A stretch of DNA of 63,800 nt from positions 1 through 63,800 of the forward strand of contig NZ_FNJQ01000021.1 of the NCBI RefSeq assembly GCF_900104055.1. Reading direction: 5' to 3'. The notes beneath the pieces were generated by a model. The model worked only from the letters and a program-made list of their open reading frames with translations. It had not been told where the DNA came from and made no database searches. Origin of the DNA: Pseudoselenomonas ruminantium. Lineage in GTDB: Bacteria > Bacillota > Negativicutes > Selenomonadales > Selenomonadaceae. Every line of letters starts with the position of its first letter. The first letter of the stretch is position 1. The position numbers and the translations under genes are program-made. Shown here piece after piece: positions 1-63,800 of this stretch.

Positions 1-162
1 TGAGTATTCCGCTCCGCAGAGCCAGGTCAATCTCCTATTGAGAGCCACCTGTTACGCTGCACGGAGCCGCCCCTAAAATTAAATCCAATACGCTCTAGAG
101 AGCCACTCAGTGTCGCGGTACAATGGACACGTGGAATGGTCCACGAATTCATTGTATAAGGA

Positions 163-1713
163 GTGTGGTTTTTCATGTCCAAGGAAAAAGAGATTCTTCA
201 TCGCTTTTTCAAAGGTGAGAGTCAGCGGTCTATTGCCGCTGTTCTCCGGGTATCCCGCAACACGGTGGCTAAAGTCGTCAAGGCTTGCCACGAGCATCCG
301 CTGGATGCGGCTGCTTTGGATGGTATGGATTTGGCAGCATTGCATCATCACCTCTTTCCTGCTGAAGCAGATTTGCCTGGTCAGGTTCAGCCAGACTATG
401 AATTCATTCATAAGGAGCTCTTGAAAAGCGGTGTAACGCTAAAACTCCTATGGGAAGAATATGCAGCAGACTGCCGGCAGGCTAATAAGCTATATTTCAT
501 GTATTCCCAATTTTGTAAGCGGTATCGTGATTTTGTCGACCATCACCACCTTACCATGCATATTCATCACAAGCCAGCTGAGCGGCTTATGGTAGATTGG
601 GCTGGTACTACGCTTAAGTTGTATAATCCTGAAACTGGTGCGGTTACGAAAGCGTACTTGTTTGTCGCCACCTTGCCGTTCAGCATGTATTGCTATGCAG
701 AGGCATGCCGTGATATGAAAGAACATTCGTGGATTCAGGCCCATATTCATCTCATGGAGTTTCTTGGCGGCAGCGCCAGATTACTCGTGTCAGATAATCT
801 CCGCACCGGTATCATTTCGCATCGAAAACATGAGGATCCCATTGCCAATCGCTCTTATCAAGAATTTGCAGACCATTACGGGATGGCATTGTTGCCAGCA
901 CGTGTGCTGGCTCCAAAGGATAAAGCTGCTGTTGAGGGAAGCGTCGGCCAAGTAACGACTCATATCATTGCCAAACTCCGCAATCGAAAGTTTTTCGACC
1001 TTTACGAGATGAATCAGGCAATTCAGGAGGAACTGTACCGGTTCAACGAAGCCCCCTTCCAGAAAAAAGATGGCTCACGCAGTTCTATATTCCATATGGA
1101 GGAGTGTCCATTTCTTCGTCCGTTACCGCAGTGCCCATATGAGTACGCAGACTGGAAAAAGGCAACGGTTCAACTCAACTACCATATCACGGTAGACCAT
1201 CAGAACTACTCAGTTCCTTACGAATATGTCCGCAAGCGTGTGGATGTGCGGCTTACCAGCCATGTTGTAGAGATTTATACAGAAGGGAGGCGGATCGCCA
1301 ATCACAAAAGAATCGTTGGCAAACGCGGACAGTATTCAACTGTGGAAGAACATATGCCGAAAAATCATCAGCTATACAGCCAATGGGATGGCAATCGCTT
1401 CCGTCGGTGGTCAGAAAAATGTGGCGAACATGTCCACACAGTCATCGAGCGGCTGCTGGCCAGCTACCGCGTAGAAGAACAAGCCTACAAGGGCTGCCTT
1501 GCTCTCCTGAAACTGTCAGATCAATACGGCATTCCACGATTGAATACTGCCTGTGAGCTTGCACTGCGGCAGGTTCCATCACCTCGCTATAAACTCATCC
1601 AAAACATCTTAGTGACTCAGCAGGATATCAAGATTGAGCAGCCTGCGGCGCATTCTCAGAATGCATTTGTCAGAGGAGCAGCTTATTACGGAGGTGAGTA
1701 CCATGGTAAATGA
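163..1713 (+). CDS. istA: IS21 transposase IstA
   Basis: DDE-type transposase of the IS21 family, 516 residues, the usual length. The N-terminus has a helix-turn-helix (GESQRSIAAVLRVSRNTVAK, about residues 18-37) for binding the terminal repeats. The integrase core shows the catalytic triad: Asp in MVDWAG, Asp in LVSDNLRTG and Glu in KDKAAVEGS. ATG at 163 is preceded by an AAGGAG at about 158. Its 3' end overlaps istB by 11 bases, the family arrangement that couples translation of the helper ATPase. No damage is seen. Confidence 0.93.
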   Translation: MWFFMSKEKEILHRFFKGESQRSIAAVLRVSRNTVAKVVKACHEHPLDAAALDGMDLAALHHHLFPAEADLPGQVQPDYEFIHKELLKSGVTLKLLWEEYAADCRQANKLYFMYSQFCKRYRDFVDHHHLTMHIHHKPAERLMVDWAGTTLKLYNPETGAVTKAYLFVATLPFSMYCYAEACRDMKEHSWIQAHIHLMEFLGGSARLLVSDNLRTGIISHRKHEDPIANRSYQEFADHYGMALLPARVLAPKDKAAVEGSVGQVTTHIIAKLRNRKFFDLYEMNQAIQEELYRFNEAPFQKKDGSRSSIFHMEECPFLRPLPQCPYEYADWKKATVQLNYHITVDHQNYSVPYEYVRKRVDVRLTSHVVEIYTEGRRIANHKRIVGKRGQYSTVEEHMPKNHQLYSQWDGNRFRRWSEKCGEHVHTVIERLLASYRVEEQAYKGCLALLKLSDQYGIPRLNTACELALRQVPSPRYKLIQNILVTQQDIKIEQPAAHSQNAFVRGAAYYGGEYHGK

Positions 1714-2452
1714 AACTGTCCGTAAGCTGCAGGAGATGCGTCTCTCTGTTATGGCAAAAACTTATATGGATCAGATGGAACATCCGGAGGAATTTGAATC
1801 CATGACATTCAATGAGCGCTTTTCACTCATTGTTGACCGTGAATCTGACGTTCGTTTGAATACCAAGCTGAAAAAGCTCATCACCAGTGCGAAATTCCCC
1901 AGCAACACAGCTGATATGGAAGATATCTTGTACTGGCCGGACCGTCACTTGGATCGGGACCTAATTCAGATGCTCCGTACCAATGCTTACATTGACAAAA
2001 AGCGGAATGTCATGTTTCTAGGACCGACTGGCAGCGGCAAGACGTTCCTAGCCAATGCGCTTGGAATCAACGCATGTCGTGATGGTTATAAAGTTCTCTA
2101 TTTGCGCCTGCCGGATTTCTTCGCAGAATATGCAGAAGCAGAAGCCAAAACAGCTCAATTGGATCTTATGAAAAAGTATCAGAAAATCAAAATGCTGATT
2201 CTCGATGAGTTTTTGCTAATCCCAATCAATGAGCTTCAGCAACGGATGCTTCTGGAACTTCTGGAGCGCCGCTGGGGGCAATCGGCCACAATCTTCTGCT
2301 CACAGTTTGACATTCCTGGCTGGCATAGCCAACTTGGCGGCGGAGCTGTGGCAGATGCCATCATGGACCGTATCATCCCTGGTTCTTATAAAATGAAACT
2401 GGAAGGCGATGTATCCATGCGGCAGCGTATGGCTGAAATGGAAGAAGCATAA
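1703..2452 (+). CDS. istB: IS21 helper ATPase IstB
   Basis: AAA+ ATPase of the DnaA/DnaC-like IstB family, 249 residues, which directs IstA to its target. The Walker A motif is GPTGSGKT and the Walker B is LILDEF. I chose ATG at 1703 because GGAGGTGA lies at 1690-1697 directly upstream; the frame is open further 5' (to 1634) but lacks a ribosome site there. The start overlaps the end of istA, as in other IS21 elements. The gene appears intact. Confidence 0.93.
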   Translation: MVNETVRKLQEMRLSVMAKTYMDQMEHPEEFESMTFNERFSLIVDRESDVRLNTKLKKLITSAKFPSNTADMEDILYWPDRHLDRDLIQMLRTNAYIDKKRNVMFLGPTGSGKTFLANALGINACRDGYKVLYLRLPDFFAEYAEAEAKTAQLDLMKKYQKIKMLILDEFLLIPINELQQRMLLELLERRWGQSATIFCSQFDIPGWHSQLGGGAVADAIMDRIIPGSYKMKLEGDVSMRQRMAEMEEA

Positions 2453-2690
2453 ACCATGGCGGAGTCATCCGTGTCCATCGGAGATGGATGGCTCTGTCTA
2501 TCATATCGGATGGCTAACGCCATCTATATTAAGTGGCTCTGAGAAGCATATTGATATGCTCTCAAGCGCCGCAGTATTCACCCGGCGATTACATGATCCG
2601 CCTTATTTCTCTTGTTATAAAGATTGTACCATAAAAAAGAAAATCAAGCAACTTTTCCCTATCCAATGGCTATACGGGATTACAACAATA

Positions 2691-2733
2691 ACACAAAGGA
2701 GCCGCCCTCAATAAGAGAGCGGCTCCTTTGTGT
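2691..2733. terminator. Perfect 15-bp hairpin downstream of the IS21 element
   Basis: ACACAAAGGAGCCGC (2691-2705) pairs perfectly with GCGGCTCCTTTGTGT (2719-2733) around a 13-base loop. It lies in the gene-free stretch 2453-2818, whose first 128 bases are the IS right end. The remainder shows no credible gene. It may be a bidirectional terminator; the T-tracts on either side are weak. Confidence 0.55.
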
Positions 2734-2818
2734 CTGATATGCGTACTCCATGCGTTATGGTGAGTCAAACGATAACGCTACTTAGCATGTTGCATATAGA
2801 AATGCGATACTCATTCGC

Positions 2819-3193
2819 TTATCCGAAATAATCCTGCATCAGCTTTGCCTTTAGCGTTTGCAAAGTTTCTATGCTTTGCTGAATAGACAATTTCGATTTG
2901 TCGGTGATGGCTACGAAGTCGGCGAATTGTCCAATATATCCACCAACATTGATTACGAATATTTAATCCGCCATATCGATCTTGCGTTTGTGCATATCAT
3001 CAAGCATTTCCTTAGTTTTGGTAAGGGTTCCTTCATCCATATTCTCCCAAACTTCAGAATCTCCAGAATGCCCAAAGAGGCCAACACTGCGAACAATATT
3101 GCCATCTAATGTAAGTCTCTTCTGTACTTCTATATATTCATTTTTAAATCGCGTGCTGCCGCATAGAGTAATTACCTTAAAATTCCCATGCAT
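2819..3193 (-). pseudogene. Chimeric pseudogene: nucleoside deoxyribosyltransferase-like head fused to HsdS tail
   Basis: On the minus strand the 76-codon ORF starting at 3193 reads VITLCGSTRFK, then FGHSGD and DDMHKRKIDMAD. These are hallmarks of a nucleoside 2-deoxyribosyltransferase-like family common in gut Firmicutes. A TAA at 2963-2965 then interrupts it. Translation continues in the same frame as IFVINVGGYIG, which is the expected next block of that family, and then switches at about 2927 into KSKLSIQQSIETLQTLKAKL, the conserved HsdS C-terminus. It ends with MQDYFG and a stop at 2819. So a recombination joined two genes in frame and one codon became nonsense. The head begins 11 bases after the gajB stop and would be co-transcribed with Gabija. 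Confidence 0.8.
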
Positions 3194-3204
3194 TATTTGA
3201 CCTC

Positions 3205-5019
3205 TTATCTATCCTTACCATATTTTGAATATAGTCGTTTCCAGTACCTTGACGGATAAAACTTTTCTCTCCGAGGACCATTTTTTGTATAAACAGTATA
3301 ATACTTTGAACGCATTAATACACAAACACGTTTTGCTCGGCTCACACAGACAAAGCATAAACGATTAGCCTCTGCTAATAATCTAGAATCATTTTTTGCA
3401 TAATATCTTGGAAAACGGTCTTCTTCCATTCCCATCATGACTATAGCTTCAAACTCCAGTCCTTTTGAACTGTGCCGTGTTGAAATAACAATTTGATTTT
3501 CTGGCTTTCCAATTTTAGAAAACTTATCTATTCCATATTCCTGATATTCACTACCAGACATTTCTTTCACCAAATTATCAATATTATCTTTTTCATCCTG
3601 AAAATACGTATTTTGTTCAAGATACTTATCAAAGCATAGTGCTTTCCTTACATAATCAAACCACTGTGTCAATGATTTTTCATAGACTTTGCTTCCCACA
3701 AGAATCTTATACAGACGTTCCCTGATAATCAATTTTTCTTCATCTGTCAAATATGTTGCGCCATTTACTGTTATCAAAGATATCCAAAAATCCCCTATAT
3801 CAGAAAACACGATATCTCTATCCCCTTCAATCCACGAAGCACAGTTCTCAACCCACTTAACAAAATCACTTCGATTAAATTGATGTTTTACAATATAGTA
3901 TGGAATATTCTCTTTCTGACATCTCAATGCAATACTATTACATTCCGAATTATTTTCAACTAGTACTGCTATCTCTTCATAGGGAATATGGTTTTCTACA
4001 AGTCCCGGAACAATTCTTTTAACAAAATATTCTATTTGGTCATCCAACTCTTCGCTTACTTCTATAAATTTGTAAACTGCATTTTCATTTTCTCTTGTTT
4101 TTGCAACATAACCACGCTGTTGATTTAACACAAGTTCTGATCCGTCAATAATGTCTTGGTTGCTTCTATAGTTATTTAATAAAGTTATTTTCTTAACATC
4201 AGGTCTGTCAGCTAGTTCAATTAAATAATCAGGAACTGCTCCCTGAAATCCATATATTGATTGATCCGGATCACCAACAGCAAAGAATTTAATTTTTGTT
4301 TTATCTATAAGCGCAAGAACCATTTCATGAAGTGGTCGCCCCAAATCCTGATATTCATCAATTAACAACCACGGATATTTTGCTGCTATACACTCTCTAA
4401 CATAAGGTTTTTCCTGCAGTAACTTTGTAGACTCTATAATAATTGTTTCATAATCAATGACACCGGCCTGATTTAAAAGTTTTTCATATTCGTCAGCTAT
4501 TATCTCTGCGATTTTATCTCTGTCAACACTAATATTACTTACTCCAGAAACACTTAGCATTCTTGTACAATTCATTCTCCCAATTTTAAAATATTTGTTA
4601 TCACACTCAACATTTTTCTTTGCTGTCTCAAATAATTGTGTTCTTTGTTTTTCTGAAGCAATTCTTATCGGCGTTGGGATATTTAATGAATATACATCAC
4701 TAAATTTGCCAAGTATCTCCGTGAGACAAAATGAATGTACAGTACCAAGAAATATGTTATTCCCCCTTACTAAGCCTAATTCTTTTAGTCTCTCTGTAAA
4801 TTCTCTTGCAGCCTCTCTACTATATGTTAAACATGCTAAACCACGAGGTTCAGCAATTACACTATTTAACAAATGCATGGCTTTTAAAGTCAATACAGTT
4901 GTTTTTCCACTTCCCGGACCAGCTAATACAACTGTATTACTTTGACTTTCAAAAGCAGCCTTCTGGTATTCATCTTTTTCAATTCTACTTAATTTTTCAA
5001 TATAGGTCGTCGTACTCAT
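3205..5019 (-). CDS. gajB: Gabija protein GajB, UvrD-like helicase
   Basis: Superfamily 1A helicase of 604 residues. Visible motifs in order: Q-motif region near the N-terminus, Walker A AGPGSGKT (about residues 33-40), Walker B LLIDEYQDLG, motif III GDPDQSIYGFQGA, motif V STRHSSKGLEFEA and motif VI CVSRAKRV. In Gabija defence GajB works with GajA in a large supramolecular complex that nicks phage DNA. The ATG overlaps the gajA stop by 4 bases (ATGA), so the two are translationally coupled. The gene is AT-rich like the rest of the island. It is somewhat longer than the founding GajB (about 500 residues). A generic UvrD helicase next to an OLD nuclease is the same thing by definition. Confidence 0.85.
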   Translation of the reverse strand: MSTTTYIEKLSRIEKDEYQKAAFESQSNTVVLAGPGSGKTTVLTLKAMHLLNSVIAEPRGLACLTYSREAAREFTERLKELGLVRGNNIFLGTVHSFCLTEILGKFSDVYSLNIPTPIRIASEKQRTQLFETAKKNVECDNKYFKIGRMNCTRMLSVSGVSNISVDRDKIAEIIADEYEKLLNQAGVIDYETIIIESTKLLQEKPYVRECIAAKYPWLLIDEYQDLGRPLHEMVLALIDKTKIKFFAVGDPDQSIYGFQGAVPDYLIELADRPDVKKITLLNNYRSNQDIIDGSELVLNQQRGYVAKTRENENAVYKFIEVSEELDDQIEYFVKRIVPGLVENHIPYEEIAVLVENNSECNSIALRCQKENIPYYIVKHQFNRSDFVKWVENCASWIEGDRDIVFSDIGDFWISLITVNGATYLTDEEKLIIRERLYKILVGSKVYEKSLTQWFDYVRKALCFDKYLEQNTYFQDEKDNIDNLVKEMSGSEYQEYGIDKFSKIGKPENQIVISTRHSSKGLEFEAIVMMGMEEDRFPRYYAKNDSRLLAEANRLCFVCVSRAKRVCVLMRSKYYTVYTKNGPRREKFYPSRYWKRLYSKYGKDR

Positions 5020-6986
5020 TCATCTACTTTCGTATAAATATATTCAATGGCATTCTTTACATAATCCGGACAGTTATCAGCAACACATTTTCCTGAGAAA
5101 ATCTGAGCAAATCTTCCCTTTCCAACACTCTGGTCTTCGATTCGTCTTAAGCAGAACTCATAATCTTGATTCCTCAATCTATTTTTAAAGTTATTCTGCT
5201 TTCGATTGCTTTCAACTAACTGATTAAAAGTGTCGGTAAAAGCTCTTTCACCATCTTCTGTAGACGTGCATTCCATCATGTCAACCTCAAACGTATATTT
5301 ACCAATAAAATATCCACGTTCTGAAAAATGTAAATCTAAATCAGTATTTTCCGGCACACTATCATTCAAAGCTTCAAACGTTTTAATGGCATTTTCCATT
5401 CCGAGTGATCCATATGTATCATTATCTTTTACATCTTTTTCCATTACATGATAGTTTCTAGTCGACTCCTCTCCATCCTCAGTATTTTCAATATAGAAAT
5501 CACCATCTGTTATAACAGAATACGGTATACTAAGAGACTTTAGCATCTTCATATACGGTTTGAAATTTGTACAATTAATATTACAAACTACTATTCCCTT
5601 CTCATCCAGCGGTTTGCCTATTAATTCAGCAAATTTAGGAATAATGTATTCTTCCGCAATACCTTCGACAAGTATCACGCCTTTTCCTAAAAATATTTCA
5701 CCACGTTTAACGTCGAGATAACGCTCAACGTCTAAAAATTCTCCGTCTATCATAGGCATACTTGCTGTAGAATGAGCAACTGTGCTCCCTGACTCTTGAT
5801 GCAAATGTACCAATGACTTAATTGGAGCTACCGAAGTAATATGCGTTGAATGTGTAGTCAAGAGAATAGGAAATCCGTTTCGATTAATAACATCTTTATA
5901 TATTAACCGCTGATAAACTGGATGAAGATGTGCTTCAGGCTCCTCGATGGCTAACAGAGTAACTGCATTATTTCCATGTCCATTGTCTGTCATAAATGTA
6001 TACAATGCAGCATAATTCTCTTCGCTTATGTCAGTTCTTAACACATAATTTCCGCCTGCATTTGGAATATAGCATTCACCTAATATTTCACTATTTTCCT
6101 TTGTTAACAGTTCCGAATATTCTATACCAGAAACAAAAGTTGGCACCGTTTTGTCCTTCAGCATCTGAAGAACCAGCGAAATATATAAAATATTATCTAG
6201 TCCCAAACTAGAATCTGATACAGAGCGATTTGCCATCAACATTTTCAGGGAGCCTAATACCCTTGTTGGGTCCACCTCCATAGCCTGTAACGAAATATCA
6301 TAGTCATGATTTCCAAGAATTTCCGAAAAACGTTCATTGATATGCATTGTCATATCATTGATTTCATCTAAGTTTAAAACACGATCGCCACATTCTTTAT
6401 ATTCACTTGCTATATTTTCAAGAACTTCTTTACTGATTTTATAATCATCAAGCATCTTTTTTACTGGAGATTTTTTGCTATTTCGTAAATCTACTTCTAC
6501 ATCTCTTAGTGCCTTAATAACTTTTATATTAAGATACTTTCTTTCTCTCGAACCAAATTTTCTCGACATATTATCACGCATATATACTTCATATTGGTAT
6601 TCTTTATTTCCAAAATCATCAATATGTGGAAAGAACTTATAGCTTAATAACAGGGCCTCATTTCCTTCGTCATCCAAAACAGTTGCATCAGATAACATTG
6701 TCATTACTGCAACATTTCTTCTGTAATTACTAATATAAATCTGAATTAAAATCTCCTGGTTGTTCTCCATAGGATTTTCAAGAGAATCATTAAAATCACT
6801 TTCAGACAGCATTCTATCTTCATCTGAAAGTGAAGGATCTAAAATCAGCTGCAAAGCTCTGATAAAATTAGTTTTACCAATATTATTCTCACCAACGATT
6901 ACTGACTTGTGCTGCAAATTAACATCTAAGTCCTTAAAGTTTCTATAATTCTTTATGACCACTCTAGATATATATAAACTGTCCAT
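5016..6986 (-). CDS. gajA: Gabija protein GajA, OLD-family ATPase/TOPRIM endonuclease
   Basis: Class 2 OLD protein of about 656 residues. The ABC-type ATPase half shows Walker A GENNIGKT (residues 32-39), a Walker B AIEEPEAHLHP and the switch His in LLTTHSTH. The C-terminal TOPRIM nuclease half shows the metal-binding Glu in VILVEGIAEE and the acidic VITDGDFY. In characterised Gabija systems GajA is a site-specific nickase held off by NTPs and released when phage replication drains nucleotides. Two ATGs are possible at 6992 and 6986. GAGGG at 6993-6997 abuts the first but sits 6 bases from the second, so I prefer 6986. It overlaps gajB by 4 bases. Confidence 0.88.
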   Translation of the reverse strand: MDSLYISRVVIKNYRNFKDLDVNLQHKSVIVGENNIGKTNFIRALQLILDPSLSDEDRMLSESDFNDSLENPMENNQEILIQIYISNYRRNVAVMTMLSDATVLDDEGNEALLLSYKFFPHIDDFGNKEYQYEVYMRDNMSRKFGSRERKYLNIKVIKALRDVEVDLRNSKKSPVKKMLDDYKISKEVLENIASEYKECGDRVLNLDEINDMTMHINERFSEILGNHDYDISLQAMEVDPTRVLGSLKMLMANRSVSDSSLGLDNILYISLVLQMLKDKTVPTFVSGIEYSELLTKENSEILGECYIPNAGGNYVLRTDISEENYAALYTFMTDNGHGNNAVTLLAIEEPEAHLHPVYQRLIYKDVINRNGFPILLTTHSTHITSVAPIKSLVHLHQESGSTVAHSTASMPMIDGEFLDVERYLDVKRGEIFLGKGVILVEGIAEEYIIPKFAELIGKPLDEKGIVVCNINCTNFKPYMKMLKSLSIPYSVITDGDFYIENTEDGEESTRNYHVMEKDVKDNDTYGSLGMENAIKTFEALNDSVPENTDLDLHFSERGYFIGKYTFEVDMMECTSTEDGERAFTDTFNQLVESNRKQNNFKNRLRNQDYEFCLRRIEDQSVGKGRFAQIFSGKCVADNCPDYVKNAIEYIYTKVDE

Positions 6987-7042
6987 TATCATCCCTCAAT
7001 TCGTCGTTATATTTAGGTTAAATATCTTCTTATGCGCATATA

Positions 7043-8061
7043 TTACACAATCAATTCACTCAATCCGCCATAGCATGTCACGCATGCGCTTTTTCTTGCT
7101 CTTATAAGCGCAACATAAAGCAGACACTTCTCTCCTGTTCTGAATTCCTCAAGAGAAATATCATCTTCAAAGTCTGCTCTTGTTCCAAAAGGAAGTACCT
7201 TTTTGTTTACTGCTACCGCAAAGACATGATCGAACTCAAGGCCCTTTACTCTATGCATGGTTGCAATTCTTACACCTCCAAGAGAGCGATCATCAGTCTT
7301 GTTTGCCTTGATTTCAAAGGACTTAATTCCAGCCCTCTGCAATCCTGCAATATAGTTATCAAGCAATTTGTGAGTTCTTGCTACGATACAGATATTTTTC
7401 TGCTCTACGCCAGTAGATTCCAATTCATGGATTCTTTTTACCAAGTAATCGAGTTCTTCCTCCGGAGTTGCAAACTCCTTAATCTCAGGTTTATCTCCAT
7501 GCGTAAGAGACTGTCATCCCTTACTGTTATCATAATCCTCATCTAAATCATCAAAAGAAACTCCATTAAGCAATCCAAATGCAAACTTACGGATTTCTTC
7601 TGTAGTTCTATAATTGATTCTCAAATAGCTACTTCTTCCACGGACATTGATTCCACATTTTGAAAGAACAGCCTTATTTCTATAGATTCTCTGATGTGAG
7701 TCACCAACAATGAAAATATCATTCTGGTGTTCATCTCCTGCAAGCGCTATGAGCAATCTATATGCACTTGGGCTAAGATCCTGACCTTCGTCCACGATAA
7801 TAGATGTATACTGGCCTGTAAGTTTTTTGTTTTCAAGAATCTTTCGACACTCATACATAGCAGTCTCTACGTCACGCTGCAGCTTTTCGTTCATGATATT
7901 TTGATATTCATCAAATACATCCCATATCTGCATACGAACTTTTCTATCGAGACGCACTCCTCTGCCAATTTTAGGAGCTTTGCAGTATGATACTTTGTCA
8001 TATACTTCCTGAGCTTGAACTACCTTAACCCACTCATCTTTATAGAAGTTTTCTACAAAGC
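7043..8061 (-). pseudogene. Broken UvrD-like helicase
   Basis: Two minus-strand segments are parts of one superfamily 1 helicase. The upstream one (to 7514) has SIIVDEGQDLS (Walker B), FIVGDSHQRIYR (motif III) and LRINYRT (motif IV). The downstream one (7444-7043) has IATMHRVKGLEFDHVF (motif V) and LYVALIRARKS (motif VI). They are in the same frame and separated only by a TGA at 7514-7516; readable sequence (QSLTHGDKPEIKEF) connects them. The N-terminal part with Walker A is gone: the reading frame runs back to about 8061 and there meets a recombinase fragment. It differs from gajB and is not its duplicate. Not expected to be functional. Confidence 0.8.
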
Positions 8062-8322
8062 TTAGGTCTCCAATGCCTTGACTATGGTGGACTGATAGTA
8101 TTTTAAGGTTCGTTCACTACAACCTTCTACCTTTTTAGCCGCAATAAACATTTCCACAAACTCATCATTGCTTGTCCCCGTATCATTATCTACCATACTA
8201 CCATCTGTGACTACTTTATTCGACAGGCATTCGGTCAATTTTTCACGGAGGCGCATCAACTGTGCATTATCCAAATAGGGAAGCATCCCCTGCACAATTT
8301 CGGTGATAAGGTAATCTTTCAT
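8062..8322 (-). pseudogene. N-terminal stub of an hsdS-associated tyrosine recombinase
   Basis: This 86-residue ORF (MKDYLITEIVQGMLPYLDNA and onward) matches the N-terminal helical domain of the phage-integrase-like recombinases that sit beside hsdS genes in phase-variable type I R-M loci of Firmicutes. The core-binding domain is recognisable (FVEMFIAAKKVEGCSERTLK, then YYQSTIVKAL). The whole catalytic domain (Arg..His-x-x-Arg..Tyr) is missing; the frame hits TAA at 8062-8064, where helicase sequence takes over. It has a Shine-Dalgarno (GGAAAAG) before ATG 8322 and lies just downstream of hsdS on the same strand. It is probably a deletion remnant; a short expressed peptide is possible but unlikely to act. 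Confidence 0.72.
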
Positions 8323-8384
8323 ATAGACTTTTCCTTTCCACCAACCTCCGGCACCTCTTAATCCGTTACAATCATGATATTCAA

Positions 8385-9479
8385 TTAGCCAAAATAATCT
8401 TGCATAAGTTTTGCCTTTAGCGTCTGTAACGTTTCAATACTCTGCTGAATAGCAAGTTTCGATTTGTCGGTGAGTTCGACAAAGGAAATATATTCGTTTT
8501 GAAGTTCACGAGGCGGTACTAACACTTTGAGGCTCTTAATAGCATCAAAGTTTAACCCTGCTTTTACAGCCGATTGATTTTTTGTATCAAATTGCCGTTT
8601 TCCTGCATCGCTTTCCATAAAATAAGAAACATATCCCGGATTGATTTCTTCTTTCTTCAATCGTATGCACGTGAGATGCTGATTGATGTATGCTCCGCGT
8701 TCTTCAAGCTCTTTAGATACAACTCCAGTTCTCCCTAAATCTGCCGTAATGCTTATAAGCAAGTCACCTTCACGAACCTTTGTCCGTTTCGCCTCAGCAT
8801 TGTCTGGTGGAGTCACATATTGCACATTTTCCAAGGTAATACGATTATTTTTCACATTCTTGATGGTAATGAATATCTCCCCGTTATCAGAGAAATATTT
8901 TGACCAGCCTCGTGAACCAGAGGTTAGAAATTCTATATATTCATCGAGAGTGTGCTCTGCCCATCCCATCGGATTTGTCACCGGGTCACCAAACATCTCA
9001 ACAAACCGTGATTTGACAATATCTTCCATCAAGGCCTGTTTTAGCTGATATTTACATATTAAAGCATCAACTCTATCTAAGATGTTAACTTTTTCCCGTT
9101 GTTCATCTAATGTGCAGATATGAATATCAGCGTCAGTAATATTCGATAGTTTTATATACTTAATAACTCCGCCGATAGCATCACTTCTAAGCCTCTCAAC
9201 ATACTTTTCCATAAATCTATACAGATATGGCACCAAAAGAACATTTTTGTCATTGCTTTCAATAATATATGTTCGTTGGTAGGCATTGAATTTACCATCA
9301 TAATATTTTACATTTAAGTCACCATTTCCTGCAACCAATACACATTCACAATCGTAATCATATCTATTAATTCTCAGACTATTAACAGAGCAAGTAAAAA
9401 AGGGATATTCCCCATTTTCATCAGCTGCATTGGCATCCAATTTGCCTGTTTTTACTGATACATAATCTCCTAAACGCAT
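8385..9479 (-). CDS. hsdS: Type I restriction-modification specificity subunit HsdS
   Basis: DNA-recognition subunit of a type I R-M complex, 364 residues. Two target-recognition domains (about 1-145 and 170-325) are each followed by a conserved helical spacer: one around KQALMEDIVKSRFVEMFGDP and one at the C-terminus, AIQQSIETLQTLKAKLMQDY. Together these give the pseudo-dyad layout of HsdS. It would dictate the sequence methylated by HsdM. AGGAG precedes ATG 9479. Base composition is AT-rich like gajAB and unlike hsdM, hinting at separate ancestry. A second HsdS C-terminal tail survives at 2819-2926. The length is near the low end for the family but both half-repeats are present. Confidence 0.9.
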   Translation of the reverse strand: MRLGDYVSVKTGKLDANAADENGEYPFFTCSVNSLRINRYDYDCECVLVAGNGDLNVKYYDGKFNAYQRTYIIESNDKNVLLVPYLYRFMEKYVERLRSDAIGGVIKYIKLSNITDADIHICTLDEQREKVNILDRVDALICKYQLKQALMEDIVKSRFVEMFGDPVTNPMGWAEHTLDEYIEFLTSGSRGWSKYFSDNGEIFITIKNVKNNRITLENVQYVTPPDNAEAKRTKVREGDLLISITADLGRTGVVSKELEERGAYINQHLTCIRLKKEEINPGYVSYFMESDAGKRQFDTKNQSAVKAGLNFDAIKSLKVLVPPRELQNEYISFVELTDKSKLAIQQSIETLQTLKAKLMQDYFG

Positions 9480-9572
9480 TTCTTCTCCTCTATCATTACA
9501 TCTGGCTATGGTTCCCTACTCTACAGAAATGCCACCTTGCCAAAAGTATTATCACGCTGGGTGCACCCCCGA

Positions 9573-9765
9573 GCGTGGCAGGCGACAACTGACTGTAGCG
9601 TGGAGCACAGGGCGTTAAGAAACTGTTTTTTGCCATACCTCTGCTCTAGCGGGAAAAGTCTACTGTTTGAGCATAGCGAGTTTTGACTTTTCACGCTAAT
9701 TAATTAAGGGCAAAAAACAGTTTTAGCCAAGGGCTCAAGCGAAAGGCAGATGCCGCCTGCCACGC
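9573..9765. other. Nested inverted-repeat element between hsdM and hsdS
   Basis: A non-coding 315-bp gap (9480-9794) contains three nested stems. Outer: GCGTGGCAGGCG (9573-9584) with CGCCTGCCACGC (9754-9765), perfect 12 bp. Middle: AAACTGTTTTTTGCC (9620-9634) with GGCAAAAAACAGTTT (9709-9723), perfect 15 bp. Inner: 9648-9660 with 9685-9697, 12 of 13 pairs. Together they fold into one long imperfect hairpin on either strand. No credible ORF lies here. It could be a miniature inverted-repeat element, a structured RNA or a recombination scar; a reverse transcriptase that would make it a retron is absent. Confidence 0.7.
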
Positions 9766-9794
9766 GCCCAACTGCCTCGAACCAGTCCCGCGTA

Positions 9795-11252
9795 CTATTT
9801 CAGCATCTCCCGCAGCTTTTCCATATCCTCACTGATGGACAAACTAAGCTCGTCCAACTTCGTCATCAATTCCAACGTACTGGGATATTCCACCGGCACA
9901 TACTCAATTTCCTTATACTTATTGATGGACAAGTCATATCCATTCTGCCGGATCTCCTCCACCGGCACAAAGAAACTCTGCTCCGTGCGCTTGCGGCCTT
10001 CTTCCTGTTCCAGATTCTTGAACCGGGCGATAATGTCAGGAATATCGTTCTCCTCAATCTCCTGCCGCTTGTCATCAAGGCTGTAGCCGTCTGCCTGCAT
10101 ATCGTAGAACCAAACCTTGTCCGTACCGCCTGCATTTGTCTTGGTAAAGAAGAGTATTGCCGTGGATACCCCTGCATAAGGCTTGAACACGCCGCTGGGC
10201 ATGGAGACCACTGCCGTCAATTTGTTGTTATCCACCAGTTCCTTGCGCAGAGCCTGATGAGCCTTGGACGAACCAAAGAGCACGCCATCGGGGACAATAA
10301 CCGCCGCTCTGCCGCCCAGCTTCAGGATACGCAGGAACAGGGCGAGAAAGAGCAGCTCTGTTTTCTTGGTCTTGGTAACGCGCAGCAGACTTTCCTCCAC
10401 GGTTTCATTGTCCAGAGAGCCTTTAAATGGAGGATTGGCCAGACAAAGGGTATAGAGTTCCTTATCGGGATTATGCTTGGAAAGGCTGTCTTTATAGTCA
10501 ATGCTGGGATTTTGCACACCATGAAGCATCATGTTCATAGTACCGATGCGCAGCATGGTGGGGTCCGTATCAAAGCCATTGAACATGGTCGTATTGAAAT
10601 GCTGGGCCTGTTCATCATCCAGCAGCATATCCCCATGATGTTTACGGATAAATTCTTCTGCGGCTACTAAAAATCCTGCCGTGCCCATCGCCGGATCTAC
10701 CACAATATCCGAAGGCTGCGGCGCCGCCATCTCCACCATCATCTTGATGATATGGCGCGGCGTGCGGAACTGGCCGTTGATTTTGGAAGAAGCCAGCTTG
10801 GACAACATGTACTCATACAGGTCACCCTTGCTGTCTTCTTCATTCAGTTCCAGCTTATCGATGCCCTCAATGATCTTCGCCAGTTTGTCCGGTGCAGAAA
10901 TCTGGAAGGTCGCATCCTTCATAAAACGGGTGTAGGAAGCATCATCATCGGGATGCAGATTCTTGATAAAAGGGAAAATCTCATCCTGCATGAGCTGAAA
11001 CTGTACGGCCGGCGCTAAATTCTTAAACTTGCTCCAACGATAATTCTGCTGCTCCGGGCCAAAGATTTTCTCCTCATGCTCAAAGCCCAACAGCGCCGCA
11101 TTTGCTTCGTTCTCTGTCTCTATATCATCAAGCTGCTTGATAAACAGCAGGTAAGTAAACTGCTCGATAACCAACAGCGGATTCGTCAGTCCTCCCGTCC
11201 AGAAGGTATCCCAAATCTGGTCTACTTTATTTCGCTCTTCGCCTACTAACAT
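9795..11252 (-). CDS. hsdM: Type I restriction-modification methyltransferase HsdM
   Basis: N6-adenine methyltransferase subunit, 485 residues. It has the N-terminal HsdM helical domain (about 1-150), the SAM-binding motif I DPAMGTAGF and the catalytic motif IV NPPF in CLANPPFKG, so methylation should be possible. It is preceded by GGGAGGAT at a proper distance from ATG 11252. It is upstream of hsdS in the same direction, but separated by 315 bp containing a nested inverted repeat. Its GC content resembles the chromosomal core more than hsdS does. No hsdR is found in the window, so this is either a methyltransferase-only locus or the restriction subunit lies elsewhere or was lost. Confidence 0.93.
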   Translation of the reverse strand: MLVGEERNKVDQIWDTFWTGGLTNPLLVIEQFTYLLFIKQLDDIETENEANAALLGFEHEEKIFGPEQQNYRWSKFKNLAPAVQFQLMQDEIFPFIKNLHPDDDASYTRFMKDATFQISAPDKLAKIIEGIDKLELNEEDSKGDLYEYMLSKLASSKINGQFRTPRHIIKMMVEMAAPQPSDIVVDPAMGTAGFLVAAEEFIRKHHGDMLLDDEQAQHFNTTMFNGFDTDPTMLRIGTMNMMLHGVQNPSIDYKDSLSKHNPDKELYTLCLANPPFKGSLDNETVEESLLRVTKTKKTELLFLALFLRILKLGGRAAVIVPDGVLFGSSKAHQALRKELVDNNKLTAVVSMPSGVFKPYAGVSTAILFFTKTNAGGTDKVWFYDMQADGYSLDDKRQEIEENDIPDIIARFKNLEQEEGRKRTEQSFFVPVEEIRQNGYDLSINKYKEIEYVPVEYPSTLELMTKLDELSLSISEDMEKLREMLK

Positions 11253-11317
11253 TTCTTATCCTCCCACGTTCATACCAATCTCTTTTTATTGTATAGTTTA
11301 TGAGCATAGATGTCAAA

Positions 11318-11357
11318 AACAGCCTTGCCAAAGACGATTGTCCCAGTAAGGCTGTTC
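11318..11357 (-). terminator. Terminator of the arginine operon
   Basis: AACAGCCTT and AAGGCTGTT form a stem followed on the minus strand by a run of T. It lies downstream of the argH stop, between it and hsdM. The stem is symmetrical and could also slow transcription entering from the other side. Confidence 0.75.
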
Positions 11358-11365
11358 TTTAATAT

Positions 11366-11409
11366 TTGACATGTCAATTTTTGACTGGTCAGATTTGCTG
11401 ACAGGTCAA
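11366..11409. repeat. Three TTGACNNGTCAA-type palindromes at the argH 3' end
   Basis: TTGACATGTCAA (11366-11377), TTGACTGGTCAG (11381-11392) and CTGACAGGTCAA (11398-11409) follow one another closely. The argH stop codon lies within the second copy. The same motif recurs at other gene ends or starts in this window (19465-19476, 29238-29249, 46254-46281). Function unknown. Confidence 0.6.
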
Positions 11410-12807
11410 CTTTGTATTACTTTCTTTCTCGGCCGCAATCAGTTCCTGTGCCGCTTCGAGCTGGCGTTCTACCTGCTTATCGGAAGTGCCGCCCAAAGAG
11501 TTGCGCTGGTTGACGCAGGTCTCGGGCTTCAAAGCTTCGGCAATATCGGATTCGAACAGCGGCGAAAGCTTCTGCAGCTCGGGCAAGGTCATATCGGCCA
11601 GGTACTTGCCCTGGGCAATGCACTCATGAACAGCCGTACCAGCCACCGCATGGGCCTGACGGAAGGGCAGGCCCTTCTTGACCAGGTAATCGGCCAAATC
11701 CGTAGCGTTGGAGAAGTCCTCCTCGACGGCCTTGCGCATGACGTCTTTCTTGACCTTCATGCCGCGAATCAGCTGGGCATAAACACCTAAGCTGAATTTC
11801 ACCGTATCGATGGCATCGAAGATGCCTTCCTTGTCCTCCTGCAAATCCTTGTTATAAGCCAAGGGCAGGCCTTTTACGGTGGTCAGCATAGCCATCAGGT
11901 GGCCGATAACCCGGCCGGTCTTGCCGCGTACCAGTTCGGATACATCGGGGTTCTTCTTCTGCGGCATCATGGACGAGCCCGTGCAATGGGCATCGTCAAG
12001 TTCCACAAAGGAGAACTCCCGGCTGCACCAGAGGATGGTCTCTTCCGACAGGCGGGAGAGATGCACCATTAGAATGCTGGCTGCGGACAGGAATTCCATG
12101 ATGTAGTCACGGTCGCTGACCGCATCGAGGCTGTTGCCGTAAATCTGCTCGAAGTTCAGCTGCTTAGCCACCAGTTCCCGATCAATCGGGAAGGTAGTGC
12201 CAGCCAAGGCACCTGCGCCCAAAGGCATAATATCCGCCCGTTTGTATACGCCCTCGAAGCGGGCATAGTCACGGGAGAGCATGCCGAAATAGGCCAGCAG
12301 ATGATGCGCAAAGAGAATGGGCTGTGCCCGCTGGAGATGGGTGTAACCAGGCATGATGACATCCTGATTTTTCTTGGCCAGCTCCACGAGGGCTTCCTGC
12401 AGGTTGATGATTTCCTGCTGGACAGCCACGACTTCCCGGCGCACATACATATGGGTATCGAGGGCCACCTGGTCATTGCGGCTGCGGGCGGTATGGAGCC
12501 GCCCGCCAGCTTCGCCAATGGCCTCGGTAAGCCGTTTTTCGATATTCATATGGATATCTTCAAGATCCACGGAGAAGTCGAAGTCCCCCGCTTCAATCTG
12601 CGCTTCGATATCCTTGAGGCCCTGCAGGATTGCCCCGCAGTCGTCCTCAGAGATGATGCCGCACTTGGAGAGCATGATGGCATGGGCGATGGAGCCCGCA
12701 ATGTCCTCATGGTACATGCGCTTGTCAAAATTTATGGAGGCCTGGAATTCATTGACCATTTCATCTACGGTCTTGGTGAAACGGCCTCCCCACATGGCCT
12801 CGCTCAT
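11389..12807 (-). CDS. argH: Argininosuccinate lyase
   Basis: Last step of arginine synthesis: argininosuccinate to arginine plus fumarate, in the cytosol. 472 residues, full family length. The fumarase/aspartase-superfamily signature [12 protein letters not shown] with the flexible catalytic Ser loop is present, as are [12 protein letters not shown] and [12 protein letters not shown]. It is the last gene of the argCJBDFGH operon; its ATG overlaps the argG stop by 4 bases. The C-terminal tail is encoded across repeated TTGAC-NN-GTCAA palindromes. Confidence 0.97.
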
Positions 12808-14018
12808 TTACCCGTCTTCTCCTGCATCAGGGCACGAACCTTGAGCGGCAGGCCGAACAGGTTGATGAAGCCCGTAGCATCTGCCTGGTTGTATACGTCA
12901 TCATGCTCGAAGGTCACAAATTCCTGGCTGTACAGGGAGTACGGGGAAGTGGAACCAGCGGAGATGATGTTGCCCTTGTAGAGTTTCAGTTTGACCTGAC
13001 CAGTCACGGTCTGCTGGGTGCTGTTGACGAATGCATCCAGTGCTTCGCGCAGCTGGCAGAACCACATGCCATCGTAAACGAGTTCGGCATAACGGATGCC
13101 AACCTGCTGCTTGTAGTGATAGGTGTTGCGGTCAAGGCAGAGGTATTCCAGTTCACGGTGTGCATAGTAGAGCAGAGCTCCGCCCGGGTTCTCATAGACA
13201 CCGCGGGACTTCATGCCCACGAGACGGTTTTCGCAGATATCCACGATACCAACGCCGTTGCGGGCACCAATCTTGTTGAGTTCTTCGAGCAGTTCCACAG
13301 CGCCCATTTTCTTGCCGTTTACGCCTACCGGTTCGCCCTTTTCAAAGTCGATGGTCACGTATTCCGGTTCGTCCGGAGCATCCTTCGGAGCCTTGGAAAT
13401 CAGGAACATGCTGTCATGCGGCTCGTTGGCCGGATCTTCGAGGTCTGCGCCTTCATGGGACAGATGCCAGATGTTACGGTCCATGGAATAGGTCTTGTTT
13501 TCCGTAGCGATGGGAATATCATGCTTCTTGGCATATTCGATTTCAGCGGAGCGGGAATCGAGGTCCCATTCACGCCAGGGAGCAATCAGAGTGATGTTCG
13601 GAGCCAGAGCCTTGACTGTCAGCTCGAAACGAACCTGGTCATTGCCCTTGCCGGTAGCGCCATGAGCGATGGCATCCGCGCCTTCCTGCTTGGCGATTTC
13701 CACCAGTTTTTTGGCAATGATCGGGCGGGCAAAGGAAGTGCCTAAGAGGTACTTGTCTTCGTAAACAGCACCGGCCTTCAACGTGGGCCATACATATTCC
13801 TTGAGGAATTCTTCCTTGAGGTCTGCAATATAAACCTTGGAAGCACCGGATTTCAGCGCCTTATCATGAACGGCATCCAGCTCATCGCCCTGCCCTACAT
13901 CGGCGCAGCAGGCGATAACTTCGCAGCCATCATAGTTTTCCTTGAGCCAGGGAATGATAACGGAGGTATCCAGACCGCCGGAGTAAGCCAGAACTACTTT
14001 TTTAATCTGTTTAGCCAT
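12804..14018 (-). CDS. argG: Argininosuccinate synthase
   Basis: Joins citrulline and aspartate using ATP to give argininosuccinate. 404 residues. The ATP-pyrophosphatase P-loop [10 protein letters not shown] lies near residues 10-19; the downstream [13 protein letters not shown] and [15 protein letters not shown] blocks are typical. AAGGAAGT precedes ATG 14018. An 80-bp gap holding a small dispersed repeat separates it from argF, whereas the junction with argH is a 4-base overlap. Confidence 0.98.
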
Positions 14019-14049
14019 AATATTACTTCCTTTCTATTGTAAAAAATTA

Positions 14050-14099
14050 CACCTCATCCGCCCCTGACGGGGCACCTTTCCCTCAAGGGGAAGGCTTTT
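14050..14099. repeat. Dispersed two-hairpin repeat between argF and argG
   Basis: The gap holds GCCCCTGACGGGGC (14060-14073) and CCTTTCCCTCAAGGGGAAGG (14075-14094), two adjacent stem-loops ending with the CCTCATCCG/AAGGC edges common to small extragenic repeats of many bacteria. It sits inside the arg operon and may affect mRNA stability or partial termination before argG. Confidence 0.6.
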
Positions 14100-15028
14100 T
14101 AACCCATAGTCAAAGCCATAATGGCCTTCTGGGTATGGAGGCGGTTTTCTGCTTCGTCAAAAATCACATGGGCATTGGCTTCGAGGACTTCCTCGGTGAT
14201 TTCCTCGCCGCGGTAAGCCGGCAGGCAGTGCATCACGATAGCCCGCTTGTCTGCATGAGCTAGAAGTTCCTTGTTGACCTGATAAGGCGCGAAGATCTTC
14301 TTGCGCGCATCATGCTCCTCTTCCTGCCCCATGCTGGCCCAAGTGTCCGTGACCACGATATCGGCGCCCTTGACCGCTTCCACCGGATCTGTCACGAGTT
14401 CAATGCTGGCGCCCGTGAGCTTGGCATCTTCTTTGGCCAGCTTGGTCACGGTAGCATCAGGCTTGTAATCTGCCGGCGTAGCTGCCACAAAGGTCATGCC
14501 CGCTTTGGCACAGCCATACATGTAGGAATTGGTCATATTGTTGCCATCCCCCACATAGGCCATCTTGAGCCCCTTGAGGTTCTTGCCCTTATGCTCCTGA
14601 ATGGTCAGCAAATCCGTCAATACCTGACAGGGATGGAGCAAATCGGTCAGGGCATTGATTACGGGAATATCCGCGTATTTAGCCAGTTCCTCTACTCTAT
14701 CGTGCCCGTAGGTACGGATCATAATGCCGTCCAGATAACGGGAGAGCACCCGGGCCGTATCCTTGATGGGTTCGCCGCGGCCCAGCTGCAAATCGCGGTT
14801 GGACAGGAACAATGCCTGACCGCCCAGTTGGTACATGCCCACTTCGAAGGAAACTCTGGTTCGCGTGGAGGATTTTTCAAATATCATGCCCAAGGTCTTG
14901 CCTTTAAGCAGATGATGTTCGATCCCCGCCTTCTGCTTGGCCTTGAGTTCATGCGCCAAAGCCAGGATTTCCTGCACTTCATCCACGGAAAGTTCGTGGA
15001 TGGATAACATATCGCGTCCTTTTAACAT
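14099..15028 (-). CDS. argF: Ornithine carbamoyltransferase
   Basis: Makes citrulline from ornithine and carbamoyl phosphate. 309 residues. The carbamoyl-phosphate site SSTRTRVSFE, the HPCQVLTDLL block and the ornithine-site HCLPAYRGEE are all present. ATG 15028 follows AAGGGGGC with good spacing; a second in-frame ATG at 15010 has AAAGGA and is possible. It begins 11 bases after argD in the same operon. The HCLP Cys makes it an OTCase rather than an aspartate carbamoyltransferase. Confidence 0.97.
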   Translation of the reverse strand: MLKGRDMLSIHELSVDEVQEILALAHELKAKQKAGIEHHLLKGKTLGMIFEKSSTRTRVSFEVGMYQLGGQALFLSNRDLQLGRGEPIKDTARVLSRYLDGIMIRTYGHDRVEELAKYADIPVINALTDLLHPCQVLTDLLTIQEHKGKNLKGLKMAYVGDGNNMTNSYMYGCAKAGMTFVAATPADYKPDATVTKLAKEDAKLTGASIELVTDPVEAVKGADIVVTDTWASMGQEEEHDARKKIFAPYQVNKELLAHADKRAIVMHCLPAYRGEEITEEVLEANAHVIFDEAENRLHTQKAIMALTMG

Positions 15029-15039
15029 CCAAAGCCCCC

Positions 15040-16242
15040 TTATTCGGCATATTTGCCGATTACTTCGTCCATTACTGCAAATGCTTCATCAATCTGTGCC
15101 GTGGTGATGATCAGTGGCGGGATAAAGCGCAAAACCTTGCCAGCCGTGCAGTTGATAATCAGACCTTGCGCCAGGCAGTCATTGACAATATCCCGGCCAT
15201 GGTCGGCCTCTTTGAGTTCTGCACCGAGAATCAGGCCCTCGCCACGCACATCCACGATATAGTTTGGATATTTGTTGGCTAATTCCTGCAATTTATCCTT
15301 AAAATATTTGCCCACAGACTGAATATTTTTAAGGAAGCTTTCCTGCGGCACCGTATCAAGTACCACATTGGCTGCGGCACAGGCCAGCGGATTGCCGCCG
15401 AAGGTCGTGCCATGGTCGCCGGGCTTAAAGGCCTTGGCTACCTTGTCGGTAACGATGAAGGCACCGATGGGCACGCCGCCCGCCAAACCTTTGGCCAAGG
15501 TTACGATATCGGGTTTGATGCCGTAGTTCTCATAGGCGAAGAACTTGCCGCTGCGGCCGATACCCGCCTGAATCTCATCGAGGATCAGCAGAGCGCCGTG
15601 CTTGTCACAAAGGGACCGTACCTGTTTGAGGTAATCTGCATCCGGCGTATGCACGCCGCCTTCCCCCTGAATGGTTTCGAGCATCACTGCCGCAGTCTTG
15701 TCGCTAATCTTTTCTTCGAGCTCGGCAATGTCATTGTAATGCACATAGCTGAACCCCTCAGGCAGTGGCCCGAGGCCCTCATGGTAATGGGGCTGGCCCG
15801 TAGCCGTCAGCGTGGCGATGGTACGGCCATGGAAGCTGTCCCAGGCGGAGATAATTTCCGTCTTTTCGGGATTGATGCTATAGCCATACTTGCGGGCAAT
15901 CTTGATGGCCCCTTCGTTTGCCTCCGCGCCGGAGTTGCCGAAGAAGGCTTTATCCAGGCCGCTGAGTTTCACAAGCTTGGCCGCCGCATCGGCCTGTGGC
16001 TGGGTGTAGTAGAGGTTCGAGCAATGGATGAGTTTTCCTGCCTGCTCCGCTACGGCATCAACCAGAGCCTTATTGTTATGGCCCAGCACATTTACCGCAA
16101 TGCCCCCCAAGAAGTCCAGATACTTCCTACCGTTAATATCCCAGACATAGGCGCCATCGCCATGGTCGAGGACGATCTTATAGCGGTTAAAGACCGGCAG
16201 GTAACTTGCCTGGTCCTCCGCAAAAATTTCCTGTTCCTGCAT
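15040..16242 (-). CDS. argD: Acetylornithine aminotransferase
   Basis: PLP-dependent class III aminotransferase, 400 residues, converting N-acetylglutamate semialdehyde to N-acetylornithine. The PLP Lys lies in TLAKGLAGGVP; the cofactor-phosphate GNSGAEANEGA and LILDEIQAGIGR (with the Asp that pairs the pyridine nitrogen) are intact. It lies between argB and argF in the arg operon. Like other ArgD proteins it might also serve as succinyl-diaminopimelate aminotransferase; dapA is 20 kb away. Confidence 0.96.
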   Translation of the reverse strand: MQEQEIFAEDQASYLPVFNRYKIVLDHGDGAYVWDINGRKYLDFLGGIAVNVLGHNNKALVDAVAEQAGKLIHCSNLYYTQPQADAAAKLVKLSGLDKAFFGNSGAEANEGAIKIARKYGYSINPEKTEIISAWDSFHGRTIATLTATGQPHYHEGLGPLPEGFSYVHYNDIAELEEKISDKTAAVMLETIQGEGGVHTPDADYLKQVRSLCDKHGALLILDEIQAGIGRSGKFFAYENYGIKPDIVTLAKGLAGGVPIGAFIVTDKVAKAFKPGDHGTTFGGNPLACAAANVVLDTVPQESFLKNIQSVGKYFKDKLQELANKYPNYIVDVRGEGLILGAELKEADHGRDIVNDCLAQGLIINCTAGKVLRFIPPLIITTAQIDEAFAVMDEVIGKYAE

Positions 16243-16258
16243 AATTTCTCCCTTTTAT

Positions 16259-17143
16259 TCAACGCACCACCTGGGTGCCAATGCCCCGGGAGGTAAAGAT
16301 TTCCAAAATGATGGAGTGCGGCAGGCGCCCATCGATGATATGCGTCTTGCCCGTGCCCTGCTCCAGTGAAGTCAGGCAGGCTTCCACCTTCGGAATCATG
16401 CCTCCAGCGATGATGCCTTCTTTGATATACTGGCGGGCATCCGGCAGATGCAGTGTGGAGATGAAGCTTGACTTGTCGTTGAAGTCCTTATAGATGCCTT
16501 CAATATCCGTCAGCAGCAGTAATTTCTCCGCCTGCAGGGCGCCGGCAATCTCGGCCGCCACATAGTCAGCATTGATATTGTAGCTCTCGCCGTTATCCCC
16601 TACACCAATCGGTGCGATAACGGGCACATAGCCCTGCTTCAGTAAGTCTTCGAGGATGCCTGTATCCACCTGCTCCACTTCGCCTACATAGCCGATATCC
16701 ACAGATTTAGTGTCCTCGCCCTCGTAGACTGTGGCCAGTTTCTTACGGGCCTTTATAAGACCTGCATCCTTGCCGCTGAGCCCCACGGCCCTTACGCCGC
16801 GGCGGTTCAGCAGGTTGACGATTTCGGAGTTGACCTTGCCATCGAGCACCATTTCCGCAATCTCGATGGTTTCCTCATCGGTCACCCGGAGGCCGGCTAC
16901 GAAATCCGACTCCTTGCCCACCTTCTTGAGAAAGCCCGTGATATCCGGGCCACCGCCATGGACGATGACCGGGCGGATGCCCACGTATTTCATCAGGGCA
17001 ATATCCTGCATGACCTTTTCCTTGAGGTCATCGTTAATCATGGCGTTGCCGCCGTATTTGATGACGATGGTCTTGCCGTAGAACTGCTGGATATAGGGCA
17101 GGGCCTCCACCAGGATGGCCGCTTTGTCCTCTGCTGTAAACAT
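16259..17143 (-). CDS. argB: Acetylglutamate kinase
   Basis: Phosphorylates N-acetylglutamate. 294 residues, amino-acid-kinase fold with the phosphate-binding IKYGGNAM and VHGGGPDI loops. The extended N-terminus before the first strand (EALPYIQQFYGKT) matches the kinked helix of the arginine-inhibited hexameric kinases, so feedback inhibition by arginine is likely (inference from family). It starts 12 bases after argJ in the operon. Confidence 0.97.
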   Translation of the reverse strand: MFTAEDKAAILVEALPYIQQFYGKTIVIKYGGNAMINDDLKEKVMQDIALMKYVGIRPVIVHGGGPDITGFLKKVGKESDFVAGLRVTDEETIEIAEMVLDGKVNSEIVNLLNRRGVRAVGLSGKDAGLIKARKKLATVYEGEDTKSVDIGYVGEVEQVDTGILEDLLKQGYVPVIAPIGVGDNGESYNINADYVAAEIAGALQAEKLLLLTDIEGIYKDFNDKSSFISTLHLPDARQYIKEGIIAGGMIPKVEACLTSLEQGTGKTHIIDGRLPHSIILEIFTSRGIGTQVVR

Positions 17144-17155
17144 CGCCCTGCCTCC

Positions 17156-18367
17156 TTAGGTGTGGTATTCGCCGTTGATCTTCACGTATTCGTAAGAGAA
17201 GTCGCAGCTCCAGATGTCAGCTTTAGCATCGCCCTCGCCCATGTCGATACCAATCACGATATCGTGGGCTTCCATGACCTTGCGAAGTTCTGCTTCATCA
17301 TATTTTGCGCCGACACCGTTGGCATAAACGGGAATGCCACCGAACTTCACCACGGTCTTATTAGGATCCATGGGCACGCCGGCATACCCCACGGCACAGA
17401 TAACTCGCCCCCAGTTGGGGTCCTCGCCGAAGAAGGCCGTCTTTACCAGCGGGCTCTTGGCTACGCTCATGCCAATGGTCTTGGCATCGGCAAAGCTCTT
17501 GGCGCCGCTTACGGAAATGGTCAGGAACTTGGTTGCGCCTTCGCCATCGGCCGCAATCTTCTTAGAAAGTTCCTGGCAGATATCCTTGAGCGTGCTCTTG
17601 AAGAGTTCATAGTCTTCATTTTCCTCGGTGATCTTGGCATTGCCAGCGGCACCGTTAGCCAGTACGATGACCATATCGTTGGTGCTCATATCGCCGTCAA
17701 TGGAAATCATGTTGAAGGAAACTTCCACGATTTCCGACAGGGCTTTCTGCAGAAGCTTGCTGTCAATGGCTGCATCCGTCGTGATAAAGCAGAGCATGGT
17801 GGCCATATTGGGCTGGATCATGCCGGAACCCTTGGCGATGGCACCGAAGCGCACTTCCTTGCCGCCCAACGTGATTTCCGTAGCGCAGGCCTTGGAATAG
17901 GTATCCGTCGTGATGATGGCCTTGCCGGCATTCTCGCTGCCCTCGCTGGACAGTTCCTTGATGGCCTGCTTGATGCCCGTTTCCATCTTGTCCATGGGCA
18001 GGTTCACGCCGATAACGCCCGTGGATGCCACAACTACATCATCGGCCTTGCAGCCCAGAGCCGTAGCCGTGATATCCTGCATGGCTGCAGCGTCTTTCTC
18101 GCCCTGCTCCCCCGTGCAGGCATTGGCGCAGCCTGCATTAGCCGTGATGGCATGGGCCATGCCCGTAGCCACAACCTTCTTGGAAGCGCGGACCGGCGCC
18201 GAAGCTACCGCATTTTGCGTGAAGGTGCCGGCAACTGCCGCTTCCTTCTCCGTATAGATAACGGCTACATCGAGATTACCGCTCTTCTTGATGCCGGCCT
18301 TGACGCCAGCAGCCTGGAATCCCTGCGGGTAGGTAACCCCCGCTTTTTTATGTGCATCACTAAACAT
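17156..18367 (-). CDS. argJ: Bifunctional glutamate N-acetyltransferase/ornithine acetyltransferase
   Basis: Moves the acetyl group from N-acetylornithine back to glutamate; with intrinsic synthase activity it makes argA unnecessary. About 403 residues. The self-cleavage site is visible as Ala-Thr in QPNMATMLCFITTDA; the Thr becomes the nucleophile of the beta chain. I start at ATG 18367, which follows GGGAGGAAT; an upstream in-frame ATG at 18382 overlaps that ribosome site. Whether it is bifunctional or monofunctional cannot be read from sequence, but no argA or argE is seen here. Confidence 0.95.
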   Translation of the reverse strand: MFSDAHKKAGVTYPQGFQAAGVKAGIKKSGNLDVAVIYTEKEAAVAGTFTQNAVASAPVRASKKVVATGMAHAITANAGCANACTGEQGEKDAAAMQDITATALGCKADDVVVASTGVIGVNLPMDKMETGIKQAIKELSSEGSENAGKAIITTDTYSKACATEITLGGKEVRFGAIAKGSGMIQPNMATMLCFITTDAAIDSKLLQKALSEIVEVSFNMISIDGDMSTNDMVIVLANGAAGNAKITEENEDYELFKSTLKDICQELSKKIAADGEGATKFLTISVSGAKSFADAKTIGMSVAKSPLVKTAFFGEDPNWGRVICAVGYAGVPMDPNKTVVKFGGIPVYANGVGAKYDEAELRKVMEAHDIVIGIDMGEGDAKADIWSCDFSYEYVKINGEYHT

Positions 18368-18404
18368 GAATATTCCTCCCAAAAATTCTTATCTATTGCT
18401 TCAA

Positions 18405-19439
18405 TCAGGGATAAAGGGGTACGAAATCCAATCCCATACGTTCCTCAAAGCCGCAGGCGATATTGAAATTCTGTACTGCCTGTCCCGCTGCTCCCTTCAC
18501 GAGGTTGTCGATGGCCGAGAGCACGATCACGCGGCCCGTGCGCTCATCCACATGCCAGGCGATATCGCAGAAGTTGGAACCGCGCACTTCCTTGGTCGAA
18601 GGATAGGCCCCCGCTCCGAGCAGGCGGATGAAGTATTCCTTGCCATAAAGCTTTTCAAAGGCGGCGCTGACCAGATCAGCCGTTACGCCCTCTTTGAGAT
18701 TGGCATAGCAGGTGGAGAGAATCCCGCGGGACATGGGCACGAGATGCGGCGTAAAGTTCAGCAGAACCTTTTCCCCGGAAAGATCCGTCAGCGCCTGCTC
18801 AATCTCCGGCGTATGTCGGTGCTTGGCCACATTATAAGCCCGGAAGTTATCATAAAGCTCCGGGAAGTGGTTGGCCTGCTTGGCGCCGCGCCCTGCTCCG
18901 GACACGCCGGACTTGGCATCGACGATGATGGTGTTGACATCGATCAGATGCTGCTTGGCCAATGGCGCCAGAGCTAAGATGCTGGCCGTTGTGAAGCAGC
19001 CGGCATTGCCGATGATCTTGGCGGATTTTATCTGCTCCCGATAGAGCTCTGCCAGACCATAAACCCGTTCGGCGTCCTGATGGGTATGCGGCACATGATA
19101 CCAGGCCTCATAGATTTCCGTATCAGCGAACCGGTAATCCGCACCTAAGTCGATGATGCGCACCGGCATCCCTGCCAGTGCCCGTCCGACTTCCATGGCA
19201 TGGCCATGGGGCAGGCCGATAAAGACGAAATCGCTATCCCTGCCAATGCGCTCGATATCCTTCATGCTCTCCAGCTCCATATCATAGAGCCCGCGCAGAT
19301 GCGGATAAAGACTGGCAATCTTTTCGCCGGTATGGCTTTCGGAAGTGATATGGACCACTTCCGCCTGCGGATGCTGATAGAGCAAGCGCAGCAGTTCAGC
19401 TCCGGCATAACCGGTAGCTCCGATAACGCTGACCTTCAT
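18405..19439 (-). CDS. argC: N-acetyl-gamma-glutamyl-phosphate reductase
   Basis: NADPH-dependent reduction of N-acetylglutamyl phosphate, first gene of the arg operon. About 344 residues. N-terminal Rossmann motif GATGYAGAELLR, active-site Cys in GNAGCFTTASI, and the downstream His block. ATG 19439 follows GAGGAGG; the open frame reaches 19463 but that start lacks a ribosome site. Confidence 0.97.
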   Translation of the reverse strand: MKVSVIGATGYAGAELLRLLYQHPQAEVVHITSESHTGEKIASLYPHLRGLYDMELESMKDIERIGRDSDFVFIGLPHGHAMEVGRALAGMPVRIIDLGADYRFADTEIYEAWYHVPHTHQDAERVYGLAELYREQIKSAKIIGNAGCFTTASILALAPLAKQHLIDVNTIIVDAKSGVSGAGRGAKQANHFPELYDNFRAYNVAKHRHTPEIEQALTDLSGEKVLLNFTPHLVPMSRGILSTCYANLKEGVTADLVSAAFEKLYGKEYFIRLLGAGAYPSTKEVRGSNFCDIAWHVDERTGRVIVLSAIDNLVKGAAGQAVQNFNIACGFEERMGLDFVPLYP

Positions 19440-19536
19440 AGAGAAATCCTCCTCTGGTATCATTTTGACCTGTCAACACGGATTGACTTTCCGTTATTTT
19501 CGATTTATCAACTGTACCCTGTAAACTATGTTTATA

Positions 19537-19566
19537 ATTATACAACTATCATGCATAAAATTGCAA
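19537..19566 (-). promoter_or_regulatory. arg operon promoter with candidate ArgR box
   Basis: On the minus strand TTGCAA (19566-19561) and TATAAT (19542-19537) are spaced by 18 bp, upstream of argC. TGCATAAAATTGCA (19552-19565) overlaps the -35 and resembles the palindromic arginine-repressor box (TGAATwwwwATTCA). Promoter assignment is good; ArgR binding is inference. Confidence 0.6.
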
Positions 19567-19624
19567 CCCCTATTTATAAAAAAACATGCTATACTGTAAT
19601 TGAATGTTTTACTAGAGGTGCATT

Positions 19625-20467
19625 ATGAAAAAACATAAAAAACGACGAATTTACCGAAAATTTTTCCGCTTTATTTTTCTTTTAGCGTTGGTCTTCTTCC
19701 TGGCCTTTTTCCTCGCGGGCGGTTTCACCTTCTTTGCGCCGCGTACCTGGCAGCATGTAGGTGATTTCCTGCCCAGACTCGAAGCCGTGCTGCCTGCCAA
19801 TCAACAGACGGATGCTCCCCAGGAAATCTCCACCATCGACCGCCTCAGCCGCATGATTTTCCTCAAGCGGGCGGTAGACGCGCGAATTGACAAAGAACAC
19901 TATGTCAAACTGCGGGATATTCCCGAGGATATGCAGAATGCCATCATCGCCGTGGAAGACAACCGCTTCTACAGCCATTATGGCTTTGACGTGCAGGGCA
20001 TCATGCGGGCCACCCTCGTCAATCTGCAATATGGCGAAGTCACCGAAGGAGCCAGCACCATCACGCAACAACTAGTCAAGAATCTCTTTCTCTCACATGA
20101 GCAGTCCTTTGGCCGCAAAGCCGAGGAACTTTTGCTTTCGCTGGATATGGAAGCGAACTACAGCAAGAGCGAGATCCTTGAGCTCTACCTCAACACCATC
20201 TACTACGGTTCCAACTTCTATGGCATCGGCCCGGCAGCCAAAGGCTACTTCGACAAGAAGCCCAGCGATCTCAAACTGCCGGAAGCGGCTATGCTGGCGG
20301 GCACGCCCAATGCCCCCTCACTCTACTCACCCTATGTGGATTTCATGCTGGCCAAGAAACGGCAGTTCATCGTGATTGACGCCATGGTGCGCAATGGCTA
20401 TATTGATAAATCCACTGCCGAATCCGCCAAGATAAAGCCCATCTATCTGGCTAAGCCAAGTGAATAA
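19625..20467 (+). CDS. Monofunctional peptidoglycan glycosyltransferase (GT51)
   Basis: 280 residues. One N-terminal membrane anchor (about 15-35, after a KKHKKRRIYRK basic start) then a GT51 domain that polymerises lipid II into glycan strands in the periplasm. Catalytic Glu in VEDNRFYSHYGFD; other conserved blocks GASTITQQLVKNLFL, RKAEELLLSLDME and ELYLNTIYYGSNFYG. No transpeptidase domain follows, so this is an MtgA-like enzyme or a class A PBP reduced to its GT half. AGAGGTG precedes the ATG. It is divergent from argC. Confidence 0.92.
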   Translation: MKKHKKRRIYRKFFRFIFLLALVFFLAFFLAGGFTFFAPRTWQHVGDFLPRLEAVLPANQQTDAPQEISTIDRLSRMIFLKRAVDARIDKEHYVKLRDIPEDMQNAIIAVEDNRFYSHYGFDVQGIMRATLVNLQYGEVTEGASTITQQLVKNLFLSHEQSFGRKAEELLLSLDMEANYSKSEILELYLNTIYYGSNFYGIGPAAKGYFDKKPSDLKLPEAAMLAGTPNAPSLYSPYVDFMLAKKRQFIVIDAMVRNGYIDKSTAESAKIKPIYLAKPSE

Positions 20468-20473
20468 ACGAAA

Positions 20474-20513
20474 AAAGGAGACAAAGCCCCAAAAATCTGG
20501 AGCCTGTCTCCTT
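20474..20513. terminator. Bidirectional terminator
   Basis: AAAGGAGACA (20474-20483) pairs with TGTCTCCTT (20505-20513), with A-rich and T-rich flanks on opposite sides. It separates the converging GT51 gene and the exported-protein gene. Confidence 0.8.
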
Positions 20514-20517
20514 TATT

Positions 20518-21084
20518 TTATTTCTTTTTGCTTTCGGCTTTAACCTGTTCCTCAGCGCTGCGGTCTAAATGTTTATAGAACTGTTCGCAGAGATTGTTGA
20601 AGGTATTCACCGTATCGCCTTCGCTCTTGTTAGCACGGATCTCATAAGTGTAGAGGAGTTCGTTCGTGCCGGATTTGAACACGTCAAAAAAGAAGGCCGT
20701 GCGGCTATTATTGGCTACCGTCAGTACCACATAAGCATCGGCATAATTTGCTACATTTTCCTTGTAGACCTTGGCTGCCTGACGGCGGTCCAAAGACTTG
20801 ATGTCCACATTGGTAGCCGTCTTGATGCCCTCAGCCACTGCATCATAAGAAATCACATAGCTGCGGGACACGCGGCTGGCGTCCGACACAATCTGCGTCA
20901 GCATATCCTTGTTGGGAGCCTTGTCATCTCGCGGCATATACAACGGCGCTGCTACAGCAATACGCTTCACAGCCGTGATATCTGCACCTTCCTGTACCGT
21001 CACCTTATCGGCATTGGCAAAAGCAACCTGAGCACTCAGCACAACCATGCAAAGAGTGAGCAACATCTGAACAATTTTTTTCAT
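20518..21084 (-). CDS. Exported protein of unknown function
   Basis: About 188 residues. A clear signal peptide (MKKIVQMLLTLCMVVLSAQV, cleavage probably after AFA near residue 23) sends it to the periplasm; there is no lipobox Cys. The mature part is soluble, rich in charged residues, and ends EEQVKAESKKK. No catalytic motif is recognised. GGAGGG lies before ATG 21084, so the open frame to 21105 is ignored. It stands alone between the GT51 gene and transketolase, each with its own terminator. Confidence 0.75.
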   Translation of the reverse strand: MKKIVQMLLTLCMVVLSAQVAFANADKVTVQEGADITAVKRIAVAAPLYMPRDDKAPNKDMLTQIVSDASRVSRSYVISYDAVAEGIKTATNVDIKSLDRRQAAKVYKENVANYADAYVVLTVANNSRTAFFFDVFKSGTNELLYTYEIRANKSEGDTVNTFNNLCEQFYKHLDRSAEEQVKAESKKK

Positions 21085-21200
21085 GGATTGTTTCCCTCCA
21101 CACATATAAAATTTCGCGAAAAAATCGCACCTCTAATATTGTACACTATTTCGGATAATTCTGCTAGTGTTAAACCAGCAAAAACTATAACAAATACAAC

Positions 21201-21231
21201 AAATGCCAGACTTAGAAAAAGCCTGGCATTT
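21201..21231 (-). terminator. Transketolase terminator
   Basis: AAATGCCAG (21201-21209) pairs with CTGGCATTT (21223-21231) just downstream of the tkt stop; on the minus strand it is followed by a T-containing stretch. Confidence 0.75.
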
Positions 21232-21244
21232 GTCATGAAGTCTG

Positions 21245-23248
21245 TTATTTATTGTCAGCTACGACCTTGCGTACCACTTCAGTCACATGGTCAACCGTGA
21301 AACCGAACTTCTCGAAGAGAACACCAGCCGGTGCGGAAGCGCCGAAGCCCTTCATGGAAACCGTAGCACCATCAAGGCCTACGTATTTGCCCCAGCCAAA
21401 GTCACCGAGAGCTTCCACGGCTACGCGGGCACGGACATTTTTCGGCAGGATGCTGGCCTTGTATTCAGCACTCTGCTGTTCGAAGAGATCCATGCAGGGC
21501 ATGGAAACGACGCGGACATCCACGCCTTCACCAGCCAGTTTGGCCTGAGCTTCCACAGCCAGGGAAACTTCAGAACCCGTAGCGATGATGATGCCATCCA
21601 TGTTCGCAGCATCTTTTGCTTCGGATACGACATAAGCACCCTTGAGTGCTTCTTTGGAGGAACCAGCCAGCTGCGGCAGATTCTGACGCGTCAGTACCAG
21701 AGCCGTCGGCGTCTTTTCGCTGGTCACAGCCAGATACCAGCCAGCAGCCGTTTCCGTAGCATCAGCCGGACGGAATACGTTGACATTCGGGGTGGAACGC
21801 AGCATAGCCAGCTGTTCGATGGGCTCATGCGTTGGGCCGTCTTCGCCAACACCGATACTATCGTGCGTGAGGACATAGGTCACAGGCAGGCCCATCAGTG
21901 CAGCCAGGCGTACCATCGGCTTGATATAATCGCTGAACACGAAGAAGGTAGCCACATAGTTACGCAGACCACCATGCAGCGTGATGCCGTTCGCCATAGC
22001 GGCCATAGCCAGCTCACGCACACCGAAGTGCAGGTTGCGGCCAGCATAGTTATCCTTGGAGAAGTCGCCGGCATCCTTCATATCCGTCTTGTTGGACGGA
22101 GCCAGGTCAGCACTGCCGCCGAAGAGGTTCGGCAGGATGTCCTTGAGGCGATTGATCATGGTGCCGGAAACAGCACGGGTTGCCTGTGCTTTATCTTCAT
22201 AAGCCCAGAATTCTTCGTTGTCCAGCAGAGCCTTGGCATCAACCGGTGCATGGAATTCATCCCATTTCGCCTTGAGTTCCGGGAACTTCGCGCAGTAGTC
22301 AGCAAAGAGCTTGTTCCAAGCTTCTTCTGCAGCAGCACCTTTGGCAGCCAGTTCCTTATAATGGTCATAAACATCCTGCGGGATGTTGAAGCTCTTGTCC
22401 GGTTCCGGCCAGCCCAGGTTTTCCTTGAGTGCCTTAACGTTGTCCACGCCCAGCGGCTCACCATGGGCGCTGGCTTTGCCCTGCTTAGCCGGGCAGCCAT
22501 AGCCGATCTGCGTCTTGACCGTGATGAAGGACGGATGCTCTTTATCAGCCTTGGCTGCTTCGATAGCCTTGCCGATGGCTGCCAGGTCATTGCCGTCTTC
22601 AACCGTCAGCGTCTGGAAGCCGAAAGCCTGCATGCGTTTTTCCACATTTTCCGTGAAGGCGATATCCGTGCTGCCTTCGATGGAGATGTTGTTGGAATCG
22701 TAGAGGATGATGAGTTTGGAGAGACCGAGAGTACCTGCCAGAGAGAACGCCTCGGAGGAAATGCCTTCCATCATGCAGCCATCGCCGCCCAGTGCGAAGG
22801 TGTAATGGTCAACCACATCATAGCCCGGCTGATTGAACTCAGCAGCCAGATGTGCTTCAGCCATAGCCATACCTACAGCCATGCCCATGCCAGCGCCCAG
22901 CGGGCCAGTCGTAGCTTCAACACCTACCGTATGGCCGTATTCCGGATGACCAGGAGTCAGCGAACCATCCTGACGGAAGTTCTTCATGTCGTCCATGGTC
23001 AGGCCATAACCAAAGTAATGGAGCAAGGAATAGAGCAGCGTAGAACCATGTCCGCCGGACAGGATGAAGCGGTCGCGGTTAGCCCACTGGGGGTTCTGCG
23101 GATTGTGGTTCATATGGTTAGCCCACAGCTCATAAGCCATAGGAGCACTGCCCAGGGGCAGGCCCGGATGACCGGAATTTGCTTTCTGTACAGCGTCAGC
23201 TGCCAGAACGCGGATAGCATTTACACAAGTAGTATCGATGTTACTCAA
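21245..23248 (-). CDS. tkt: Transketolase
   Basis: Thiamine-diphosphate enzyme of the non-oxidative pentose phosphate pathway, 667 residues, single-chain type. Conserved: SGHPGLPLG, the TPP/Mg block GGDGCMMEGISSEA followed by YDSNNISIEG, and THDSIGVGEDGPTHEPIEQL in the pyrimidine domain. The start codon is TTG at 23248; GGAGAG lies upstream and no in-frame ATG fits. It is transcribed alone. In an anaerobe with this gene it supplies erythrose 4-phosphate for the aro genes found further right. Confidence 0.97.
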   Translation of the reverse strand: MSNIDTTCVNAIRVLAADAVQKANSGHPGLPLGSAPMAYELWANHMNHNPQNPQWANRDRFILSGGHGSTLLYSLLHYFGYGLTMDDMKNFRQDGSLTPGHPEYGHTVGVEATTGPLGAGMGMAVGMAMAEAHLAAEFNQPGYDVVDHYTFALGGDGCMMEGISSEAFSLAGTLGLSKLIILYDSNNISIEGSTDIAFTENVEKRMQAFGFQTLTVEDGNDLAAIGKAIEAAKADKEHPSFITVKTQIGYGCPAKQGKASAHGEPLGVDNVKALKENLGWPEPDKSFNIPQDVYDHYKELAAKGAAAEEAWNKLFADYCAKFPELKAKWDEFHAPVDAKALLDNEEFWAYEDKAQATRAVSGTMINRLKDILPNLFGGSADLAPSNKTDMKDAGDFSKDNYAGRNLHFGVRELAMAAMANGITLHGGLRNYVATFFVFSDYIKPMVRLAALMGLPVTYVLTHDSIGVGEDGPTHEPIEQLAMLRSTPNVNVFRPADATETAAGWYLAVTSEKTPTALVLTRQNLPQLAGSSKEALKGAYVVSEAKDAANMDGIIIATGSEVSLAVEAQAKLAGEGVDVRVVSMPCMDLFEQQSAEYKASILPKNVRARVAVEALGDFGWGKYVGLDGATVSMKGFGASAPAGVLFEKFGFTVDHVTEVVRKVVADNK

Positions 23249-23312
23249 TGTGTCTCTCTCCTTACCTGTAACAAGATTGTTTATTCACAAACATCATTCT
23301 ACAAAAAATAAC

Positions 23313-23343
23313 GGAAAATGTACAGTCCCTTTGCGCATTTTCC
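23313..23343 (-). terminator. Possible terminator after aroH
   Basis: GGAAAATG and CATTTTCC form an 8-bp stem with T-rich sequence after it on the minus strand. It lies between the aroH stop and transketolase; it is of modest strength. Confidence 0.45.
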
Positions 23344-23407
23344 ATTAATTTTTTTTATGATGTTTTAAGAAACGATTATATATAATTACGTTTTCTCAAA
23401 ATGAAGC

Positions 23408-23770
23408 TCAGAAGTTTCGCAAATCCGGGCGCAGCTCCTGTGCTTTGCCCATATAAACATGCTGGATGTCCGCCTGCTTGATATCCGTATCCACCAACAG
23501 CAGTACACGGATGCAGCGTTCCATAGCATCGTCTACGTCCGGCACACGGGTATCAAACAGTGGCACCTTGTCAAATCCCTCCATCTGGCGGGCTCCCGTT
23601 GCCGGAAAACCTGCCGTAAGGTCACTGGTGCAGCTGAAGATGCAAGCTCCGATATCCTCCGGCTTCACCTTATTGCGCCGCAGGATCTGGGACAGCAGCA
23701 TCTTTGCCGCCTGCCAGATCTCTTCCTTCTTGTTCTCACCTACACCAATTGCTCCACGAATTCCTCTCAT
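23408..23770 (-). CDS. aroH: Chorismate mutase, AroH type
   Basis: Converts chorismate to prephenate for Phe and Tyr. 120 residues, the trimeric AroH fold of Bacillus rather than the all-helical type. Seen: MRGIRGAIGV at the N-terminus with the active-site Arg, the FSCTSDLTAGFPATGAR block with catalytic Arg/Glu surroundings, and C-terminal HVYMGKAQELRPDL. It lies 12 bases downstream of the UbiB-like gene in the same direction and probably shares its transcript. Confidence 0.94.
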   Translation of the reverse strand: MRGIRGAIGVGENKKEEIWQAAKMLLSQILRRNKVKPEDIGACIFSCTSDLTAGFPATGARQMEGFDKVPLFDTRVPDVDDAMERCIRVLLLVDTDIKQADIQHVYMGKAQELRPDLRNF

Positions 23771-23782
23771 AAGTCATTCCTC

Positions 23783-25384
23783 CTATGCGCCCCTGTGAAT
23801 TTCCCATATAATCCTCAGACTAAGTATAAAGGCTATCAAATATCCCAAGAATCCCAATAAGGGAATCTCCATGATCTTTGGTGTCATCTGCGTCGTGCAG
23901 ATCGTGCTTGAACCCAAAAGCAATGCCGCCACCAAAAGTGCCAGGATCAGCTTGTTGATCATGCGATCCAGATGCCGCAGCGGCTCTTCTGAACCCGTCA
24001 CATCCAGATTCACCTTGGTCTGGCCGCTCATGGTCATCTTGAGGATGTCCGAAATCTGCTCTGGCAGCTGGGCTGATTTCTTCAAGAGCATCAGCCCTTC
24101 CTGCTTGGCCTTTTCCAGCTCATCCTTCCAGTCAAAATTCTTCTTGTAATCCACCGCGAGACTGCGGGCAAAGATTTCCACGAAACTAACCTTCGGACAG
24201 CAGAGGCGCATAACGCCTTCCACTGTCAGCACGCCCCGGGCGAACATGGACAATCCCTGCGGGCAGACAATATGATGCACCCGCATCAGATTCATGATCT
24301 GACGTGTCAGCACCCCCATCTGCAATTCACTGAAATCCAGGGAACTATACTGCGCCAGCATGGCATCGATATCCTGATAAAGGGCCGTATGATTGATCTT
24401 TCCCCTGACAACCCCCAGGGAAAGCACTGCGGCCTTCATCTCAAAGGTATCGTGATGCGCTAGCGAGTAGACTGCCTTGCGGATAGCTGCCCGATCCCGG
24501 CCAGAAAGGCGTCCCATCATGCCCAAGTCCAGCCACACGATCCGTCCATTGCGAATCCAGATATTCCCCGGATGGGGATCGGCATGAAAAAAGCCATCCT
24601 CAATGATCTGCCGCACGTAGTTTTCGCCCAGGCGCCGGCCTAAGGTGTTGATATCATAGCCCCGCTCCCGGAGTTTGGCAAAATCATCGATGCAGATGCC
24701 ATCCACATATTCCATGACCAATATATGCTGCATGGACAAGTTGCGGTAGACCTTCGGACAGGTAACATAGTCCACATCCTGATTGAGGTGTGCAAATTCC
24801 TCGATATGGTCAGCCTCCATGAGGAAATCCATTTCCTGCTTGGCAATGGTCCACATTTCATCGAGCACCATATTGAAGTCAATGACATCCTGGGAGCGGC
24901 TGACCACCTTCAGGAGGGTGGCCGCCCGCTTCAGCAGGACGATGTCCTTGCTCATGATCTCATAAATGCCCGGCCGTTGTACCTTCACCACCACTTTCTC
25001 CCCGGTGGTCAGCACAGCCTTATGCACCTGCGCGATGCTGGCTGAACCGATGGCCTCCTCATCGATATAGGAGAAAACCTGATTCCAGCGCCGGTTATAC
25101 TCCTTCTCGATCACCCCGAGGATCGTGCTGTAAGGCATGGGCTTGGCTTCGGATTGCAGCTTCATGAGTTCATCGCAGTACTCCGGTGGCAAAAAGTCTG
25201 GACGCATGCTCATGACCTGGCCGAGTTTTACAAAGGTCGGGCCAAGGTCTTCGAGGATCTGCCGCAGTTTCTCCGGCGTCATCCCCTTGACCACTTCCCG
25301 CTTGCGGAGCACTGCCACCATTTCCTTCAGCCGATCCGCAGTCCCGGCATCTTCCGTTTGCGTGTTAAAGAATTTTCCCAGCAT
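23783..25384 (-). CDS. UbiB/ABC1-family atypical kinase
   Basis: 533 residues. Hallmarks of the family: the KxGQ motif in GPTFVKLGQVMSMRPD, the Ala-rich-type loop GSASIAQVHKA, the ATP Lys in VVVKVQRPG, catalytic FFHADPHPGNIW and metal Asp in WLDLGMMGR. Two transmembrane helices at the C-terminus (about 475-530) anchor it in the inner membrane. UbiB proteins support quinone biosynthesis in respiring bacteria; in a likely fermentative anaerobe the substrate is unclear. The neighbour aroH makes an aromatic precursor but that link is only suggestive. Confidence 0.9.
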   Translation of the reverse strand: MLGKFFNTQTEDAGTADRLKEMVAVLRKREVVKGMTPEKLRQILEDLGPTFVKLGQVMSMRPDFLPPEYCDELMKLQSEAKPMPYSTILGVIEKEYNRRWNQVFSYIDEEAIGSASIAQVHKAVLTTGEKVVVKVQRPGIYEIMSKDIVLLKRAATLLKVVSRSQDVIDFNMVLDEMWTIAKQEMDFLMEADHIEEFAHLNQDVDYVTCPKVYRNLSMQHILVMEYVDGICIDDFAKLRERGYDINTLGRRLGENYVRQIIEDGFFHADPHPGNIWIRNGRIVWLDLGMMGRLSGRDRAAIRKAVYSLAHHDTFEMKAAVLSLGVVRGKINHTALYQDIDAMLAQYSSLDFSELQMGVLTRQIMNLMRVHHIVCPQGLSMFARGVLTVEGVMRLCCPKVSFVEIFARSLAVDYKKNFDWKDELEKAKQEGLMLLKKSAQLPEQISDILKMTMSGQTKVNLDVTGSEEPLRHLDRMINKLILALLVAALLLGSSTICTTQMTPKIMEIPLLGFLGYLIAFILSLRIIWEIHRGA

Positions 25385-25419
25385 AGCACTGGCTCCTTTA
25401 TCTTTGTCCGATTCTGAGT

Positions 25420-27042
25420 TTATTTCTTGCCGTATTTCTCTGCTAATTGCTGTTTGACCGTTTCATTGGCCAGGAAGTCATCATATGTGGTCACACGGTC
25501 TACTACACCATCCGGCGTGATATCGATGATGCGGTTGGCAATGGTCTGCACGAACTCATGGTCATGGGAAACGAACAGGGCCGTACCGCCAAAGGAAATC
25601 AAGCCGTTATTGAGCGCCGTGATGGATTCCAGATCCAGGTGGTTGGTGGGCTCATCCATCAGGAGGACGTTGGCACCGGAAAGCATCATCTTGGAGAGCA
25701 TGCAGCGCACGCGCTCGCCACCGGAGAGCACCGAAGCCTTTTTGAGGCTCTCCTCACCGGAGAACAGCATGCGGCCTAAGAAACCGCGCACAAAGGTCTC
25801 ATCCGGATCCTTGGAATACTGGCGCAGCCAGTCCACGAGGGACAGGGACACGCCATCGAAATAAGCGGAGTTGTCTGCAGGCAGATAAGCCTGCGTCGTC
25901 GTCACGCCCCACTTGAAGGTACCTTCATCCGGTTCTTCCTCGCCCATGAGGATCTTGAACAGCATGGTCTTGCCGATGCCGTTGGGGCCGACAAAGGCCA
26001 CCTTATCGCCGCGCTTCAGCGTGAAGCTGACGTTCTTGAGTACCTGTTCGCCATCGACGGTCTTGGAAATGCCATCCACCTGCAGCAGCTGGTCGCCAGC
26101 TTCGCGGTCCGGCGTAAAGGCAATATAGGGATAACGGCGGGAAGACGGTTTGATATCTTCCACCTTGATCTTATCGAGGAGTTTCTTGCGGCTCGTAGCC
26201 TGCTTGGACTTAGCAGCGTTAGCCGCGAAACGAGCGATGAAGTTCTGCAGTTCCTTGATCTTTTCTTCGGCCTTCTTGTTCTGCTCTTTCTGCAGCTGCA
26301 GAGCCAGCTGGCTGGACTGATACCAGAAGTCGTAGTTGCCGGCATAGAGCTGGATTGCACCGAAGTCTACATCGCAGATATAGGTGCAGACCTGATTCAG
26401 GAAGTGACGGTCATGAGATACCACGATAACCGTATTCTCAAACCCGGCCAGGAAGTCTTCCAGCCAATTGATGGACTCCACATCGAGATGGTTGGTCGGC
26501 TCGTCCAAGAGCAGGATATCAGGATTGCCGAACAGGGCCTGCGCCAGCAGGACGCGTACCTTTTCCTTGGCCGTGAGCTCGGCCATCTTCATCGTGTGCT
26601 CATTTTCCGGAATGCCCAGACCATTGAGCAGGCGGGCTGCTTCGGATTCTGCATCCCAGCCATTGAGCTCAGCAAATTCGGCTTCCAGTTCCGAAGCCTT
26701 CATGCCATCCTCTTCGGAGAAATCCGGCTTGGCATAGAGCGCATCCTTCTCGTCCATGATTTCCACCAGGCGCTTGTGCCCCATGATAACCGTGCGCAGC
26801 ACTTCATAGTCATCATAAGCATAATGGTCCTGCTGCAGCACAGCCAGACGCTCACCCGGCGTAATCTCGATGTTGCCCCCGGTCGGCTCGATCTCCCCGG
26901 ACAGAAGCTTCAAGAACGTAGACTTACCCGCACCATTGGCGCCGATAATACCATAGCAGTTCCCCGGCGTAAACTTTAAGTTTACGTCCTTATACAAAAC
27001 ACGCTTACCAAATTGCAAACTAACATTATTAGTCGTAATCAT
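25420..27042 (-). CDS. ABC-F family ATP-binding protein
   Basis: 540 residues, two ABC domains in one chain with no membrane segment, typical of ABC-F proteins that act on the ribosome. First domain: GANGAGKST, LLLDEPTNHLD and switch His in VSHDRH; second: GPNGIGKT, LSGGERVRC, LMDEPTNHLD. The first signature is divergent (LTAKEKVRVLLAQALF). The inter-domain linker with basic KQATSRKKLLDK matches the YkpA/YbiT subgroup rather than an antibiotic-resistance protein. The gene starts 35 bp upstream of ubiB and may be cotranscribed with it. Confidence 0.93.
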   Translation of the reverse strand: MITTNNVSLQFGKRVLYKDVNLKFTPGNCYGIIGANGAGKSTFLKLLSGEIEPTGGNIEITPGERLAVLQQDHYAYDDYEVLRTVIMGHKRLVEIMDEKDALYAKPDFSEEDGMKASELEAEFAELNGWDAESEAARLLNGLGIPENEHTMKMAELTAKEKVRVLLAQALFGNPDILLLDEPTNHLDVESINWLEDFLAGFENTVIVVSHDRHFLNQVCTYICDVDFGAIQLYAGNYDFWYQSSQLALQLQKEQNKKAEEKIKELQNFIARFAANAAKSKQATSRKKLLDKIKVEDIKPSSRRYPYIAFTPDREAGDQLLQVDGISKTVDGEQVLKNVSFTLKRGDKVAFVGPNGIGKTMLFKILMGEEEPDEGTFKWGVTTTQAYLPADNSAYFDGVSLSLVDWLRQYSKDPDETFVRGFLGRMLFSGEESLKKASVLSGGERVRCMLSKMMLSGANVLLMDEPTNHLDLESITALNNGLISFGGTALFVSHDHEFVQTIANRIIDITPDGVVDRVTTYDDFLANETVKQQLAEKYGKK

Positions 27043-27085
27043 AGATAAAATAAAATCCTCTCTCTATAATATCGAATCCATACCG

Positions 27086-27187
27086 GCCTAGCGCCCAAGG
27101 ACGGGCGCTCTGCGGACGTAAATTCCCGAAAGGAATTTCAGTCCGCTGTTTCTTTTGGTACTTTTCTTTGCACCAAAGAAAAGTACA
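27086..27187. repeat. Compound hairpin repeat upstream of the ABC-F gene
   Basis: Three stem-loops occur in about 100 bp: CGCCC/GGGCG near 27094-27108; GCGGAC...GTCCGC enclosing AAATTCC/GGAATTT near 27112-27147; and GTACTTTTCTTTG / CAAAGAAAAGTAC at 27160-27187. The CAAAGAAAAGTACCAAAAGAAAC-like tail resembles small extragenic repeats seen in many genomes. It lies between the glucosaminidase and ABC-F genes and may terminate the former. Confidence 0.6.
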
Positions 27188-27197
27188 TCACCACGCA

Positions 27198-27980
27198 TTA
27201 ACGGGAAAGCATCTCCCTAAACATACTCATAATGCTCTGTCCATAGGAGTACCCCGGCACTGCCCATCTGCCATTGAGGTCAGACCAGCTGCTGAGCGTC
27301 CGCGAACCATAAGAGCTGCGTACCAAAGAATACCGCGGATCTACCACTGGTTCTGACGGCTGACGGGTGGACGCATAGGCCAGCAAATGCTGGATTTGCG
27401 CACGCACGCCAAGCTTCGCCGAGCTGAAATATGCCCCTTTTACCTCGCTGCTGGTCGTCCCGAGCCCGCAGTAATTGTTCTGGTCCGCCGTCACGGTTCC
27501 CCCATAACGGAAGAAACCCGTTTCCTTCAAAGCCTGGGCAAAGGCCACATCCGGGCGGATGCCCTCTCTGGCACCTTCTTCATAATAGTAGGAAACCAGC
27601 TCTTGCGGCGAAACCGAAATATCCGGACGCGGGTTGACACTCAACAGATATTTCACGCACTGTTCCTGACTGGCAAGCGCCGTACCGATAATGGAATCAT
27701 CAAAAGCGGACACCGTCTGCGGGACTTTCATCCCGATTTCCTTTTTCTCCACAGGCGGATGCAGGATTGCATCCACGCGGTTCTCCAGGCTGTTATGGCT
27801 GCCGCGCTCTACTACGCGGGAGCCGCCGCCTATACGCAGGGAATGATTGGTATCCACCTTGGTTTCCATCTCTGGCTGTACCGCCATATGCCGGGCCTCT
27901 GCCGCATTAGACCATCCTAAGGCAAAACCTCCCGCCAACAAACCAGCCAGCACAAATCTCGAATAACGGTTAAACAACAC
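27198..27980 (-). CDS. Exported glucosaminidase-domain protein
   Basis: 260 residues. Signal peptide or anchor at residues 8-27 (RFVLAGLLAGGFALGWSNAA). The C-terminal half carries a glucosaminidase domain: the catalytic Glu in AQALKETGFFRYGG, then NNYCGLGTTSSEVKGAYF and GVRAQIQHLLAYA, as in LytG/FlgJ-like peptidoglycan hydrolases. It should cut glycan strands in the periplasm. The middle segment (30-110) is low in motifs. It follows a membrane permease by 18 bases. Confidence 0.85.
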   Translation of the reverse strand: MLFNRYSRFVLAGLLAGGFALGWSNAAEARHMAVQPEMETKVDTNHSLRIGGGSRVVERGSHNSLENRVDAILHPPVEKKEIGMKVPQTVSAFDDSIIGTALASQEQCVKYLLSVNPRPDISVSPQELVSYYYEEGAREGIRPDVAFAQALKETGFFRYGGTVTADQNNYCGLGTTSSEVKGAYFSSAKLGVRAQIQHLLAYASTRQPSEPVVDPRYSLVRSSYGSRTLSSWSDLNGRWAVPGYSYGQSIMSMFREMLSR

Positions 27981-27998
27981 GAACAGTACACTCCTAAC

Positions 27999-29180
27999 TT
28001 ACTCTCTACTTACAATCCTGCACAGTGCATAGATGATGGCCGCAGTCCCTATCGCAGCCGCAAAATCCCCCGTCAGGGAGAGTATCATCACCATTACCAG
28101 CACCGTCAACAAATCTCTCCGCTGCAGGGTATCCCCCGCAGTCATAGGACAATCGCGCAGCGCCTCCAGCAAGAGCAGGAAGCCACCGCCCACCAACACG
28201 GGCACCACCATCGCCGGAAAATCAGCAATAGCAGCCAGCACCGGCTCACAAAACAAGGCCAACGCCAGCACTGCGGCTGCCACAAGGCCAGCCCACTTCG
28301 CACGCACAGCCTCGCGATTCGCCGCCACCACCGGGGAAAGTACCAAAGGCGTCATACCCAGCAAGGCCCCCAGCGCATTGAAAAGCAGCAGCCGCTTCAC
28401 GCCAGCAGCAACCTGCTGCCCCTTGAGGAAAGCTGTCCAACTGCTGGCATGAATGGCACTCAGCATGACAGCAAGGCTGAATACCGTCAGCCCATAGAAA
28501 GCTGCATCTGCTCCTGCCGACGGCAGGGCTAGCATGCCAGACACCTTCTGCAGGCCTTCCGGCTGGAAAAACGGCGCCGCCGGAATAATCCAAAAGCCTT
28601 CCGCTAAAGTGGCCACCGCCGTGACCAGCATGCCGGCGAAAAGTGCATACTGTCTCCTGCCAGCTAACAAGACCACGGTCACCGCCAGACCTGCCATGCT
28701 CCAAAAAAACAAAGGATCTGCCATATCTCCCAGCATGGTGACCTGCCAGGGCGAGGTGATGATGATCCGTCCCAGCTTCAACCCCAGGAAGACCAGGAAC
28801 ACCGCCAACGACAGTTTGATTCCCCAAGGAAAGATCTGCGGTACAGGCGGGAACCCCAACCTGTGCCCTGCCTGCCAAAAGACAAAGCCCAGCAGGGAAG
28901 CGAAGAAGCAGATCCCTAAGATAACCTGCCAGCCCATGCCATGGGATATGGCCACGATAAAGACAAGATAACCCGTTACCGTAAGCGAAGGGGAAAACAC
29001 GGCCGCCTGTCCACGCCAGACCAGCCACAAGGTACCCAGCAGGGCAAGGAGCACGCTGGCCGTAAAACAGCCGGCAAAGTCCATGCCAGCCATCGATAGC
29101 ATACTGGCCGCTGCCGTAAAAGATGCCAACGCACATACGGCCATCGTCACACCAGTAAAAATATCCCGGCCTAAATCCAT
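27999..29180 (-). CDS. NCS2-like multi-pass permease
   Basis: About 393 hydrophobic residues with ten or more predicted transmembrane segments. The overall pattern (periodic Gly/Ala-rich helices, SPSLTVTGYLVF, an ATP-free single chain, and a C-terminal VPVLVGGGFLLLLEALRD segment) resembles benzoate/xanthine-uracil type permeases but no substrate motif is secure. ATG 29180 follows GGAGG; the frame extends to 29210 without a ribosome site. It may be expressed with the glucosaminidase gene downstream. Confidence 0.6.
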   Translation of the reverse strand: MDLGRDIFTGVTMAVCALASFTAAASMLSMAGMDFAGCFTASVLLALLGTLWLVWRGQAAVFSPSLTVTGYLVFIVAISHGMGWQVILGICFFASLLGFVFWQAGHRLGFPPVPQIFPWGIKLSLAVFLVFLGLKLGRIIITSPWQVTMLGDMADPLFFWSMAGLAVTVVLLAGRRQYALFAGMLVTAVATLAEGFWIIPAAPFFQPEGLQKVSGMLALPSAGADAAFYGLTVFSLAVMLSAIHASSWTAFLKGQQVAAGVKRLLLFNALGALLGMTPLVLSPVVAANREAVRAKWAGLVAAAVLALALFCEPVLAAIADFPAMVVPVLVGGGFLLLLEALRDCPMTAGDTLQRRDLLTVLVMVMILSLTGDFAAAIGTAAIIYALCRIVSRE

Positions 29181-29245
29181 GCCTTTTCCAACCTCCACAC
29201 AGTATATCAATTCTATTTTACCACAGGAATATGAAAATTGACAGG

Positions 29246-31153
29246 TCAGAACCCGATTTTTAATCCGCCTTTGTTGAACAAATCACTGGCCCCCTGATAC
29301 CAGGTAATGGCCTCGTTTTCCAGTTGCTCATCCTCCGGCACCGTCTTGTAGATACTGTTTTGCCAATCGGTTATCTCATAGGTGACCGCCCGGCGCCCCG
29401 GCTCCAGGATTACCAACTTATCCCCACGGATATAGCCCATGCTCTGATAGGTACTGATAAAGATGCGGTCGGCCTCCGGCGGCGTATGGAAGATATCGCG
29501 CCCCATAAAGCGGGAATCATAGGACAGCCCCAGCATTCCCATAAGGGTGGGTGCCAAATCCATCTGACTGATCAACCGGTCATTCTGTCCGGGTGCAATC
29601 ATGCCAGGAGCATAAATCATACAGGGAATATGATAGCGGTTCACCGGCAATTCGGTCTTACCGGCCGCCCGGGCCTGATGGTCCGCCACAATGACAAAGA
29701 CCGTGTCCTTGAACCAAGGCTTTTCCTGCGCCCGCCGCAGAAAGTCGGCAATGGCCCAGTCCGTGTAACGCACCGCACCTTCCCGTTCACCCTGCTGGGC
29801 CTCCACTCGGCCCTCAGGGAAAGTATAGGGGCTATGGTTGCTCGTGGTCATCACCATTTCCATGGCCCGCTCCCCTTTGGCCGCATGTTCATCCATAGAT
29901 TTCAATACCTGGTTGAAGAGCACTTCATCGGCTACCCCCCAGGCCGTTTCCTGCACGATCTCTTCGCTGGGGATCTCCACGCGATCTTTGATGGTATAAC
30001 CATTGCTGCCAAAGAACTCATTCATATTGTCAAAATAGCCATAGCCGCCATAGACGAAATCCGTCTGGTAGCCATTCTGCCGCAGGGCATCTCCCAGCGT
30101 GGCCAGATTATCACAGTTCTGCCGCCGCAGGATGGACTGCCCCGGTGTCGGCGGCACCGACAAGGAAATCGCCTCCAAGCCGCGCACCGTCCGGGTGCCC
30201 GTGGCATACATGCGGGAAAAGACATAGGAATCAGCAGCCAGCTTATCCAATTCCGGCGTCCAGGAATCCTGCGCGCCAAAAGCGCCGCAGTAATCAGAGC
30301 TGAGGCTTTCCACGGTAATCAGCACGACATTGGGTTTACGGGCAGTGAGTTCATTTCCGTTCTGCACCCGTCGCCCAATGCCGTTATCTTCCTTGAAGCT
30401 GACATTATCTGCGGCAAGCAGGCCGCGCAGGTTCAAAAGCACGGTATTTTCACCGGCTTCCTTGTAGAACTGATGGTAGTTCAGTTCATTGCTGAAGAAC
30501 GCATGCACAAAACCATAAGGACCATTGCCCGCCAGTTCGATATTGTATTGATTAGGGCTGACCTTTTCCCGCCATTCATCCCGGCTGCTGGATGTGATCA
30601 GCGACAGCACGACGACCGTCAGGACGATTTCCAGCAGGAGCCGTCCCTTCTGCTTGGGATTGAAAGGCGGGCAGAGGAAGCGGCTCTGCCCATAGGTCAT
30701 AGCCCCTGCTGCCAGCAGCAGGGCAGGAATGATGACCCACATGGGATAGGCTTCCACGATATTGCCAATCATTTCCGTGGTATAGATCAGGTAATCCACG
30801 GCGATGAAATTGAAATTGGTATGGAACTCCTGCCAGAAAAAAAACTGGGCCGCCGTAGAGAAGGCCAGCAGGAAATTCATCAGGAACGCCGCCGCCAGTA
30901 CCACCCACTGTCCCCATTTCCGATTCAGCCAACGGGTAGGCAATATCAACAATAACAAGGCTAGCGGCAGACAGAAAAAAAACGCCGCGCAGGCATCGTA
31001 AAAAGCCCCCAGTGCAAAGGTACGCAACACATCCAGTACCCCCAAAGACACTGTTGACAGCGTAATGGTAAACAAGAGCAGGCGCAGGGCTGATTGCGTC
31101 CCCATAAAGGTCGCAAACAGACTGCCCAGATAGCGCATCCGATGAAACTTCAT
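29246..31153 (-). CDS. LtaS-like phosphoglycerol transferase (alkaline phosphatase superfamily)
   Basis: 635 residues. About five N-terminal membrane helices (to residue 190), then an extracytoplasmic sulfatase-fold domain. Metal/nucleophile blocks: VLITVESLSSDYCG, the nucleophilic Thr region ATGTRTVRGLEAI, TTSNHSPYTFPEG and VIVADHQARAAG. Gram-positive homologues polymerise glycerol-phosphate onto lipoteichoic acid; diderm ones decorate envelope glycans such as OPG or LPS. The acceptor here is unknown. The stop codon falls in a TTGACAGGTCAG palindrome. Confidence 0.88.
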   Translation of the reverse strand: MKFHRMRYLGSLFATFMGTQSALRLLLFTITLSTVSLGVLDVLRTFALGAFYDACAAFFFCLPLALLLLILPTRWLNRKWGQWVVLAAAFLMNFLLAFSTAAQFFFWQEFHTNFNFIAVDYLIYTTEMIGNIVEAYPMWVIIPALLLAAGAMTYGQSRFLCPPFNPKQKGRLLLEIVLTVVVLSLITSSSRDEWREKVSPNQYNIELAGNGPYGFVHAFFSNELNYHQFYKEAGENTVLLNLRGLLAADNVSFKEDNGIGRRVQNGNELTARKPNVVLITVESLSSDYCGAFGAQDSWTPELDKLAADSYVFSRMYATGTRTVRGLEAISLSVPPTPGQSILRRQNCDNLATLGDALRQNGYQTDFVYGGYGYFDNMNEFFGSNGYTIKDRVEIPSEEIVQETAWGVADEVLFNQVLKSMDEHAAKGERAMEMVMTTSNHSPYTFPEGRVEAQQGEREGAVRYTDWAIADFLRRAQEKPWFKDTVFVIVADHQARAAGKTELPVNRYHIPCMIYAPGMIAPGQNDRLISQMDLAPTLMGMLGLSYDSRFMGRDIFHTPPEADRIFISTYQSMGYIRGDKLVILEPGRRAVTYEITDWQNSIYKTVPEDEQLENEAITWYQGASDLFNKGGLKIGF

Positions 31154-31230
31154 AATTCGGCCCCCAAAACTTCTAAATTCTCACAAGTACCATCCATTAT
31201 ACAAGAAAAAATGAGCCGTGACAATCAAAA

Positions 31231-31262
31231 GAGGGAGCACCCCCCGCCCGGGCTGCTCCCTC
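31231..31262 (-). terminator. Terminator downstream of the EF-G paralogue
   Basis: GAGGGAGCA (31231-31239) pairs with TGCTCCCTC (31254-31262), followed by TTTTG on the minus strand just after the EF-G stop. Confidence 0.75.
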
Positions 31263-31270
31263 CTGCAACG

Positions 31271-33343
31271 TCATGCCTGTTTATTTTTCTGCTGTTCTTC
31301 GATGATCTTTACGGCTTCCCGTTCCGGCACCGGCTCATAGCGGGTGAATTCCAGGCTGTAGGCGCCGCGCCCCTGCGTCAGGCTGCGCAGGTCCGTCGCG
31401 AAACGGTAAAGCTCAGCCTCCGGAATCAAGGCGGAAATCTCGCTCATGTCCTTGCCCTTACTGTCTACCCCCAGGATATGGGCTCGCTTGCTGTTGAGCT
31501 TCCCCATCACATCGCCCATATAGTATTCCGGCGTGGTCACGCGGATGGTATCAATCGGTTCCAAAAGGATTGGCGATGCGTCCATGATTCCCTTGCGGAT
31601 GGCAATGCCGGCTGCCGTCTTGAAGGCCGCTTCTGAAGAATCCACCGAATGATAGGAACCATCATAGAGATTGACCTTGACATCCACCACGGGGAAACCG
31701 GCCATCACACCTGCCGCCAAAGCCTCTTCCGTGCCCTTCTCCACCGCCGGGATATACTGCCGGGGCACGCTGCCGCCGAAGATATTCTCCGTAAAGACAT
31801 TGCCCTCGCCAGCCGGCTGCGGACTGATCTCGAGCCAGACATCGCCAAACTGGCCATGGCCGCCGCTCTGCTTCTTGTGGCGACCCTGTACCTGCACGCT
31901 CTTGCGGATGGTTTCCCGATAAGCCACCTTAGGCTGGGACAGCACCATTTCCGCCCCGAATTTCCGCTGCAGCTGTTCGGCGAGGATTTCCAGGTGCACC
32001 TCGCCTACGCCCTTGACCAAAGTCTCCTTGGTCTCCGGACGTTTCTGCACGACGATGGTGGGATCTTCATCCTGCTGCTTGGCCAGCGCCCCGAAGACCT
32101 TGTCCTCCTCGCCCTTTTTCTTCGATGTCACCGCCATCTCCAGCATGGGCTCAGGGTAAGTGATGGCTTCGTACTGGATAGGATTGTTCTTGTCACAGAG
32201 GGTATCACCGGTACGCACCTGCTGCAGCTTGGTCGTGACCACGATATCCCCGGCAGCCACCTGCGAGAGGTTCTCCTGCCGCTTGCCCTGCATGGTGAAC
32301 AGCGTGCCAATGCGTTCCTCGTCGTTCTTGTTCACATGGAGATAGCTGGCATCGCCTTTCATCTCCCCGGACAGCACGCGAATAAAGCTCTGCCGTCCCA
32401 CGAAGGGATCCACGGTAGTCTTGAACACCTGCGCCGAAAAGGCATCTTCCGTATGACGCTCCTTGATCTCGCCGCTGGCCGGATCCGTACCGATGGATAC
32501 CTTGAAATACGGTGTCGGCATGTATTCCACGAGATCGTTCATAAGCTGGCGGATGCCGATATTCTGTTTGGCCGATGCACAGAACACCGGGAAAATCTTG
32601 CCTGCCTGAATGCCTTCAATCAGGGCAGCGGCCACTTCCAGCTCAGTGATTTCCTCGCCTTCGATATATTTTTCCAGAAGTTCGTTGTTGAATTCAGCCA
32701 CGGCCTCAATCAATTTCTGTCGGGCAATCTCCACATCGCCCTTGATGTATTCCGGCACTTCATCCTTCACCACTTCATTGTCATGGGTGACGATCTTCAT
32801 ATGCAGGGCCAGCAGGTCAACCACACCCTGGAAGGCTGCTTCCTTGCCGATGGGAATCTGTACCGGCACGACGCCATCACCAAAACGTACCCGCAGTTCT
32901 TCCACGACGCCATCGAAATCGGCGTGTTCCCGGTCCATCTTGTTGATCAGGAAGGCCCGGGGCAGTTCATTCTCCTCGGCGCAGAGCCAGGCACTTTCCG
33001 TCCCCGATTTGATGCCGGACGAGGCCGAAATCACGATCAAGGCACTATCGGCTGCCACCATGGCGCCCTTTACATCACCCACAAAATCGGGATAGCCCGG
33101 TGTGTCGATGAAGTTCAGCTTGAAGTCCCGCCATTCGCAGGCCACCAGTTTGTCACCAATGGTCATCTTGCGCTTGCTTTCCTCGGGATCATAATCCAAA
33201 GCACTGGTGCCGTCTTCCACGCTGCCCAGCCGCTTCACCACGCCTGTATTGAACAAGCAGGCGTCCAACAGACTAGTCTTGCCAGTTTTGCCATGTCCAG
33301 CTACTGCAATATTGCGGATATTGGTACTCTTGTAGTTCTTCAT
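31271..33343 (-). CDS. Elongation factor G paralogue (EF-G2-like)
   Basis: 690 residues, complete EF-G domain order. The P-loop is GHGKTGKTSL, the variant of the EF-G-II branch, instead of the canonical AHIDAGKTT; then DTPGYPDFVG (G3), INKMDREHADFD (G4) and a domain IV with GRHKKQSGGHGQFGDV and GSVPRQYIPAVEKG. I start at ATG 33343 after GGAGGG; the frame runs to 33406 without a ribosome site. Family proteins bind GTP and ribosomes but a specific role is not established. A canonical fusA in a ribosomal operon is expected elsewhere. HU lies immediately upstream with its own terminator. Confidence 0.9.
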   Translation of the reverse strand: MKNYKSTNIRNIAVAGHGKTGKTSLLDACLFNTGVVKRLGSVEDGTSALDYDPEESKRKMTIGDKLVACEWRDFKLNFIDTPGYPDFVGDVKGAMVAADSALIVISASSGIKSGTESAWLCAEENELPRAFLINKMDREHADFDGVVEELRVRFGDGVVPVQIPIGKEAAFQGVVDLLALHMKIVTHDNEVVKDEVPEYIKGDVEIARQKLIEAVAEFNNELLEKYIEGEEITELEVAAALIEGIQAGKIFPVFCASAKQNIGIRQLMNDLVEYMPTPYFKVSIGTDPASGEIKERHTEDAFSAQVFKTTVDPFVGRQSFIRVLSGEMKGDASYLHVNKNDEERIGTLFTMQGKRQENLSQVAAGDIVVTTKLQQVRTGDTLCDKNNPIQYEAITYPEPMLEMAVTSKKKGEEDKVFGALAKQQDEDPTIVVQKRPETKETLVKGVGEVHLEILAEQLQRKFGAEMVLSQPKVAYRETIRKSVQVQGRHKKQSGGHGQFGDVWLEISPQPAGEGNVFTENIFGGSVPRQYIPAVEKGTEEALAAGVMAGFPVVDVKVNLYDGSYHSVDSSEAAFKTAAGIAIRKGIMDASPILLEPIDTIRVTTPEYYMGDVMGKLNSKRAHILGVDSKGKDMSEISALIPEAELYRFATDLRSLTQGRGAYSLEFTRYEPVPEREAVKIIEEQQKNKQA

Positions 33344-33418
33344 CGACAGTCCCTCCATTTCATGTACTGTTTTCTTTATTCTCTGAAAACATTGTAAATC
33401 CTGCAAGAAGATAAAAAA

Positions 33419-33444
33419 ACCGCCCCCACTTTCGTGAGGGCGGT
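33419..33444 (-). terminator. HU terminator
   Basis: ACCGCCCCCAC and GTGAGGGCGGT form an 11-bp stem with one mismatch, followed by TTTTTTT on the minus strand after the HU gene. Confidence 0.88.
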
Positions 33445-33456
33445 CCTGCCGTCAAA

Positions 33457-33729
33457 TTAGTATTTAACGCTGGATTTGAATGCGAGGCTGTCGCTGGCAG
33501 CGATCTCGATGGTCTCACCCGTCTGCGGGTTGCGGCCAGAGCGTGCATTGCGATGAGCCTTCTTGAACGTACCAAAGCCGATCAGACGGATCTCTGCATC
33601 AGCCTTTACGCTTTCTTTTACCGTTTCGAGCAGTGCGTCAACAACGGCTTTCGTGTCTTTCTTGGATACACCGGCAGCTTCAGCAACTTTGTCAACTAAA
33701 GCAGTCTTGCTAATAACTTCTTTTGCCAT
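33457..33729 (-). CDS. hup: DNA-binding protein HU
   Basis: 90-residue histone-like protein that bends and compacts DNA as a dimer. Signature: RLIGFGTFKKAHRNARSGRN, then PQTGETIEIAASDSLAFKSS, covering the beta-arm that clasps the minor groove. ATG 33729 follows GGGGA; the open frame reaches 33795 but overlaps the promoter. It is monocistronic, with a strong promoter and terminator of its own. Confidence 0.96.
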   Translation of the reverse strand: MAKEVISKTALVDKVAEAAGVSKKDTKAVVDALLETVKESVKADAEIRLIGFGTFKKAHRNARSGRNPQTGETIEIAASDSLAFKSSVKY

Positions 33730-33763
33730 AGTAGTAATCCCCTTTCTCGTTCTTACACGACGT

Positions 33764-33792
33764 ATTATAGCGGATAAGCACGGGTTCGTCAA
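33764..33792 (-). promoter_or_regulatory. HU promoter
   Basis: On the minus strand TTGACG (33792-33787) and TATAAT (33769-33764) with an exact 17-bp spacer, 35 bp before the HU start. Near-consensus sigma-70 type. Confidence 0.8.
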
Positions 33793-33825
33793 CAATTTAC
33801 GCAGATTCTCTGTCTATCCGGCCGC

Positions 33826-34695
33826 TCAGCCATACAATTTCTGCTCTATTGCCTGCGCCGTTTTCGTCACGGCCAAGCCGCCTTCACTGGTTTCCCGCAG
33901 GCTCTTGGGCAGAGCCTTGCCGATGCGGTTCATGGCATCGATCACTTCATCCACGGGGATAACGGAGTCAATGCCTGCCAGCGTCATGTCCGCCGCCAGC
34001 ATGGCCACGATGGCCGCAAAGCCATTGCGCTTGACGCAGGGAACTTCGACCAGGCCTGCCACCGGATCACAGACCAAGCCCAAAAGATTCTTGATGGCCA
34101 AAGCCACGGCATTGCCGACCTGCGCCGGCGTGCCACCGGCAAGTTCCACCAATGCGCCTGCCGCCATGCCTGCCGCCGTGCCGCATTCAGCCTGACAGCC
34201 GCCTTCGGCTCCGGCAATCGAGGCATTCTGGTCGATGACCATGCCAATGCCCGCCGCCGTAAATAGTGCCCTGACCATCTGCTCATCGGTCAGCTTTCGT
34301 TCCTGCTGGGCCGCATAGAGGGCCGCCGGCACGATGCCGCAGGAACCGGCCGTAGGACAGGCTACGATCCGCCCCATCACCGCATTGACCTCACTGATGC
34401 CCACCGCATAGGCCGCAGCCGCGAGCACCTGTTCGCCCATATAGCCCTGCCGGCGGTAGGCAAACAATTTCTTGGCATCGCCGCCTGTAAGACCGCTCAG
34501 GGATTTTTCCGTATTGCTGATACCGCGCTCAATGGACGCCTTCATCGTCGCCCAATTCTGCCCCATACTTTCCATGATTTCATTCCGCGGTGTTTGACTG
34601 ACATGACATTCACGCTGGATGACAATCTCATGGATAGGCTGCTGTGCCTCTGCTGCCAAAGCCGCCAGTTCACCGATCGTATTAAAATTTACCAT
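33826..34695 (-). CDS. sdaAA: L-serine dehydratase, alpha subunit
   Basis: Iron-sulfur L-serine dehydratase (serine to pyruvate and ammonia), two-chain type. About 289 residues. Cluster-binding Cys residues are visible in CPTAGSCGIVPAALY, in GGCQAECGTAAGMAAG and in CDPVAGLVEVPCVKRN. ATG 34695 follows AGGGGAG. It lies 26 bases downstream of sdaAB and shares its transcript. The oxygen-labile cluster fits an anaerobe. Confidence 0.95.
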   Translation of the reverse strand: MVNFNTIGELAALAAEAQQPIHEIVIQRECHVSQTPRNEIMESMGQNWATMKASIERGISNTEKSLSGLTGGDAKKLFAYRRQGYMGEQVLAAAAYAVGISEVNAVMGRIVACPTAGSCGIVPAALYAAQQERKLTDEQMVRALFTAAGIGMVIDQNASIAGAEGGCQAECGTAAGMAAGALVELAGGTPAQVGNAVALAIKNLLGLVCDPVAGLVEVPCVKRNGFAAIVAMLAADMTLAGIDSVIPVDEVIDAMNRIGKALPKSLRETSEGGLAVTKTAQAIEQKLYG

Positions 34696-34721
34696 GCTTT
34701 CCTTATCTCCCCTTGTAGATC

Positions 34722-35384
34722 TCAAATAGCCGGAATGGCAAAGGCATACTGCACTGCAGCGGCCTGCTGGCATTCAGCAATGACCTCCGGTGCCGGCTGC
34801 TCATCGAGCTCCATGATCATCATGGCCGTTTCGCCGCGGTTCTGCCGCGATACCCGCATGAAGGCGATGTTCACCTCGGCATGAGCCAGTATCTGCGTAA
34901 CCTTGGTGATCACGCCGGGGCAGTCATGGTGAATGGTGATCAGTGCCGGATATTGACCGGTCAATTCCACCTTGTACCCATCGATGTTGCTGATGACGAT
35001 ATTGCCACCGCCTACCGAGGCCCCGGTCACCCTTGCCATACGCCCGGACTGACCGGTCAGGAAGATCACCGCCGTATTAGGATGCGCTTCCTCCAGATTC
35101 ACGGTCTGGAAGCTGAAATCCAGCCCCTTGTTCCGTGCAATATGCAAGGCCTCGCGAATGCGTTCATCCTCCGGGGCAAAGCCTAAGATGCCGCCAATCA
35201 GGGCCTTGTCGGTACCATGGCCACGATAGGTACGGGCAAAGGAACCATGCAGATTGATCTCTGCCTTTACCGGCTCCTCACCCAAGATCTTCCGGGCCAT
35301 CAGCCCCAGCCGTACCGCGCCAGCTGTATGGGAACTGGATGGACCGATCATGATGGGGCCTACAATATCAAATACTCCGTGCAT
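34722..35384 (-). CDS. sdaAB: L-serine dehydratase, beta subunit
   Basis: About 220 residues. N-terminal dehydratase segment with IMIGPSSSHTAGAVRLG and HGSFARTYRGHGTDKAL, followed by a C-terminal ACT domain (about 145-215, beginning YPALITIHHDCPGVIT) that may sense serine. ATG 35384 follows AGAGGA. First gene of the sdaAB-sdaAA pair. Confidence 0.95.
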   Translation of the reverse strand: MHGVFDIVGPIMIGPSSSHTAGAVRLGLMARKILGEEPVKAEINLHGSFARTYRGHGTDKALIGGILGFAPEDERIREALHIARNKGLDFSFQTVNLEEAHPNTAVIFLTGQSGRMARVTGASVGGGNIVISNIDGYKVELTGQYPALITIHHDCPGVITKVTQILAHAEVNIAFMRVSRQNRGETAMMIMELDEQPAPEVIAECQQAAAVQYAFAIPAI

Positions 35385-35408
35385 AATTTTCCTCTCTTTG
35401 GCCAAAAT

Positions 35409-35436
35409 AATCCCGCTGATAGCAATCAGCGGGATT
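35409..35436 (-). terminator. dapA terminator
   Basis: AATCCCGCTGA (35409-35419) and TCAGCGGGATT (35426-35436) form a perfect 11-bp stem between the dapA stop and sdaAB. Confidence 0.8.
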
Positions 35437-35451
35437 TGCGTTAAACCTGAA

Positions 35452-36339
35452 TTATTTGATCAGCCCATGTCTGCGCAGAGCAGCCTCGAGCTTTTCCTCA
35501 TGCTGGGGTTCCATCTCGCAGAGCGGCATACGCAGGGGACCTGCAGCATAGCCCAGCTTGCGCATGGCAACCTTGACCGGGATCGGATTGACTTCACAGA
35601 AGAGTGCATCGATCAGGTCTGCATACTCGATCTGCATCTGCTCCGCCTTTTTCGTGTCCCCATCAAAGAATGCCTGACACATATCATGGGTTTCCTGCGG
35701 TGCCACATTGGAAAGCACCGAGATAACCCCCTGACCGCCCAAGGACAGGATCGGCACGATCTGGTCATCATTGCCAGAATAGAGCACCAGGTCATCGCCC
35801 ACAGCCGCCCGCAGGCGCAGGATCTTGGACAGGTCGCCATTGGCTTCCTTCACTGCTGCGATATTCGGATGCTTGGCCAGTTCCACATAGGTCTCCGTCG
35901 CAATGCCCACGCCCGTACGAGACGGCACATCATAGAGGATGATGGGGATGTTCACGGCATCGGCAATGGCCGTATAATGCGCGATCAGCCCCTTCTGCGT
36001 GCATTTATTGTAGTAGGGAGTCACCACCAGCAAGGCATCCGCACCCACGCTTTCCGCATACTTGGACAGTTCCACTGCATAGCTGGTCTCATTGGAACCC
36101 GTACCGGCAATCACGGGAATCCGGCCTTTTACATGATCCACAGCAAATTTGATGGCAGCCCGGTGTTCCTCATCGCTCATGGTAGCCGACTCGCCCGTCG
36201 TGCCCGTGATGATGATAGCATCGGTATGATTCTTTATCTGATCATCAATGATGCGGCCCAGTTCCGCAAAATTGATTCCGTCTTCCGTATACGGTGTGAT
36301 AATGGCTACGCCAGCGCCACGAAAAATCGGTTTTTTCAT
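35452..36339 (-). CDS. dapA: 4-Hydroxy-tetrahydrodipicolinate synthase
   Basis: Condenses pyruvate and aspartate semialdehyde at the start of the diaminopimelate/lysine branch. 295 residues, TIM barrel. Schiff-base Lys in IAAVKEANGD, catalytic Tyr in VTPYYNKCTQKG, and TGTTGESATM near the N-terminus. It is transcribed alone upstream of sdaAB, with a hairpin between them. Confidence 0.96.
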   Translation of the reverse strand: MKKPIFRGAGVAIITPYTEDGINFAELGRIIDDQIKNHTDAIIITGTTGESATMSDEEHRAAIKFAVDHVKGRIPVIAGTGSNETSYAVELSKYAESVGADALLVVTPYYNKCTQKGLIAHYTAIADAVNIPIILYDVPSRTGVGIATETYVELAKHPNIAAVKEANGDLSKILRLRAAVGDDLVLYSGNDDQIVPILSLGGQGVISVLSNVAPQETHDMCQAFFDGDTKKAEQMQIEYADLIDALFCEVNPIPVKVAMRKLGYAAGPLRMPLCEMEPQHEEKLEAALRRHGLIK

Positions 36340-36472
36340 GAAAAAGCCCTCCCAGCAAATTACAATATTTGCGATTTATTTCAACTAGATTTTATTATCC
36401 CATGGACAGCAGTCAAAGTCAACGCTTTGACCGTCAATCTGCACAGATTGCGTCAAAAAGCACATTTCCTGC

Positions 36473-37561
36473 TCAGTTGGCCGCTACAGCAGCCATTGCC
36501 TCGCGGACAGCGGCCTCCGGCACATCATTGCGGCAGATCACTTCACCGATGGACTTCATGAGTACCCAGGTGACCTTGCCGCCTATGGTCTTCTTGTCAT
36601 GGAAGATATCGACGTACATATTGTCCACGGTCACCCCGGCCGCCTTCAAGGGCAGCTTGTAAGCGGCCACGAGCTTCTGCACCCGGTCAAATTCCTGTGG
36701 CCCGATCAAGCCCAACTTCTCGCTGATATAAGCCGCCCCCACCATGCCGGTGCCCACGGCTTCGCCATGATTGTAGCGCACATAGCCTGTTTCTTTTTCG
36801 ATGGCATGACCGATGGTATGACCAAAATTCAGGATGCGGCGCAGACCTGCTTCCTTTTCATCCTCGCTGACCACTGCGGCCTTGATTTCGCAGGAACGCG
36901 CAATCATATGCGTCAGGGCTTCCGGTTCCAAAGCCAATACCTTTTCCTGATTTTCCTCTAAAAAGCGGAAAAACTCCTCATCATAGATGATGCCGTATTT
37001 GATGATTTCCCCCAGCCCCGTGTAGATTTCCCGCTGCGGCAGGGTGCTCATATAATCCAGTTCCATAAAGACAGCCTTGGGCTGATAGAACGCACCGATA
37101 AGGTTCTTGCCCAACTCATGGTTGACCGCCACCTTGCCGCCCACGCTGGAATCCACCTGCGCCAGCAGGCTCGTGGGCAGCTGCACAAAAGGCACGCCGC
37201 GCATATAGGAGGCCGCCACGAAGCCGGCCAGATCACCGACCACGCCGCCGCCCAGCGCAAATACCGGTGATTTGCGGTCCAGTCCTGCCTCGATTGCTCT
37301 GGTGAAGAGTTCATTGGCCACCGTCAGGCTCTTGGACTTTTCTCCGGCGGGAATCTGCACCAGGGTTACCTCCAGCCCCGCCTGTTCGAGGATTTTCTGC
37401 ATTTTCCGGCCATAGAGCGGGCCTACATTGGTATCGGTAATCAACAGCCCCTTCTGCGAGAAACCCGCCTGCCGCACAAAGTCTATGATTTCCTGCTCAA
37501 TACCATAACCAATCACGATATCGTAGCTTTTTTCGCCTAAATCCACCCGCACCTTACGCAT
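36473..37561 (-). CDS. aroB: 3-Dehydroquinate synthase
   Basis: Second step of the shikimate pathway (NAD and metal dependent cyclisation of DAHP). 362 residues. Conserved ALGGGVVGDLAGFVAASYMR (dinucleotide site), QLPTSLLAQVDSSVGGKVAVN and RRILNFGHTIGHAIE with metal-binding His. Its start overlaps the end of aroK by 8 bases, making a tight aroC-aroK-aroB operon. Confidence 0.97.
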   Translation of the reverse strand: MRKVRVDLGEKSYDIVIGYGIEQEIIDFVRQAGFSQKGLLITDTNVGPLYGRKMQKILEQAGLEVTLVQIPAGEKSKSLTVANELFTRAIEAGLDRKSPVFALGGGVVGDLAGFVAASYMRGVPFVQLPTSLLAQVDSSVGGKVAVNHELGKNLIGAFYQPKAVFMELDYMSTLPQREIYTGLGEIIKYGIIYDEEFFRFLEENQEKVLALEPEALTHMIARSCEIKAAVVSEDEKEAGLRRILNFGHTIGHAIEKETGYVRYNHGEAVGTGMVGAAYISEKLGLIGPQEFDRVQKLVAAYKLPLKAAGVTVDNMYVDIFHDKKTIGGKVTWVLMKSIGEVICRNDVPEAAVREAMAAVAAN

Positions 37562-38084
37562 GGAGTGCCCCCCTTGTCTTCAACGTCTTGACGATTATCT
37601 CTACCACCTGCAAAGGCGACAAATCACTGGTATCCACGGCAAAATCGGCCTGGGCATAGAGGCTTTCCCGCTCAGCCAGCAATTTTTCCACCGCCTGCCG
37701 CCGGTCGCCCGTATCTTCCTTATCCAGGACCGGCCTGGTGCCCCGGCAGCGCGTACGCTGCAGCACCGTATCTACATCCGCCTGCAGGCAGACAACCGTG
37801 CCGCCCTGCTTCAAGGCCTCCATGTTCGCCGGGTTCTTGACCGTGCCGCCGCCGGTGGAGATCACCGCATTGCGGCGGCTGCCGAGCCGCACGGCCAGCT
37901 CATGTTCCAGCTTCCGGAAATGCGCTTCGCCAAATTTAGCAAAGATTTCCGGAATGCTCATACCGGCTTCTTCTTCAATCTTGACATCCATATCGATAAA
38001 GGCACAGCCAAGTTTCTGGGCCAGCATCTTGCCCGTGCTGGTCTTGCCCGTGCCCATAAAGCCAATCAGGATCACATTACGCAT
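37554..38084 (-). CDS. aroK: Shikimate kinase
   Basis: 176 residues. P-loop GFMGTGKTST (residues 8-17), DMDVKIEEE substrate/Mg segment, RKLEHELA and the STGGGTVKNP shikimate loop, and the lid RTRCRGTRPVL. ATG 38084 overlaps the aroC end by 8 bases; the longer frame to 38171 is within aroC and is ignored. Middle gene of the aroC-K-B operon. Confidence 0.96.
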   Translation of the reverse strand: MRNVILIGFMGTGKTSTGKMLAQKLGCAFIDMDVKIEEEAGMSIPEIFAKFGEAHFRKLEHELAVRLGSRRNAVISTGGGTVKNPANMEALKQGGTVVCLQADVDTVLQRTRCRGTRPVLDKEDTGDRRQAVEKLLAERESLYAQADFAVDTSDLSPLQVVEIIVKTLKTRGALHA

Positions 38085-39249
38085 GCAGCCACCAGTCCTT
38101 TGCCAGTCGTTCATTGTAGGCCTGCAGCGCTGCTTTGACATCCGCCAGGGCATCCCCGCCGAATTTCTCACAGATTGCCTGCGCTATGACAAAGGCCGTC
38201 ATGGCCTCGCCCACCACGGATGCGGCCGACACCGCACAGGTATCGCTGCGCTCCTTGCAGGCCAGCACTGCCTCGCGGCTCTTGATATCAATGGATTTCA
38301 GCGGCGTCATCAAGGTCGGGATCGGCTTCATGGCCGCCCTCAGGACGATTTCCTCCCCATTGGTCATGCCACCTTCCAGACCGCCTGCGCGGTTGGTCGT
38401 GCGATAGACCTTGCCCGCTTCATCCACGAAGACCTCATCATGGATCTCACTGCCCGGAAGCCTGCCGCAGTCAAAACCGGCACCGATCTCCACGCCCTTG
38501 ATGGCCTGAATGGACATCATGGCCGCAGAAAGCCGCGCATCGAGCCGTCTGTCCCACTGGATATGGCTGCCCAACCCCATGGGCAGGCCCCTGACGATAA
38601 TCTCAAAGATGCCTCCCAAAGTATCCCCGGCAGCCTTGGCCTCGTCAATGCGTTGTTTCATCCGCTGTTCAGCTTCCGCATCATAACAGTTGAGTTCTGA
38701 GCCAATATCTGTACCTATCTTTGAGCGGTCAATCTTTGACAAGTCAACATCGACACCACCAATCGTGGTCACATGCGAAATCACTTCTATGCCCAGTTCC
38801 CGCAAAAAAGCCTTGCAGACCGCGCCCACAGCCACCCGCATGGTGGTCTCCCGGGCGCTGGAACGCTCCAGTATATCCCGGACATCCTGACGGTCATATT
38901 TCATCACACCGGTCAGATCTGCATGACCGGGGCGGGCCGCCGTGACGCTTTCCCCCTCCGGCTCTCCAAAGGCCGCCATGCGCCCGTTCCAATTGGCAAA
39001 ATCCTTGTTGATGACCTGCAGGGTTATCGGGCCGCCCAGCGTTTCCTGGAAGCGCACACCTGAGAGCACTTCCACCTTGTCTGTCTCTATCTTCATGCGT
39101 CCGCCACGGCCATAGCCCTGCTGGCGGCGGGCCAGTTCCTTGTCAATATCCGCCTTTTCAAGCCGCAGGCCCGCCGGCAGGCCTTCCAAGATAGCCGTCA
39201 ATCTCGGTCCATGGGATTCCCCGGCCGTCATAAAACGCAATTCACTCAT
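38077..39249 (-). CDS. aroC: Chorismate synthase
   Basis: FMN-dependent elimination giving chorismate, the shared precursor of Phe/Tyr/Trp. 390 residues. Signatures GESHGPRLTAILEGLP at the N-terminus, RPGHADLTGVMKYDRQD and DPhe-type ARSSARETTMRVAVGA block. ATG 39249 follows GAGGTG; an upstream in-frame GTG at 39255 overlaps the ribosome site. It heads the aroC-aroK-aroB operon and supplies aroH. Confidence 0.96.
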   Translation of the reverse strand: MSELRFMTAGESHGPRLTAILEGLPAGLRLEKADIDKELARRQQGYGRGGRMKIETDKVEVLSGVRFQETLGGPITLQVINKDFANWNGRMAAFGEPEGESVTAARPGHADLTGVMKYDRQDVRDILERSSARETTMRVAVGAVCKAFLRELGIEVISHVTTIGGVDVDLSKIDRSKIGTDIGSELNCYDAEAEQRMKQRIDEAKAAGDTLGGIFEIIVRGLPMGLGSHIQWDRRLDARLSAAMMSIQAIKGVEIGAGFDCGRLPGSEIHDEVFVDEAGKVYRTTNRAGGLEGGMTNGEEIVLRAAMKPIPTLMTPLKSIDIKSREAVLACKERSDTCAVSAASVVGEAMTAFVIAQAICEKFGGDALADVKAALQAYNERLAKDWWLHA

Positions 39250-39351
39250 AAGCACACCTCAATTTGTAGCAAATTTAAACAGTTATTACTAGTTTAGTGT
39301 ATCATAGTGTATAAATCAAGGTGTCTTTGTTGTATTTTCATCCATTTTTGT

Positions 39352-39921
39352 CTACTTGTCAGATACAGCAAAAATATTCACCGCTAAATCCGTCACCAAT
39401 TGCTGCCCCTCTGCATGAACGGCCAAATTATGTACCACCACGATCCGCTCCCCCTCCTGCAGGCCCCGCATGAATCTCAGCAGGGAAAAGTAACCGCCCT
39501 GAAGCCGCAAGTGCAGGGATAGACCATCCTTCTCCCCCTCTTCTCGCTTTGACTGCGGACTTACCTGCTGCAGCTGTATCCGGCTTTGCTGTGCCAGGCG
39601 CTCCACATACACGATGAATTTCCCCTGCTCCAAGCTGTCAGGCACGGCCCTGTGCGCACGTTCCTGACGTTTGTTCAGCTCTGCCAGATACGCCTTGCGA
39701 TCCAGATGGGCATTCTGGAAATTCCCGACTGTCACGATCTCGGCAGCTGCCTCTGCGGCTTCACTGCGATACTCCTGTGCAGCCCGCTCCAAAGGCAGGT
39801 GTACCACCAGCAGGAAGATTACCAGCAAGGCTATCGTGCCGCCAAATCCCAGCCACAGTATGGCAGCTACCTTATGACCATTATGATATGTTTTCCACTT
39901 TGCCAGCAGCTTTCTCATCAT
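39352..39921 (-). CDS. PilO-like pilus/type II secretion inner-membrane protein
   Basis: 189 residues. A single membrane helix (about 20-42, ILWLGFGGTIALLVIFLLVV), a coiled-coil-prone stretch (45-110), and a small periplasmic alpha-beta domain (110-185), the layout of PilO/GspM. Sequence similarity is low so the call rests on topology and position. It overlaps the PilMN-like gene by 41 bases and is the last gene of the pseudopilin operon. Confidence 0.65.
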   Translation of the reverse strand: MMRKLLAKWKTYHNGHKVAAILWLGFGGTIALLVIFLLVVHLPLERAAQEYRSEAAEAAAEIVTVGNFQNAHLDRKAYLAELNKRQERAHRAVPDSLEQGKFIVYVERLAQQSRIQLQQVSPQSKREEGEKDGLSLHLRLQGGYFSLLRFMRGLQEGERIVVVHNLAVHAEGQQLVTDLAVNIFAVSDK

Positions 39922-41089
39922 TTATCTGACTCTCCCAATCTATCGTCAGGGAAAATTTCACCATCCCTTTGTTTTCCTGCGAACGGCCCATGGTTTCAGA
40001 ATCCTGCAGCCTTATCCCCTGCGGGAAAAAATCCCGATCCTGCTCCAGTCCATCCACGAATTCCGCCAGGGCATCATAACTTACCGCCTGCCCCTCCAGC
40101 TTCAGGCTGCGGCCATCATCATCACTCACCATGCTGGTAATAAAGACGCCCTCCTTGGTATTCGCCCCCAGATGCACCAGGACACTATACCATTGCGGCC
40201 CCTTTCCCTGCAGTTCCTGCATCAGTGCCTCCCGCGCCTCGATCTGCCGGCATTCCTTCTCCACCGCCAGCATCTCCTGCCGTTCCGGTGCCAATCTGAA
40301 CAGTTCCGTCCTTTGTGTTTCTGCGGCTGTCTTGGCCTGCTCATAAGCATAAATATCCATCGTCACCCATATAAGCAGGATTGACACAAGCAATCCCAGC
40401 CAACAGACAGCAATACGCGGCCAGTCCAGCTCAACGGCCTGCCGCTTGCAAAATCCATGCGTTTTCCCTGCCTGAGACAAATATCCGGCCAAACGGCTTT
40501 GCACCTCCTGCTCTCCCCCGCCGGCAATGATGTCCGTCAAAGGCAGGTCCGCAGCCGAAAAAGCCGCCTGCACTTCCTGCAGATACGCCTGACGCACGCC
40601 CAATATCATGCATTGATTTTCAGCCGTCTCCTGCCCCAACGGTTCACACAGACAGGCAAAGGCCTCTGCGCTCAGCCCCTTGGCCGCCAGCTTGTCATCC
40701 AATTCCCAATAAGCTGCCTCAGCCTGCTGTGCAGGCGTCAGATTCGGCGGCAGGCTGATGGCATAGCCGATAAGCTCCTGCTCCGGAAGCACATAGATAA
40801 GCCCGGCCTCCTGCCAGCCCCGTTTTGCCAGTTCCATCGCCGCCCAGTCCGCCAGGTTCTCCAACCCGCTCAGCAAAGTACCATCTTCCGCTGTCCCATC
40901 TGCGCAAAATCTGTTTGCCACGAGGGATACACCTTCCTCGGCTAAATACCAGCCATTTTCCTCCCGCTTGTAGCAAAGCAGGCCGCATTCCCCATTTTCA
41001 GCCGGCACGATGGCGGCACAAAGTTTCTCCTGCCGGCAGAAAAACTGTTTAAGCCGTCCAGCCCAGCCATTGATAATATATTTTCCCAT
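39881..41089 (-). CDS. PilM/PilN-like (GspL-like) assembly protein
   Basis: 402 residues. The first ~215 residues resemble the actin-like cytoplasmic part of PilM/GspL (GLIYVLPEQELIGYAISLPP, then ILGVRQAYLQEVQ). A membrane helix follows (about 225-245, AVCWLGLLVSILLIWV). The periplasmic part has a coiled coil and a PilN-like ferredoxin fold ending around ALAEFVDGLEQDRDFF. PilM and PilN are usually separate; a fusion is GspL-like. Coding overlaps its neighbours on both sides. Confidence 0.65.
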   Translation of the reverse strand: MGKYIINGWAGRLKQFFCRQEKLCAAIVPAENGECGLLCYKREENGWYLAEEGVSLVANRFCADGTAEDGTLLSGLENLADWAAMELAKRGWQEAGLIYVLPEQELIGYAISLPPNLTPAQQAEAAYWELDDKLAAKGLSAEAFACLCEPLGQETAENQCMILGVRQAYLQEVQAAFSAADLPLTDIIAGGGEQEVQSRLAGYLSQAGKTHGFCKRQAVELDWPRIAVCWLGLLVSILLIWVTMDIYAYEQAKTAAETQRTELFRLAPERQEMLAVEKECRQIEAREALMQELQGKGPQWYSVLVHLGANTKEGVFITSMVSDDDGRSLKLEGQAVSYDALAEFVDGLEQDRDFFPQGIRLQDSETMGRSQENKGMVKFSLTIDWESQINDEKAAGKVENIS

Positions 41090-41534
41090 CTCGTGCTTTA
41101 ATCCTTTTTATTTCTGCCTTGAGCCTGACATGCGGCTCCATTTTCTTTTCCCAATCACTGACCCGCCGGAAAGCCACAGCTACCAGATACATTTTCTTGT
41201 TTTGGGCTATGACATAGGTATAAGTTTCAAAATCTCCCGCTCTGCCCTGCGCCAAAGAAATTTTGTCTCCATCCTGTAATTTTTCCAGTTGGACGTCATA
41301 CTCGTCCAACCTTTTCCAGCTGCTTTCCAGTGCGCCTTCTGCTGACAGGCGCAGCTGTGTCTCCAAACTGTATTGCCTGATATTCTCTGCCTCCTGGCGG
41401 GCAAAACTGAGCAAGCCTCTGCCCAAAAACAGCAGAATAAACAGCATACAGAGCAGGACAAGCGAAACCATACCCTGCTGGCTTTCCCCTCTATGGCGCC
41501 GGCACGAAGACTGCGCTGCATAAGCTATATTCAT
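41049..41534 (-). CDS. PilX/GspK-like minor pseudopilin
   Basis: 161 residues with a type III prepilin-like segment: basic leader ending QQG, then MVSLVLLCMLFILLFLGRG. After cleavage position 5 is Val, not Glu, as in tip pseudopilins of the GspK/PilX type. The rest is a mixed alpha-beta domain ending KARDGKIYYQWLGWTA. It overlaps the gene before it by 44 bases and the PilMN-like gene after it by 41 bases. Confidence 0.6.
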   Translation of the reverse strand: MNIAYAAQSSCRRHRGESQQGMVSLVLLCMLFILLFLGRGLLSFARQEAENIRQYSLETQLRLSAEGALESSWKRLDEYDVQLEKLQDGDKISLAQGRAGDFETYTYVIAQNKKMYLVAVAFRRVSDWEKKMEPHVRLKAEIKRIKARDGKIYYQWLGWTA

Positions 41535-41988
41535 GCTTGGTTACCCCGCTTTTTCCCGTCAGCCGCAGATGATAAACCCCCGGCTGATGTTCATCCTCGT
41601 TTATTGCAAAATCCGTTATATCCACAGGCGCCAACGCATGATTTCCGGTCAAAGGTGCTCTTACCCCGCCGCAAACCAGCTTTACCACCCCATCCACTTC
41701 ATTCAGGCAATACGTGACGGAAAATGTTTCCTTATCAGGCTTCTGAGGTTTCAGCGGATTATTTTTCTTGACAATCTCATATCCTTGTTTTCCAGGCATT
41801 TTTTCGATCCGCACAGCAGACATAGAATCCTCCAACAGCTCCTGAAAAGCTATCTCTACTTCCTGTTCCAACTCGCCATCTGCTATTTGCATAAAATACG
41901 TTTTTATGCCCCAAAGAAATACGGCCATCGCCGTCATCGCCAGCATAGCGATAATGGGAATGGACACCGCAGCCTCATAAATGATCAT
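41491..41988 (-). CDS. Minor pseudopilin-like protein (J type)
   Basis: About 165 residues. Begins MIIYEAAVSIPIIAMLAMTA, a membrane helix with Glu at position 5 as in pseudopilins or TadE-like proteins. ATG 41988 lies immediately after AAGGGG, giving poor spacing. The preceding codons read WKQKG, a good prepilin cleavage context, so the true start may be an earlier codon inside the upstream gene (ATG at 42054 is possible). The start is therefore uncertain. The periplasmic part has no recognised motif. Confidence 0.6.
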   Translation of the reverse strand: MIIYEAAVSIPIIAMLAMTAMAVFLWGIKTYFMQIADGELEQEVEIAFQELLEDSMSAVRIEKMPGKQGYEIVKKNNPLKPQKPDKETFSVTYCLNEVDGVVKLVCGGVRAPLTGNHALAPVDITDFAINEDEHQPGVYHLRLTGKSGVTKHEYSLCSAVFVPAP

Positions 41989-42391
41989 CCCCTTCTGCTT
42001 CCAAGTCCTTATGTCTCTGCAGCAAGCGCATAAACACCATCTTCTTCTCGTCATTCCGTACATTCCAGATGACCTCCACCTGTAACTGCCAGCCATCATC
42101 CTGCCGATTGCAGATACTATTCAGCTGGTATTCATAACCATTCTGCAGCAAATCATCAGCCGGTCCCTGATAGGGCATCTCGGCAGGCAGCACGCCTTCC
42201 CTCTCCAGCCTGCTTTGCGCATAAGAGAACTGTGCCCGTGCCAGACAAACAGCCGGTGCCTGCGATGCAGATATATCCTTCAGCATCACCGCTTTGACGT
42301 ATAGATCAGCCATCCCCGCCAAAAGCAAAAGAAAGATGCCCGTCAGCAATGCCTCCCAAAGAAAAAACCCCGTCTCATCGCTCCGTTTCAA
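41975..42391 (-). CDS. Minor pseudopilin-like protein (I type)
   Basis: 138 residues. Leader MKRSDETG then FFLWEALLTGIFLLLLAGMA: a canonical prepilin site with Phe1 and Glu5. The downstream domain is short (QFSYAQSRLEREGVLPAEMP, then NSICNRQDDGWQLQVEVIW). It overlaps the upstream pseudopilin stop by 4 bases (ATGA). It likely joins the pseudopilus tip. Confidence 0.65.
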   Translation of the reverse strand: MKRSDETGFFLWEALLTGIFLLLLAGMADLYVKAVMLKDISASQAPAVCLARAQFSYAQSRLEREGVLPAEMPYQGPADDLLQNGYEYQLNSICNRQDDGWQLQVEVIWNVRNDEKKMVFMRLLQRHKDLEAEGDDHL

Positions 42392-42921
42392 CTTCCACCA
42401 CGCTCCATCCGGATCCGGCCACCCTTGCTGATTATTATCCGGCGTCCTTCCCGGGGATATCCTTCATAATACACCAGCAGCGTCATCGGCCCCATATCCT
42501 GTTCCCAAAGTGTCCTGCCATTCACTTCAAAGGAAATCTGCGTTTTCTTATCTTCTATGGGCAGATTCCCCTGCTTGGTTATTTTACCGACATGCACACC
42601 GGGATAATACCGACGATGGCTCAGAATATACCTATTTCCCGCCGCTAATGTATTTCCCTCCGATAAGAGATCCAGCCAGACAAATTTTTCTTCCGGTCTT
42701 TTCGCACCATATTTCCAAACATCCTCAGCCAAAAGCCGGTTGAGATTCTGGCAATGCCTGATATCCGCCAGTAAACGCTCTGCCTCATACTCCACCACCA
42801 TCTGCCGGTAAAGTTTCAATCCCCGGGGAATGGCCTGGGTGGAAAAAATCAACACTGCCATCATGGCCAGCATCACGCCCCATAAGACAAACCCCGCTTC
42901 CTTTCCCTTTATGGATTCCAT
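42388..42921 (-). CDS. Pseudopilin-like protein (H type)
   Basis: 177 residues from ATG 42921, which follows GGAGG; the open frame extends far upstream (to 43233) but inside the peptidase gene and is spurious. Leader MESIKGKEAG, then FVLWGVMLAMMAVLIFSTQA, a prepilin helix with Gly at position 5 instead of Glu. A beta-rich domain follows. It overlaps the prepilin peptidase by 13 bases. Confidence 0.65.
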   Translation of the reverse strand: MESIKGKEAGFVLWGVMLAMMAVLIFSTQAIPRGLKLYRQMVVEYEAERLLADIRHCQNLNRLLAEDVWKYGAKRPEEKFVWLDLLSEGNTLAAGNRYILSHRRYYPGVHVGKITKQGNLPIEDKKTQISFEVNGRTLWEQDMGPMTLLVYYEGYPREGRRIIISKGGRIRMERGGS

Positions 42922-43514
42922 AGCCAGGCCTCCAGCAATCCTGCACAGCTGCTGCCAGCCACAAAAGCCACGACAGCTCCCAGCGCCAAAAACGGGCCAA
43001 AGGGTATCAATATATGTTTCACAGTTCCTCTTCTCAGCCATACCCAGAAACCGTACAATCCTCCGCTGATAAAGGCAACGTAAAAACAAACCGCCATTCC
43101 GGCCAAACCCAGCCAGCTCCCCAAAACAACAGCCAGTTTTATATCCCCCCAGCCCATACCGCCGGGCACCATGAGCCGCAATCCGCCCAGAAAACCGCCT
43201 CCGAGCACTGCTCCCCGGCAGGCATCTTCCCATGAAATCCTGCCCAGCAACAGCGGCAGTATTCCCAAAACCAGCAGGGCCAATACCAGCTTATCGTAGA
43301 TCAGCAGATACCGGCAATCCAGCAATGCCAGCAAAACCAGCAGGGCCGAAAAGAGCAGCCCAAGGACCATATCGGAAAATTCCATTGTCCAAAACGATGC
43401 CAAAATCAGCAGCATGCATATCAGCCACGTTTTCCGAACCTGCCAGCATAATGACCAGGAAAATGCTTGCGGCGCGGATAGATCAGCTTGCTGGTTCACT
43501 TTTAACACCACCAT
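42909..43514 (-). CDS. Prepilin peptidase, minimal form
   Basis: About 201 residues with six or more membrane helices. Catalytic Asp pair of aspartyl A24 peptidases: LLDCRYLLIYDKL and GGMGWGDIKLAV (GxGD). The N-terminal cytoplasmic domain with Cys pairs and the N-methyltransferase activity of full PilD is absent, so it should cut but may not methylate. ATG 43514 follows GGAGAG inside the pilin gene's 3' end (32-base overlap). It would process the pseudopilins encoded on either side. Confidence 0.82.
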   Translation of the reverse strand: MVVLKVNQQADLSAPQAFSWSLCWQVRKTWLICMLLILASFWTMEFSDMVLGLLFSALLVLLALLDCRYLLIYDKLVLALLVLGILPLLLGRISWEDACRGAVLGGGFLGGLRLMVPGGMGWGDIKLAVVLGSWLGLAGMAVCFYVAFISGGLYGFWVWLRRGTVKHILIPFGPFLALGAVVAFVAGSSCAGLLEAWLWNP

Positions 43515-43905
43515 GTCCAAACTCTCCAGAAGTGTGCCCCTCACAGGTCGCCCGCATATTCTCTATGTTTGTCCCCTCTTCCTTCACCTTCTTGAGTTCA
43601 TATTTTCCGGACGTCATCGGCAGCACTGTGCCATCAGATAGCTTGCAATCTCCATGTGGGGGCTTTAACCTGCCAATATCGCTGATATATTCCTTCAAGT
43701 CAGATACCGCCTGCGGATCTTTGCCATTTTCGAGCTGATAGACAGCAATCGCAGCATCCAGCGCAGCCAGGTCACTCTGTACCTTGGCAGTATTCGCTGT
43801 GGCTATAGTCGCCGCAAATCTCGGTACAGCCATGGATGCCATTACAGCCACAATGGCCACGGCAATCAGCACGCCCAGTAAAGAAAAACCATCCTGCTCA
43901 CGCAT
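43483..43905 (-). CDS. Type IV pilin/GspG-like major pseudopilin
   Basis: 140 residues from ATG 43905, preceded by GGAGGGG. Short leader MREQDG, cleavage before FSLLGVLIAVAIVAVMASMA, then VPRFAATIATANTAKVQSDL, the alpha1 helix of type IV pilins, and a small globular domain with two Cys (DC in PHGDC and ATCEG) that could form the D-region disulfide. Mature position 5 is Gly rather than the conserved Glu. First gene of the pseudopilin operon. Confidence 0.8.
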   Translation of the reverse strand: MREQDGFSLLGVLIAVAIVAVMASMAVPRFAATIATANTAKVQSDLAALDAAIAVYQLENGKDPQAVSDLKEYISDIGRLKPPHGDCKLSDGTVLPMTSGKYELKKVKEEGTNIENMRATCEGHTSGEFGHGGVKSEPAS

Positions 43906-44000
43906 ACAAACCCCTCCCATTCTTCTAATCATCAGATGTTTTTATGGAAGTTCTTCTACATGTGAACTTCAACTCCTGCCTAAACTAATAATTTATAAAA

Positions 44001-44026
44001 AAAAAGCCAGCCAAATTACTTGGCTG
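44001..44026 (-). terminator. Terminator after the HMA-domain gene
   Basis: CAGCCAA (44008-44014) and TTGGCTG (44020-44026) form a stem followed by a run of nine T on the minus strand. It separates the metal-transport genes from the pilin operon. Confidence 0.8.
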
Positions 44027-44047
44027 ACCATCCTTATTCCTGCGCGG

Positions 44048-44266
44048 TCAAATATATACCTCGCAGTCATCCTCAACGCGCTGGCAATTGGCACGAACCT
44101 GCTCCATCACGGCTTTGATATCCTGTCCCTCTTCAAACTCCACCTTCATTTTCAATGCCATGAAATTCACCACAGCATCCTTGACACCGGCTGTATTTTT
44201 GGCTGCTTCCTCCATCAGATTCGCGCAGTTGGCGCAATCCACCTCGATCTTGTACGTCTTTTTCAT
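44048..44266 (-). CDS. HMA-domain metallochaperone-like protein
   Basis: 72 residues, one ferredoxin-like HMA domain. The metal motif is CANC (in VDCANCANLMEEAAKN) rather than the copper-typical MxCxxC. It ends CQRVEDDCEVYI with further Cys and acidic residues, a pattern seen in Zn/Cd-linked HMA domains. ATG 44266 follows GGGTG. Its first 134 bases overlap out of frame with the end of the P-type ATPase gene. It may deliver or sense Zn/Cd for that pump. Confidence 0.85.
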   Translation of the reverse strand: MKKTYKIEVDCANCANLMEEAAKNTAGVKDAVVNFMALKMKVEFEEGQDIKAVMEQVRANCQRVEDDCEVYI

Positions 44267-46154
44267 CAAGTTTCACCCTTTCAGTAAACAAGGCCCGCAC
44301 GGCATTCAATACCGCCAGTACCATCACACCCACGTCAGCAAAGATTGCTGCCCACATATTGGCAAGTCCCAGAGCACCTAAAACCATCACCAGGACCTTG
44401 ACACCAATGGAAAAGTAAATATTCTGCTTCACGATCCGCAGCGTCTTGCGGGCAATCCGCTGTGCCACGGAAATCTTCAGTGGATCATCATCCATCAGCA
44501 CGATATCGGCCGCTTCGATTGCTGCATCCGAGCCCATGGCCCCCATGGCAATGCCTACATCCGCTCTGGATAATACCGGTGCATCATTGATGCCATCCCC
44601 CACAAACGCCAGTTTTCCCTTCTGCTGATGCGTCAGCATCGCTTCCACCCTGGTTACTTTATCCTGCGGCAGGAGTTGGCTGTAAACCGTATCAATGCCC
44701 AGCTCAGCTGCCACCGTGTCTGCCACCTTCAGGGAATCACCGGTCAGCATCACCGTCTGACGAATGCCATTGGCCCGCAGCGCCCGAATGGCCGCCGGAG
44801 CATGGTCCTTCACCACATCCGCGATGATGATATGTCCTGCATACTCACCATCCACGGCCACATGGATTATCGTGCCCACAGCATCACATTCATGCCACTT
44901 GACGCCTATGGCCTCCATCAATCTGGAGTTACCTACGCATACGCTCCTGCCATTCACTCGGGCGCAGATTCCCTGTCCGGCAATCTCTTCCACGGCCTCC
45001 ACCTGACAGCCATCCGCCTCATCTCCATAGGCATTGCGCAGGGATTCCGCAATCGGGTGCGTGGAATAGCGTTCCACATGCGCCGCCAGATGCAGCAGTT
45101 CATCACCATTGAGTTTATCCGTATGGATGGCACTTACCTGAAATACGCCCTTAGTCAGGGTGCCGGTCTTATCAAATACCACAGTATCCACTTCGGCCAG
45201 GGTTTCCAGATAATTCGAACCCTTGACCAGAACCCCCTGCCGGCTGGCACCGCCGATGCCGGCAAAGAAACTCAGGGGAATGCTGACCACCAGAGCGCAG
45301 GGGCAGCTGATAACCAGGAAGATCAACGCCCGATAAAGCCAAGTTCCCCACTCCGGCGCCATATCCAAGGCCAGCAGGCGCACCAGCGGCGGTAAGAAAG
45401 CCAGCGCCAGCGCCGCATAGACCACGATTGGCGTATAGATGCGGGCAAATCTGGCAATGAAATGCTCCGACTTTGACTTTCTGGAGCTGGCATCTTCCAC
45501 CATTTCCAAAATCTTTGACGCGGTTGACTCGTCAAATTCCTTTGTTGTCTTGATCCTGAGCAGGCCATTTAGATTGACACAACCGCTGATTACTTCATCA
45601 CCGGCTTTGACATCGCGCGGCAGTGACTCACCGGTCAATGCTGTCGTATTCAGGCTGGAAGCACCATCGATGACCAGGCCATCGATGGGAATCTTTTCCC
45701 CAGGCTTGACCACAATAATACTTCCCGGTTCCACTTCATCCGGTTCCACCTGTTCAAGCTGTCCGCCGGCCGTCTCGATATTGGCATAATCGGGGCGGAT
45801 ATCCATCAGCGCGCTGATATCCCGGCGGCTGCGCCCCACGGCATAGCTTTGGAAAAGTTCCCCCACCTGATAAAACAGCATGACGGCAATGGCCTCAGTA
45901 TAATCACCATCGTCACAGACTGCCAAAACAATCGCTCCGATTGTAGCAATTGACATCAGCAGATTCTCGTCAAATGCCTGCTGATTTCTGACACCCTTTA
46001 TGGCCTTGTACAGAATATCATAGCCTATGATAAAATACGGAATCAGATAGGCGACAAAACGTGATATACCTGTTATCGGCATATATGACAGCATCACCAT
46101 CAGAAGCGCCGCCATTATGATGCGACAGAGATTTTTTTTCTGCTTCCTATTCAT
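44133..46154 (-). CDS. Zinc/cadmium-type P1B-ATPase
   Basis: About 673 residues from ATG 46154 (GGAGG upstream). No N-terminal metal-binding domain. TGES (174-177), the SCPCALVVS transport motif (CPC at 284-286), DKTGTLT (328-334) and [16 protein letters not shown] later on. CPC with the SIPLSFFAGIGG continuation is typical of ZntA/CadA-type Zn, Cd, Pb or Co exporters. The last ~45 residues are an unusual tail encoded over the HMA gene, where family members normally stop near AVLNAVRAL. Upstream lies an ArsR/SmtB-like palindrome. Confidence 0.9.
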   Translation of the reverse strand: MNRKQKKNLCRIIMAALLMVMLSYMPITGISRFVAYLIPYFIIGYDILYKAIKGVRNQQAFDENLLMSIATIGAIVLAVCDDGDYTEAIAVMLFYQVGELFQSYAVGRSRRDISALMDIRPDYANIETAGGQLEQVEPDEVEPGSIIVVKPGEKIPIDGLVIDGASSLNTTALTGESLPRDVKAGDEVISGCVNLNGLLRIKTTKEFDESTASKILEMVEDASSRKSKSEHFIARFARIYTPIVVYAALALAFLPPLVRLLALDMAPEWGTWLYRALIFLVISCPCALVVSIPLSFFAGIGGASRQGVLVKGSNYLETLAEVDTVVFDKTGTLTKGVFQVSAIHTDKLNGDELLHLAAHVERYSTHPIAESLRNAYGDEADGCQVEAVEEIAGQGICARVNGRSVCVGNSRLMEAIGVKWHECDAVGTIIHVAVDGEYAGHIIIADVVKDHAPAAIRALRANGIRQTVMLTGDSLKVADTVAAELGIDTVYSQLLPQDKVTRVEAMLTHQQKGKLAFVGDGINDAPVLSRADVGIAMGAMGSDAAIEAADIVLMDDDPLKISVAQRIARKTLRIVKQNIYFSIGVKVLVMVLGALGLANMWAAIFADVGVMVLAVLNAVRALFTERVKLDEKDVQDRGGLRQLRESDGGSSQKYSRCQGCCGEFHGIENEGGV

Positions 46155-46180
46155 GCCAAACCTCCTCCAAAACAACATAT

Positions 46181-46196
46181 ATGAACAACTATTCAT
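46181..46196 (-). promoter_or_regulatory. Candidate ArsR/SmtB-type operator
   Basis: ATGAACAACTATTCAT, an ATGAA-N6-TTCAT palindrome, lies 26 bp upstream of the Zn/Cd ATPase start. It resembles the sites bound by Zn-responsive ArsR/SmtB repressors. No such regulator gene is adjacent. Confidence 0.5.
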
Positions 46197-46250
46197 TTGT
46201 TGTTTTCATTCTAGCACAAGCAGCCAGCAGCGTCAAGAATCAACACGCAA

Positions 46251-46284
46251 AAAATGACCGGTCAATATTTGACCGGTCATTTTA
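46251..46284 (-). terminator. Terminator of the pyruvate:ferredoxin oxidoreductase gene
   Basis: AAAATGACCGGTCA and TGACCGGTCATTTT form a 14-bp stem around an AATATT loop, just after the por stop. The stem halves are themselves TGACCGGTCA palindromes, like those at the argH end. Confidence 0.85.
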
Positions 46285-46299
46285 TCGACAAATCTTTAT

Positions 46300-49200
46300 T
46301 TATTTGCCAGCGAGTACCTTGTAGCCTTCATAACGGCCCTTAGCATCGTTCTGCGTCTTTTCAAAGAGTGCCTCAGCAGCTTCCGGGAAGGAACGCTGCA
46401 GGTTGATGTAGCGGTTTTCGCCCATCAGGAATTCCTGGAACTTGTCGAAGTTCGGTTCCTTGGAATCGAGGCTGAACGGGTTCTTGTCCGTGCCCACGAG
46501 CTGCGGGTTGTAACGGTAGTTCACCCAATAACCACACTCAACAGCAAGTTTTGCTTCGAGCTGGCTGTTGCCCATGCCCTTGCGGATACCGTGGTTGATG
46601 CACGGTGCATAGGCGATGATCAAGGACGGGCCATGATATGCTTCTGCTTCCGTGATGGCCTTGATGAGCTGGTTGTGGTCGGCGCCCATAGCCACCTGAG
46701 CCACATAGACATAGCCATAGGACTTAGCCATCATGCCGAGGTCCTTCTTCTTGGTCTTCTTACCAGCAGCAGCGAACTGTGCGATAGCTGCAGCCGGCGT
46801 GGACTTGGAAGCCTGGCCGCCCGTGTTAGAGTAAACTTCGGTATCGAAGACGAGAACATTGACATCTTCGCCGGAAGCCAGGACATGGTCGAGGCCGCCG
46901 TAGCCGATATCATAAGCCCAGCCGTCGCCGCCCAGGATCCACTGGGAGCGTTTCACAAAGTAATCCTTGTTGTCATAGAGCTTGTTCAGGACTTCATCCG
47001 TGCCTTTTTCTGCTTCGAGCAGTGCCGTCAACTTGTCAGCACGATCGCGGGAGCCTTCGCCCTCGTTCATGTTGTCCACCCATTCCGTCAAAGCGGCCTT
47101 GAGTTCCTCGCTGCCCTTGCCCATTTCTACAGCAGCCTTGGCATCCGCTGCCAGGGAGTCACGGACAGACTTCGTACCCAGGAACATGCCCAGACCGAAC
47201 TCAGCGTTATCTTCGAACAGGGAATTTGCCCAAGCCGGGCCATGGCCCTTGTGGTTCTTCGTGTACGGCATAGCCGGAGCACTGCCGCCCCAGATGGAAG
47301 AGCAGCCCGTAGCATTGGCCACCATCATGCGGTCGCCGAAGAGCTGCGTCAAGAGTTTTGCATACGGCGTTTCGCCGCAGCCTGCGCAGGCACCGGAGAA
47401 TTCGAGCAGCGGCTGTTCGAACTGGGAACCCAGAACCGTCGTCTTCTTCATCGGGTTCGTCTTAGGAGCCACCTCCTTGGCATCTACGCCATAGTCGAAG
47501 AATACCTGCTGAGCCTTGAGCTCGTCATCCAGAGGCTTCATATCGAGAGCCTTCACCGGGCAGACCTGAGCGCAGTTGCCGCAGCCCAGACAGTCCATCG
47601 TGGATACAGCCACCGTGAAGTGGTAATCCTTGATAGCCTTCGTCTGCTTGGAGGGGAAGCCTTCCGGAGCATTCTGCAGTTCTTCTTCCGTCGTCAGTAC
47701 CGGACGGATAGCAGCATGCGGGCAGACATAGGAGCACTGGTTGCAGCCAATGCATTTGTCCGTATTCCAGACCGGCACATTGATAGCCGTGCCGCGTTTT
47801 TCGTAAGCAGCGCCGCCAACCGGGAAAGTACCGTCTACCATTTCGCCATTGAACTTGGAAACAGGCAGTTTATCGCCTTCCTGACGGTTCATGACTTCCT
47901 GGATTTCCGTGATGAAAGCCGGAGCGTCCTTCTTCTCGACCACATCGTCAGCTGCATCAGCCCAGGAAGCCGGAACTTCTACCTTGTGCAGGGCTTCGAT
48001 ACCCTTGTCGATAGCGCCGTTGTTCATGTTGACGACTTTTTCGCCCTTCTTGCCGTAGGACTTGACCACGGCATCTTTGAGGTATTCCACAGCCGTTTCC
48101 AGCGGGATGATAGCCGCAATCTTGAAGAACGCAGACTGCATGACCATGTTGAAGCGGCCGCCGAGGCCCAGTTCCTTCGCGATATCCACAGCGTTGACCG
48201 TGTAGAACTCAATCTCGTTCTTGGCGATATAGCGTTTCATGGCAGCCGGCAGATGCTTGTCGAGATCTGCATCGGACCAGACCGTATTGAGCAGGAACTT
48301 GCCGCCCTTCTTGAGGCCTGCCAGCAGGTCATACTGATAAACATAGGACTGCTGGGAGCAGGAGATGAAGTCTGCATTGTTGATGAGATACGGGCTCGTG
48401 ATGGGCTGCTTGCCGAAGCGCAGGTGGGACATGGTGATACCGCCGGACTTCTTGGAGTCATAGGCAAAGTAAGCCTGTGCATACATGTCCGTCTTATCAC
48501 CGATGATCTTGATGGCGCTCTTGTTGGCACCAACCGTACCATCGGAACCCAAGCCCCAGAACTTGCAGGCCGTCGTGCCAGCCGGGGTGAGGTTCACATC
48601 GCTCATAGTCGGTACGAGGCTCGTATGGGTTACATCATCATCGATACCGATTGTGAAGCCATCCTTCGGTGCATCCTTCTTGAGTTCTTCAAATACAGCG
48701 AAGATCTGATCCGGCGTCGTGTCCTTGCCGCCGAGACCGAAACGGCCGCCCACGATGATTGGGCTAAGCTCGGAATCATAGAATGCGGACTTGACATCCA
48801 GATACAGCGGTTCACCCAGGGAGCCGGGTTCTTTGGTATGGTCAAGAACAGCGACTTTCTTGACCGTCTTCGGCATGAACTGGAAGAAATGCTTGATGGA
48901 GAACGGACGGTAGAGGTGTACGGACATCAGGCCGACTTTCTCGCCCTGCTTGTTGAGATAATCCACCGCTTCCTGCACAGCCTGGCAGACGGAACCCATG
49001 GCGATGATGATGCGGTCTGCATCTTCGGCACCATAGTAGTCAAACAGATGATGCTCACGGCCCGTAATCTTAGCCATATCTGCCATAGCCTCTTCGACGA
49101 GTTCCGGCAGAGCTTCATAGTAAGCGTTGGAAGCTTCGCGTTCCTGGAAGTAAACATCCGGGTTCTGTGCCGTACCGCGGATAACCGGATGATCCGGGTT

Positions 49201-49824
49201 CAGCGCGCGGCGGCGGAATTCCTTCACTGCTTCCCAATCGAGAATCTTGCCCAAATCATCATAGTCCACTACTTCGATCTTCTGAATCTCATGGGAAGTA
49301 CGGAAACCATCGAAGAAGTTGATGAACGGCACGCGGCCCTTGATAGCAACGAGATGTGCTACAGCAGCCAGGTCCATGACTTCCTGCACGCTGGCTTCGC
49401 AGAGCATGGCGCAGCCAGTCTGGCGGGCAGCCATGACATCCTGATGGTCGCCAAAAATATTCAGGGAGTTTGCGGCCAAAGCACGGGCAGATACATGGAA
49501 TACGCCCGGCAGCAGCTCACCAGCCACCTTGTAAAGGTTCGGAATCATAAGCAGGAACCCCTGGGATGCGGTATACGTGGTGGTCAAAGCACCAGCCTGC
49601 AAGGAACCATGCACAGCACCAGCGGCGCCAGCCTCCGACTGCAGTTCGATCACACGAACTTTCTGACCAAAGAGATTGGTCTTGCCTTTCGCTGCATCTT
49701 CATCCACATGTTCAGCCATCGGCGAAGACGGCGTGATGGGATAGATTGCAGCAACATCCGTGAAAGCATAGGAGATGTATGCGGCGGCCTGGTTGCCGTC
49801 CATGGTTTTCATCTTTTTGCTCAT
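46300..49824 (-). CDS. nifJ: Pyruvate:ferredoxin (flavodoxin) oxidoreductase
   Basis: Oxidative decarboxylation of pyruvate to acetyl-CoA and reduced ferredoxin, the central step of anaerobic fermentation. 1174 residues, single-chain homodimer type. Domain order: pyrimidine-binding domain (AYISYAFTDVAAIYPITPSS), gamma domain, two 4Fe-4S motifs (CIGCNQCSYVCP and CLGCGNCAQVCP), and the C-terminal TPP domain with GDGWAYDIGYGGLDH and DTEVYSNTGGQ. A further Cys-rich site (FSGACAGCGETPY) holds the proximal cluster. It has its own promoter and terminator. Confidence 0.98.
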   Translation of the reverse strand: MSKKMKTMDGNQAAAYISYAFTDVAAIYPITPSSPMAEHVDEDAAKGKTNLFGQKVRVIELQSEAGAAGAVHGSLQAGALTTTYTASQGFLLMIPNLYKVAGELLPGVFHVSARALAANSLNIFGDHQDVMAARQTGCAMLCEASVQEVMDLAAVAHLVAIKGRVPFINFFDGFRTSHEIQKIEVVDYDDLGKILDWEAVKEFRRRALNPDHPVIRGTAQNPDVYFQEREASNAYYEALPELVEEAMADMAKITGREHHLFDYYGAEDADRIIIAMGSVCQAVQEAVDYLNKQGEKVGLMSVHLYRPFSIKHFFQFMPKTVKKVAVLDHTKEPGSLGEPLYLDVKSAFYDSELSPIIVGGRFGLGGKDTTPDQIFAVFEELKKDAPKDGFTIGIDDDVTHTSLVPTMSDVNLTPAGTTACKFWGLGSDGTVGANKSAIKIIGDKTDMYAQAYFAYDSKKSGGITMSHLRFGKQPITSPYLINNADFISCSQQSYVYQYDLLAGLKKGGKFLLNTVWSDADLDKHLPAAMKRYIAKNEIEFYTVNAVDIAKELGLGGRFNMVMQSAFFKIAAIIPLETAVEYLKDAVVKSYGKKGEKVVNMNNGAIDKGIEALHKVEVPASWADAADDVVEKKDAPAFITEIQEVMNRQEGDKLPVSKFNGEMVDGTFPVGGAAYEKRGTAINVPVWNTDKCIGCNQCSYVCPHAAIRPVLTTEEELQNAPEGFPSKQTKAIKDYHFTVAVSTMDCLGCGNCAQVCPVKALDMKPLDDELKAQQVFFDYGVDAKEVAPKTNPMKKTTVLGSQFEQPLLEFSGACAGCGETPYAKLLTQLFGDRMMVANATGCSSIWGGSAPAMPYTKNHKGHGPAWANSLFEDNAEFGLGMFLGTKSVRDSLAADAKAAVEMGKGSEELKAALTEWVDNMNEGEGSRDRADKLTALLEAEKGTDEVLNKLYDNKDYFVKRSQWILGGDGWAYDIGYGGLDHVLASGEDVNVLVFDTEVYSNTGGQASKSTPAAAIAQFAAAGKKTKKKDLGMMAKSYGYVYVAQVAMGADHNQLIKAITEAEAYHGPSLIIAYAPCINHGIRKGMGNSQLEAKLAVECGYWVNYRYNPQLVGTDKNPFSLDSKEPNFDKFQEFLMGENRYINLQRSFPEAAEALFEKTQNDAKGRYEGYKVLAGK

Positions 49825-49896
49825 GTTGTTTATTGCTCCCCTCTAAAATAGAATACGTAATATGATTTGCAGGCTTTCCGCCTGCGCACAATCCCT

Positions 49897-49925
49897 ATTA
49901 TACACCGCCACAAAACAATTGTAAA
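49897..49925 (-). promoter_or_regulatory. Promoter of the pyruvate:ferredoxin oxidoreductase gene
   Basis: On the minus strand TTTACA (49925-49920) and TATAAT (49902-49897) with a 17-bp spacer. The 70-base leader contains a GCAGGC/GCCTGC stem-loop (49869-49885) and ends with GAGGGGAGC. The remainder of the 275-bp gap 49825-50099 shows nothing else I can name. Confidence 0.75.
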
Positions 49926-50099
49926 CAAAGCCAATTTTCCATTATTATAACTATTGGTTATTTTATCATAAATATCTCATTATTTTCTCACACCAGCAGG
50001 AATAACCACCCCTTTGTCGAAGTATTCCAATAAATCATGGGATTAGTTTTGCCGTAAGTGAAAGGGATTTACTGAACAGCTTGGGAGTGTGATTCACAA

Positions 50100-50384
50100 A
50101 TGATCAAAAACATCACCATCTATGTCATCATGAAGTTGGAATATGGCAAAGGTCAGGAAAATGTCTACTCCAGCATCCTCAATGTTTCCTCCAGCAAAAG
50201 TACTGCTGAAACCTTCAAGGAACATTACGAGGAACAGTTCGCCGACGAAATCCAGAATGAACACGATGGCCGCTTCGTATCCATCCATATGCACAAAGCA
50301 CTGATTCAGCTGGATGATGAAATCATCGCGCCAGATATGTTCATTCGCTTTATCGGTGACAAAAAAATAAAAGACCGTTACTAA
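50100..50384 (+). CDS. Hypothetical protein
   Basis: 94 residues, no recognised family. Soluble, acidic, with ETFKEHYEEQFADEIQNEHD in the middle and a C-terminal FIRFIGDKKIKDRY. The ribosome site GGGAG is 14 bases before ATG 50100, which is long; ATG at 50130 is an alternative without a better site. It is followed by a good terminator, supporting that the region is transcribed. Confidence 0.6.
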   Translation: MIKNITIYVIMKLEYGKGQENVYSSILNVSSSKSTAETFKEHYEEQFADEIQNEHDGRFVSIHMHKALIQLDDEIIAPDMFIRFIGDKKIKDRY

Positions 50385-50437
50385 ATAAATGATAAAGTCT
50401 CATTTATCAAAACGATAAACAAAAAATATGAAATAAA

Positions 50438-50470
50438 AAATCTCCGCTGAAATTTTTTCAGCGGAGATTT
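50438..50470. terminator. Strong bidirectional terminator
   Basis: AAATCTCCGCTGAAA (50438-50452) pairs with TTCAGCGGAGATTT (50457-50470). It serves the small hypothetical gene and, on the other strand, the tRNA gene. Confidence 0.85.
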
Positions 50471-50485
50471 GTCATTTTAAAATAA

Positions 50486-50562
<77 letters not shown>

Positions 50563-50612
50563 GCAACGAATAATAGTATAGCGCATACCGACACACAATG
50601 CAAGTACTTTTT

Positions 50613-51203
50613 TTACTTTTTTGCATTATTTTTTAATTTTTTTTCTGCCATTACCTCTTTCAGGCCATAAACGGCCCCAGCAAAAGCAGCGCCCATGATC
50701 CGCGTTTCATTGTCCGGCTGCTTCCTGAGTTCATTCATGCGGGCATGAAATGAATCCTCTGCAATCGCTATGTTCAGATAGATGGCCAGACTGAGTTTGT
50801 CCTGCAGATCCTGGGACGTCAGGAAACCTGCCACCAGTTTGCCGCGGCGCTTGGGTTTCTCGGCAGCCGTCAACGCATTGGAAACAGCCTGAATGATCGG
50901 ATCATGGAACTGATCTGCCACCCGCCAGGCTGACATGCAGGCTTTTTTCATCTTCATGCCATCCCTGACCAGGAAGAAAATGATCAAAGATGCCATGGCC
51001 AATACGCTTTTATTGACCGAAGCCCGCTTATTGCAGGATTCATACAGTTCCACGGGATCTGCATCCGTCCGCAGCCCCAGATCTATCGCCTGGGAAATAT
51101 CTTCTGCGCCTGGCTGAAAGAAGAGCCCCGCCGCCGTCATACAGCCACGGGCACGCTCTACTGCGTCTCTATCCATGTTCATCACCTCGGCGATTTTTGC
51201 CAT
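50613..51203 (-). CDS. Unknown protein coupled to dhaL
   Basis: 196 residues, mostly helical, no family recognised. A mildly hydrophobic stretch (VLAMASLIIFFLVRDG) is the only membrane-like part; the C-terminus is Lys/Asn-rich. The dhaL stop (TAG) is followed after one base by ATG 51203, so reinitiation is likely; ATG 51176, 6 bases after GAGGTG, is a good alternative start. Its place as third gene of the dhaK-dhaL unit suggests a related task, but no function can be assigned. Confidence 0.7.
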   Translation of the reverse strand: MAKIAEVMNMDRDAVERARGCMTAAGLFFQPGAEDISQAIDLGLRTDADPVELYESCNKRASVNKSVLAMASLIIFFLVRDGMKMKKACMSAWRVADQFHDPIIQAVSNALTAAEKPKRRGKLVAGFLTSQDLQDKLSLAIYLNIAIAEDSFHARMNELRKQPDNETRIMGAAFAGAVYGLKEVMAEKKLKNNAKK

Positions 51204-51204
51204 C

Positions 51205-51858
51205 CTATTCTAATCCTGCACTTCTCGTGGCAGCCGTTCTGCACATCGATTGCAGCATCAGCATGACCGTGGTCGCCCCCGGATCCTGATGACCGATACT
51301 GCGCTCACCGATGTAGGCGGCCCTGCCCTTGCTGGCCTGAATCGTCTTGGTATATTCCACGCCTTTCCCAGCCGCTTCAGCACCAGCCTGGAGAATCTCC
51401 ACGAAGCCATGCCCCTCTTCCAAAGCCTGCTGCATGGCTCGGACAGCCGGAAACAAGGCATCCAGCATGGTCTTTTCCCCTTCCGTGCTCCTGCCAATAT
51501 GTGCCACGCCCATAGCACCTTCCTCAAAGGCTGCCACGAGATTTGCCTCTTCCATTTCGAGATTGTCAATCTTGATCATGCCAGCCTGCAGATAGAATTT
51601 GCCAAACAAGGGGCCAGCGGAGCCGCCGATTTCCGTGATACAGCGCATCCCTACATGCTGCAGGATCTCTCCCATATTGTCTTTATTAGTTTTTAATTCC
51701 GGCAGATCCCGCAGGATGATGCGGGCAAAGCGGGCCATATTCGTGCCATGGTCGCCATCACCGATGACGTTATCCAAATGATTCAGTTCTTCCTCATGCT
51801 CGATGATATCCCTGCTGATTGCCTCCAGGGCATCCAGCATATAATCCTTTCCAAACAT
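51205..51858 (-). CDS. dhaL: Dihydroxyacetone kinase subunit DhaL
   Basis: 217 residues, the nucleotide-binding helical subunit. The ADP/Mg site is LDNVIGDGDHGTNMARF (three Asp/His ligands), followed by GGSAGPLFGKFYLQAG and ERSIGHQDPGATT. It works with DhaK to phosphorylate dihydroxyacetone or a similar short keto-sugar. It starts 14 bases after dhaK. In PTS-type systems a third subunit, DhaM, recharges the bound ADP; none is in the window. Confidence 0.93.
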   Translation of the reverse strand: MFGKDYMLDALEAISRDIIEHEEELNHLDNVIGDGDHGTNMARFARIILRDLPELKTNKDNMGEILQHVGMRCITEIGGSAGPLFGKFYLQAGMIKIDNLEMEEANLVAAFEEGAMGVAHIGRSTEGEKTMLDALFPAVRAMQQALEEGHGFVEILQAGAEAAGKGVEYTKTIQASKGRAAYIGERSIGHQDPGATTVMLMLQSMCRTAATRSAGLE

Positions 51859-51872
51859 ACAGACGTCCTCCT

Positions 51873-52859
51873 TTAACGCCTGATAACGGGCGTTGCCGCT
51901 ACCGCATCATAAAGTGCTTTCAAATGCGGATCCAGGCGCATCAGGCTGATTGAAAAACCGCCCATTTCCATCGAAGTCATATAGTTGCCAATCATCGTGT
52001 CGTAAATCACGATTCCCTGTTCAGCCAGGTACTCATGCACAAATTCATTGATCACATAAAGCTCCATCAATGGCGTACCACCGAGACCATTGATCAGCAC
52101 CACCACTTCACTGTTCTCATAGTTGCAATCGAGCAGGATAAGCTCGAGCATCTGCCGCGCCGTCTCCCTGGCATTCATCATTTCACAACGCACGACGCCC
52201 GGTTCACCATGCAATCCCATGCCGATTTCCATTTCCCGCTCCCCCAGCTCAAAACTGGGCTCGCCATCTGCTGGAATCACGCAGGGACGGCAGGCAACGC
52301 CCACCGTACGCAGTCCGCAAGCTGCCCATTCTGCCACTTTCTTTACGCCGTACAGATCTGTTCCCATTTCCGCTTCGGCTCCGGCAATCTTCAGGATCAG
52401 CACCACGCCAGCCAGACCGCGCCGCCCGACAGACTTGTTTTTCTGCGTAGCTACGTCATCGGCTATGACAACGGAATCCACCGCAATGCCTTCCATCTGT
52501 GCCAGTTCCATCGCCATGCGGAAATTCAGCACATCGCCGGTATAGTTCACGATAATGCAGAGCACACCTGCTTCCGTCTGTACTTCCCGGATTCCCTTCA
52601 ATATCATATCCGGTGTAGGCGAAGAAAAAATCTTGCCAGGAATGGCTGCATCGAGCATTCCATAGCCCACATAACCGCTGGGAGCCGGCTCATGGCCGCA
52701 GCCGCAGCCAAAGACCAGCGCGACTCGGTCCGTTTTCAGCTTCTGCCTGACCATGACATTACAGTCCGGCAGCTGACGGAGAATCCCTGGCTTTGCCAAA
52801 GCCATTCCCCTTGCGACTTCAGCTTCCAGATTTTCCGGCTCGTTGATAAACTTCTTCAC
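51873..52859 (-). CDS. dhaK: Dihydroxyacetone kinase subunit DhaK (variant)
   Basis: 328 residues, the substrate-binding subunit. The His that forms a hemiaminal with the keto substrate is in GMGLHGEPGV; VINGLGGTPLMELY is conserved. The glycine loop reads GCGCGHEPAPSGY where typical DhaK has GGGSGHEPAHAG, so two residues around the substrate loop differ. It may act on a keto-sugar other than dihydroxyacetone (inference). First gene of dhaK-dhaL-unknown. Confidence 0.9.
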   Translation of the reverse strand: MKKFINEPENLEAEVARGMALAKPGILRQLPDCNVMVRQKLKTDRVALVFGCGCGHEPAPSGYVGYGMLDAAIPGKIFSSPTPDMILKGIREVQTEAGVLCIIVNYTGDVLNFRMAMELAQMEGIAVDSVVIADDVATQKNKSVGRRGLAGVVLILKIAGAEAEMGTDLYGVKKVAEWAACGLRTVGVACRPCVIPADGEPSFELGEREMEIGMGLHGEPGVVRCEMMNARETARQMLELILLDCNYENSEVVVLINGLGGTPLMELYVINEFVHEYLAEQGIVIYDTMIGNYMTSMEMGGFSISLMRLDPHLKALYDAVAATPVIRR

Positions 52860-52957
52860 GATCTCACCTCTTTATACGCATCAGACAGAATTTTATCAAT
52901 GTTCATTATTCGTGCCCAAACGCCTTATTTCCTGCTTGCCAAGCGACACAGGAAAAA

Positions 52958-52993
52958 GAAAAATCCTGACCAGAATCCTGGTCAGGATTTTTC
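52958..52993. terminator. Strong terminator between dhaK and copA
   Basis: GAAAAATCCTGACCAG (52958-52973) and CTGGTCAGGATTTTTC (52978-52993) form a perfect 16-bp stem with T-tract on the minus strand, terminating copA; its right edge reaches to within 3 bases of the copA stop. Confidence 0.88.
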
Positions 52994-52995
52994 TT

Positions 52996-55536
52996 TTAGC
53001 CTACTAATTCATAACCGGCTTCTGTGATGACCTGGGCAAATTCCGACTCGGGAATTTCCCGGTCCGCTGTCACGGTTGCCGTACCAGCTTCCAAATTCAC
53101 CGTCACCGCCGTAACGCCTGCCATCTTTGCCAGCGCATCGTTCACATGCTTCTGGCAATGGGCACACATCATCCCTTCAATCTTCAATTCTTTCTGCATC
53201 GTCGTTTCTTCCTTTCTGACAGTTTCCTGTCCTTCCTGTTTATCTATATCTGCCGTCTTGAATGACCGCAGCCGCAAAGCGTTCATAACCACACAGACGC
53301 TGGACATGCTCATGGCCGCTGCCCCAATCATCGGCGACAGCTTGATTCCGAAAGCCGGATACAACAGCCCTGCCGCCAGAGGGATGCCAATGATGTTATA
53401 TATAAAGGCCCAGAAGAGGTTCTCCTTGATATTGCGGATGACCGCCCTGGACAATTTGATGGCACTTACCGCATCCAACAGATTGCTGCGGATGAGCACT
53501 GCATCCGCACTTTCTATGGCCACATCCGTACCTGCCCCGATGGCAATGCCGATATCGGCCCGGGCCAGTGCCGGCGCATCGTTGATGCCATCGCCAACCA
53601 TAGCGACCCTGTGCCCCTGAGCCTGCAAAGCAGTAATATGTCTTTCCTTGGCCTCGGGGAGCACCCCAGCGATGGCCTGTGTGATTCCCAGACGCCGGCG
53701 CACCGCTTCAGCTGTGCGCTCATTGTCTCCGGTCAGCATGATGACCTCCAGCCCCATTGCCGTCAATTGCCCGATAGCCTGTACACTGGATTCCTTCTCT
53801 TTGTCTGCCACAGCGATGATGCCCAATAGTTTTCGCTCTCTTGCAAAGAGCAACGGTGTCTTGCCCTCATCTGCCAACCGCCTCAATTCCTGCTGGCAGT
53901 CCAAGATATCCACGCCCTGTTCTGTCATGAAAGCCTCATTGCCAGCCAGGCATAACGCATTTTGGACACTGCCCTGCAGGCCACGGCCGACCACGGCCTG
54001 AAAATCACTTATTCCTGCAGGCGTGATCCCCTTTGCCTGCGCATAAGCCAGCACTGCTTCGGCCAGTGGATGCTCGCTGTTTTTCTCCAGCCCTGCAGCC
54101 AGGGATAAAAGCTCTGCCTCCGGCACAGACAGCGCCAGTATATCCGTAACCTGCGGCCTGCCCTCGGTAATGGTTCCCGTCTTATCCAGCACCACGGTAT
54201 CCACGGCCTGCGCAATTTCCAACGCCTCACCGGATTTGATGAGGATGCCATTTTCCGCGCCCTTGCCGGTACCCACCATGATAGCCACGGGCGTAGCCAG
54301 CCCCAAGGCGCAGGGACAGGAAATAACCAGGATGGAGATAGCGATGGAAAAAGCAAATTCCACGCTTGCACCCACGGCCAGCCAGATACCACCCGCTGCA
54401 AGCGCAATCAGGATGACCACCGGCACAAAGATGCCGGCAATCCGGTCAGCCAATCTGGCCATAGGAGCCTTGCTCGCACTGGCTTCCTCCACCAGCCGGA
54501 TGATCTGGCTGATGGCCGTATCACTGCCGACCTTCTCCGCCCGGAAGTGGATAGCGCCTGTCTTGTTAAGCGTGGCCGACGTCACCTTATCGCCCGGTTG
54601 CTTGAACACTGGCAGGCTTTCGCCAGTGAGTGCAGATTCATCGATACTGGTCTGCCCGGCAAGCACCGTTCCATCGGCCGGCAGCCGCTCTCCAGGACGC
54701 ACGATGATCTCATCCCCGACCAATAAATCTGCCACTGGCAGGGACAATTCCTGCCCATCCCGCAGGACAGTGGCTGTCTGCGGAGCCAGTTCCATCAGTC
54801 TGGCCAAGGCTTCACCGGTCCTGCCCTTGGCTTTGGCCTCCAGGAATTTGCCCACGGTAATCAGCGTGACGATCATCCCTGCCGATTCAAAATAGAGATT
54901 GCGGCTGTATTCTGCCACCAATGCCAGCTCACCATGACCGAGCCCCCACCCCATGCGGAAAACGGCGAAGGCACCAAAGAGTGCCGCAGCCATCGAGCCC
55001 ATGCCGACCAGGCTGTCCATATTGGGCGCCCCCTGCCAGAGATTACGGAAGCCGTTGCTATAATACTTCCGGTTGAGATACATGATGGGCAGGATCAGCA
55101 GGAACTGGGCAAAAGAAAAGGTAATGGCATTTTCCGGACCGGCAAAGAGGTCCTGCAGCCAAGCCGGCACCGGAATTCCCAGCCAGCCCAGGACCATCTG
55201 ATGCATGGCAATGAACATGACCGGCAAGAGAAACACCACCGACCATAACAGCCTGTACCGCATGGCCGCAACCTCCCGTTCCAAAGGAGCGGTTTTGGCT
55301 TGCATGGACGCTTCTGCCTTTTTTCCTTTGACACTGGCACCATAGCCTGCCTGTTCTACGGCCCGAATGATCTGCTCTGTATTGAGCACCGCTTCGTCAT
55401 AGGCCAGCTGCATGCTGTTGGTCAGGAGATTGACACTGACCTCCGCTGTCCCCTGCAGTCGGCCTACCGCCTTCTCCACGCGCGCCGAACAAGCCGAACA
55501 AGTCATGCCGGTGATGTCAAAGTGTTCTTTTCTCAT
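52996..55536 (-). CDS. copA: Copper-exporting P1B-ATPase with fused C-terminal CopZ domain
   Basis: 846 residues. N-terminal HMA domain with TCSACS (Cys 13 and 16), eight membrane helices, TGES (304-307), CPC motif in [11 protein letters not shown] (407-409), DKTGT (451-455) and [17 protein letters not shown] with ALGLATP marks a Cu(I) pump. After a linker a second complete HMA domain follows, with MMCAHC (Cys 791 and 794). In most relatives that domain is the separate chaperone CopZ. An internal ATG at 53199 with AAAGGAAG upstream could make a free 67-residue CopZ. It is 15 bases downstream of csoR. Confidence 0.95.
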
Positions 55537-55551
55537 AAGTCACACCACCTG

Positions 55552-55860
55552 TCAACGTACCATTTTTCCCAAAAGCGTAATCAGCTCATCTACGACCTGA
55601 TCATCGCCTTCACGAATATCATGAACCACGCAGCTATGGATATGCTGCGCCAAAAGTTCCTTGTTGAACGCCCCCAAAGCCGCCTGAATGGCGCCGACCT
55701 GCGTCATGATATCCACACAGTAACGGTCTTCTTCCACCATGCGACGGATGCCGCGCACCTGCCCTTCAATACGGTTCAGCCGGGATATCAGCCCCTTGTA
55801 TTCCTTGCCTTCCTTATCACGATATTTATGCCTGACTTCTGCACAACAGCATTTTTCCAT
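55552..55860 (-). CDS. csoR: Copper-sensing repressor CsoR
   Basis: 102 residues, all-helical DUF156/CsoR family. The Cu(I) ligands are recognised: Cys in RYCVDIM and His/Cys in AQHIHSCVV. Extra N-terminal Cys (MEKCCC) are unusual. It represses the csoR-copA operon by binding the GC-poor TATACC-N7-GGTATA sites upstream and releases DNA on binding Cu(I). ATG 55860 follows GAGGAGG; the frame to 55929 runs through the operators and is ignored. Confidence 0.93.
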   Translation of the reverse strand: MEKCCCAEVRHKYRDKEGKEYKGLISRLNRIEGQVRGIRRMVEEDRYCVDIMTQVGAIQAALGAFNKELLAQHIHSCVVHDIREGDDQVVDELITLLGKMVR

Positions 55861-55884
55861 GGGAACCTCCTCAACGATACAATA

Positions 55885-55929
55885 TATACCCCATATAGGT
55901 ATATTATACCCCCACACGGTATATGTCAA
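55885..55929 (-). promoter_or_regulatory. csoR-copA promoter with two tandem CsoR-type operators
   Basis: Two 19-bp palindromes, TATACC-N7-GGTATA, lie at 55885-55903 and 55905-55923, one base apart. On the minus strand TTGACA (55929-55924) and TATAAT (55907-55902) with a 16-bp spacer; the operators cover spacer and -10. Occupancy should block RNA polymerase until copper is bound. Confidence 0.82.
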
Positions 55930-55975
55930 GGAACAAAAAACTGCACATAACCTTCAAGCCATGTGCAGTATGCGT

Positions 55976-56248
55976 TCATTTCCAATGCAGATATACCAAA
56001 CCTGCCACCTGCAGCAGCAGGATCACCGGCACGCCGTAACGGAATTTCAGATGCCTCGTCTTATGCCGGAAAACCTGCATAGCCAGCAAAGCCCCGATGC
56101 TGCCACCCAAGAGGGCCAACAACAGCAGTACTTTCTCCGGCACCCGCCAACTGTCCAGCTTAGCAAAGAGCTTATCGCCGCCGTAAACTACCAGGACCAC
56201 TATGTTGATGATTGCTAGATACCAGTAAAATATTTCGTGCATGTTCAT
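55976..56248 (-). CDS. DUF1294 membrane protein
   Basis: 90 residues with three membrane helices (about 8-25, 40-58 and 70-88). The conserved DUF1294 signature YGGDKLFAKLDSWRVPEK, then LLLLALLGGSIGALLAM and HKTRHLKF, is clear. Function unknown. It lies between the copper operon and a decayed region, near a small gene of the same direction. Confidence 0.85.
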   Translation of the reverse strand: MNMHEIFYWYLAIINIVVLVVYGGDKLFAKLDSWRVPEKVLLLLALLGGSIGALLAMQVFRHKTRHLKFRYGVPVILLLQVAGLVYLHWK

Positions 56249-56259
56249 AATACTATCCT

Positions 56260-56466
56260 TTATCCACCAAAATAACCAATCTGCCCGACAACATCCTTAT
56301 TCTTTTCCTTGCATTCCAGGATGCGTTTATACAATCTTTTATAGTATTCCTTGTAAATCGGTTTCAGGGGACTCTCCTGAATGGCGTCCAGGGCTTCCAC
56401 AAGTTCCAGATCCGAATACTGATGCGGGTGATGCATGACATCCACAGCTCGATGCAAGTCTTTCAT
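56260..56466 (-). CDS. Small hypothetical protein
   Basis: 68 residues, soluble, helical, rich in His/Tyr/Lys (MHHPHQYSDLELVEALDAIQ). AGGAGG lies 8 bases before ATG 56466, good support for translation. It ends 12 bases before the DUF1294 gene and probably is cotranscribed with it. Family not recognised. Confidence 0.65.
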   Translation of the reverse strand: MKDLHRAVDVMHHPHQYSDLELVEALDAIQESPLKPIYKEYYKRLYKRILECKEKNKDVVGQIGYFGG

Positions 56467-56596
56467 GATGCGCTCTTCCTCCTACACAGAAATACACAGC
56501 TATCCCTATATTTGAATTCCATACGAGCGCTAAAAGTCCTGCCTGCTCATGCAAGTTCTTTGCTCATTTTGAAGTAATTCATTTTTGTGTGTCATT

Positions 56597-57395
56597 CTAA
56601 AATTTCCACATCAGTCCCAGACTGCCCGTAGCGCCTCTTTTATTGCCACAGGCTGCGGTTGCCCCCAAATTCAGCGTAAGATTGCTGTTTCGTGGCTGAT
56701 ACAGCCAGCCGAGCTCAAATATCCCCCGATTTCCCTTGAGACTGGGAACAGCTGTACTGTACCCTGCTATTGTGGCTCTGGCATCCCCAGCAAATTCGCG
56801 CTCGTAGTAAGCACCAATATAGCCCTTGCTGTACGGCTGTAAAAATATTTGAGGAAAACATCCAGCTCATTGTCCCCCGCCAGCCTGAGAACCTTGCCCA
56901 TTCCGAGATGCGCCCCCCAGTAATTACTGCTGGTATCATAGCCAACGGCTGTTCCCTCATAGCCCGTAAAATTGCGGGAACTATAATCTGCCTTGGTTCT
57001 GCCGGCACGGAGACTCCCCTCGTAATACAAGCCTCTGTTTTCCTTCAAGCGGACAAATAGTGCACCTCCAGCATAGTCGCTATCCCCTTCGCCGTTCATA
57101 TGCCCGTAATAGCTGTCATAGCTGCCTTTTCCGTATTCTCCCACCAGGCCATAAAGCAATGTCCCTCTGTCCTTTTTGATTTCCCTGGCGACGCCAAGAA
57201 TGCCGCTGAAGCCGCGGCTATCCACATGGGAGCCGGTCTGATAGCGGTACTTGCCGCCCTGCCTCAACGTCCCTGCTGTCTGGCTGCCATAGCTCAGCGC
57301 CCCCTGCGAGGAAATGAGATTTATGTTCTGACCTCGAGAAATAGGCGCATCTCCCGCCGCAGACAAGACTACGTTTGTGCGCGTCAGGTCGGTAC
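56597..57395 (-). pseudogene. Autotransporter beta-barrel remnant (frameshifted)
   Basis: On the minus strand an outer-membrane autotransporter barrel is readable: TNVVLSAAGDAPISRGQNIN, then repeated beta-strands with alternating aromatic residues (LVGEYGKGSYDSYYGHMNGE and others) as far as DVFLKYFYSR near 56823. The frame then breaks, ending in TAG at 56767. One base over, it continues SKGYIGAYYEREFAGDARAT, FELGWLYQP and finally GSLGLMWKF with the terminal Phe needed for outer-membrane insertion. So one indel near 56820 plus loss of passenger and start. The 5' side joins an aldo/keto reductase fragment. Confidence 0.8.
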
Positions 57396-57472
57396 TGAGC
57401 GGATGTCTTGCCATGCCGCCGGGCGATTTCCTTGATGGTTTCATTTTGCAACACTTTCTGCGACAACGGATA
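57395..57472 (-). pseudogene. Aldo/keto reductase fragment
   Basis: A short minus-strand stretch reads YPLSQKVLQNETIKEIARRH then GKTSAQ, matching the C-terminal helix of aldo/keto reductases (usually NETIKEIA-x-RHGKTPAQVALRW). It stops abruptly where the autotransporter barrel begins. No start, no other part of the enzyme. Confidence 0.55.
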
Positions 57473-57491
57473 CCGCCTTGTGCGTTTCCGC

Positions 57492-57569
57492 TCAAACGTA
57501 ATACACTCTGTCCGGCTTGTACTTGCGGATGCTTCTGCGCTCAAGAATGTTCTTCATCGTCTCGTTCAT
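57492..57569 (-). pseudogene. Nitroreductase N-terminal fragment
   Basis: Begins ATG 57569 after GGGAGGA and reads MNETMKNILERRSIRKYKPD then RVYYV before TGA at 57492. The ERRSIRKYKPD element is the FMN-phosphate-binding N-terminus of nitroreductase-family flavoproteins; the remaining ~150 residues are missing. It is 21 bases downstream of the flavodoxin-like pseudogene. Confidence 0.7.
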
Positions 57570-57590
57570 ACTGGAATCCTCCCCTGTGCC

Positions 57591-58187
57591 TCAGCGTATG
57601 AAATGTGTATGCGTAATCTTCTCGTATTCCGGGGGTGCGCCTCCGGCTTTGATTCCATTCAAAAGCCACGCTATATTCTGTGCCAGCGTCCGCATGGTCT
57701 GAAGTCCCTCGGCATCTTTGGCGACATCTTCCGGCGTGAAGCCGTGTACCTGATTCCAGTATTGGGAGGTCGCTACCACCATATTGGTCATCTGAAAATA
57801 CATATTGAGCCGCGTAAATGCCGCCGATGCTCCCCCGCGACGGCAGGACACCACAGCTGCGGCAATCTTTCCTGCGAACCGTCCGCTTGCACTGAACATG
57901 AAGCGATCGAGAAAACTCGTGAGCCGCCCGTTCGGGCCGCCGTAGTAAACCGGTGAGCCAACAACCATGCCGTCAAATTCGTCCCATCTGGCAGTGGTTT
58001 CATTTACAAGGTCATTGAACACACATTTTCCCGTTTCCTGACATTTGTAGCAGGCAATGCAGTCCTGCATCGGCTTCTTGCCAAGCCAGAGGATTTCGGA
58101 CTCCACATTAAGCTCGCCCAGCTTGTCAGCAACTTCCTTCAGCGCGGTAAAAGTGCAGCCTTTTTCATTGGGACTGCCGATTTCTCA
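57591..58187 (-). pseudogene. Flavodoxin-like NAD(P)H-dependent FMN reductase, 5'-truncated
   Basis: Reads IGSPNEKGCTFTALKEVADK at 58187-58128, then LNVESEILWLGKKPMQDCIA with CYKCQETGKC, VGSPVYYGGPNGRLTSFLDR and SCRRGGASAAFTRLNMYFQM, a typical iron-sulfur-flavoprotein/NADPH-FMN-reductase. The normal start (MKxLLINGSPN) has been lost, with a stop just upstream. An internal GTG at 58106 could start a shortened product of about 171 residues. It is joined to the 3' end of a truncated nitroreductase. Confidence 0.75.
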
Positions 58188-58557
58188 TGTGAATCCAGCA
58201 AGCGCCCACGCCAAACTGCTCTGCGGCCAACAAAATGTATGTGGAGGCCACCGCCGCATCCTCTATCCAAAGTTCGCAGTCTGCTGTATCGGCCATGACC
58301 ACGATGGCAACATCTGCCGTGGGAAGCGGCCCCGCGCCCATGCGCTTGCAGCGGGCAACCGCCTCAATGGTATCCCTGTCACGAATCACCACGAATTCCA
58401 CGGGATGCCTGCCCCAGGAGGACGGAGCCAGAAGCGCAATCTTCAAAATTTCCCGCACCACATCATCGGAAACTTTCTCCCCCGTGTAGCGACGAACGGA
58501 ACGGCGCTGACGCGCCAATTCAAACAGGGGATTTTCCTGTGTCTCATTTGAAAACAT
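58165..58557 (-). pseudogene. Nitroreductase family protein, 3'-truncated
   Basis: From ATG 58557 (GGAGG upstream): MFSNETQENPLFELARQRRS, VRRYTGEKVSDDVVREILKI and ALLAPSSWGRHPVEFVVI, then EDAAVASTYILLAAEQFGVG and ACWIHMR, where it leaves the family and stops after NRQSQ. About 131 of the usual 170-200 residues remain, lacking the last helix/strand that completes the FMN site. The SDR stop overlaps its start, so both were in one operon. Confidence 0.75.
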
Positions 58558-58890
58558 ACTCCACATCCTCCTGCTTTTCGTAAAGCTCCCAATATTTTTC
58601 CGCAATGTCGGCGGGGTCATAGTGGGTATTGGGGGCAATGCTGCCCATGATGGTGACGACACCCACATAAACGCCTTGCTCCTTCACCTCCTGTGACAAG
58701 GCAAAGGCAAGCGCCCGAAGCGCCGCTTTGTCCATGGAGATGCAAGTGTACTCGGCCATGGGATAGAGAGCAAGGCCGCCGCCTGTGAAAATAATCGCAC
58801 CGCTGCCCCTGGCTATCTGATCCGGCAATACGAGCTTGGCCGTGTGAAGCGCGCTTGCCACATCCACTTGGTAATACGGCATGATACCCA
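58544..58890 (-). pseudogene. SDR-family oxidoreductase, 5'-truncated
   Basis: Minus-strand sequence from about 58890 reads MPYYQVDVASALHTAKLVLP, then GSGAIIFTGGGLALYP, SMDKAALRALAFALSQEVKE and IMGSIAPNTHYDPADIAEKY, the C-terminal half of a short-chain dehydrogenase. The NAD(P)-binding first half is gone. At 58880-58890 it abuts, head to head, a LysR gene lacking its N-terminus. The open frame continues to 59041 but there it is antisense to LysR. Confidence 0.78.
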
Positions 58891-59588
58891 CGGAAGCGGG
58901 AAAAAAAATCCTCCTTTTGGCACGGCAAATGGAGGACTTGGAGAACCGCATCCGCCAGACGGCTTTTCGGGAAAACAATTTCATCGGCGGCAAACTTCGC
59001 ATTGCTTCCGTCCCCGTGACCACCACGGCGCTGCTGTCCAAAGTGCTGCGGCAATATCGGGAGACTTATCCCTATGTAACGGTGGAAATCAAGGAGGACA
59101 ATCCCCTTGCCGTGCAAAAGATGGTAGAGGAACACGCCGTTGACTTTGCCATTACTTACGCGCCTTTCGGCAACTTGGATGCCGAAATTCTCATTAGGGA
59201 TGAAATGGTGGGCATATTGCCGCTGGATTCCGAGACAGGAATCATAGAGATAAGCAAAGCTGCAGACCATATGATTCTGTGTCGTGCCGGAATGGAAACT
59301 GTGACAGAGCGTTTGCCTGCCGGACATGGGATTGATTTTAGCCGCAGTCTGCTCGTTCAGACTGCCCAAACCGTGGTGCGCATGGTGGAAGAAGGAAACG
59401 GAGTGGGGCTTATCTCCAAGTTCACTCTTTCCTCGATTTCGCATAACCTGCGTATTTGTCCAATACAGCCGCCGCTTGACACACAGATTGGCCTCCTTGC
59501 TTATGATTTAGCCGATCTGACTCCCGTGGCGCAGGAATTTGCCCGCATGATACGGGAGTTATGCGCGGAAATGATTTGTGGAGGGTGA
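58884..59588 (+). pseudogene. LysR-type regulator, 5'-truncated
   Basis: Plus-strand frame beginning PTEAGKKILLLARQMEDLEN, which is the end of the LysR DNA-binding/linker helix, followed by an apparently complete substrate-binding domain (GGKLRIASVPVTTTALLSKV to MIRELCAEMICGG). The first ~60 residues with the winged helix are missing, so it cannot bind DNA. The ATG at 58881 is derived from the antisense of the SDR remnant and is not a genuine start. Confidence 0.8.
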
Positions 59589-59625
59589 TTCTCTTATGTA
59601 GTAAGGCAAAGTAAATATAAAAAAA

Positions 59626-59656
59626 CTCAAACAGATAGCATCTCGGTCTGTTTGAG
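59626..59656 (-). terminator. Terminator of the radical SAM gene
   Basis: CTCAAACAGA (59626-59635) pairs with TCTGTTTGAG (59647-59656), followed by T7 on the minus strand. Confidence 0.65.
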
Positions 59657-59664
59657 GATAAATA

Positions 59665-59700
59665 AAAAACAGTCAGTATCCGAAAGAACTGACTGTTTTT
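59665..59700 (+). terminator. Hairpin with T-tract after the LysR remnant
   Basis: AAAAACAGTCAGT (59665-59677) and ACTGACTGTTTTT (59688-59700) form a perfect 13-bp stem. The same core, less perfect, occurs inside the SnoaL-like gene at 63061-63089, so the sequence derives from coding DNA. Confidence 0.6.
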
Positions 59701-59729
59701 GTTTTGTTGGTAAAAATTCATACAGCGAA

Positions 59730-60608
59730 TTAAATCATGCGGAGATTTTCCCGCCGAGAACGCAAGCCTTCTTCTCCGAAACGTCGAAAGATAGTTTCCA
59801 GAGTATCGAGCATCTTTTGCTTGTCATTCGGCAATTGCCCATAGATAGGCGTGATGATGGAAGCATTAGTCGCATCTATGGTCGTTTCTATCGTCAATTT
59901 ACGCAAAAACGTCTGAAGTTCTTCAATTCGTTCGGCTTCCGTGGCTTCAACAAAAGTACCGTTTTTCACGTCTTCCATGAGCGGGGTATCGGGAAAAAGA
60001 GTAAGCCCTGCCGCCATAACCCGAAACGGCGTGAGCTGGTTGATAACTTCTGCTGTTTTTTCCGCATGGGAAAGACCGTAGCCGTGACCGCCAAGACCAC
60101 TCAGGAAAATGACGGCATAATCCATGCCTGCCTCCGTCAGTTTTCCCAGCTGTTCCACGATATCCTTTGCTTCATAACCTTTGTTCATGCGTTTTAACAC
60201 AACATCATCGCCGGATTCAATGCCAAATACGAGACGGTCATACCCCATCCGGTGAAGTTCTTTGATTTGCTCAACCGACTTGTTCTTTACGCTGTCCACA
60301 CGACCATAGCCTCCGATGGACTGGACAAAAGGCAGGTATTCGTGGATAAGCTCGGCAACGGTTTTCAACTTATCGAAAGTCAGCAGGAAGGGGGCGGCGC
60401 CCTGCAGCCAGATGCGTGGGAAAGATACGCCATACTCCTTGAGTTCCTGCAAATCCTCTTTGACCTCATCCAATGGCGATACGCCAAAGGGCGCATCCTT
60501 GTAGTAGGTGCAGAACCGGCAGGCATTATGGGAACAACCGGACGTTATTTGCAGGAAAACACTGTTTGCCTCATAAGGCGGACGTACAACGGTACTGGCA
60601 AAATGCAT
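59730..60608 (-). CDS. Radical SAM protein
   Basis: 292 residues. The [4Fe-4S]/SAM-binding Cys cluster is GCSHNACRFCTYYKD (C-x4-C-x2-C), as in the Elp3/MiaB-related subgroup with the CSHNxCxFC signature. Further family blocks: GIESGDDVVLKRMNKG and a C-terminal region ending RRFGEEGLRSRRENLRMI. Product not predictable. It appears intact and is followed by a terminator. Upstream is a small ArsR regulator with its own hairpin, so it may be separately transcribed. Confidence 0.85.
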   Translation of the reverse strand: MHFASTVVRPPYEANSVFLQITSGCSHNACRFCTYYKDAPFGVSPLDEVKEDLQELKEYGVSFPRIWLQGAAPFLLTFDKLKTVAELIHEYLPFVQSIGGYGRVDSVKNKSVEQIKELHRMGYDRLVFGIESGDDVVLKRMNKGYEAKDIVEQLGKLTEAGMDYAVIFLSGLGGHGYGLSHAEKTAEVINQLTPFRVMAAGLTLFPDTPLMEDVKNGTFVEATEAERIEELQTFLRKLTIETTIDATNASIITPIYGQLPNDKQKMLDTLETIFRRFGEEGLRSRRENLRMI

Positions 60609-60667
60609 GATACAACACTCCTTAATAAATCTATATATCGCTTTTTTTAGATATAACTATTTCTTAG

Positions 60668-60693
60668 AAAAGGGCAGTTGATTCTGCCCTTTT
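60668..60693 (-). terminator. ArsR terminator
   Basis: AAAAGGGCA (60668-60676) and TGCCCTTTT (60685-60693) form a stem overlapping the ArsR stop codon, with T's following on the minus strand. Confidence 0.65.
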
Positions 60694-61006
60694 ACAGATT
60701 GCTCTTGACATACTCGCCAAATTCACGGATTGTTTCTTCATTGCGTTGGTAGTATGTCCACTTGCCTATGCGCTCGGCTTTCAATAGCCCAGCACGCTGA
60801 AGAATGTCAAGATAATGGGACACCGTGGACTGGGAAATCCCCGCTTTCTCCTGAATGCTGCCGACACACACGCCTCCTGTCCATGTGCTGCCATCCGGTA
60901 GATGCAGTCCTTGCGGTGGGAAATGCTTTTCCGGCTCTTTCAACCATTCCATGATATTCAAACGTATTTCGTTCGCCAAGGCTTTGTAAATTTCTAATGT
61001 GTTCAT
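60692..61006 (-). CDS. ArsR-family transcriptional regulator
   Basis: 104 residues with a winged helix-turn-helix: YKALANEIRLNIMEWL at the N-terminus, ISQSTVSHYLDILQRAGLLK as the recognition helix, and a wing ending RNEETIREFG. No obvious metal-binding Cys set; two segments (LHLPDGSTWTGGVCVGSIQE) are inserted between helices. ATG 61006 lies only 7 bases after a perfect -10, and no Shine-Dalgarno is seen, so the mRNA is probably leaderless; ATG 61012 would lie upstream of the likely transcription start. It may control the adjacent radical SAM gene. Confidence 0.85.
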   Translation of the reverse strand: MNTLEIYKALANEIRLNIMEWLKEPEKHFPPQGLHLPDGSTWTGGVCVGSIQEKAGISQSTVSHYLDILQRAGLLKAERIGKWTYYQRNEETIREFGEYVKSNL

Positions 61007-61012
61007 GCTCAT

Positions 61013-61040
61013 ATTATATCTTGTTTTCGCGATATGTCAA
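61013..61040 (-). promoter_or_regulatory. Consensus promoter of the ArsR gene
   Basis: On the minus strand TTGACA (61040-61035) and TATAAT (61018-61013), spacer 16 bp. The expected start of transcription coincides with the A of ATG 61006. Confidence 0.85.
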
Positions 61041-61043
61041 TGA

Positions 61044-61203
61044 TTTTTTATGCGAGTGCGAAGAAGGCAAGAAAACCGGCAGGGCGAGAAGCGGGCTGAT
61101 CTCCGGGTGTACTGCGTGCATATACATACCAATGGTGACGCAGGAAAGTCCCACCGGAATGACGATAACACCGCAAGAATACCAACACTCAAAAGCGACA
61201 TAA
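61044..61203 (-). pseudogene. Membrane-protein remnant
   Basis: Between ArsR and LysR the minus strand reads GVIVIPVGLSCVTIGMYMHA then VHPEISPLLALPVF, a hydrophobic, membrane-like stretch without start codon or complete frame. Parent family not recognised. Confidence 0.3.
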
Positions 61204-61205
61204 AG

Positions 61206-62099
61206 CTAATCCTTTTGTATGCACTCCACGAACTTATCAAGCGCCGGGTTGGTATTTTTTTCCTGCCAGATAGCAGCCACTTCGGCGGGGAGCGCGCTGT
61301 CCTCCAACGGAATAAACAGCAGATTGATTCCTGCCGGAGCGCATGGCAGGAAATACTCGGGAACGATGGTGATTCCCTTGCCCAACGCCACAAACAGCAA
61401 AATACTTTCTATGGCCTGATGCTGGAAGTTTATATTCGGAACGAGGCCGACATCCGCAAAATCAGCCAGAATGGCCTGTGTGGGGTCATATTCGCTGAGA
61501 GCATTTTGCCGATAGGAAATGAATATCTCATCTGCCAGCTGCTCCCTTTTCAGGGAATGGAACTCTGCAAAAGGATGCTGGGGCGGTACTGCTACATACA
61601 GCGGATAACGGGCAAGCACCATTTCTTTCAGCCCGGACTTCTTTTTGCCGGGCAGGGGCAGATTGAAAATAATATCATACTTTCCTTCCATCACCCCATC
61701 ATATAAGGCTGCCACTTCATCCCGTTCGATAAGGATTTCAATGTTTGGGTATTCGTACTGAAAATCCTGCAGAACTCTCGGAAAGACGGTACGCTCAAAG
61801 CCCCATTGGTAGCCCACATGGATTTCTCCGGCGAATCCCTCGGCGGCATCCTTGGTATGCTGGACAGCCTCCTCGATTCTCGTGATGATGCTTTTGGCTT
61901 CCTTGACAAAGACTTTTCCTGCCGGGGTGAGAATAACCTTACGATTATCCCGCTGAAAAAGCTGCACGCCCAGTTTTTCCTCTAAGGCTTTGATTTGATT
62001 GGAAACCGCTGTCTGAGAGATGTAGTATTTTTCCGCCGTCTTGGTAAAACTCAATGTATCGGCCAAGACAAGGAAATATCGTAGCTGCTGAATGTTCAT
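61206..62099 (-). CDS. LysR-type transcriptional regulator
   Basis: 297 residues, full length. N-terminal winged helix with SFTKTAEKYYISQTAVSNQI and KALEEKLGVQLFQRDNRKV, then an effector-binding domain (from about residue 90). It starts 2 bases after the stop of the DAPG-hydrolase-like gene in the same direction. Probably regulates that gene or the following metabolic genes in response to a small aromatic or acid, but the effector is unknown. Confidence 0.9.
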   Translation of the reverse strand: MNIQQLRYFLVLADTLSFTKTAEKYYISQTAVSNQIKALEEKLGVQLFQRDNRKVILTPAGKVFVKEAKSIITRIEEAVQHTKDAAEGFAGEIHVGYQWGFERTVFPRVLQDFQYEYPNIEILIERDEVAALYDGVMEGKYDIIFNLPLPGKKKSGLKEMVLARYPLYVAVPPQHPFAEFHSLKREQLADEIFISYRQNALSEYDPTQAILADFADVGLVPNINFQHQAIESILLFVALGKGITIVPEYFLPCAPAGINLLFIPLEDSALPAEVAAIWQEKNTNPALDKFVECIQKD

Positions 62100-62101
62100 G
62101 T

Positions 62102-62902
62102 TCAGAAATTATCCTTGTTCTCGGCGTAAACTTCCGGCAGGATTGCAGCCAGATTGGTAAACTCTTTGATATTATGGGCAAATAAGCCTTTGGACACTTC
62201 CACGGGAACTTTCGCACCATCAGGCAGAGTGCAGCGAATCTCCCCGTCCACCACGCCGTAGCCGATCCAAAAACGGGAACACAGCATCACACCGTCCTGA
62301 TAAGGATACCATTTATGCGCCATCGCCGCCGCGCAGGAGCCATCACCGATGCCGCAAACAAGGGATGCGCAGTTTTCCTTGCCAATCAGAGAAGTTTCGA
62401 AACCAAAATCAGCAGGGCTTTTGAAGCAAATCTTCAAAAAGCCGGGGCCACCACCCACATCCTCCAAAATATAATGATTAACTCCCCATGTCTTTTCGTT
62501 GACCGGCACATTGGGGTCACAAACATAATCCGCTTTATCGGCGCGAGCAAAATAATGGTCTTCTGGATCCCAAATCTTATAGCGCAAATCCGAGCCTACG
62601 CTGTGCCACGGGAACCACCAGTCCAGCATTTCCGGTGTGACACCTGGCATATAGGTTTCGTTGCAGACAAAGCCGGTGCCATTTGCCGCCGTGCCGTAGC
62701 CAACCTGAGCATAGTCCTTGTCTTTCCCTGCCAAATAGAGGTTTTTCTCTTCAAAAGGCACAGCGGACTTTTCCTGCGGCGCATCCAGAAGAGCGATTTT
62801 CTCCGCCGGGATGTTCGCCATATCCCGCTCAAAGAATTTGTAATAAGAAAGTGCCTTCTCCTCTTTGCTCACGCCGACTTTTTTGCCTAAAAACAGTTTC
62901 AT
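62102..62902 (-). CDS. DAPG hydrolase (PhlG)-like protein
   Basis: 266 residues. Matches the family of 2,4-diacetylphloroglucinol hydrolases: ETYMPGVTPEMLDWWFPWHS, then DLRYKIWDPEDHYFARADKA (His/Asp metal site expected) and GGGPGFLKICFKSPADFG, with the C-terminal HNIKEFTNLAAILPEVY. PhlG is a Zn enzyme cleaving a C-C bond in an acylphloroglucinol; the substrate in this organism is unknown. The typical PhlG is slightly longer. Adjacent LysR follows it directly and a SnoaL-like gene precedes it. Confidence 0.8.
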   Translation of the reverse strand: MKLFLGKKVGVSKEEKALSYYKFFERDMANIPAEKIALLDAPQEKSAVPFEEKNLYLAGKDKDYAQVGYGTAANGTGFVCNETYMPGVTPEMLDWWFPWHSVGSDLRYKIWDPEDHYFARADKADYVCDPNVPVNEKTWGVNHYILEDVGGGPGFLKICFKSPADFGFETSLIGKENCASLVCGIGDGSCAAAMAHKWYPYQDGVMLCSRFWIGYGVVDGEIRCTLPDGAKVPVEVSKGLFAHNIKEFTNLAAILPEVYAENKDNF

Positions 62903-63012
62903 GATGATTTCCTCCCTGCAAAATTTATATTATTAGAAGTATGGCCTTCCGTAGTACCGTAACATTTCTCAAGTATGTATCCCCATCCCATCCCGGAACA
63001 TAACATAGAAAC

Positions 63013-63429
63013 TCAAACAGGCATCAGCCCTATCTGCATAAGAATACCGAAAATATCAGGACAGCCAGTATCCGAAACGAACTGGCTGTTTTTTATTTGG
63101 TAAAAGTTCATGCAGCGAACCTTGAACTTCTTGCCCGTAGCCGCCTGTCCCATAAAATCACCATCATGCGTTCCCGTACAGGTCCAGCATACGGCGATTT
63201 TCCCCAGTTCTGTCACGCAGTCCTCCAAATGCCATGTTACATCGGAAAACGCCGACCGCATCATGTGCACAATCGTCAGATATCCCTTTGGCCCCACCAA
63301 CGGCTCCGACTGCGTCGGTGCGTAAAAGATGGCATTTGGAGCAATCAGTTTTTCCGCCAAAGCTTCATCCGCTGTATTAATCATCGTTTCAAACGCAAAC
63401 AGTAATTGTTTTTCCTCGCTGTTGTTCAT
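63013..63429 (-). CDS. SnoaL/NTF2-like protein
   Basis: 138 residues from ATG 63429 (AGGAG upstream). Alpha-plus-beta cone fold of NTF2-like proteins: LIAPNAIFYAPTQSEPLVGP, then FSDVTWHLEDCVTELGKIAV and GTHDGDFMGQAATGKKFKVR, ending CPDIFGILMQIGLMPV. Such proteins act as small isomerases/hydrolases or ligand binders. The last ~45 codons contain an inverted repeat; a degraded copy of this part is at 59620-59730. It is upstream of, and probably cotranscribed with, the DAPG-hydrolase-like gene. Confidence 0.8.
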   Translation of the reverse strand: MNNSEEKQLLFAFETMINTADEALAEKLIAPNAIFYAPTQSEPLVGPKGYLTIVHMMRSAFSDVTWHLEDCVTELGKIAVCWTCTGTHDGDFMGQAATGKKFKVRCMNFYQIKNSQFVSDTGCPDIFGILMQIGLMPV

Positions 63430-63479
63430 GGTCAATGCTCCTTTTTCAATCATCGTCTGTTATCCAAAATGCCGTAACC

Positions 63480-63600
63480 CCCCTAACTTTAGTTATGGGG
63501 ATATAAGGCGTGTCCACCGTATTTACGTAAGTAATTGAAGGTGGACAATTACTTTTTAACTTGTGTTGTATTATCTTTCTTAAAGTTGTATAATACAAAC
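63480..63600 (+). repeat. Left end of an IS200/IS605-family element
   Basis: The region before tnpA contains CCCCTAAC/GTTATGGGG (63480-63500) and GTCCACC (63512-63518)/GGTGGAC (63540-63546), subterminal hairpins of the kind recognised by Y1 transposases. A TATAAT at 63589-63594 with TTGTAT 17 bp upstream gives a promoter ending at the tnpA ATG. Confidence 0.7.
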
Positions 63601-63800
63601 ATGGGAGAAATAAAATATCATTCAAGCCACAATATCGTATATTCATGTAAGTACCATATAGTGTTCTGTCCCAAGTACCGCAGAAAAGTGTTGGTCAATG
63701 GCGTTGACACCAGACTAAAGGAGCTGGTCAAGTCAATCTGTGAAGAAATCCAAGTCGATGTAATCGAAATGGAAATCATGCCAGACCATGTGCATCTTCT
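63601..63800 (+). CDS. tnpA: IS200/IS605 transposase TnpA (partial)
   Basis: First 66 residues, running off the window. MGEIKYHSSHNIVYSCKYHI, VFCPKYRRKVLV and VIEMEIMPDHVHLL include the HUH motif (HVHL, in this family His-x-His) of Y1 single-strand transposases. The catalytic Tyr lies beyond the window. No Shine-Dalgarno precedes the ATG. Confidence 0.9.
   Translation, partial: MGEIKYHSSHNIVYSCKYHIVFCPKYRRKVLVNGVDTRLKELVKSICEEIQVDVIEMEIMPDHVHL

Follow-up and report, generated by a model that had tools for sequence, protein, structure and literature searches.

A nested hairpin between hsdM and hsdS

hsdM, for a type I methylase, and hsdS, for the specificity subunit, both lie on the minus strand and are separated by a gap of 316 nt which contains a large nested hairpin (Table 1). 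The initial annotation had placed in this gap two perfect outer stems and an imperfect (12/13) inner one. We recovered the outer stems at exactly the same coordinates, and the inner stem is present as well. The + strand of the hairpin, on which the loop reads CTGTTTGAGC...GCGAGTTT, is antisense to hsdM.

Table 1. Features of the hsdM–hsdS region, in window positions (R1, covariance model described in the text)
Feature	Position	Strand	Remarks
Whole nested hairpin	9573..9765	+	193 nt; R1 match 9589-9741 +, 158.3 bits
Outermost 5' arm	9573..9584	+	exact 12/12 pairing with 9754-9765
Outermost 3' arm	9754..9765	+	partner of 9573-9584
Asymmetric internal loop GCGTTAAG, conserved	9612..9619	+	
Middle 5' arm	9620..9634	+	exact 15/15 pairing with 9709-9723
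Inner 5' arm	9647..9660	+	13/14 pairs with 9685-9698, counted by eye
Apical loop CTGTTTGAGCATAGCGAGTTT, conserved	9663..9683	+	
Apex GCATAGC	9671..9677	+	2-bp stem and triloop; ATA in the hsdM copy, consensus GNA
Inner 3' arm	9685..9698	+	
TTAATTAA, recurrent across the family	9700..9707	+	in the 3' internal loop
Middle 3' arm	9709..9723	+	partner of 9620-9634
GCCTCGAACC, instance of the recurrent 3'-flank motif CNCGAANC	9774..9783	+	between element and stop codon; motif by eye
hsdM	9795..11252	-	Pfam N6_Mtase/HsdM_N; stop at 9795, 29 nt past the 3' end of the element
hsdS	8385..9479	-	Pfam Methylase_S; start at 9479, 93 nt from the 5' end of the element

Folded as RNA, the 193 nt reach -85.4 kcal/mol on the + strand (z -6.74) and -82.3 kcal/mol on the - strand (z -7.67), and none of the 200 shuffles equalled either value. 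However, a perfect arm of 16 nt appeared in three of 200 mononucleotide shuffles of the whole gap, so a single long arm is not decisive. The decisive evidence for the element is the existence of homologous copies with covariation.

A Gabija defence pair (3205-6992, minus strand) lies beside the methylase and specificity genes and consists of an OLD-like GajA (658 aa, PADLOC E 4e-204) and a UvrD-like GajB (604 aa, PADLOC E 3e-210). A second UvrD-like helicase (7043-7957, minus strand) is split into two separate ORFs and is apparently a broken gene. The 86-aa ORF adjoining hsdS (8062-8322, minus strand) has a weak likeness to a phage integrase N-terminus, below the cut-off (E 0.06), and a search around hsdS for inverted repeats of at least 16 nt found none. 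An IS21-type istA/istB pair was recognised by Pfam at 163-2452 on the plus strand.

A structure-conserved family

A DNA search of the source genome with the element gave seven rows. Since one of these is the reverse strand of the element itself, they correspond to six distinct places. The same search found matches in 12 of the 22 genomes of the genus. Twenty-eight Selenomonas cores were aligned and analysed with RNAalifold, which gave 48 pairs, 32 of them with double changes, and the covariance model R1 was built from this alignment. R1 matches 21 of the 22 genus genomes, with up to 60 match rows in a genome. Under stricter filters it matches 52 of the 189 genomes in the taxonomic family, which has 30 genera, 13 of them with a match. 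The per-genome figures are match rows from a capped number of scored candidates and may count one palindrome on both strands, so they are not exact copy numbers. The window (the whole 63,800-nt stretch of DNA analysed) holds a single R1 copy.

Covariation was evaluated on 116 R1 matches (113 distinct), including the hsdM–hsdS copy (L001). Pairing was found in 95.3% of the cells, and both sides had changed in 38 of the 48 pairs. The covariation score was 0.601, compared with 0.170 (sd 0.005) for shuffled alignments and at most 0.089 for slid structures; the alignment of copies (A4) was made on a model built from 28 of their own kind and therefore leans toward the structure. Compensatory changes exceed those expected by chance, as is characteristic of a structure-conserved element. 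The initial annotation had taken the hairpin for something beyond an ordinary terminator, and the further copies with covarying stems agree with this view; the absence of both covariation and other copies, which it had set as a refutation, did not occur.

In the common architecture, a GCGTTAAG/TTAGC internal loop separates GC-rich outer arms from an A/T-rich middle stem, which is followed by an inner stem and a loop; the apex of this loop is a 2-bp stem bearing a GNA-type triloop. Elsewhere in the taxonomic family, in other genera, the loop is C..GTYCAAGCGAAGCGCG, with C-G replacing T6.G18 (alignments by eye). A pyrG-side copy in the source genome has lost its inner part.

The apex pair in the Selenomonas copies is GC in 85 cases, AU in 27 and GU in one, while the neighbouring C-G pair is invariant, which supports the 2-bp stem and triloop. 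Outside Selenomonas, the variable position of GNA is occupied by A (59), C (31), T (26) and G (8) (n=124; loci picked with N free). d(GCGNAGC) is a DNA mini-hairpin of exceptional stability, and such mini-hairpins have been used in published work. The apex of the family is of this type. DNA-parameter folding of short loop oligonucleotides did not give a stable apex; to our knowledge, GNA loops are not modelled specially in the parameters used.

These data firmly show that the hsdM–hsdS hairpin belongs to a widespread family of long nested palindromes. Dispersed palindromes are already known as a class. A description of this family was not found in the open-access literature, so far as its accessible text goes, where matches looked unrelated or like primer and vector sequences, and the family is apparently unnamed. 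Its position, pairing and conservation are unusual.

Position of the copies relative to genes

For the position of copies in Selenomonas we retrieved 80 regions from six genomes, a sample of the copies drawn from among the matches listed. R1 recognised 115 oriented elements there, 112 of them distinct. Among the 110 copies with genes on both sides, the gene orientations were (-,-) in 49 cases, (+,+) in 29, convergent in 29 and divergent in just three. The gene on the 3' side points at the element in 78 of the 110, with a median gap of 34-38 nt. Where an element lies near a stop codon (79 genes), it is antisense to the gene in 64 cases and sense in 15. All 25 pairs of copies less than 800 nt apart are arranged head-to-head.

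Outside Selenomonas the position rule is weak. In the mixed set, from which 68 of 129 occurrences were left out (edge, inside an ORF, or far), the 3'-side gene points toward the element in 36 cases and away in 25, and 10 of 61 arrangements are divergent. None of the 28 Flammeovirga copies is divergent. Close pairs at cross-phylum loci are head-to-head in seven of the 11 counted. The orientation can also change in place: loci L206 and L223 carry the core in opposite orientations with respect to their flanks (by eye), and the element behind rbr is flipped in one genome (G017).

The genes flanking the copies in other bacteria are generic: 114 proteins, taken from 171 candidates, fell into 187 Pfam families, none of which occurred in more than three proteins. 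In Selenomonas, the same element follows pyrG, uvrA, the rubrerythrin gene (rbr) and many other unrelated genes. Regulation specific to HsdS, as suggested in the initial annotation, is therefore rejected.

Elements in the place of intrinsic terminators at pyrG and rbr

The 3' end of pyrG was located in 21 of the 22 genus genomes, and R1 finds an element there in eleven. In the ten genomes lacking it, our script called an intrinsic terminator in all except G008. Ten of the eleven genomes with the element were scored (G013 was left out): six have no terminator, three have a weak 7-bp candidate (G006, G009, G010) and one has a candidate further off (G002). The regions scanned were 200 nt for the genomes without the element and 420 nt for those with it. 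rbr was likewise located in 21 of 22 genomes, nine of which carry the element. No terminator was called within 130 nt in any of the eight scorable genomes of this group, and the 12 genomes without the element include six with clear terminators near the stop codon, two with farther candidates (G019, G020) and four with none.

uvrA was located in all 22 genomes, with seven intact and two interrupted elements recognised by R1. The script called no uvrA terminator in any of the 22 genomes, with or without the element, so this gene gives no support for terminator replacement; in several genomes the next gene follows closely. In the two interrupted uvrA elements (L352 and L348, from G011 and G012), insertion-sequence-like ends (TGA..TGCTCCC) break the loop at one and the same position, and half-matches that begin at a common query base in the genus DNA search suggest that more elements are interrupted.

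Over all fetched genes, terminators were called in 14 of 103 genes without the element, compared with 18 of 309 shuffled sequences, and in 3 of 73 genes in a stricter first scan. Too few terminators are thus detected among crude ORFs for genome-wide statistics to be usable. Neither strand of the element shows a GC hairpin directly followed by a U-run (by eye for the hsdM copy, by script for orthologues). Overall, at pyrG, and less fully at rbr, the elements stand where element-free relatives have an intrinsic terminator.

At the three loci measured, the orthologous cores are strongly conserved. Mean pairwise identity of the core is 0.872 at pyrG (11 genomes), 0.923 at uvrA (seven genomes) and 0.943 at rbr (seven genomes), close to that of the 300 nt on the gene side (0.882, 0.894 and 0.897, respectively). 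The corresponding 5' flanks have identities of 0.61, 0.583 and 0.649, and random 100-mers gave 0.571 with the same aligner. Since the cores at the three loci are coding-like while the 5' flanks are near random, these copies are not decaying MITEs.

Spread across phyla and mobility

The apical loop CTGTYTGAGCGNAGCGAGTTT is found inside hairpins of Bacteroidetes, Betaproteobacteria, Clostridia and other bacteria. Among one-per-species genomes, at least 119 stretches contain the 21-nt loop; carriers, by title and among the matches listed, include Flavobacteriia, Bacteroides, Parabacteroides, Flammeovirga, Ralstonia, Variovorax, Noviherbaspirillum, Desulfobulbaceae, Clostridia, Nitrospirales and a Vogelbacteria MAG. 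Viral contigs gave two matches. The distribution is patchy: of 398 genomes sampled within the phylum of the source organism, 9 carry the loop; the reversed control pattern gave none among the matches listed for these genomes. At least 8 of the 12 positions beside the loop form Watson-Crick pairs in 103 of 119 distinct cross-phylum occurrences, and at least 10 of 12 in 43, versus two and none, respectively, with shuffled flanks. R1 matches 97 of 100 cross-phylum loci at E<=0.01, but as the loci had been chosen by the loop these matches are not independent; nine matches lie away from any exact loop. R1 also matches 15 of the 16 genomes reached through the loci. A 35-nt query had no match in E. 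coli, and phages gave nothing beyond short weak matches.

Many copies in Bacteroidetes and Betaproteobacteria are accompanied on the 3' side by another conserved hairpin, which could form a pseudoknot (by eye). In four Burkholderiales plasmid records this 3' tail alone was matched; on a Variovorax paradoxus plasmid (L403, 2501-2613) it occupies an unannotated gap flanked by convergent genes, 58 nt short of where a transporter gene ends. A cobalamin riboswitch found in Flammeovirga (L410, 123-304, minus strand) is separate from the element.

Some lineages carry many similar copies. The two Flammeovirga genomes gave 117 and 129 R1 match rows, with copies about 85% alike over about 390-400 nt. 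A Peptococcaceae MAG lineage (G391) has 36 loop matches with closely similar cores and like ends, ATTCGTAG...CTACGAAT, which means that the family has moved there. Many similar copies were found at contig ends in Peptococcaceae (L307-L316, L088, L097, L110), likely a recent burst. Since the G391 contigs break in the loop, boundaries and target duplications could be read from halves alone, except in L088 and L097. At pyrG, uvrA and rbr both occupied and element-free sites were seen, but these are too diverged for the junction to be read. Accordingly, neither a target duplication nor a clean empty site was found in the diverged loci or among the half-copies that prevail in G391.

The presence of candidate mobilising enzymes does not follow copy number, and RAYT, integron integrase and reverse transcriptase were all rejected as the mobiliser. 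The Y1 transposase (Y1_Tnp, PF01797, RAYT) is present in 13 of the 22 genus genomes; the nine without a match include G005, G007 and G014 with 49-52 R1 match rows, and G003 has one RAYT match though no R1 match. The integron integrase model TIGR02249 exceeded its cut-off in none of the 22 genomes, with weaker matches in all of them, as generic tyrosine recombinases give. RVT_1 was found in nine.

A selfish mobile palindrome of MITE or REP kind, having no function for the host and persisting at gene 3' ends where insertions are tolerated, would explain the dispersed copies, the patchiness of the loop, the Peptococcaceae burst and the Flammeovirga expansion. We consider this account rather doubtful, as it sits poorly with gene-like conservation of the three-locus Selenomonas cores between near-random flanks, and neither a transposase tracking the copies nor, at the diverged junctions, a target duplication or clean empty site was found. 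The suggestion of the initial annotation that the hairpin is a miniature mobile element thus holds for its origin, while the coding-like cores are unlike a neutral miniature transposon.

The location behind stop codons, the prevailing antisense orientation and a fold conserved more than the sequence also resemble integron attC sites, in which the folded strand is antisense to the gene and structure outlasts sequence (PMC2727003, PMC3053210, as far as their available text goes). However, no integron integrase passed the cut-off in the 22 genus genomes, the sampled loci have ordinary chromosomal genes rather than cassettes beside the element, and attC core sites were not recognised by eye. An attC-like single-strand recombination site placed behind genes is therefore very improbable.

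DNA or RNA

In the helices of the + strand, the GU:AC ratio is 112:49 in the 112 Selenomonas copies, 54:28 in the 116 mixed copies and 13:12 in 28 Flammeovirga copies. Counted more loosely, across the arms in full, the ratio was 320:343; counted per model column, near-constant G.U columns included, it was 294:48. For comparison, 26 tRNAs from the same loci gave 44:0 (tRNAs were found by ARAGORN, which itself favours paired stems). The Selenomonas and mixed sets favour GU over AC about 2:1 on the + strand, so the two strands are not equivalent. In the 5' flanks of 112 copies, promoter-like sites showed no enrichment (20 toward the element and 20 away from it, with 14.2 expected). In our reading, which falls short of proof, these data make the element look more like folded DNA than like an ordinary RNA, the + strand being mildly preferred.

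A structured RNA made from the + strand, either a small RNA or an antisense 3'-UTR element, agrees with the strong covariation, the excess of GU over AC and the pseudoknot-like 3' tail of many Bacteroidetes and Betaproteobacteria copies. It seems unlikely, as the 5' flanks lack promoter enrichment and wobble pairs are far fewer than in tRNA. Rfam gave no match in 9480-9850 at E<=1, and at the gathering score no element was matched in the window, in a set of 18 loci or in a set of 20 loci. Of the structured RNA controlling HsdS proposed in the initial annotation, the structured RNA part may stand to this extent, and the role specific to HsdS is not supported.

The palindrome could also be a DNA-topology site in the manner of BIME/REP, extruding at gene ends or binding a topoisomerase or nucleoid protein there. 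The preference for 3' ends and convergent genes, the uniform head-to-head arrangement of close Selenomonas pairs, the d(GCGNAGC)-type apex and wobble counts so different from those of tRNA would fit such a site; the twofold preference for GU on the + strand would not. We regard it as another improbable explanation.

Relation to known elements and proposed role

The family shares features with several known systems. GTAG/CGTC REPs are 20-40 bp long and carry a GTAG or CGTC tag, and CGTC repeats have no dedicated transposase, according to the available text of PMC3733652. Like these REPs, our elements are dispersed extragenic palindromes, often located behind genes, present in several phyla and forming dimers; unlike them, they have a core of about 150 nt and a total length of 193-400 nt, are nested and have a loop of their own. 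The 193-nt element also falls outside the definition of RAYT-mobilised REPs given in that text (a 20-40 bp palindrome with a GTAG end), and RAYT presence does not track the copies. With MITEs the element shares terminal inverted repeats, lack of coding capacity and multiple copies, but its arms differ between copies and are yet compensated, no target duplication was found at the diverged junctions, and the cores at three loci are too well conserved. Like intrinsic terminators, the hairpin is located tens of nt behind stop codons and takes the place of a terminator at pyrG and rbr; however, it is about ten times longer, has no U-run behind the fold and can flip its orientation.

We tentatively favour a palindrome of mobile origin that has been retained at the 3' ends of genes, where it would act as a folded boundary, a possible reading, if less than an even bet, in which the function is deduced from position and conservation. 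The palindromes would have spread as mobile DNA, moved by a putative machine, and the surviving Selenomonas copies may have been kept as 3'-end boundary elements. The fold, present either on both strands or only on the one antisense to the upstream gene, could stop or hold transcription complexes; alternatively, it may absorb transcription-driven torsion. It would thereby do the work of the intrinsic terminator that these sites lack. For the copy behind hsdM, keeping hsdM transcription apart from hsdS would be no more than a side effect.

More broadly, we speculate, with considerable reserve, that these giant palindromes are DNA-level structural elements that cross phyla. Bearing the d(GCGNAGC)-type cap and often placed head-to-head, they would have spread between phyla and become, in some lineages, bidirectional 3'-end boundaries which replace intrinsic terminators and which a putative conserved host factor recognises as folded DNA.

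Dispersed palindromes are usually small, lineage-bound and regarded as mobile debris. The present family is a large one with a single apical motif across several phyla, and its orthologous copies show gene-like conservation at the tested Selenomonas loci, where they take terminator positions. If the boundary role is true, the family would represent an unrecognised way of ending or insulating transcription which is missed by terminator finders; if it is false, this would still be a mobile palindrome with a mobiliser to be sought. The covariance model and the natural experiment at pyrG and rbr make the question directly testable.
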